Of a stretch of 25,252 nt of DNA, positions 1-25,252 are shown one piece after another. Position 1 is the first letter of the stretch, and every line of letters begins with the position of its first letter. This DNA is from a virus. The notes beneath the pieces were generated by a model. It ran no database searches. It saw nothing but the letters and a program-made list of their open reading frames with translations, and was not told the DNA's origin. A program made the position numbers and the translations under genes. The stretch lies in the IMG/VR virus record IMGVR_UViG_3300025102_004522, positions 1 to 25,252 of that record; one strand, 5' to 3'.

Positions 1-209
1 TTATTAAATGATGAACTGGCACCACAATTGTGGCACTTAAAATTAGTATTGGTTTTAACCTGATATAGATATCCTCTTGCCTTATTCTTGTGTTTTTGTG
101 AGTCACCACAGATTGGACAACGAAAATTATATAGATTTGCCTTCACTTTTTTGAATTTCTCCAACCGTGAAGACACCAAGCTTATATACTTGGAATCAAT
201 TATATCCAT
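1..209 (-). CDS. 61: DNA primase gp61 (T4-like), N-terminal part
   Basis: The first 69 residues of a T4-like primase are encoded here; the gene runs off the left edge. Primase makes the RNA primers for lagging-strand synthesis and works on the gp41 helicase. A zinc-binding module is visible: CPIC at residues 31-34 and CHNC at residues 59-62, with the stretch GDSQKHKNKARGYLYQ between them, typical of the gp61 N-terminus. The start at 209 (MDIIDSKYISLV) lies 10 nt after the stop of the upstream gene. The catalytic TOPRIM-type part is outside the window. Identification is firm on the zinc module and cyanophage-like sequence; completeness cannot be judged. Confidence 0.88.
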   Translation of the reverse strand, partial: MDIIDSKYISLVSSRLEKFKKVKANLYNFRCPICGDSQKHKNKARGYLYQVKTNTNFKCHNCGASSSFN

Positions 210-219
210 ATGGATATTG

Positions 220-600
220 TTACTGTGTTTGTATTATACTCGTTTGTGAAGGTGTTGTCAATCCTCTCATAAATCTCTGTCCAATAGGTGATACTACGAA
301 ACTTACTATAGTAAGAGCACCAAAAATTGACCACATCTTTTTCTCCATCATACGCAGACGTTGATCAACTAAACGTATATCTCTCTCACACCCTTTCTTT
401 ATTTCTGTTGTTGTGCGTTCTAAATCCTTATGTAAAGAATCTATTTTTTCAAATAGAACCGCATCAATGCGATCTTGCTTATCTAACTTCTCATTATGAA
501 CTGCTAAGAGTTCACCCATCTTGATAGAGTTTTCCTGTAGTGCCTCTACAACTTTCTCAACTCTTTCTAATATTGCTGAATTAACGTTATTATTTTCCAT
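220..600 (-). CDS. Coiled-coil protein with C-terminal membrane segment, unknown function
   Basis: Encodes 126 aa. Most of the chain is charged and predicted helical (heptad-like LERVEKVVEALQENSI, then EKIDSLHKDLERTTTEI). One hydrophobic segment follows at about residues 88-107 (MWSIFGALTIVSFVVSPIG), with a short polar tail. This resembles the layout of XhlA-type small haemolysin/holin accessory proteins (coiled coil plus one C-terminal TM), but I do not recognise a specific family, so that is only a possibility. An in-frame ATG at 630 would add 10 residues. I prefer 600 because it overlaps the upstream stop by 11 nt, an overlap seen repeatedly in this window, although a GGAGG sits just 2 nt before the ATG at 630. 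Confidence 0.7.
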   Translation of the reverse strand: MENNNVNSAILERVEKVVEALQENSIKMGELLAVHNEKLDKQDRIDAVLFEKIDSLHKDLERTTTEIKKGCERDIRLVDQRLRMMEKKMWSIFGALTIVSFVVSPIGQRFMRGLTTPSQTSIIQTQ

Positions 601-793
601 TCTTTTGCATCCACATTCTACGAGAACCATGTCCTCCGTAAATGTATTTCTTCTTTTTCTTTCTTACAGGTGGTTCATCACCTGCTTCTACTGTACCTGC
701 AATTTGACCTGTTCCGACTGCATTTGTAGGTGCACCAGTTACCGCTTGCTCACGGAGAGTTCTTACAATATTAATGATCTTATCTATGTCCAT
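590..793 (-). CDS. Small conserved cyanophage protein, unknown function
   Basis: Encodes 67 aa: an N-terminal helix (MDIDKIINIVRTLREQ), a Gly/Ala/Thr-rich linker ending in GTVEAGDEPPVRKKKKK, and a conserved-looking C-terminus (YIYGGHGSRRMWMQK). I recognise this pattern as a short protein common in marine T4-like cyanophages, but no function is known to me. The start at 793 shares one base with the stop of the upstream gene (TAATG), supporting the start choice and translational coupling. Confidence 0.75.
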   Translation of the reverse strand: MDIDKIINIVRTLREQAVTGAPTNAVGTGQIAGTVEAGDEPPVRKKKKKYIYGGHGSRRMWMQKNGK

Positions 794-1164
794 TAGATTG
801 ATTGTAATTCATCTATACAGGTTTTATCCTCTGGTATACCATGAATGTGACTTTTTGGATATTCGGGTATCCTTCTTAAAAAGATTAAGAAACTTTTGAT
901 TGCTGGCCATAGATCCTCTTCTAGATTATAAAAGAGTAAGGGAACAGCAGCTTCACCAAACACATTAAACAACACCGTTAAGTGGTTTAATATTAAATGT
1001 GTTTTTAAAACACCCGTATTTTTGTATCTTTTTAATAAACGTTTTACATACTTTATTCGTTTCAAGTCATCCTCAAACTCTTCTTTTGTAAGAGCATGAG
1101 GATTGTCATAAAATTTTATAGCAAAAAGCATGTAATTATTTTCATTCAATTCATCAAATCTCAT
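793..1164 (-). CDS. Conserved T4-like cyanophage protein (DUF7207-like), unknown function
   Basis: Encodes 123 aa, mostly helical and soluble. Landmarks are MRFDELNENNYMLFAIKFYD at the start, a basic run DLKRIKYVKRLLKRYK, and LILNHLTVLFNVFGEAAVPL, followed by FLIFLRRIPEY. It matches from memory a family found near gp61 in marine T4-like phages; the domain name DUF7207 is my best recollection and is not verified. It lies just after the structural gene ending at 1188, with a 23-nt gap, and starts the small-gene run leading into gp61. Confidence 0.75.
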   Translation of the reverse strand: MRFDELNENNYMLFAIKFYDNPHALTKEEFEDDLKRIKYVKRLLKRYKNTGVLKTHLILNHLTVLFNVFGEAAVPLLFYNLEEDLWPAIKSFLIFLRRIPEYPKSHIHGIPEDKTCIDELQSI

Positions 1165-1187
1165 ATTATAAAAATGTGATTAGTTAA

Positions 1188-1790
1188 TTATCCTTCAGTA
1201 TAGTATCCAATACCACCTGTAGAAATTCCAGACATAGCAACTAGAGTTTCTGTTTTTACTCTGTAATTACCATGAGTATCTATGTAGGTTGTAACACCGA
1301 CCCATCCAGAACCAGTCTTAAACTGTTTTTGTGCTGATGGTGCTTGTGCAGCTGTTGAATCTGAGTTCTGTGCAACTGCATTAGATATACCAAATACAAG
1401 TGAATCAGACTCAAATGCTGATGCTTGGTTTCTATACCTATCACCCTGCAAGTCTTGTGTACACCAGATTGGCATCTGTGATACTGTAAATGCAGTTGTA
1501 ATACCAGCAGTTGCTAAGTTGAAATTAGCATTAGTATTTGGATTTACTAAAGAAGCTGTACTTGCAATACTACATGACGTAGCAGATGCAATTGATGTGA
1601 TTACTGCGTCACCAAAATATGTTGCAGCAACACCTGGACCTCGGACACCTATTCGGAGAACATCACCTACCTGTGCTGAACCAGTCGCACCCCACGCTGT
1701 GCCACTACCTGTCACAGTTTTATTTGCATAGTCGATGGAGGTAATCTTACCCGCCGAAGTCACATTATCGTTGTTTCCCCAAAGAGACAT
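1188..1790 (-). CDS. Virion structural protein (cyanophage type)
   Basis: Encodes 200 aa rich in Gly, Ala, Ser and Thr with alternating hydrophobics, the composition of a beta-rich virion protein. The start MSLWGNNDNVTSAGKIT, the segment ITSIASATSCSIASTASL and the GTAWG/VGDVLRIGVRG stretch match a structural protein family I recall from marine cyanomyoviruses. A consensus T4 late promoter (TATAAATA) lies 28 nt before the start, and a purine-rich GGAAG sits 6 nt before the ATG, so late expression is well supported. Its position in the particle cannot be read from the sequence. Confidence 0.8.
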   Translation of the reverse strand: MSLWGNNDNVTSAGKITSIDYANKTVTGSGTAWGATGSAQVGDVLRIGVRGPGVAATYFGDAVITSIASATSCSIASTASLVNPNTNANFNLATAGITTAFTVSQMPIWCTQDLQGDRYRNQASAFESDSLVFGISNAVAQNSDSTAAQAPSAQKQFKTGSGWVGVTTYIDTHGNYRVKTETLVAMSGISTGGIGYYTEG

Positions 1791-1818
1791 CGTTTTCTTC
1801 CATTAAAATTTATACTAA

Positions 1819-1826
1819 TATTTATA
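1819..1826 (-). promoter_or_regulatory. T4-type late promoter TATAAATA
   Basis: The minus strand reads TATAAATA here, the exact T4 late promoter element recognised by the gp55/gp33 late sigma system. It is in the 47-nt gap before the structural gene starting at 1790, at a distance fitting a short leader. This is the clearest late promoter in the window. Confidence 0.75.
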
Positions 1827-1837
1827 AGATGGATCAA

Positions 1838-2032
1838 TTAGCGGGACTGAATTGCCTTTTCGACTTGTTCTAAGAGTTTATCATCCATGTCAGTTTTTGT
1901 CATCTTAACTGCTTTCTTTAAGATAACTATACATAGATCTATTAATTTTTCTCCTAATTCTGCATCATCGGGAATCTTTGATACAGCATCGGAAACAATT
2001 TTTGATGCGAATGGAAGTAAAAATGATAACAT
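1838..2032 (-). CDS. Small helical protein, unknown function
   Basis: Encodes 64 aa. The N-terminus MLSFLLPFASKIVSDAV is hydrophobic/amphipathic, followed by a predicted second helix (GEKLIDLCIVILKKAVKMTK) and a charged C-terminal helix. I recall similar short proteins beside structural genes in marine cyanophages, but no function. It lies among late-type genes, 27 nt after the Lys-rich protein ending at 2060. A membrane-active role is possible from the hydrophobic start, but this is weak. Confidence 0.65.
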   Translation of the reverse strand: MLSFLLPFASKIVSDAVSKIPDDAELGEKLIDLCIVILKKAVKMTKTDMDDKLLEQVEKAIQSR

Positions 2033-2059
2033 AGTATTATCGTGTAACTACACTATATA

Positions 2060-2893
2060 TCAGTCGTATATCTTCTTTCCGTCCTTTATGCGACCAACAC
2101 CTTTTTTATCGTAGAATTTGACACCCTTTTTCTTTGTGTCCATGTAGAGTTTCTCCGATTTTTTCTGCTGCTCTCTTCTTCTTTCCTTCGCATCCCTAAT
2201 ACGTTGTTGCATTTGTGGGAATGTTGTTTGTTCTTTTATTTTCTCTTTACCTTGGCAATGTGCCTTTTGACTAAATCCCTTTGGATTATTACAGTCAATT
2301 GATTTCTTATACTTATCACTCCACCCTTCATCAATAGATGGAATGTCATGTTTTTTCTTACTACCTATTTTTTTCTTTAGTTTTTCAAAGTCGTTGGCAG
2401 TGTATTCGACTTTTTCATTCATCTTCTTAGTCTTCTTTTTCATCGAGTTGATGTACTTTCGATAGACTGCTGCTTCAGAGGTTTTACCCATTTCTCTTGC
2501 CCGTTGCTCCATAGCAACTGCCGCTTGAATTTTATGAGCATGCGATCTTGATGAATTACGAATCTTTGAGACAGATGCTTTAGCTTTATCCACGTTCTTA
2601 AAACCAAGTCCGTGAATAGTTCCTTTAGGATTTTCATCTGTATACAAGTCAGAATGTTTCTTAGAATTAGCAGGTTGCCCTTTCTTTCTAGGAATACGAG
2701 GATTACTCTCCTCTGTTGTTACCTTTTTCTCAGGAAGTTTTTTATGTTTAGTAGATGCAAAATCTTTTACATCTTTCTTCTTCATTGAAGCAGCTGCTTT
2801 AGCAGTCTCAGGAGTAGTTGGTGACAACTCTCCTTTCTGAATAGCACGAACTATTCCAAAAAACTTTTGCTGTTTCTTAGAAACTGCTGGCAT
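2060..2893 (-). CDS. Modular Lys-rich protein with DUF3008 domain
   Basis: Encodes 277 aa, very basic. Residues 1-55 (MPAVSKKQQKFFGIVRAI, SMKKKDVKDFASTKHKKLPE) match the DUF3008 family. Residues 65-157 form a second module (KKGQPANSKKHSDLYTDENP, GTIHGLGF, then SRSHAHKIQAAVAMEQRARE), which I recall from other phage and virus proteins of unknown role. Residues 188-217 hold a third element (KSIDCNNPKGFSQKAHCQGK) with two Cys, common in cyanophage virion-type proteins. It sits one base after the 624-aa gene among late genes, so a DNA-associated or scaffold/core protein of the virion is plausible, by inference. Confidence 0.75.
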   Translation of the reverse strand: MPAVSKKQQKFFGIVRAIQKGELSPTTPETAKAAASMKKKDVKDFASTKHKKLPEKKVTTEESNPRIPRKKGQPANSKKHSDLYTDENPKGTIHGLGFKNVDKAKASVSKIRNSSRSHAHKIQAAVAMEQRAREMGKTSEAAVYRKYINSMKKKTKKMNEKVEYTANDFEKLKKKIGSKKKHDIPSIDEGWSDKYKKSIDCNNPKGFSQKAHCQGKEKIKEQTTFPQMQQRIRDAKERRREQQKKSEKLYMDTKKKGVKFYDKKGVGRIKDGKKIYD

Positions 2894-2894
2894 T

Positions 2895-4769
2895 TTAAGT
2901 ACCTAAACCACCTTTACGCACAGCCTGGACATTCACATAATCCTGTGTGCTCTTGTAACCTGACTTCTTTGCTTTAGCATCTAATGCCTTGCTTCTTGCC
3001 TGTTGTTCCTTTTTCTTTGCAACCATCTTAGTGATTCTACCAGTGCCCTCATCAGACTTAGCACCTTTTACTTTCTTAGGTTGATTAGCACCCATACGTT
3101 GGTTGCCATATTTCTTGGCTACAAACTGAAATGCCTTATCATCCTTTGCAGTTCCACCTTTAGTTACAGGTTTACCTGTTTTAGTATCGGTGCCTTTTTC
3201 TTTCTCAAAACGATTGAGTTCGTTTAAATTAGAGTTTTTTTTTAATATGTCGTTAATAAGATCCTTTTCACTTATATAATTTTCTGGTTTTACATTGATG
3301 TTAGCAACATTACCTAACTCCTCACCCATATTTTTTTTGACACCACGTTTTGCCTGATGCACCTTTTGTCTTTCTGCCTGTGCTTTAAATTTGTCAGTAT
3401 ACATACCAGTTTTAGGTGCAGCATTTGCGTTTCTTCTTGCTTCAACTGCTCTATCACCCATAACCTTTTTATTCATACCAGACTTGTATAATCCACCACC
3501 TTTGATTGGTTTTGCATCCTTTCTTAGTTTGTCATCTATTTTTGCTTCAACCATTTCACCTTCTGGTTCATGAGACATATTTAATCCCATTGCACGAAGT
3601 TGAGTTTTCTTCAGTCTCATTGCAGTTTCAAGTTCTCTTGGATCACCAATAGACTTGATAGTTGTAGGAATTGCACCACCAGCATTAAATGTTATATCAC
3701 CTGCTTCACCAGATTGTTCCTCTGGTCCGCAAGATCCACCTTCACCCTCAGTTAATTTCTTCTCAGGTTTATAGGAGGAGGTAATATCAGAACCTGCACC
3801 TGCACGAACTGCTTGTAATTTCTTCATAAGCACCTGCTTTTTAAGCATTGCCTGTTTCTTTTCTTTAGATGCTATCTGAGGATCTGGTTTTTTCTCAGGT
3901 GCTGGTGCTGGTGCTGGTTTTGCCATTGATGCACCAGTTCCTGCTGCACTACCATACATTTCCTTTACATCGTCAGGGAAAACTTTAATAAGTTTTTTGT
4001 TATTTACACCCTCACCACTAATTTTTTTGTCTTCTTGTCCTTTCTTCTCTATGAGTTCAGCAAAACTATTCCTCCAAGAATACTCTTCTTTTGCGATTGC
4101 TTTACCAATTGCCTTACGACGGTTTGCAAGATACTTATCAGTTTTATCTTTTTTACCATCATTATTGATGTCACCATCTTCCTTACCAACTGGATCAAGA
4201 CCTTGTTTTGCCCTTGCAGTTTGCTTACCCTTATATTTTTCTGACTTAGTAGGTGATCCATACTCTGTCATTTCAACTGATGCAATGTTAGGATTACTGC
4301 GAAGTTCACTAATTTTTGCACGAGTTGCCATTCTAACATAGGAATTATTAGACTTCTTATCTGTGACTCTTACCTTATATGACTTCTCTTCTTCGTTTAT
4401 ATCTTCAGAACTAGGTGTTGTATCTTCATGCTCTATTACATTACCATCAGCATCTTTCTGGTGATGCTCAACAAATACCTTGTATAATGCTGAAGCAGCA
4501 GCATCAGATACTGACTTGCCTACATTAGATTTATAATCTTCACCCATAAGCATTTGCTTTGCTCTTGACTTAATCGCTGGAGGTGCAGGAGATTTAGCAA
4601 GTTGTGACATATACATCTTACTGACAGCAGCAGGATCTAACTTTCCACCACTCTTTTGAGCAAGTGATTGCTTTGTTTTATATCTTACGTCATATGCAAG
4701 TTGTCTTGCCTGTTTCTCAATTTTTTCCTTTGCTCCTGTTGGAGCAGCAGCCACTGGTTTGTCCATCAA
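2895..4769 (-). CDS. Large modular Lys/Ala-rich virion-type protein
   Basis: Encodes 624 aa of low-complexity, highly charged sequence built of short modules. Visible parts: a helical start; residues 131-170 (YKVRVTDKKSNNSYVRMATR and following); a dockerin/EF-hand-like calcium loop near 198-213 (DGDINNDGKKDKTDKYL); an Ala-Pro repeat near 286-292; a Gly/Glu-rich segment followed by PRELETAMRLKKTQLRAMGL; and a basic C-terminus. I recall the same modules in large structural proteins of marine cyanophages. A NATAAATA late motif lies 23 nt before the start. A core, scaffold or ejected virion protein is the best guess; no enzymatic motif is seen. Confidence 0.75.
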   Translation of the reverse strand: MMDKPVAAAPTGAKEKIEKQARQLAYDVRYKTKQSLAQKSGGKLDPAAVSKMYMSQLAKSPAPPAIKSRAKQMLMGEDYKSNVGKSVSDAAASALYKVFVEHHQKDADGNVIEHEDTTPSSEDINEEEKSYKVRVTDKKSNNSYVRMATRAKISELRSNPNIASVEMTEYGSPTKSEKYKGKQTARAKQGLDPVGKEDGDINNDGKKDKTDKYLANRRKAIGKAIAKEEYSWRNSFAELIEKKGQEDKKISGEGVNNKKLIKVFPDDVKEMYGSAAGTGASMAKPAPAPAPEKKPDPQIASKEKKQAMLKKQVLMKKLQAVRAGAGSDITSSYKPEKKLTEGEGGSCGPEEQSGEAGDITFNAGGAIPTTIKSIGDPRELETAMRLKKTQLRAMGLNMSHEPEGEMVEAKIDDKLRKDAKPIKGGGLYKSGMNKKVMGDRAVEARRNANAAPKTGMYTDKFKAQAERQKVHQAKRGVKKNMGEELGNVANINVKPENYISEKDLINDILKKNSNLNELNRFEKEKGTDTKTGKPVTKGGTAKDDKAFQFVAKKYGNQRMGANQPKKVKGAKSDEGTGRITKMVAKKKEQQARSKALDAKAKKSGYKSTQDYVNVQAVRKGGLGT

Positions 4770-4770
4770 T

Positions 4771-5991
4771 TTATTCTTTTGATTTTTTCCTATATTTATT
4801 TAGGAAATGTTTTCCGTAGGAACTTCCCTTAACCATAGTCTCAGTGTATTTACGAAGTGAATCAGTGCCAACTAATCGTTGATCTGCAGGTACACCAGAT
4901 ATATCTGTGAATGGTTTATATGTTTCTTTCTTCGATTCTGTCACATCTTTTATCCAAGATTTAAACATAAAATTGTCCTCTGTCACACAAATTAAATGAT
5001 TTGCACCACGACGAATAATACGTCCAATCAATCCAGTATTTAAATTTTCAACTAATTGTCCTATCTGATATACCCTTTGATCAATATAATTCTCACGTAA
5101 GTTTTCCCAATCAAACTTAGGTGCAATCTCCCATAGATTCCAACCCTCTTTGATATTCATTGCTTTTCTTATACTTTTATATAATTCTTCTGCTGCTTTT
5201 TTCTCCATAGAAGATGGAATACCTTTCATAAAAGATTTAAGATCTCCCTCTGCTGCTGCTTTTCTCTGCTTTGATGCAGACATTCCTGATACATCGTCAG
5301 CATCGGGGTCACGATCACCTGCTGATATAACTTCTACTTTATCAAAGTTATATAATTTTCCGTTGTAAGTATTGACTAACTTATCAAATTCTTTCTGACG
5401 ATCTGCACCACCAACAACTCTTACACCTGCATACCCATCATTATGTGCCTTCTTTAATACATCAAAGATAGTTCTGTTTGCAGGGTCATTAACAATCTTT
5501 TCACTATGCTTCGGGAACATCTGTCTCATCACACCAACTTTACTATCAGCATCTAATGGATTCTTCTTTGCATCATGTGATCTTGATGGCACGATAATAT
5601 AATCATCTTCATCAGATGACTTTGCAACTTGATTCAATAATTTTTCGTGACCAGTAGTTGGTGGGTTAAATCTACCAAACGCAACAGTAAGTGTTCCCTT
5701 TGTTTTCTCTACTTCTGGTGGTGCTTCTGGTAATTTTGCAACTGGTTCCTGTGCAGGTTGTTGTGCACCTGCTGGTGTCATACCAGATAAACTCTTTTCT
5801 TTCTCTGTGGACGGTGGATCTTGTTTCCCTACTTTCTGTCTTTTATTATAAAACTTAAGTTGACCTTTCTCTGTCTTTGCTACAAACTCTCCCTTTTTAT
5901 CATACCATCCTCCATGACCATCCCCAGTTAATCCCATACGGGTTGCCTGTTGAACAGCTGTTGATTCTAAAAATTGGAAAAAAGATTTCAT
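4771..5991 (-). CDS. Late protein with nucleotidyltransferase domain
   Basis: Encodes 406 aa. Residues 1-97 are linker-like. Residues 98-260 form a nucleotidylyltransferase-superfamily fold: GRFNPPTTGH at 106-115 is the HxGH-class nucleotide-binding motif (T-x-G-H form), and SGMSASKQR at 235-243 resembles the second (ISSTxxR-like) motif, as in NMN/pantetheine-phosphate adenylyltransferases. The substrate cannot be named. The C-terminal 140 residues are of unknown type. It overlaps the upstream gene by 4 nt (ATGA) and lies among Lys-rich virion-type genes, so it may be carried in the particle. Similar proteins are annotated as structural or cytidyltransferase-like in cyanophages, from memory. 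Confidence 0.8.
   Translation of the reverse strand: MKSFFQFLESTAVQQATRMGLTGDGHGGWYDKKGEFVAKTEKGQLKFYNKRQKVGKQDPPSTEKEKSLSGMTPAGAQQPAQEPVAKLPEAPPEVEKTKGTLTVAFGRFNPPTTGHEKLLNQVAKSSDEDDYIIVPSRSHDAKKNPLDADSKVGVMRQMFPKHSEKIVNDPANRTIFDVLKKAHNDGYAGVRVVGGADRQKEFDKLVNTYNGKLYNFDKVEVISAGDRDPDADDVSGMSASKQRKAAAEGDLKSFMKGIPSSMEKKAAEELYKSIRKAMNIKEGWNLWEIAPKFDWENLRENYIDQRVYQIGQLVENLNTGLIGRIIRRGANHLICVTEDNFMFKSWIKDVTESKKETYKPFTDISGVPADQRLVGTDSLRKYTETMVKGSSYGKHFLNKYRKKSKE
4793..4800 (-). promoter_or_regulatory. Putative late promoter AATAAATA
   Basis: The minus strand reads AATAAATA, matching the NATAAATA form known for cyanophage late promoters. It lies inside the end of the 406-aa gene, 23 nt before the 624-aa gene, a spacing like that of the 1819 site. 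In such AT-rich DNA the motif also arises by chance. Confidence 0.5.
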
Positions 5992-6218
5992 CTGGATAAT
6001 TTTAAAGTTATCTCTTTTTCGTTATGAATAAGGTAACTAAGAGTATTTTTTCTCATAGTTTCATACCTATTTATTATCTTTTTAGATTTAATTTTTTTTA
6101 TCTGATTTTCAAACTTCATAAAGCAATGATATAAGAACTCACGATATCTCTTACCTTTATTCTTTTCGTTTGATTCAAATGAATCTAAAAGATCTTCGAT
6201 TGGGATGTTCTGTTTCAT
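5988..6218 (-). CDS. Small basic helical protein, unknown function
   Basis: Encodes 76 aa, rich in Lys, Glu and Asn, predicted helical throughout with no membrane segment or recognisable motif. It is tightly packed: its start shares a base with the stop of the 446-aa gene (TAATG), and its stop overlaps the next start by 4 nt (ATGA). This coupling between two late-type genes is the main evidence that it is real. I do not recognise it. Confidence 0.65.
   Translation of the reverse strand: MKQNIPIEDLLDSFESNEKNKGKRYREFLYHCFMKFENQIKKIKSKKIINRYETMRKNTLSYLIHNEKEITLKLSR
6068..6075 (-). promoter_or_regulatory. Possible late promoter AATAAATA
   Basis: AATAAATA on the minus strand, inside the 76-aa gene and 76 nt before the 406-aa gene start at 5991. 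It is further from the start than the other late motifs, so it could be a chance match. Confidence 0.3.
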
Positions 6219-7558
6219 TAGTATAATTTTGCGTAAGGTCCAAATCTTCTACCTGCTTTCTCTGCAAGATAGATCATATCTGTAAGAAATTTATTTCTAT
6301 TTTTGTCAGTGAGTGACAATAAATTATATAACCAAGTCACTTGCATTAATTTACTTTGAGCTGTTTGAGGTTGACTTGTATCACTAAAAGTCTTAGATAT
6401 ATTTATGATCGCTTCCTCTGGTGTCACTCGACCAATATCAACTCCTTTTCTTTGTAAAAACTTTATTTTATCAAGGTAATCTTTTTGCTGTGTTTCATCA
6501 AACTCCTCTTGATTTTTTGGATAGTCTTGATGTCTTCTCTTCCAATTCCTAATACCATAAAATTCAACAAGATCATCTACATATTCACCAGTTGCTTTTC
6601 CTAATCTAGCAGAACTACTACCTTTATCTTTTGGTTCATACTTTAAATTATCAAATTTACTGTTGTCATTTGCCTTTACCTGTATTTCATACTTAGCATT
6701 ATTAGCAGTATCTTCAAGTTCTATCATAGTTTCTTGAGTCTCTAACGAAAACACACCAGCAGTTGTATTTAATTTTAATTTTCTTTTACCCCTTTCTGCC
6801 TGTTTTTCTGTAACAACACCAGGTCCAAACTTACATTTACTACTTTTATATTCCATCTCTATTGCTTCAATTTTAGTAAAAAAATCTTCTGTGACGTTTA
6901 CAACTTTCCAATCAGCAATATTTTTTTTATTTGCTACTTTCTTTAAAGATATTCCCATGATCTGTTTTTTCAAAAATAGTTCTCGAAATATGTCGTTAAA
7001 TTGAGTTAAGTTTGCTTCAACAGCACCTTTTCTTTTAGATCGGGTAGGACCTTTCATCGCTTCCATAATTGTCTTGCGATGTTTTTTTTCATCCATTATC
7101 AACCATACGTCAGCAGGGTCCCAATTATCCTTTCTCGCAATTTTAAATTCATTCTTTACATAATCACTTACCCATTCCATAAAAGTTCCAGTGCTTTTGT
7201 TCTGAGATTTATACCAATTAGATGTATATCCCTTTGTAGCACCACGAGTAAACACAGTAAATTTTGGTTTTCCTATTTCAAGTAACAGTCTTGCGTTTTG
7301 TTTATAAAAGTTTGGAACCCATCCACCCTCATCTAAAACTAATTGTGCTTCCGCAGTAGTCTTAACTTTACCTTTACTTGCCTCTCTATAAATTTTTAAT
7401 ATCTCATTATATGTAATATTATCTTCTAAAATATCTTCAGCACTTCTAAAAACTTTATTATCTTGTATAGCTCGTTTAAAAATCCATGCAGAAGCTAACT
7501 CCTGCATAGCAGTCATGGTAGTGGCATCTACTTTAGGTGCTCGAAGTACCTTAGCCAT
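6218..7558 (-). CDS. Late-type protein of 446 aa, unknown function
   Basis: Encodes 446 aa, soluble and rich in charged residues. I do not recognise a family. The N-terminal third is helical (QELASAWIFKRAIQ; AEQQ-type motifs are absent). A central region (about 265-310) looks beta-rich and has GVFSLETQETMIELED. The C-terminus LTDMIYLAEKAGRRFGPYAK is helical. No Walker, nuclease or membrane signature was seen. Two overlapping NATAAATA motifs lie 21-32 nt before the start and mark the border from the replication unit to late genes, so a virion or assembly role is inferred. Confidence 0.7.
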   Translation of the reverse strand: MAKVLRAPKVDATTMTAMQELASAWIFKRAIQDNKVFRSAEDILEDNITYNEILKIYREASKGKVKTTAEAQLVLDEGGWVPNFYKQNARLLLEIGKPKFTVFTRGATKGYTSNWYKSQNKSTGTFMEWVSDYVKNEFKIARKDNWDPADVWLIMDEKKHRKTIMEAMKGPTRSKRKGAVEANLTQFNDIFRELFLKKQIMGISLKKVANKKNIADWKVVNVTEDFFTKIEAIEMEYKSSKCKFGPGVVTEKQAERGKRKLKLNTTAGVFSLETQETMIELEDTANNAKYEIQVKANDNSKFDNLKYEPKDKGSSSARLGKATGEYVDDLVEFYGIRNWKRRHQDYPKNQEEFDETQQKDYLDKIKFLQRKGVDIGRVTPEEAIINISKTFSDTSQPQTAQSKLMQVTWLYNLLSLTDKNRNKFLTDMIYLAEKAGRRFGPYAKLY

Positions 7559-7566
7559 ATTTTAAA

Positions 7567-7770
7567 TTACTTTTTGAAGTATTTATTTATTACTTCAATC
7601 TGATCATGGTACTTAGCAATTATATTAAGTTCAGTTTCGATTGCTTCTGTAATATCAGAATGCTCACCAATACCTGCAGGGTTAGTTAAATAAACTTCCA
7701 CATTAGCAACGTGTTTCTGAATGTCACCTTGTGCGTGTGCTAAAAGTGCTCTGATTAATTGATCCCTCAT
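7567..7770 (-). CDS. Small conserved cyanophage protein, unknown function
   Basis: Encodes 67 aa (MRDQLIRALLAHAQGDIQKH, then NVEVYLTNPAGIGEHSDITE, ending in KYFKK). It is helical and soluble. I recall close relatives in many marine T4-like cyanophages, always next to mazG-like genes, but no function. The start overlaps the mazG stop by 4 nt (ATGA). Its 3' end carries the tandem late-promoter motifs for the next gene. Confidence 0.8.
   Translation of the reverse strand: MRDQLIRALLAHAQGDIQKHVANVEVYLTNPAGIGEHSDITEAIETELNIIAKYHDQIEVINKYFKK
7580..7591 (-). promoter_or_regulatory. Tandem late promoter motifs (two overlapping NATAAATA)
   Basis: The minus strand reads AATAAATAAATA, two registers of the NATAAATA late motif, inside the last codons of the 67-aa gene and 21 nt before the 446-aa gene. 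This fits a switch point from early/middle to late transcription. Confidence 0.5.
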
Positions 7771-8177
7771 AGGTCTCCTTCTTTACGGTTTTCTGATTGG
7801 TAGACATTAAATTCTCCACCAGGATATCTCTTCTTTAATTTATCTACATTCCCTGCTACCACTTCTTCAATTGAGACATCTAATGCTTTACATGCTTGCA
7901 TTACATACCACATAACGTCACCCAACTCAATAATAAGATGCTTTCGATTATGCTCGTCCCAAGGTTTACCTTGGAAAACCATCTTCTTAACGATCTCCAT
8001 AAATTCACCACCTTCAGCACTAATACCAACAGCAGCAGTAAGAAGCCTGTGAATATTGGCACCCTTTCCGTCAAGAACAGTAAGACTTTCAATAAAAGAT
8101 TTATAATCCTTACTGGAATCGGATGTGACACCATCCACGAATATAGCGTACTTATCAAAGTCAATTTTTTTAGTCAT
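7767..8177 (-). CDS. mazG: MazG-like nucleotide pyrophosphohydrolase
   Basis: Encodes 136 aa of the all-alpha NTP pyrophosphohydrolase superfamily, which cleaves NTPs/dNTPs to NMP and pyrophosphate. The metal-binding signature is complete: E55-x-x-E58 (EGGEFMEI) and E84-x-x-D87 (IELGDVMWYV). MazG is a well-known auxiliary gene of cyanophages; a role in lowering host ppGpp was proposed, while biochemical work on a cyanophage enzyme favoured dGTP/GTP, so the substrate is unsettled. It is coupled to its neighbours (TAATG upstream, ATGA downstream) in the unit that carries uvsX and gp41. Confidence 0.9.
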   Translation of the reverse strand: MTKKIDFDKYAIFVDGVTSDSSKDYKSFIESLTVLDGKGANIHRLLTAAVGISAEGGEFMEIVKKMVFQGKPWDEHNRKHLIIELGDVMWYVMQACKALDVSIEEVVAGNVDKLKKRYPGGEFNVYQSENRKEGDL

Positions 8178-8380
8178 TAGTAATCTTTAGTATTTTTGCG
8201 ATCATTAAGTTTTTCAATAATAAGAATCATAAAATCATCAAATGCATCAGGTTTAAGTGGAGAATCTGCTACACCCAAACTCAGTTTAACAAAAGATTCA
8301 ATTTCTTCAAGAGTCATATCACCACCTTGCATGATATAACGATCATAAAGTTCTATTTTGGTTCTTTTAGATTGAGTCAT
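8177..8380 (-). CDS. Small protein between gp41 and mazG, unknown function
   Basis: Encodes 67 aa, acidic and helical (MTQSKRTKIELYDRYIMQGG, then DMTLEEIESFVKLSLGV, ending in EKLNDRKNTKDY). No motif is recognised. It starts directly after the stop codon of the helicase gene and ends in a TAATG overlap with mazG, so it is clearly part of the same unit. Confidence 0.7.
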   Translation of the reverse strand: MTQSKRTKIELYDRYIMQGGDMTLEEIESFVKLSLGVADSPLKPDAFDDFMILIIEKLNDRKNTKDY

Positions 8381-9757
8381 TTAAAACTTAAATTCTGCGA
8401 ATGATTTTTTAGGTTTCTGTTTGAACTCATTATACTCCTTCTCCTGTCCACTGTCAAGAATATCGTCTTGTGCTTTTTGTTCACAGTCATATAATCTCAT
8501 CTTGGCACGATCTACTCCAACCACAAACCTTTTATACATTGTAGGGTCATTATATCTATTCTTCAATTGTTTTACCATAATTTGATTTAAACCCTCCAAT
8601 TCTTCGGTAGATATAAGTGCAAACATAAGATCAGCAGTGGCGGGAAGACCAAATGATTCAGAGGTATCGGTAAGATCAACATCACTACTAGCAAACCCAC
8701 TACGAGTGGTTTGAGTAGCGGATACAATTGGAACATTTGCTTCAACCGCAAGACCACGGAGTTCTTCTGCAATTGCTTTAATATACGAGTAAGAATTGAC
8801 ATTTCCTATTTTAGAATAACGACTTGAAGCACAAATGTTTAAGTAATCTATGAATATTATATCAGGTTTAAATGATTTCTTCAATGACAATTCATTCAAT
8901 AAAGATTTGAAATGACCAGAATGTGCAGATGCTGTTGGGTATTCTTTAATAATCAAAGTGCCTTGAGTTTTCTTTGATATGCTATTTACCTTCTTATCAA
9001 ACATTGGTTTAGGTAAATCAGTAATACTCTGTATTGATACATTCAAAAGATTCGCATCAATACGTTCCGCAATTTTTTCTTCTGCCATCTCAAGAGTAAT
9101 GTATAAAACATTTTTTCCATCTAAAAGAACTGAACTAGCATGATGACACATAAAAAGAGATTTACCAACACCAGTACCTGCAAGCGCAATATTAAGCGTT
9201 TTATTTGGGAGACCTCCCTTTGTAATTTTGTTAAAGTATTCAAGGTCGAATTGAATCCTACTTTCTTTTCTGTGATATGATTCGTATCTTTCTTCATAGT
9301 CCTCTAAGTAATCGTGTCCTACATGATTATCAAACGATACTGCTAGTGCATCTGATAGAATAGATGGTATTGCATCTTTATTCTTTTTACTTTCATCACC
9401 ATCTGCAAGTTGTATTGATTCCATAAGTGCAAGATAAATTGCACGATCACGACACCACTTCTCAGTAGTATCCATTAACCACTGGTAGTCTACTGGTGTA
9501 TTAGTTAGAAACCCATTTAGTTCATGAATTTCTTTTACTTCTGTTTCAGTTAAATCTGTGCGATTATCAACTTCAATATTTAATGCTTCAATGGTAATTG
9601 TTGTACCATACTTAACAATAAAATCAGAGATTTGTTCGTACACGACTCTCTCTGATTTACTTTCAAAATATTCTTTACTAATGAATGGAATAACTTTACG
9701 AGAATACTCTTCGTTAAATATTAAATTTTGAAGAATAGTAGTCTCAATCCGTTCCAT
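8381..9757 (-). CDS. 41: Replicative DNA helicase gp41 (DnaB-like)
   Basis: Encodes 458 aa, the usual size for T4 gp41. It is the hexameric 5'-3' helicase that unwinds the fork and pairs with gp61 primase. The N-terminal part is helical (residues 1-150). The RecA-like motor has Walker A at 194-200 (GTGVGKS), Walker B at about 300-307 (IIFIDYLN), an upstream VLYITLEMAEEKIAERID motif typical of DnaB helicases, and a C-terminal MVKQLKNRYND/VVGVDRAKMRLYD region. The start overlaps the end of uvsX by 14 nt. Confidence 0.95.
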   Translation of the reverse strand: MERIETTILQNLIFNEEYSRKVIPFISKEYFESKSERVVYEQISDFIVKYGTTITIEALNIEVDNRTDLTETEVKEIHELNGFLTNTPVDYQWLMDTTEKWCRDRAIYLALMESIQLADGDESKKNKDAIPSILSDALAVSFDNHVGHDYLEDYEERYESYHRKESRIQFDLEYFNKITKGGLPNKTLNIALAGTGVGKSLFMCHHASSVLLDGKNVLYITLEMAEEKIAERIDANLLNVSIQSITDLPKPMFDKKVNSISKKTQGTLIIKEYPTASAHSGHFKSLLNELSLKKSFKPDIIFIDYLNICASSRYSKIGNVNSYSYIKAIAEELRGLAVEANVPIVSATQTTRSGFASSDVDLTDTSESFGLPATADLMFALISTEELEGLNQIMVKQLKNRYNDPTMYKRFVVGVDRAKMRLYDCEQKAQDDILDSGQEKEYNEFKQKPKKSFAEFKF

Positions 9758-10751
9758 AAGAAAAATGCTTTTGTGCTATTGTGTCAAGTTCTTTCATTAT
9801 ATCATCAGTAAAGTATTCTGTTGGATTCTTTAATATCTCTTTACCATATATTTTCTTGCCATTCATTTCATATCTACCAGCGACATTCTTCCACATACCA
9901 CCTAGTTCTCCTAACTCAAGAAGACCATAGTATCTGTCTAGACCTCTCTCATCGTAGTAGAGTCTTATTTCGACTTGTTTGTTTTCTCTGCTGAGTCTTG
10001 ATTTAGCCGTCTTAGCTTTAATAATGTTTCCAACAATTTCTGTCTTATCCTTTTCCTTTTTTTTGCTGAGATAAATGATTGTAGACGAGGCATATTTGAG
10101 GCCACTGCCTCCTCCCATTTCTTTAGTTGGGACATAAGATCCGATAACATCGTAAGTATGATTTGTGACTATAAGGGGAATATTTGCTTGACCAAGTTTC
10201 AAGGTAAGCATACGGAATGCACCTTTTACAAGTTGTGATTTGGTCATGTCACGAACCTGTTTATCATCTAATGCATCTCTAATTTCCTTTTCTGTAGAGA
10301 GCATACCTAAAGAATCCAACACAAACATACAGGGTTTGCGATCTTCTTCATCTGTTTTAAGGTATATATCTACTGCCTTAAGTGTTTTAGTTCGGAACTC
10401 TTCTATTGTAACGACATTGACAACAACAAGTCTGTTTTGATCAATTCCACGAGATGTAAGTAATCCCTTGGTGATTGCAGCTTCAGTATCAAAATAGAGG
10501 CAATACCCATCAGGATTAGTGTCCAGAAAGTTCTTGACAATAGCAAGGGAAAAATAAGTTTTACCAGTACTAGTTTCACCAGCAATGGCAGTAATCTTAT
10601 TAGAAGATACGCCGCCATAAATGGAACCGCTAACAACTGCATTAAAGATATAACTTCCTGTATCAATGAATCTTTCTGTTTCATCTATATCTGCTGCGAT
10701 TTGTGTGTACTCATCACCAATCTCTTTAACTATTTCTTTGAGAAAATCCAT
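9744..10751 (-). CDS. uvsX: UvsX, RecA-like recombinase
   Basis: Encodes 335 aa, the phage RecA/Rad51-like strand-exchange protein used in recombination-dependent replication and repair. Walker A is GETSTGKT at 58-65, Walker B is CMFVLDSLGM at 141-150, and the DNA-binding loop region has KEMGGGSGLKYASS. T4 UvsX is about 390 aa; this form is somewhat shorter but all core motifs are present. The start shares one base with the stop of the zinc-ribbon gene (TAATG). Confidence 0.95.
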   Translation of the reverse strand: MDFLKEIVKEIGDEYTQIAADIDETERFIDTGSYIFNAVVSGSIYGGVSSNKITAIAGETSTGKTYFSLAIVKNFLDTNPDGYCLYFDTEAAITKGLLTSRGIDQNRLVVVNVVTIEEFRTKTLKAVDIYLKTDEEDRKPCMFVLDSLGMLSTEKEIRDALDDKQVRDMTKSQLVKGAFRMLTLKLGQANIPLIVTNHTYDVIGSYVPTKEMGGGSGLKYASSTIIYLSKKKEKDKTEIVGNIIKAKTAKSRLSRENKQVEIRLYYDERGLDRYYGLLELGELGGMWKNVAGRYEMNGKKIYGKEILKNPTEYFTDDIMKELDTIAQKHFSYGTD

Positions 10752-10900
10752 TATTTTTCTATTTTATGATAAACTTCAACGTATGATTCACACCTTGGGC
10801 ATGATAAGTTTGTAACTATATCATACTCCATATCTTCGTAATCGTCAAGGTCATGATCTCCACCCCAGATCAATTCTTCATTACAATGCCAACAATTCAT
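10751..10900 (-). CDS. Small zinc-ribbon protein
   Basis: Encodes 49 aa: MNCWHCNEELIWGGDHDLDD, an acidic middle, then NLSCPRCESYVEVYHKIEK. Two CxxC pairs (C3/C6 and C34/C37) form a likely zinc ribbon. I recall near-identical small proteins in many marine T4-like cyanophages. It fits exactly between pyrE (4-nt ATGA overlap) and uvsX (1-nt TAATG overlap), which confirms it as a gene. Its function is unknown; a nucleic-acid or protein-binding role is a guess. Confidence 0.88.
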   Translation of the reverse strand: MNCWHCNEELIWGGDHDLDDYEDMEYDIVTNLSCPRCESYVEVYHKIEK

Positions 10901-11436
10901 TCAATAATATCCTCCAATTTAAATAAAGAAATAAATTCAATTTCATTATTATCCCATACTTTATGATTCTCTTGCCTATCAACGATAGCAACAACACGAT
11001 TCACAATGTAACCTGCATCACGCAAAACATTTACTGCTTTGATCGCACTACTGCCAGTTGTAGTTACATCTTCCAATACTGTAACGATAGATCCCTTTGG
11101 TGGTTTATGACCTTCAATAACTTCTTTTGTTCCATATCCTTTTGGATTTTTTCTAACAATCAAAGCATCAATGTGTTTACCAGAATAGTATGCTTTCTGT
11201 GCGATGCCACATACAAGAGGATCAGCTCCAAGTGTTAATCCACCAACTGCTACAGATTCATTTTCAACATGCTCTATCATCAAATGAGAACATAATGCAT
11301 TTCCTTCACATGATAAAGTAACAGGTTTACAGTTAATGTAATGTTCTGACTCCTTACCTGATGATAAAGTAAATTTACCTTTCTTGTATGCTCTTTCTTT
11401 TAAAAGATGTAATAATGTTTTTCTATGATTTTCCAT
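10897..11436 (-). CDS. pyrE: Orotate phosphoribosyltransferase
   Basis: Encodes 179 aa of the type I phosphoribosyltransferase family. PyrE joins orotate to PRPP to give OMP, the step before UMP in pyrimidine synthesis. Visible motifs: FTLSSGKESEHYINCKPVTL at 22-41 (the conserved FxLxSGxxSxxYxxxK region), GGLTLGADPL at 65-74, the KNPKGYGT loop at 96-103, and the PRPP-binding VTVLEDVTTTGSS at 118-130. Slightly short against bacterial PyrE (about 210 aa), but all active-site parts are present. It is coupled to the cytidylyltransferase by TAATG. Known as an accessory gene of some marine phages, from memory. Confidence 0.9.
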   Translation of the reverse strand: MENHRKTLLHLLKERAYKKGKFTLSSGKESEHYINCKPVTLSCEGNALCSHLMIEHVENESVAVGGLTLGADPLVCGIAQKAYYSGKHIDALIVRKNPKGYGTKEVIEGHKPPKGSIVTVLEDVTTTGSSAIKAVNVLRDAGYIVNRVVAIVDRQENHKVWDNNEIEFISLFKLEDIIE

Positions 11437-11924
11437 TAGATTCCTAATAATTTACGTTGTCTTTCAAAATAACCTTTTAATATCCATGAACTACTATTCA
11501 TTTTATCGTCACCACCAATTCCAAATTCAAACTGAACTCTTGGATCACCCTCATATTTATCAGTCTCTGGTGTATTAGATTTACCTCTATCTCCACCATT
11601 ACAGAAAACAACTTTCTCAGATATCTCTAAGCATTTTGCAATTGCACCACAGGCAGAACCTTTGTCATCATCAGGGACAGTTATAACTGCATCAACCATA
11701 TTAAGATGACGAATAATTTCCGCACGTTCAACCCAGGATTGAAAGTATTGACCTTTCTTATTAGTCAACCATTCCTCTGTATTAATACCAACAACTAAGT
11801 AGTCTGAAAAATCTTTAGCTCTTGTGAAGTATGATATATGTCCACTATGAATTGGATCAAATATATGTCCACTATGAATTGGATCAAATCCACCAGTGAC
11901 TAAACTCAATTTTTTAAAAAACAT
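11436..11924 (-). CDS. RfaE2/TagD-like nucleotidyltransferase with duplicated HxGH motif
   Basis: Encodes 162 aa of the small cytidylyl/adenylyltransferase family that activates sugar or polyol phosphates (glycerol-3-phosphate cytidylyltransferase or heptose-1-phosphate adenylyltransferase type). The start LSLVTGGFDPIHSGHI carries the HxGH nucleotide-binding motif; later the NGGDRG and SSSWILKGY segments fit the GGDR and second-signature positions. The oddity is that FDPIHSGHI occurs twice in a row, encoded by a perfect 27-bp tandem duplication at 11834-11887. The frame stays open, but a 9-residue insert at the catalytic loop could disturb the enzyme. The substrate cannot be read from the sequence. 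Confidence 0.85.
   Translation of the reverse strand: MFFKKLSLVTGGFDPIHSGHIFDPIHSGHISYFTRAKDFSDYLVVGINTEEWLTNKKGQYFQSWVERAEIIRHLNMVDAVITVPDDDKGSACGAIAKCLEISEKVVFCNGGDRGKSNTPETDKYEGDPRVQFEFGIGGDDKMNSSSWILKGYFERQRKLLGI
11834..11887. repeat. Perfect 27-bp tandem duplication in coding sequence
   Basis: Bases 11834-11860 and 11861-11887 are identical. On the minus strand each copy encodes the residues FDPIHSGHI (in rotated phase), so the duplication is in frame and repeats the catalytic HxGH motif. Identity is 27/27, including third codon positions, pointing to a very recent event, polymorphism, or an assembly artefact. Confidence 0.97.
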
Positions 11925-12085
11925 TATGCTACATAACCATATTTTTCACGAAGTATTTTTTTATAAGGTTTACCATCTTCAACCAAACCTTTAACTAGTC
12001 TTAGTTTACGAGTCAATTCTGTATCAACATCTGATACAGATTCAATGATGATTTCTAGTTCATCTAAATCAATAGGTAAGTCCAT
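11924..12085 (-). CDS. Small acidic protein after gp43, unknown function
   Basis: Encodes 53 aa (MDLPIDLDELEIIIESVSDV, then ELTRKLRLVKGLVEDGKPYK and a C-terminal KILREKYGYVA). It is predicted helical with no known motif. An ORF extension to 12130 exists but would lie fully inside gp43. I choose 12085 because its ATG shares one base with the gp43 stop (TAATG), as is common here; its own stop is coupled likewise to the cytidylyltransferase. Relatives occur in cyanophages to my recollection, without function. Confidence 0.72.
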   Translation of the reverse strand: MDLPIDLDELEIIIESVSDVDTELTRKLRLVKGLVEDGKPYKKILREKYGYVA

Positions 12086-14586
12086 TAGGTAAAAAATAAT
12101 TCTAGGTTTACAGTTTTTTCGACGTTCCAACCAATCGCATCAAGAATTGCTTTGAGTGGTTCAACAAAACTCTTTTCAAATTGTAGATCATAATCTATGT
12201 ACTTGTCAAGTCCAATTTCAGTAGGAAAGTCTTGGATAAAGGAAATAACATTCTCTTGTATAATGTTTGGTTTTTTCAAGTATATGAACTTAACCTTTTC
12301 ACCATTACCAATAAGTGAATATTTATTATCCAACTTCTTCTGCTTGACATAATGATTGAATAATAATGCACCACGAATATGTATTGGAGTTCCCTTTGCA
12401 TATATTGTAGAATGTGCTTTATACTTCTGCACATTTGATGCTGTGCGAGGAAAGGCAATATCTTCTGGTGGAAGTGATTTAAACTTTGTGCGACAATCAT
12501 CAATGAAATGTATTACATCTTCTTCTGTTCCATTCATCATTAATTTAAGTCCGTCCTTAATCATGCTACGACAAGGTGCAGGAGTTGATGACTTGACTGC
12601 CTCAATACCCATCATCTTAAGTTTAGGTTCTTCATATCGAACACCTTCACTGTCCCATACGTTTAGAATATATCTTTTCTTTGCTGTCCATATACCACGA
12701 TCTGCGATGTTCTCTCTTTTCATGAACATCTTTTGGTCGTATGCATTTACGTACGAGGCCAACGTTTCATAAGAACTCGTAATATATTTTTCAAATTCCA
12801 TCTCACAGATCTTATTAAGGAACGAACAAACGCTCGCACCATCCTTCTCTCGATCTTTGTATATGACCTCCACCAAAGGACCAAGATTAAGGTAGATGGA
12901 ATCAGTATCTGAGGCAATAACATAATCAGTATTCTCCGTTTTTAGTATTTTATTAAGGTAAGCATTCATTTTGTTTTCTATCCAACGAATAGAAACCTGT
13001 CCCGACAAAGTAATTGCTTCTGCGTTTGCTAGTTTATAATACCTGAAGTACTGATTGCCGATAGCACCATAAGCAGAATTAAGAGATATCTTTTTCGCCA
13101 TTTGGATGTTGTTGCATCTCGCAATCTCTTTCTCAAGATCTTTCGTCGGAGTCTTTTCATATGCTTTCTTTGCTTTGATCATTCTCTTTTTGAAGATGAC
13201 CCTTTCATTATACATCTTCTCCATAAGTTCTGGAAGGAACCCACGGACATCTTTACGGAACATTGCACCATTCGCACAGATCGCATTGTCCTTATACATC
13301 TCAAAGGTCAAGTCTTCATTAAGAATTTTATCAACGGTAACTGATGGGTGCTTTGTTTCAAGTAATGTTTCTGGGGAAATATTATACTGCATAATTAAAT
13401 GCGGATACAGACTATTCAAGTCGAATGAAACCACCCAATCATATTTACCAGGTATTGGTTCTTTTACATATGCACCTGCATACTTCTCGACTTTATCAGA
13501 TCTTTCTTTTGGTGGAATAACAATATCTCTTCTCTTCAAATAATTGTAGATGATTGTGTCCCACATTCTTACCTGATAGAACACATCTTCATAGTTGACC
13601 TTTGCATCATATGCCATCGTCAAGGCAAGTTCAATCAACTTCATCTTGTCTTCCAAACGGTCAACAAGTTCAACGTCAATGATGTTATATTCTACAAACT
13701 TCTGCCAACCATTTGTATAGAAGTCTTTAAATGTATCAAACTCTGAGTGATCTAGTTTCTTTTGTCCAAGTTCTACACTTGCAATGTAATCCAAACGATA
13801 TGACTCTTGTGCCTTATATGTAAACTTCTTATATAAGTCAAGATAATCTAACTGAGATACACCACCAATATCATATGAAATATGTCTACGACCCATAATT
13901 TGAGTTTCACACTCAGTCACCAAACCCCAAGGTGACATTCTCTTCATTAGCTTGCCACCAAGAACTCTTTCAAGTCTACGACAAACATATGGGATATCAT
14001 ATAATTTACTATTCCAACCTGTAATAACTTCTGGAGTATTACCCTCAATCATCCACCAGTTGATAAACGAACTTAAGAGTTCGTGCTCTGTTCTAAATGC
14101 TTTATAAGTAACATTCTTTTGTTTATTATTGAAGTCCCCAAGACCCCAAGTAAGAATTTGTTTTGTTGTATAATCTTGAATTGATATTAAAAGAATCTCT
14201 TCTGCAGCAGATTCTACATCAGGGAAACCATGCTCTGACTTCACCTCAATATCAAGTGTGACCAGTTTTATCTTTTCAATATCAAACTTAACTTCATTCT
14301 CTGAATACTTGTCAGAGATGTATTGGTATATAAATCTTTCATTCCCATAAACCTCAAAGTTCTCAACCTCCGAATATTTTTTTATGAACTCACGACAATC
14401 TCTTACACCGCCAGGTTTGATCGGTTCAACCGATTTACCAGTCAGAGTTTTGTATTTGCTTTTTCTTTTAGAGTTGACAAAAAGGGTTGGAGAAAACTTC
14501 TCACGGGTTGCAAAGTGTTTACCATCTTCATAACCACGAATTAAGAAATTGTCCCCAACCATTTGAACGTTGGTGTAAAATCTCAT
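12085..14586 (-). CDS. 43: DNA polymerase gp43 (family B)
   Basis: Encodes 833 aa, slightly shorter than T4 gp43 (898 aa) and typical of cyanophages. The proofreading exonuclease is intact: Exo I LDIEVKSEHGFPD at 111-123, Exo II TGWNSKLYDIPY around 189-200, Exo III with Y300 and D304 (VEYNIIDVELVD). Polymerase motifs: A DLNSLYPHLIMQ at 389-400, B MAKKISLNSAYGAIGN at 496-511, C ASDTDSIYLNLG at 558-569, and the KKRY motif later (TAKKRYILNVWD). No intein or homing endonuclease interrupts it. The C-terminal LELFFT resembles a clamp-binding tail. Start overlaps the upstream stop by 4 nt. Confidence 0.97.
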   Translation of the reverse strand: MRFYTNVQMVGDNFLIRGYEDGKHFATREKFSPTLFVNSKRKSKYKTLTGKSVEPIKPGGVRDCREFIKKYSEVENFEVYGNERFIYQYISDKYSENEVKFDIEKIKLVTLDIEVKSEHGFPDVESAAEEILLISIQDYTTKQILTWGLGDFNNKQKNVTYKAFRTEHELLSSFINWWMIEGNTPEVITGWNSKLYDIPYVCRRLERVLGGKLMKRMSPWGLVTECETQIMGRRHISYDIGGVSQLDYLDLYKKFTYKAQESYRLDYIASVELGQKKLDHSEFDTFKDFYTNGWQKFVEYNIIDVELVDRLEDKMKLIELALTMAYDAKVNYEDVFYQVRMWDTIIYNYLKRRDIVIPPKERSDKVEKYAGAYVKEPIPGKYDWVVSFDLNSLYPHLIMQYNISPETLLETKHPSVTVDKILNEDLTFEMYKDNAICANGAMFRKDVRGFLPELMEKMYNERVIFKKRMIKAKKAYEKTPTKDLEKEIARCNNIQMAKKISLNSAYGAIGNQYFRYYKLANAEAITLSGQVSIRWIENKMNAYLNKILKTENTDYVIASDTDSIYLNLGPLVEVIYKDREKDGASVCSFLNKICEMEFEKYITSSYETLASYVNAYDQKMFMKRENIADRGIWTAKKRYILNVWDSEGVRYEEPKLKMMGIEAVKSSTPAPCRSMIKDGLKLMMNGTEEDVIHFIDDCRTKFKSLPPEDIAFPRTASNVQKYKAHSTIYAKGTPIHIRGALLFNHYVKQKKLDNKYSLIGNGEKVKFIYLKKPNIIQENVISFIQDFPTEIGLDKYIDYDLQFEKSFVEPLKAILDAIGWNVEKTVNLELFFT

Positions 14587-14849
14587 TCTTTAATTAGATT
14601 CAAATATTGTTCCAGTAATGTTGGTGTTGGAAGTGCTAATGTAAGTATCTTATCAGATCCCATCATAAAAGTATCATCTCGTGTGAGATCCATCATAAAT
14701 GGTTCAAGGACTGTTTTACCAGACTCTGTATTTACTACAAATGGTTTAACAAGTTTACAATCGGGTTCACCAATATCTGCACTTGCAACTTCATCTACTT
14801 GACTGATAATATAATGATTATTAATCAGTGCTAGAACTCTCACTTCCAT
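14583..14849 (-). CDS. Sm-like fold candidate, gp43-adjacent protein
   Basis: Encodes 88 aa (MEVRVLALINNHYIISQVDE, then PFVVNTESGKTVLEPF, ending ALPTPTLLEQYLNLIKE). The plan of short beta strands with a P-F-V-V core, a PF/PW position and a terminal 'P-x-x-x-x-E-x-Y' helix is shared with the proteins at 14821-15135 and 21356-21640, so the three look paralogous. I recall such proteins in cyanophages as Sm-like; this is inference. It starts 29 nt inside the upstream gene and ends 4 nt inside gp43 (ATGA), so translation is probably linked to gp43. Confidence 0.7.
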   Translation of the reverse strand: MEVRVLALINNHYIISQVDEVASADIGEPDCKLVKPFVVNTESGKTVLEPFMMDLTRDDTFMMGSDKILTLALPTPTLLEQYLNLIKE

Positions 14850-15135
14850 TTACTTTTTCCGAATACATTTCTTTGATACTATCTAGTGGCTCAACCATTG
14901 TAACCACATGATGTTTTGGTACTAATATTTCCTTATCAGCAGTCAATAATATCCAAGGGGATAAAGTAACTTGAACTGATCTATCCTCTTCACTCTCTGC
15001 AAGAAATTGTTTTTCAGCAGATACTCGATGTGGATTAGAAAATAAAAATCCTACTGGTTTCCCATCATCAACCAGTTCTTTTATTTCCGCAATTACATGT
15101 TCTTTATCTTGTAATATTGCTAATTTAACAGACAT
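14821..15135 (-). CDS. Sm-like fold candidate, first gene of the gp43 unit
   Basis: Encodes 104 aa (MSVKLAILQDKEHVIAEIKE, then GFLFSNPHRVSAEKQFLAES, VQVTLSPWILLTADKEILVP, and a C-terminal TMVEPLDSIKEMYSEK). Strand pattern, the SPW motif and the final EP-x-x-x-I-x-x-x-Y helix match the 94-aa protein at 21356-21640. It is the first gene after the promoter at 15229-15256 and its structured leader. A small RNA- or protein-binding beta barrel is the best guess. No clear Shine-Dalgarno is seen before the start. Confidence 0.7.
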   Translation of the reverse strand: MSVKLAILQDKEHVIAEIKELVDDGKPVGFLFSNPHRVSAEKQFLAESEEDRSVQVTLSPWILLTADKEILVPKHHVVTMVEPLDSIKEMYSEKVNGSESSSTD

Positions 15136-15222
15136 AATAAAGTATTAATTGAAAGGTAGATTCCTATCGCCGCTAATCCTGAACCTACCAAAGGGGATCA
15201 CCGCAGTCAGTATTTCTCTGAC
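15136..15222 (-). promoter_or_regulatory. Structured 5' leader of the gp43 unit
   Basis: About 87 nt of presumed leader lie between the inferred transcription start (near 15222) and the start codon at 15135. Two inverted repeats are visible: arms 15206-15210 and 15218-15222 (GTCAG/CTGAC, 7-nt loop), and arms 15155-15163 and 15181-15189 (9 bp with one G-U pair, 17-nt loop rich in G). GGAT in the second loop could pair with ATCC of the GATCCCC segment between the stems (15193-15199), a possible pseudoknot. It matches no riboswitch class I can name. It could control translation or be a small RNA. Confidence 0.5.
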
Positions 15223-15228
15223 AGATAT

Positions 15229-15256
15229 ATTATAGCATAAAAAAAGGGATCGTCAA
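15229..15256 (-). promoter_or_regulatory. Sigma70-type promoter with extended -10
   Basis: On the minus strand: -35 TTGACG (15256-15251, 5 of 6 consensus), 16-nt spacer, extended -10 TGC-TATAAT (15237-15229, perfect hexamer). The -35 lies in the loop of the hsp20 terminator and is flanked on both sides by GATC. This should drive the Sm-like genes, gp43 and the genes to 7567 with host RNA polymerase. Confidence 0.85.
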
Positions 15257-15263
15257 GATCCCT
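15239..15263 (-). terminator. Intrinsic terminator after hsp20
   Basis: The minus strand has AGGGATC (15263-15257), loop TTGAC, GATCCCT (15251-15245), directly followed by a run of T down to 15239. A 7-bp GC-containing stem with 7 T is a strong rho-independent terminator, 27 nt after the hsp20 stop. Confidence 0.88.
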
Positions 15264-15289
15264 AAGTTCCATCTCGAACTCATCTATAT

Positions 15290-15721
15290 TTAGAGATAAT
15301 CTTTCCGAGCATGATGCTCTGGAACTATCTTACTCAATTTAATCGAAAGCATTCCATCTTCAAATTTTACATTGTCTACTTTTGTATCATCTGAGAGTGT
15401 CCAAGATCTTGTGAATGCACGTTGTGCTAATCCCCTATGAGCATAGTTCTCAGGTTCTTGCTTTTCCTCTCTATCTGCTTTTACGATAAGTTTACCATAT
15501 TCGGTATATACTTTTACATCTTTTTTCTTAAATCCTGCCAATGCAATCTCAAGTCTTGATTCATGATTGCTAACACTAATTAGATTATATGGTGGATAGT
15601 TAGATGAATAATCGTCATTAAAAAATCGGTCAAGGTAATCGTCCATACCTATACCGTTTCTGTTAATTATTTTCATCAACTCTGGTAAGTTTGCAGAGTG
15701 ATATCTTTGTAGTGCTGTCAT
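15290..15721 (-). CDS. hsp20: Small heat shock protein (Hsp20 / alpha-crystallin)
   Basis: Encodes 143 aa, an ATP-independent holdase chaperone. The N-terminal 50 residues are variable. The alpha-crystallin domain is recognisable: RLEIALAGFKKKDVKVYTEY, GKLIVKADREEK, the AQRAFTRSWTLSDDTKVDNV loop, FEDGMLSIKLSKIVPE. The start at 15721 (MTALQRYHSANLPEL) has a strong Shine-Dalgarno (AGGAG, 7-nt spacing); an ORF extension to 15772 lacks one and is rejected. Hsp20 is a common gene of T4-like cyanophages. It is last in its unit, followed by the terminator at 15239-15263. A weak -10-like TATACT lies upstream at 15742-15747. Confidence 0.92.
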   Translation of the reverse strand: MTALQRYHSANLPELMKIINRNGIGMDDYLDRFFNDDYSSNYPPYNLISVSNHESRLEIALAGFKKKDVKVYTEYGKLIVKADREEKQEPENYAHRGLAQRAFTRSWTLSDDTKVDNVKFEDGMLSIKLSKIVPEHHARKDYL

Positions 15722-15728
15722 AATAGTT

Positions 15729-15733
15729 CTCCT
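15729..15733 (-). promoter_or_regulatory. Ribosome binding site of hsp20
   Basis: AGGAG on the minus strand, 7 nt before the ATG at 15721. It is unusually clear for this window, where most starts rely on overlap with the upstream gene, and it decides the hsp20 start. Confidence 0.85.
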
Positions 15734-15774
15734 ATAAAGCGAGTATAAAATGTGAACCCTTTCGGCATTCAATA

Positions 15775-16503
15775 CTAATTATATCTTAAACCATTTGCAA
15801 ATGATGAGGAGAACCGATTAATCCATAGTCGGGTTTCCTCCCAATTCTTTACGTTGTACGTTTTACCACACCTTTCTTGTACTGCTTTTGCTAAAGGATA
15901 ATCATTCTGACCCTCTTCCATCATATCACCAAAGAAATGTATTTCATCATTAAAACTAAAATATTTTATGATTTGACTTTTATCACTATCAGATATATCA
16001 AGTCCAGTCTGTCCTCCTATCTGCACATTTAAATTAGGAAACTGATTTTTAATTCGATCTGCAATTGTAATTCTTTCAGCAGTATTTCTATCCCATTTCA
16101 CATACTCATCTCTACCTTTCATATTATCTTCACCTCTACCAAGAATACTAAAATTTATCCCACCAGGTCGGTGTTCAATATGATTACCTGTTCTTATTGG
16201 AAATGTACTATGATCTAATTCATCATTAAGAAAAGAAATTAGTTCATCAGATGGTTTCCAGTCAGATCTATAAACACTATTATTACCATCATAGATATCT
16301 GAGCCAGAACAGTTAAATACTCTCTTACATCTATTGTAGATATCTAATCCAACCTGCTCAACAGTTTTATCTCTATCACTTCCAGTTACAAGATAGACAT
16401 CAAACTTACAACAAAATATAAGAAACTCTGCAAAAAATGCCGAGTCAATTTGTTTACGACTTGGTGTTAGTGTTCCGTCTACATCAAAAATAAAAACTTT
16501 CAT
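15775..16503 (-). CDS. HAD-family phosphomannomutase-like enzyme (eukaryotic PMM type)
   Basis: Encodes 242 aa. The HAD motif I DVDGT (7-11, MKVFIFDVDGTLTPSR) is at the start. TGSDRDKTVEQVG (40-52) fits motif II of PMM. HIEHRPGGINFSILGR (108-123) and IGGQTGLDISDSDKSQIIKY (162-181) match the cap and core of the phosphomannomutase family (PMM1/PMM2 type), and FFGDMMEEGQNDY (190-202) is the metal-binding motif IV. PMM turns mannose-6-P into mannose-1-P for GDP-mannose; this protein could also act as a plain sugar phosphatase. The start at 16503 overlaps the upstream stop by ATGA; 16509 is 2 codons earlier. Confidence 0.85.
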   Translation of the reverse strand: MKVFIFDVDGTLTPSRKQIDSAFFAEFLIFCCKFDVYLVTGSDRDKTVEQVGLDIYNRCKRVFNCSGSDIYDGNNSVYRSDWKPSDELISFLNDELDHSTFPIRTGNHIEHRPGGINFSILGRGEDNMKGRDEYVKWDRNTAERITIADRIKNQFPNLNVQIGGQTGLDISDSDKSQIIKYFSFNDEIHFFGDMMEEGQNDYPLAKAVQERCGKTYNVKNWEETRLWINRFSSSFANGLRYN

Positions 16504-16664
16504 TCCCAATATTCATCTAATATGTCTAAAGAACGGTCAAGATACTTGTTAGCACCGACACATTCCCATTCACCTATTTCTCCTATCCTGCATTTATATT
16601 CTAATTCGTTCTTAAGTTGCATGAGTTTAGCAGTCATAGCAACTTTGTTAAGTCTACCATTCAT
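16500..16664 (-). CDS. Small conserved cyanophage protein, unknown function
   Basis: Encodes 54 aa (MNGRLNKVAMTAKLMQLKNE, then YKCRIGEIGEWECVGANKYL and DRSLDILDEYWE). It has a GAGG Shine-Dalgarno at 16673-16670, 5 nt before the start, and its stop overlaps the HAD gene start by 4 nt. I recall this short helical protein downstream of regA in many marine cyanophages; function unknown. Confidence 0.85.
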   Translation of the reverse strand: MNGRLNKVAMTAKLMQLKNELEYKCRIGEIGEWECVGANKYLDRSLDILDEYWE

Positions 16665-16706
16665 GTTGACCTCTTAAAATTTGACTGTAAGATATTAAAA
16701 AGTAGG

Positions 16707-17144
16707 TTATTCCTCTTCAACCTTTTTCTTCTTACTACCTATATTATACTTTGTTTCTAGTATCCAGTCACCTTTGTCTTTATATGCTAATACTTTAATT
16801 TGATTTAAAGGAGCAATATCTCTAATGGTATCTACATTAACAATGTTAATTAAACCCCAATCAGCAAGAAGCTGAGCAATACGATTCCTACGCTGAACAT
16901 CATTAATAGTAAGGTTAGCGTGTTTGCCATCAAGGGCAAATAATTCTTTGAAGTGGACAAGATAATACCTTCCTTGCTTATGTAAAATATGACAAGATTG
17001 ATATATTTTCTTCTCCTTTCGGGATGCTACCCCGATTCGTGTCAAGGTCTCTCGGACTTTTAAAAAATCATCAGGTTCACCTAGAACCACTTCTACCATT
17101 TTATCAGGCGCCCATTTCACTTCTGGGACTTGCACCACGCTCAT
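16707..17144 (-). CDS. regA: RegA translational repressor
   Basis: Encodes 145 aa. RegA binds the start region of early mRNAs in T4 and blocks their translation, including its own and that of gp44. The match is strong over residues 16-110: VEVVLGEPDDFLKVRETLTR, YQSCHILHKQGRYYLVHFKE, then LFALDG and NRIAQLLADWGLINIV. T4 RegA begins at the residue equivalent to M16, so this form has 15 extra N-terminal residues (or starts there). I keep 17144 because it overlaps the gp62 stop by ATGA, and the N-terminal MSVVQVPEVKWAPDK looks cyanophage-typical. The C-terminus is Lys/Glu-rich. Confidence 0.93.
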   Translation of the reverse strand: MSVVQVPEVKWAPDKMVEVVLGEPDDFLKVRETLTRIGVASRKEKKIYQSCHILHKQGRYYLVHFKELFALDGKHANLTINDVQRRNRIAQLLADWGLINIVNVDTIRDIAPLNQIKVLAYKDKGDWILETKYNIGSKKKKVEEE

Positions 17145-17521
17145 TTTGTTCCTCCAGTTTCAAATTTCGATTTAATGAAAGCAAGTTGCTGTTTAGTTAA
17201 AACTGTTAATGCTTGCTTTGCTTTTTCGTTACTATAGTCATAGTAACGTTTTACATAATCAATATCTTTAATTGTATCTTTACGGAGCCAAGGAGAGAAT
17301 CTCTTCTTAGTTCTGAGGATATTTATAAAAAAGTCGTATTGCATTTTCTTTGGCAAAAAAGAATTCAGATTCATCTCATTTGCAAACATAATTGCATCAA
17401 GATGACCAGACATACAACGGTTAATTATATAAGGAGGATAGTCCTTTTCTACTGAGGGATCTTCATCAATTAGATTCTTCTTTGTGTAATTTATAGAGTT
17501 TAACCAATCTTTAAGATCCAT
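17141..17521 (-). CDS. 62: Clamp loader small subunit gp62
   Basis: Encodes 126 aa (start MDLKDWLNSINYTKKNLIDE). With gp44 it loads the gp45 sliding clamp on DNA. Landmarks: PPYIINRCMSGHLDAIMFAN, MNLNSFLPKKMQYDFFINIL, KRFSPWLRK and the C-terminal VKRYYDYSNEKAKQAL. It is shorter than T4 gp62 (187 aa), as in other cyanophages. The ORF extends to 17587, but the upstream part is hydrophobic antisense-like sequence inside gcvP; the start at 17521 overlaps the gcvP stop by 11 nt, the same overlap as at other pairs here. Unlike the T4 order, gp44 is not adjacent but about 4 kb upstream. Confidence 0.9.
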   Translation of the reverse strand: MDLKDWLNSINYTKKNLIDEDPSVEKDYPPYIINRCMSGHLDAIMFANEMNLNSFLPKKMQYDFFINILRTKKRFSPWLRKDTIKDIDYVKRYYDYSNEKAKQALTVLTKQQLAFIKSKFETGGTK

Positions 17522-20246
17522 CAGATACATTATCAAAATAAGTAGAGCAGGAGCATACAAGATTACGATCACCGTAAACATTATCAATTCTTGATACTGC
17601 TGGCCAGAACTTGTGATTCTGACTCACAGGATATGCTGCCTGTTCTCTGGTATAATTATACACCCATTCGTCAGAACTGACAACCCTTGCAGTATGTGGT
17701 GCATTTTTCAAGATATCTTTATCAGTATAGATCTCTCTTTTTATTATCTCCATTGCCTTGACGAACCTCTTTAACTCATCAAGTGATTCACTTTCAGTTG
17801 GTTCTACCATCATAGTATTTGTAACTGGCCAAGATAAGGTGGGTGCATGAAAACCATAATCCATTAATCTTTTTGCCACATCTTCTGCAGTAACGGGTAG
17901 AGTGCGACAATCAAAAATACATTCGTGTGCAACACGACCATTCTCTGCTTTATACAAGACTTTAAAATGTGGATCAATCTGATTTGCTAACCAATTAGCA
18001 GACAACAAGGATATCTCACTTGCCTTTCTCAATCCTTCCCCACCCATCATTCTAATATACATCCAACTGATTGGTAATATACTTGCACTACCAAATTCAG
18101 ATGCAGATACTTTCTGATCCATAAATGGTGTGAGATGAGATGCAACACCGATAGGTCCTACACCAGGACCTCCACCACCATGAGGAATACAAAATGTCTT
18201 ATGTAAGTTTAGATGACATACATCTGCACCATATTCACAAGGTTTTGCTAGACCAACTTGTGCATTTAAATTAGCACCATCAAGATATACCTGTCCACCA
18301 TTATCATGTATGATCCTACAAATATCTTTAATTGTTGGTTCAAATACACCGTGAGTTGATGGGTATGTAACCATAATCGCAGCAAGTTCAGAGGCATTCG
18401 TAGTTGCTTTTTTCTCTAAGTCTGCTATATCAATATTTCCATCTTCATCACAATCAACAGGAACTATCTTCATACCTGCCATCACTGCTGATGCAGGATT
18501 AGTTCCGTGTGCACTTGTAGGAATTAAGCATACCTTCCTATTGTAATCACCACGACTTCTATGGTATTCTTGTATTGCAAGAAGACCTGCATACTCACCC
18601 TGAGATCCTGCATTTGGTTGTAATGATATATCAGCAAATCCTGTTATGTCACATAACCATTCTTTCAAATCAGATATAATCCTTTGATATCCAACAGTTT
18701 GATCTTCTGATACAAACGGATGCATATTTGCAAATTCATTCCAACTTACAGGAATAAGTTCTGATGCTGCATTTAATTTCATAGTACAACTACCAAGTGG
18801 TATCATACCATTTACAAGTGAGAAATCTTTAGAAACTAACTCATAAATATATCTCATCATATTAGTTTCACTCTGATACTTAGTAAATACTTCTTGAGTT
18901 AACCAAGGTTTTTTCCTTAGAGGAATACTCATCCACTCATATTTCTTAACAATATCAGTTACTTCAAAAGGAAAATTAGGATATTGTGAGTGCACAATCA
19001 ATGCTATTTCCTCTATAGTTGTACATTCATCTAATGATAAAATAGTCCAACCATCTTCATATCTGACATTAAAATCATCTAATGTTTTTTTACCTTTAAA
19101 TCTAACAGTATCAAATCCTTCAGATTCATCAACTTCAATATCGCACCATTTCAATGCTAATAATAACACTTGTCTATATCGGAGTACTCTATTTGCTATT
19201 CTTTTCAGACCTTCCGCACCGTGGTAAGCAGCGTAAAAACCTGCCATATTTGCGAGGAGTGCTTGAGCAGTGCATATATTGGACGTTGCTTTGTCTCGTC
19301 TTATGTGTTGTTCCCTTGTTTGTAATGCTAGCCGTAGTGCTTTATTACCTTGGGAGTCTAGAGACTGCCCTACAATACGTCCAGGAATCTTACGTTTATG
19401 TTTATCAGTGGTTGCAAAGAATGCTGCATGAGGTCCTCCAAAACCCATAGGAACTCCAAATCTCTGCATACTACCAACAGCAATATCAAATCCCATCTCT
19501 CCTACAGGTTTCATTAGAACTTGACATAAAGGATCTACAATTGCAATCTTCATACACTTATAGACTTCAGCACATCTCAACAACCCATCAGGATGACGCA
19601 ACTTGCCTTGATTGTTTGGCATCTGCACAATAATTCCAAATGATAATGATATATCACCTAAGTCTGGAGTGTCATCTAAATTAACTAATTTGATTTCAAT
19701 ACCTAATGGTTGTGCTCTTGTTTTTAATACTTCAAGAGTTTGTGGGAATATTTGACTATCAACTAAAATAATTTTCCTATTAGACTGACTGTATGCAAGT
19801 ATCATTGCCTCTGCCGCTGCAGTACCTTCATCTAGCAACGATGCATTTGCAACTGGTAATCCAGTAAGTTCTGTAATCAGTGTTTGATAATTAAACAATG
19901 CTTCTAGTCTACCCTGTGATATCTCTGCCTGATATGGAGTATAAGAAGTGTACCAAGACGGATTCTCAAATACATTTCTGAGTATTACTGATGGTGTAAT
20001 TGTTCCATAATATCCTTGACCTATTAATGTTCTTTTCATAACATTATGTTCTGATATTTCTTTTAACTCTTCAAGTGCCTGTTGTTCACTACAGGGTTGT
20101 GGTAAATTATCATCACCACGAAGTAGTATTGAATCGGGTACAACTTGTCTTACCAATTCGTCTAATGAAGAAAGACCCAAATCTTTTAACATCTGAGCCT
20201 GTTCCTCTTCGGTAATACCGATATGTCTTTGAATGAATTCTGTCAT
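17511..20246 (-). CDS. gcvP: Glycine decarboxylase P-protein, full length
   Basis: Encodes 911 aa, close to the bacterial size (about 950). The P-protein decarboxylates glycine with PLP and passes the aminomethyl group to the lipoyl arm of H-protein; with T-protein this yields 5,10-methylene-THF, CO2 and ammonia. Motifs: FIQRHIGITEEEQ at 4-16; QGYYGTITPSVILRN at 77-91; MGFGGPHAAFFA at 267-278; QTREQHIRRDKATSNICTAQ at 309-328; PLGSCTMKLN at 483-492; PTSAHGTNPASAVMAGMK at 576-593; and the PLP lysine K683 in HLNLHKTFCIPHGGGGPG. The terminal REQAAYPVSQNHKFWP/VDNVYGDRNLVCSC is present, so nothing is truncated. It is coupled to dam (ATGA) and gp62 (11-nt overlap). No gcvT or gcvH is in the window, so host partners would be needed. 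Confidence 0.96.
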   Translation of the reverse strand: MTEFIQRHIGITEEEQAQMLKDLGLSSLDELVRQVVPDSILLRGDDNLPQPCSEQQALEELKEISEHNVMKRTLIGQGYYGTITPSVILRNVFENPSWYTSYTPYQAEISQGRLEALFNYQTLITELTGLPVANASLLDEGTAAAEAMILAYSQSNRKIILVDSQIFPQTLEVLKTRAQPLGIEIKLVNLDDTPDLGDISLSFGIIVQMPNNQGKLRHPDGLLRCAEVYKCMKIAIVDPLCQVLMKPVGEMGFDIAVGSMQRFGVPMGFGGPHAAFFATTDKHKRKIPGRIVGQSLDSQGNKALRLALQTREQHIRRDKATSNICTAQALLANMAGFYAAYHGAEGLKRIANRVLRYRQVLLLALKWCDIEVDESEGFDTVRFKGKKTLDDFNVRYEDGWTILSLDECTTIEEIALIVHSQYPNFPFEVTDIVKKYEWMSIPLRKKPWLTQEVFTKYQSETNMMRYIYELVSKDFSLVNGMIPLGSCTMKLNAASELIPVSWNEFANMHPFVSEDQTVGYQRIISDLKEWLCDITGFADISLQPNAGSQGEYAGLLAIQEYHRSRGDYNRKVCLIPTSAHGTNPASAVMAGMKIVPVDCDEDGNIDIADLEKKATTNASELAAIMVTYPSTHGVFEPTIKDICRIIHDNGGQVYLDGANLNAQVGLAKPCEYGADVCHLNLHKTFCIPHGGGGPGVGPIGVASHLTPFMDQKVSASEFGSASILPISWMYIRMMGGEGLRKASEISLLSANWLANQIDPHFKVLYKAENGRVAHECIFDCRTLPVTAEDVAKRLMDYGFHAPTLSWPVTNTMMVEPTESESLDELKRFVKAMEIIKREIYTDKDILKNAPHTARVVSSDEWVYNYTREQAAYPVSQNHKFWPAVSRIDNVYGDRNLVCSCSTYFDNVSDGS

Positions 20247-21127
20247 GTAGTTAGTAATTCTTCTATTGGTGTTACTGGATTTATATTATAGTTAGTTATT
20301 AATAATTCTTGCTTTACATTATCATCAGTTCCTTTATCCCCACGATGCACCATTGAATATCTAAGATTCCAAAAATTTAATTCATACTCAGCATATAATT
20401 GCATCAAACGATGATTAACATTATAAGTAATCATAAAATTATGTTTACATTTATAAACTTCATATGCAAAAAAATTATGATCAAATGACTTATGCATCTC
20501 ACGATTTTTACCATATAAAAAATCTTTAATGTCATATGGAGGATCAAGGAATACAAATGTATTATCAGATCCTTCTTCATTCATAACCTTTGAATAATCA
20601 AGGTTAGTAATTTTCCAATGTTGAATTAACTTTGAAAACTCTTTGAGTTTCTTAGCACCAACTAATGAGAAGTTTGAATTAGATGCCTGTGGAGAAAATG
20701 TGCTATTCTCTGTCAATCCAGAATAACTACATTTATTCATAACAAAAAATGCAACTGCCTTTTCAAAGTCATCATAAGTATCAATTTCTTCTTTGTACTT
20801 ATTGAATAATTCCTTTGCTTTTGCAGTTACTTTATCTTTATCTCCTTCATCTAGAGTATTCTGTTTTTCTTCAAGAACTCTCTCTGATAATTCTTCACCA
20901 CGATCTCTTAATTGTACCCAAAAATTATACAAAGGAACATACAAATCATTTATCCAAACTGGTATATCAGGATTTGATTTTGTAATATCAATAGCAATTG
21001 AACCACCACCTATAAATGGTTCACGATACTCTGATATAGTTTTTGGATACCACTGGGATAAAGTTTTGATTGCTTTTGATTTACCACCAGGATATCTTAA
21101 TGGAGTTTTAAGTGCTTTAATTGACAT
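20243..21127 (-). CDS. dam: DNA adenine methylase (Dam, D12 class)
   Basis: Encodes 294 aa of the alpha-type N6-adenine methyltransferases (T4 Dam, E. coli Dam). The N-terminal LKTPLRYPGGKSKAI (6-20), SAM-binding YREPFIGGGSIAIDI (34-48), NKCSYSGLTENSTFSPQASN (131-150) and the catalytic FLDPPYD (193-199) are all present. GATC is the usual target of the family but the specificity is not proven here. No restriction partner is adjacent, so it is a solitary methylase, for protection or regulation. The start overlaps the upstream stop by 11 nt; the stop overlaps the gcvP start by 4 nt. Confidence 0.92.
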   Translation of the reverse strand: MSIKALKTPLRYPGGKSKAIKTLSQWYPKTISEYREPFIGGGSIAIDITKSNPDIPVWINDLYVPLYNFWVQLRDRGEELSERVLEEKQNTLDEGDKDKVTAKAKELFNKYKEEIDTYDDFEKAVAFFVMNKCSYSGLTENSTFSPQASNSNFSLVGAKKLKEFSKLIQHWKITNLDYSKVMNEEGSDNTFVFLDPPYDIKDFLYGKNREMHKSFDHNFFAYEVYKCKHNFMITYNVNHRLMQLYAEYELNFWNLRYSMVHRGDKGTDDNVKQELLITNYNINPVTPIEELLTT

Positions 21128-21353
21128 TAGATAATGGCATCATTCCGTATGGATTAGTTTTTCTTTCTAAGAATTCAAGTTCAATTTTAATCTCCATCAT
21201 TTCAGTAAGATCTCCAACTTTTTCAGACATCTGACGATATCCATTACCAACATAAATTTGACCTGCCATTACTGCAATAGTTGCAGCACCCCAAAAGATA
21301 TAATACCTACTTGATTTCACTTGATGCTTTAATTTTGTAAAAGATTTAGTCAT
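21117..21353 (-). CDS. Small membrane protein of cyanophages, unknown function
   Basis: Encodes 78 aa. A basic N-terminus (MTKSFTKLKHQVKSSR) precedes one TM segment at about 17-36 (YYIFWGAATIAVMAGQIYVG), then a charged helix. The positive N-terminus suggests N-in orientation. I recall highly similar proteins next to gp44 in many marine T4-like cyanophages, without function. It follows the Sm-like gene by 2 nt. Confidence 0.82.
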   Translation of the reverse strand: MTKSFTKLKHQVKSSRYYIFWGAATIAVMAGQIYVGNGYRQMSEKVGDLTEMMEIKIELEFLERKTNPYGMMPLSNVN

Positions 21354-21355
21354 GA

Positions 21356-21640
21356 TTATATAATCAGTTTTTTAGTAGGTTTTGATATTTTATGAAACAT
21401 TGTATTATATTGTTCCACAATATCTGATTGAGGATTTGAAATATAAACAATATATTTTTTTGTTATTTCTATTTTCCCCTTTTCATGTAAAGGAGACCAA
21501 GGAGCAAATGCGATTTGTCCTTGTTGAGGTGATGGGACAGCAACGATTGGATCTAAAATCGTAATTGAATTTTCATCTTCCTCAATAATGTCGGCTACTA
21601 CATCTTCACCAGACCACATACGGATTAATTTTACAGTCAT
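21356..21640 (-). CDS. Sm-like fold candidate after gp44
   Basis: Encodes 94 aa: MTVKLIRMWSGEDVVADIIE, ILDPIVAVPSPQQGQIAFAP (about 28-47), WSPL, then KYIVYISNPQSDIVEQYNTM and a basic tail. The order GEDVVADI / P-I-V-A-V-P / G-Q-I-A-F-A-P-W-S-P / P-x-x-x-I-V-E-x-Y is widespread in marine phages, where I recall it as an Sm-like domain. Two weaker relatives lie before gp43 (14583-14849 and 14821-15135). Start overlaps gp44 by 4 nt. An RNA-binding function is possible but not shown. Confidence 0.78.
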   Translation of the reverse strand: MTVKLIRMWSGEDVVADIIEEDENSITILDPIVAVPSPQQGQIAFAPWSPLHEKGKIEITKKYIVYISNPQSDIVEQYNTMFHKISKPTKKLII

Positions 21641-22578
21641 TTAAATTCACACTCCACCATGATTTCTGTTAACGCCGCCAAAAGATTAATCTCTTGATCT
21701 GCGACGAACGCAATCTGGAATTGATATTTTGCAATAATAAGGACAGCAGCAGGTATACTACTATTGACCAAGGAATCATATAAGCTATCGTAAATACGAC
21801 GCAATAAAACAGAAGTTTCATTGTCCATGTTGGAAACAACCCACTTACGAACTTCTGGAAAGTTTTTACTTTTAAGGTTCTTAACAAGATCATTTACAGC
21901 AACATCAGAAAAGGCAGCTAATATGCCACTATCTATTTTACCACTAATTGAGTATCTTTGCAACTCATTTAACACTCTCCTCCAATCAGGAAAATGTTTA
22001 TTAATTAGTTCTGCTAAAACTTTCTTATCTGCTTCTATCTTTTCTTCATCTAAAATAAAGTTTAATCTTTTGAAGAATTCGGCAGCAATAGTCGGCTTGT
22101 CTCTTTTATTAATAGAAAAGTCAACCACACTGCACCGACTATGGAGTGGTTCGATAATCTTGTTCTTGTAATTACAGGTAAAGATGAACCTACAGTTTCT
22201 GGAGAACTCCTCAATAGACGCTCTAAGGAGGAGTTGTACATCGGAAGTGGTATTGTCTGCTTCGTCAATGATAATGACTTTATGTTTCGAGTCACTCGTA
22301 AGAGAGACTGTAGATGCGAAGTTCTTTGCGTTGTTCCGAACAGTGTCAAGAAAACGTCCTTCATCCGATCCATTAATGACATAATAATCTGCTCCTAGTT
22401 GATGGCACAATGCTTTTGCTACTGTAGTCTTACCAATACCTGGTGGACCTGACAATAACATATTTGGTATCTCACCCTTCTTTACAAAATCTTGAAAGGT
22501 TTTTTTAATCCTTTCTGGTAAGATACAATCATCAATTGTTTTGGGTCTATATTTTTCGACCCATATAAAATCACTCAT
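21637..22578 (-). CDS. 44: Clamp loader large subunit gp44 (AAA+ ATPase)
   Basis: Encodes 313 aa, the size of T4 gp44 (319). It is the ATPase subunit that loads the gp45 clamp. Start FIWVEKYRPKTIDDCILPE (4-22) is the RFC box, Walker A GPPGIGKTTVAKAL at 44-57, Walker B VIIIDEADN at 101-109, sensor-1 FIFTCNYKNKI at 131-141 and the SRC arginine finger LHSRCSVVDF at 145-154. Overlaps the upstream 56-aa gene by ATGA. In T4 the gp44 message is a RegA target; regA is about 4.5 kb downstream in the same unit. Confidence 0.96.
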   Translation of the reverse strand: MSDFIWVEKYRPKTIDDCILPERIKKTFQDFVKKGEIPNMLLSGPPGIGKTTVAKALCHQLGADYYVINGSDEGRFLDTVRNNAKNFASTVSLTSDSKHKVIIIDEADNTTSDVQLLLRASIEEFSRNCRFIFTCNYKNKIIEPLHSRCSVVDFSINKRDKPTIAAEFFKRLNFILDEEKIEADKKVLAELINKHFPDWRRVLNELQRYSISGKIDSGILAAFSDVAVNDLVKNLKSKNFPEVRKWVVSNMDNETSVLLRRIYDSLYDSLVNSSIPAAVLIIAKYQFQIAFVADQEINLLAALTEIMVECEFK

Positions 22579-22745
22579 AAGTCATTCCAATGACGGATTA
22601 CTCCGCTAATAATAAAACAGTTAGTAACGAGATAAGAAAAGAAAATAATAGAACGTACGAAAACAATATGGTTATCGTATCGTTTAGTCTTTTCATCAGA
22701 GAAACTACCCAAGGCATACTTCCACACTCTCCATAATTTTGTCAT
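22575..22745 (-). CDS. Small membrane protein before gp44
   Basis: Encodes 56 aa: MTKLWRVWKYALGSFSDEKT, then KRYDNHIVFVRS, a TM segment about 27-50 (IVFVRSIIFFSYLVTNCFII), ending SGVIRHWNDL. I recall closely similar proteins in marine cyanomyoviruses. It is bounded by a TAATG overlap upstream and ATGA overlap with gp44, so it is real despite its size. Function unknown. Confidence 0.87.
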   Translation of the reverse strand: MTKLWRVWKYALGSFSDEKTKRYDNHIVFVRSIIFFSYLVTNCFIISGVIRHWNDL

Positions 22746-22963
22746 TATAAAAAACCTTTTGATTTACTCTTTGGTTTATCAACCACTTCAATTAATGATT
22801 GTGTGAACTCTCGGTTATTCCACCAATATTCTTGAACCTGATGCCAAGATTCTACCACAAAAGATTTATTTTTACAAATAATCTTATAGTGATGTCTGTC
22901 ATATGGTTTACTACTTGTCTGTTCAAAGAATAAAGGGTCATCTTTTTCAATTAATTTTACCAT
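22745..22963 (-). CDS. Small conserved protein, unknown function
   Basis: Encodes 72 aa (MVKLIEKDDPLFFEQTSSKP, YDRHHYKIICKNKSFVVESW, WWNNREFTQSLIEVVDKPKS, KSKGFL). The compact beta/alpha pattern with YDRHHYKI and the terminal KSKGFL is familiar from cyanophages, but I know no function. It overlaps the upstream gene by 17 nt and ends in a TAATG overlap with the membrane protein gene. Confidence 0.78.
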   Translation of the reverse strand: MVKLIEKDDPLFFEQTSSKPYDRHHYKIICKNKSFVVESWHQVQEYWWNNREFTQSLIEVVDKPKSKSKGFL

Positions 22964-23135
22964 CTCTTTCGTCTAGAATTTCATTAATAAGTTCCTTTAA
23001 TTCTTTTCTAAATGCATCTGAAAATAAATTTATAGTTCTCCTTTCCATAGGAGGAATTGCTGCACGTTGTTCTTCGATACTTTTGCCATTGCCTTTACTA
23101 GTCCCATATGACATTCCTTGAGTATTAATCGTCAT
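22947..23135 (-). CDS. Small charged protein, unknown function
   Basis: Encodes 62 aa (MTINTQGMSYGTSKGNGKSI, EEQRAAIPPMERRTINLFSD, then AFRKELKELINEILDERDGK). It has a flexible Gly-rich start and a C-terminal amphipathic helix. The start at 23135 overlaps the upstream stop by 11 nt; ATGs at 23141 and 23114 are alternatives, the last one preceded by AAGGA without spacing. Relatives occur in cyanophages, from memory; function unknown. Confidence 0.7.
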   Translation of the reverse strand: MTINTQGMSYGTSKGNGKSIEEQRAAIPPMERRTINLFSDAFRKELKELINEILDERDGKIN

Positions 23136-23355
23136 GATCATCCCACGGATCTACTAAATCTTTATTTGCAAAAAATCCTTTGTATACACCGTAACCTGCT
23201 AACAAAATAGTTATCACTGCGATTGAAATCCCAAAAGTATAATCAGGATTAAATGTAAAGTGTGGTATCAATGTTTCATTGCATCTAGCAATTTTATCTG
23301 GATCATTCCAAGTACCAGGTAATGTATACACTGGTGGACACGCTAAAAAAATCAT
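23125..23355 (-). CDS. Single-pass membrane protein, unknown function
   Basis: Encodes 76 aa. The N-terminal part is polar with two Cys (MIFLACPPVYTLPGTWNDPD, KIARCNETLIPH), then a TM segment at about 41-60 (FGISIAVITILLAGYGVYKG) and an acidic tail DPWDDHDD. The start at 23355 overlaps the DUF4385 stop by ATGA; an ORF start at 23370 is 5 codons earlier and less likely. No family recognised. Confidence 0.7.
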   Translation of the reverse strand: MIFLACPPVYTLPGTWNDPDKIARCNETLIPHFTFNPDYTFGISIAVITILLAGYGVYKGFFANKDLVDPWDDHDD

Positions 23356-23813
23356 TCCTCTGATCTCCATTGTTTTCTCATTTTAACATAAATTTCATTT
23401 TTTGCAACTATATCTCTAACTTTCTTAAATACTTGTGCAGACTTAGCATAATCACAAGTAGCATGATCTGGTTCTTGGGGTCTTACATTGCCTTCATCAT
23501 CATATTTCTTTCCTGTGTGATGATTAGCATATCGTCTTGATCGGGTAAATCCCATCTCTAAAAACTTACGACACATATCCATACCGATGAAATCTTTTTC
23601 ATCACGGTAGTCAAGATACATTGCAAAAATTTTATTAGAAGATTTTACTGCTTCATCAGGAGTTTTGAATCTCCAATAATTGCATATATCGTTAGTATAA
23701 GGGCGTACCAATAGTACTCCTTGTTCTCCCCTTCCAATACGATAAAGTTTGCGATTTTCTTCATCTGAAAAATCAAGGGTTTTGTAATCGAGTTCATAAT
23801 CAAATTCTTTCAT
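23352..23813 (-). CDS. DUF4385 family protein
   Basis: Encodes 153 aa. The core matches DUF4385: the YRIGRGEQGVLLVRPYTNDI stretch, CNYWRFKTPDEAVKSSNKIF, then YRDEKDFIGMDMCRKFLEMG and FTRSRRYANHHTGKKYD. The biochemical role of this family is unknown to me; it is common in cyanophages and also found in bacteria. The start at 23813 overlaps the speD stop by ATGA; an ORF start at 23834 would lie inside speD. Confidence 0.87.
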   Translation of the reverse strand: MKEFDYELDYKTLDFSDEENRKLYRIGRGEQGVLLVRPYTNDICNYWRFKTPDEAVKSSNKIFAMYLDYRDEKDFIGMDMCRKFLEMGFTRSRRYANHHTGKKYDDEGNVRPQEPDHATCDYAKSAQVFKKVRDIVAKNEIYVKMRKQWRSEE

Positions 23814-24142
23814 AATGATCTGTCGCAAGTCCATCTTCGGACTTCCATTGCTTTGAATTGGTTTCTTAAATATTCTACTGCTGCTTTTGGATCATTGTTA
23901 CTGCTACAAGTAAAAATGTCACATTTTGCAATACCTTTTTCTGGCCATGTATGCATACTAAGATGACTCTCTGCAAGTAATACATAACCAGTCACACCTT
24001 GAGGTTCAAACTTATGAATCTCTGTTTTGATAATTTTACATCCTGCTGCATTTGCTGCGTTTATTAAACTATCTTTTATATAAGTTTCATCATCCAAAAG
24101 ATCTGATGGGCACTCTTTTAAATCAAATAAAACGTGTTTCAT
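23810..24142 (-). CDS. speD: S-adenosylmethionine decarboxylase proenzyme
   Basis: Encodes 110 aa of the short bacterial/archaeal SpeD type. The enzyme self-cleaves at Glu-Ser in LLAESHLSMHTWPEKG (residues about 56-71), making the pyruvoyl group, and produces decarboxylated SAM, the aminopropyl donor for spermidine. The DIFTCSS motif with the conserved Cys follows. Some bacterial versions are 10-20 residues longer, but the core is complete. No speE is in the window, so the host aminopropyltransferase would complete the pathway. speD is a known cyanophage accessory gene. Start is coupled to the His-rich peptide gene by TAATG. Confidence 0.92.
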   Translation of the reverse strand: MKHVLFDLKECPSDLLDDETYIKDSLINAANAAGCKIIKTEIHKFEPQGVTGYVLLAESHLSMHTWPEKGIAKCDIFTCSSNNDPKAAVEYLRNQFKAMEVRRWTCDRSL

Positions 24143-24309
24143 TAATAAGTTTTAGGGTGAGTATTAATATCACCATTATCTATAGTAGCATGATCAACGT
24201 GATCAATATGTTCAATATGACCGTGATCAATATTAATGTGTGCCCCAGTTTCTAAAATGGTTGCAATTCTTTCAAGTGCATCTGCGATGCGATCTGCTGA
24301 TGTGTTCAT
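24142..24309 (-). CDS. His-rich small protein with tripeptide repeat
   Basis: Encodes 55 aa. Residues 1-22 form a helix (MNTSADRIADALERIATILE). Residues 24-51 hold 7 His; 32-40 are three repeats of the type (I/V)-(E/D)-H, preceded by HINIDHGH and followed by ATIDNGDINTH. The spacing of Ile/Val every third residue suggests a small beta-helix-like or metal-binding tail. The gene starts 3 nt after the upstream stop and ends in TAATG with speD. I do not recognise a family; a metal-binding role is only inferred from His content. Confidence 0.75.
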   Translation of the reverse strand: MNTSADRIADALERIATILETGAHINIDHGHIEHIDHVDHATIDNGDINTHPKTY

Positions 24310-24312
24310 AAT

Positions 24313-24852
24313 TTAGGATATCCAATTTGGTTTACGAGATGGATTGCGGAGGTAATTTGCTGCAACCCAAGGTTTAGATGCAATGTATCTTTTGTAAGCA
24401 GTGAAGATATCAATGCTTTTATCAAGTTTAAATTCATCAGGTCCTGCAAAGGCAAATTTCTTTACATCTCTGTGAATAGATAAGTCTTGTTTTGTTTTAT
24501 CAAAGAAGACTTGTCTTGCTTCTTGTATTGTAGCAGAACATGAATGTATTTTTCCATACCTTTTAAAGTATTCATAACATAATGCAACACCGTGTGCAAT
24601 TAATAACCATGCAGTCTTATTAATATCCTCTGCTGCCCATACTGTACAGGGATGTCCACGGAAAGCACCTTTCTTGGTGTTGTAAGGTGATCCGTCTTTC
24701 TTATGGAGCAATTCATCACCCCAATTGTAATACCACTTAGAATAGACTACAGCCAACATTTGACAAGTCTCTAATGGCATTTTGACTACATGTTTGTCAG
24801 GTAGAACCTCTGCTGATTTATAAGGGCAAGGTTCAGTCACGAATACATTCAT
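24313..24852 (-). CDS. Conserved phage protein (FVTxxxPxxSAE...DKHVVKM family)
   Basis: Encodes 179 aa. The N-terminus MNVFVTEPCPYKSAEVLPDK and HVVKMPLETCQMLAVV, then the HPCTVWAAEDINKTAWLLIA segment and HGVALCYEYFKRYGKIHSC, define a family widely present in T4-like and other marine phages. I recall annotations of pyrimidine-dimer glycosylase-like for some members, but the link is weak. Start at 24852 fits the family (MN[VI]FVT); an ORF extension to 24885 runs through a terminator-like hairpin and is rejected. First gene of the unit ending with hsp20. Confidence 0.78.
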   Translation of the reverse strand: MNVFVTEPCPYKSAEVLPDKHVVKMPLETCQMLAVVYSKWYYNWGDELLHKKDGSPYNTKKGAFRGHPCTVWAAEDINKTAWLLIAHGVALCYEYFKRYGKIHSCSATIQEARQVFFDKTKQDLSIHRDVKKFAFAGPDEFKLDKSIDIFTAYKRYIASKPWVAANYLRNPSRKPNWIS

Positions 24853-24858
24853 AATAAA

Positions 24859-24886
24859 AATGGAAATAAGTTTCCTTACTTCCATT
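24859..24886 (-). terminator. Terminator-like hairpin after purS
   Basis: On the minus strand, arm 24886-24875 pairs with 24870-24859 (12 bp with one G-U), closing a GAAA tetraloop, followed by T residues to 24856. It lies 27 nt after the purS stop and only 6 nt before the next start codon, so it should end read-through from purS. A start-codon-proximal regulatory hairpin is the alternative. Confidence 0.7.
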
Positions 24887-24912
24887 ATAACATTGGTTTT
24901 ACTTTTTGCAAA
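24884..24912 (-). promoter_or_regulatory. Sigma70-type promoter overlapping the hairpin
   Basis: On the minus strand: -35-like TTTGCA (24912-24907, 4 of 6), 17-nt spacer, perfect -10 TATAAT (24889-24884). The start would fall near 24877, inside the hairpin arm, so transcripts begun here do not carry the full stem. It would serve the unit from 24852 to hsp20. Confidence 0.6.
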
Positions 24913-25173
24913 TTATTTTATAATTTCTTCCAAATCATATTCCCAGTCTTCAATTACAATATTAGCAAATAATCTATCACTAAGTATATCCAATTGTTCC
25001 TCTGCTTTTTTTCTATCTTCTGCATCAAAAGTTAATTCAATCAGTTTATTAAGCCTTAACCTATCTACTTTAATATCAGGTGCAACTCTATTAACATTTG
25101 CTCTGACCGCATTTCCTGCAGCATCAGATACAGACTCTCTTAGTCTGATATAAACTGTTGCTTTAAACTTCAT
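24913..25173 (-). CDS. purS: FGAM synthase subunit PurS
   Basis: Encodes 86 aa, the size of PurS. PurS is the small subunit that joins PurL and PurQ in phosphoribosylformylglycinamidine synthase, step 4 of purine synthesis. The match covers the whole chain: MKFKATVYIRLRESVSDAAG, the RLRLNKLIELTFDA middle, and SDRLFANIVIEDWEYDL at the end. No purL or purQ is in the window; they may lie elsewhere in the phage, or the host enzymes may be used. Overlaps the upstream gene by 11 nt. Confidence 0.87.
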   Translation of the reverse strand: MKFKATVYIRLRESVSDAAGNAVRANVNRVAPDIKVDRLRLNKLIELTFDAEDRKKAEEQLDILSDRLFANIVIEDWEYDLEEIIK

Positions 25174-25252
25174 TTTTTTTCTGTTCTTTCATATACTCTT
25201 CCCTACCATCTTTGGTAAACACCTTTTTCTCATAATCAAAGTAAGGATGAGG
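25163..25252 (-). CDS. C-terminal end of an unidentified gene
   Basis: An open frame enters from the right edge and codes for PHPYFDYEKKVFTKDGREEY then MKEQKKNEV before the stop. It overlaps purS by 11 nt, an arrangement repeated at other gene pairs here, which supports it as the real upstream gene. The charged tail has no recognisable motif and the rest of the gene is outside the window. Confidence 0.55.
   Translation of the reverse strand, partial: PHPYFDYEKKVFTKDGREEYMKEQKKNEV

Follow-up and report, generated by a model that had tools for sequence, protein, structure and literature searches.

Can a single stretch of about 35 bp both end one transcription unit and start the next? This question is raised by a locus in a 25-kb virus record of a T4-like cyanophage (IMG/VR record IMGVR_UViG_3300025102_004522; 25,252 nucleotides, this whole stretch being referred to as the window). 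The relevant genes lie on the minus strand in the order regA, a PHROG 29277 gene, hsp20, a gap of 154 bases, a PHROG 431 gene, a PHROG 483 gene and gp43. The small heat-shock protein gene hsp20 (15290..15772; PHROG 432, E = 2.9e-51) is the final gene of the upstream unit, while the downstream unit comprises the PHROG 431 gene (T4-GC176-type; 14821..15135) and the PHROG 483 gene (T4-GC177-type; 14583..14849), both recognized by profile matches, followed by the gp43 DNA polymerase gene (12085..14586; PHROG 262, 1205 bits). The element studied here, at 15229-15263, occupies the 154-base gap between hsp20 and the PHROG 431 gene.

Read on the minus strand, the element has the form AGGGATC-TTGAC-GATCCCT-TTTTTTATGC-TATAAT. 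Its first part, the hairpin AGGGATC-TTGAC-GATCCCT-TTTTTT situated 27 bases 3' of the hsp20 stop codon, is a predicted intrinsic terminator (15239..15263), with the 5' arm AGGGATC at 15263-15257, the loop TTGAC at 15256-15252, the 3' arm GATCCCT at 15251-15245 and a T-run ending at 15239. Such terminators typically combine a hairpin containing G+C pairs with a T-run immediately after it; here there is a 7-bp stem with 4 G-C pairs and 7 T, the first of which is paired. A consensus scan covering the last 15 kb of the window ranked this site first among terminator-like sites, with the longest T tail and its 4 G-C pairs; the folding energy of the hairpin is -10.3 kcal/mol (z = -2.65; 2 of 200 shuffles being equally stable), and the prediction is further supported by covariation of the arms in relatives. 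The same DNA contains TTGACA-like and TATAAT hexamers within the 16-18 nt separation characteristic of sigma70-type promoters. The -35 hexamer TTGACG (15251..15256) consists of the hairpin loop and the first base of the 3' arm, and the U-tract forms part of the 16-base spacer that separates it from an extended -10, TGCTATAAT (15229..15237; TG at 15237-15236, TATAAT at 15234-15229). This promoter scores 11/12; the scan of the last 15 kb yielded three promoters with that score, and only the one at 15229-15263 has the TG extension. The earlier note had placed the -35 in the loop and adjoining arm of the hsp20 terminator and the U-run in the spacer up to an extended -10, and both the sequence and the coordinates of that description are correct. 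A T4-type late promoter (TATAAATA, which has no -35 requirement) was ruled out, the sequence here being TATAATATA and TTGAC being present at promoter distance.

From this layout and the comparisons below, we consider it highly probable that an intrinsic terminator and a sigma70-type promoter are fused at 15229-15263, insulating the PHROG 431-gp43 unit from hsp20. Polymerase leaving hsp20 would form the hairpin and let go of its RNA within the U-tract, near 15239, while host RNA polymerase carrying the main sigma factor would use this DNA as its promoter and start near 15222, about 17 bp further on. As this predicted start lies just outside the terminator, the new PHROG 431-gp43 transcript would not itself be terminated, and a unit of replication genes could thus be insulated from its neighbor within about 35 bp, with a saving of space. 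We infer termination, initiation and use by the unmodified host polymerase from the sequence and its conservation; the last of these is consistent with passages of PMC2984593, according to which the T4 genes for adapting the polymerase to early promoters are missing from cyanophages, whose early genes are presumably read by an unmodified host sigma70-type polymerase. Counted against the fused-element reading are the only moderate stability of the hairpin and the existence of several relatives in which the equivalent junction holds one half alone, or the two halves apart.

A simpler account would be that a genuine terminator coincides with a promoter-like match that arose by accident in AT-rich DNA. 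In the last 15 kb of the window promoter-like matches as such are at the chance level (73 found versus 68.9 expected), so the window by itself cannot decide the issue and the case rests on comparison. As the earlier note had proposed, we scanned cyanophage genomes for sigma70 promoters overlapping intrinsic terminators, using 12 whole or nearly whole genomes (2.34 Mb); terminators were identified by folding the 44 bases preceding each T-tract, and promoter positions were counted from the start of the U-tract. A strong sigma70-type promoter with its -10 at +5 to +14 was present at 38 of the 372 compact terminators, against an expectation of 1.7 from positions +20 to +89 behind the same terminators and of 1.8 from T-tracts without a hairpin (Poisson p ~3e-37 for 38 versus 1.7, a figure to be read knowing that related sites are not independent). 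Each of the 12 genomes has at least one such site, which bears out the suggestion that this is a recurring arrangement. Among terminators outside long ORFs, the -10 starts at +10 or +11 in 38 cases versus about 3.4 expected (~1.7 for each position from +20 to +89), a sharp peak that supports the extended -10 at 15229..15237. The TG extension accompanies 31 of the 60 such terminators with a -10 at +6 to +14, and TTGAC lies inside the hairpin in 14 of the 60 terminators with a nearby -10 but in 3 of the 112 without one (Fisher p = 3e-5).

Independent evidence was provided by metagenomes: a search of IMG/VR with the pattern TTGACGN{2,6}CCTTTTTTN{3,5}TATAAT recovered the layout in at least 120 stretches, while control patterns of the same composition returned 8 matches with a scrambled -10 and 9 with a scrambled -35. 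These controls, together with the positional enrichment in the 12 genomes, largely refute the predicted overlap being a coincidence, a reading to which we give next to no credence. Among the matches listed, 74 of 103 distinct sites have TTGAC as the exact loop and a stem of 5 bp or more, the remainder mostly having either a second layout, with a bulge of the 3' arm spanned by TTGAC (CCAGTTGACGCC), or a shifted loop. The loop-type stems have 15 different 7-base arms, with pairs 2 to 5 each represented by several pair types that covary around the TTGAC loop; TTGACG was set by the search pattern in this comparison, and the arms and their pairing were free to vary. Behind the listed sites are genes of about 15 unrelated families, including DnaJ-like and Hli-like ones (named by eye from their sequences), with PHROG 431-like genes being the commonest (a cluster of 61 of 98 among the matches listed). 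Since many of the counted sites share descent, the enrichment figures overstate the number of independent events, but the roughly 15 downstream families and 15 arm sequences still remain. The predicted fused stop/start layout hence recurs across cyanophages far above chance. This offers a rule for reading cyanophage transcription units, namely that about one terminator in 10 is predicted to restart transcription on the spot, and cautions that promoter calls should not be discarded for lying in a terminator.

The junction between hsp20 and the gp43 unit in isolate genomes provides a further view of the element. At least five isolates carry a fused terminator and promoter at the orthologous junction with a hairpin layout differing from that of the window: in S-SRM01, S-SM2, Bellamy, S-SCSM1 and AG-345-L05 the hairpin is longer, its 3' arm contains TTGAC(A/G), and it is followed by a U-tract and by a suitably spaced -10-like hexamer. 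P-TIM68 shows a short-loop layout with GTGACA. In Sf-FS3 and P-SSM7 the terminator and promoter are separate, S-SSM7 has the terminator without a promoter, and P-SSM2 and P-RSM6 have the promoter without a terminator. In close relatives lacking the terminator (P-SSM2 and three others) the promoter persists and is followed, at a constant spacing, by a leader RNA, which again speaks against an accidental promoter match. Both functions are therefore often kept together while the sequence is rebuilt, a pattern that favors selection for the fused arrangement over inheritance of a single copy. Of the earlier proposal that one 35-bp element ends the hsp20 operon and starts the one with gp43, the layout between hsp20 and the gp43 unit stands, with fused forms of other hairpin layouts kept in at least five isolates, and the ending and starting of transcripts should be read as predicted activities. 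Sequence comparison establishes the layout and its enrichment, as well as the conservation of both putative halves.

In P-HM1 and Sf-CH8 the junction has TTGACA in the 5' arm or the loop, with a U-tract that is small or nearly absent; this inverted repeat may represent an operator or a terminator that has decayed. More generally, it might be the promoter alone that matters, the inverted repeat being no terminator but a DNA operator to which a regulator binds. The overlap of the repeat with the -35, a frequent location for operators, and the scarcity of U-tract around the repeat in these two phages are in line with such a role. However, the 15 arm types imply that there is no conserved site for a regulator to recognize, most junction copies retain the U-tract and the hairpins fold stably as RNA, making an operator very unlikely.

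If the fused terminator and promoter operate as predicted, their proximity raises the possibility of a polymerase relay, wherein the enzyme stays on the DNA after releasing its RNA, shifts by about 17 bp and restarts, thereby coupling the expression of the two units. Once intrinsic termination has occurred, Escherichia coli polymerase usually keeps hold of the DNA, along which it can slide and then reinitiate (PMC6978380, PMC6978322), with 37-55% of the terminated enzymes reinitiating at a downstream promoter in vitro (PMC6978380). With the predicted release point at 15239 and the predicted start at about 15222 being only 17 bp apart, the terminating enzyme would already cover the promoter. 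Yet an elongating enzyme has often shed sigma, a recycling enzyme slides far, so that a tight overlap is unnecessary, and restart occurs mostly in the reverse direction (PMC6978322). We therefore regard the relay as doubtful. The wider proposition, that a stop-and-restart element evolved repeatedly in cyanophages in at least three hairpin geometries, with one DNA segment serving as terminator and promoter and the released polymerase being handed to the next unit, likewise appears unlikely to us. Simple insulation with a saving of space is the best-supported mechanism, ahead of a hand-over of polymerase. Post-termination recycling (PMC6978380, PMC6978322) resembles the present case in tying a terminator to nearby re-initiation by the same enzyme, but it is a property of the polymerase observed on test templates, whereas the cyanophage case is a sequence element. 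Elements of this kind could therefore supply natural templates for testing the re-use of a terminator-released polymerase at a promoter that it already covers.

Both signal types have precedents in this group of phages. Passages of PMC3037559 and PMC2984593 on cyanomyovirus predictions likewise describe sigma70-type early promoters upstream of early-gene homologs and intrinsic terminators, but handle the two as separate signals and in those passages do not mention an overlap, whereas here they are fused. The closest known systems are the PeSLs, reportedly short for promoter-early stem-loops and the subject of studies by Arbiol et al. in 2010 and by Comeau et al. With PeSL cassettes the cyanophage element shares a terminator stem-loop and a strong sigma70-type promoter within one short intergenic element, a combination present at 15229-15263, as well as occurrence several times per genome in T4-like phages. 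We applied the same scan to RB49, which we take to be a phage in which PeSLs were described, and recovered TTGACA promoters in tandem behind terminators, with the -10 at +38 to +57 at 12 sites and at +5 to +14 at one; in T4 and KVP40 the scan gave no peak of -10 elements at +10/+11. The cyanophage element differs from this tandem arrangement in having the -35 inside the hairpin, the U-tract in the spacer and the -10 at +10/+11. Being PeSL-like but overlapped, it is here called a new variant, the PeSL arrangement having been judged from the RB49 scan. In their title, as cited in PMC4503421, Comeau et al. 2014 present PeSLs in T4-like phages as composite promoter-terminator motifs mediating modular shuffling. 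By analogy, the composite in cyanophages might be kept as a portable block of homology for gene shuffling rather than for its transcriptional geometry, and its presence ahead of about 15 unrelated gene families would fit this. Nevertheless, a homology block should preserve its sequence, while the arms and loop geometry vary between sites, even at the orthologous junction, and copies matching the strict pattern number just 0-2 per genome. Hence, such a recombination cassette seems improbable.

The predicted transcript start also exposes an undescribed structured RNA that is widespread in marine viruses. The transcript would begin with a 17-nt hairpin, GUCAG-AGAAAUA-CUGAC (15206..15222, minus strand; fold z = -3.66), which has GTTGA..TCAAC equivalents in relatives. 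Behind it we identified a 52-nt pseudoknot (15155..15206, minus strand) formed by the helices 15203-15195/15179-15171 and 15189-15181/15163-15155, which matches a covariation-based model at 78.2 bits (the model including the window's own copy). Across 27 diverse copies 99.6% of the pair cells are standard and both sides change in 10 of the 17 pairs; the covariation score is 0.538 versus 0.216 in shuffles, and sliding the partners against each other destroys the covariation. Treated as a nested structure the leader folds unremarkably (z = -0.32), because its real fold is apparently the pseudoknot, which was found by covariation. This RNA is present in at least 120 IMG/VR stretches. A promoter precedes it in 95 of the 114 copies scored, with the pseudoknot usually starting 19-22 nt past the -10. 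Among the matches listed, 74 of 115 distinct copies have a tRNA gene within 200 nt, and 73 of those 74 genes begin 3 to 7 bases past the pseudoknot; 64 of the genes are tRNA-Arg and 9 tRNA-Pro. A tRNA search of the window found none, and a protein gene starts there about 20 bases past the pseudoknot. Rfam has no family for the leader or for its tRNA-associated copy. We hence regard the pseudoknot, as predicted from covariation, as an undescribed structured RNA common in marine T4-like phages and located at promoter starts; our leading guess is that it might protect the 5' end or act as an element in the processing of tRNA transcripts.

Other identities for the leader were considered. In cellular genomes there were 15 scattered matches in unrelated organisms, which were judged to be chance. 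A multi-copy mobile cassette was ruled out by the presence of one copy in each of the six isolate genomes with an exact match. The HDV fold includes a P3 helix and its loop, for which the two-helix fold of the leader leaves no room, ruling out a theta (HDV-like) ribozyme. Theta ribozymes are moreover located at the 3' ends of tRNAs (PMC10879173), unlike the leader RNA.

The earlier note had also pointed to a second, looser case at 24859-24912, in which the -10 overlaps a terminator arm. The promoter (TTTGCA or TTGCAA as -35, TATAAT with TG) and the hairpin directly after it (24886-24859, minus strand; -13.9 kcal/mol, followed by TTTTATT) are indeed found there by scan and fold, but the geometry is unlike that of 15229-15263, with the promoter upstream and the predicted start inside the 5' arm of the hairpin, and the arrangement is not conserved at orthologs of the downstream PHROG 624 gene in eight genomes. 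Profile and tblastn matches place the start of that gene (ORF 24313-24885, minus strand) at Met 12 (24852) instead of the ORF's first ATG (24885), so the hairpin lies in its 5' UTR. Read-through from upstream would then yield the whole hairpin, which transcription from this promoter would leave incomplete. In the 12 cyanophage genomes, 12 sites have a strong promoter whose -10 lies at -36 to -21 relative to the U-tract, most of them starting inside the hairpin; this number is several-fold above background, and the class thus recurs, though less often than the fused class (12 versus 38 sites). As a separate observation, -10-like hexamers about 31-35 nt ahead of the U-tract were common in the scan of RB49, T4 and KVP40 (18 in the bin), and the two strong promoters of that bin are both in KVP40, suggesting a promoter-then-hairpin layout in that phage.
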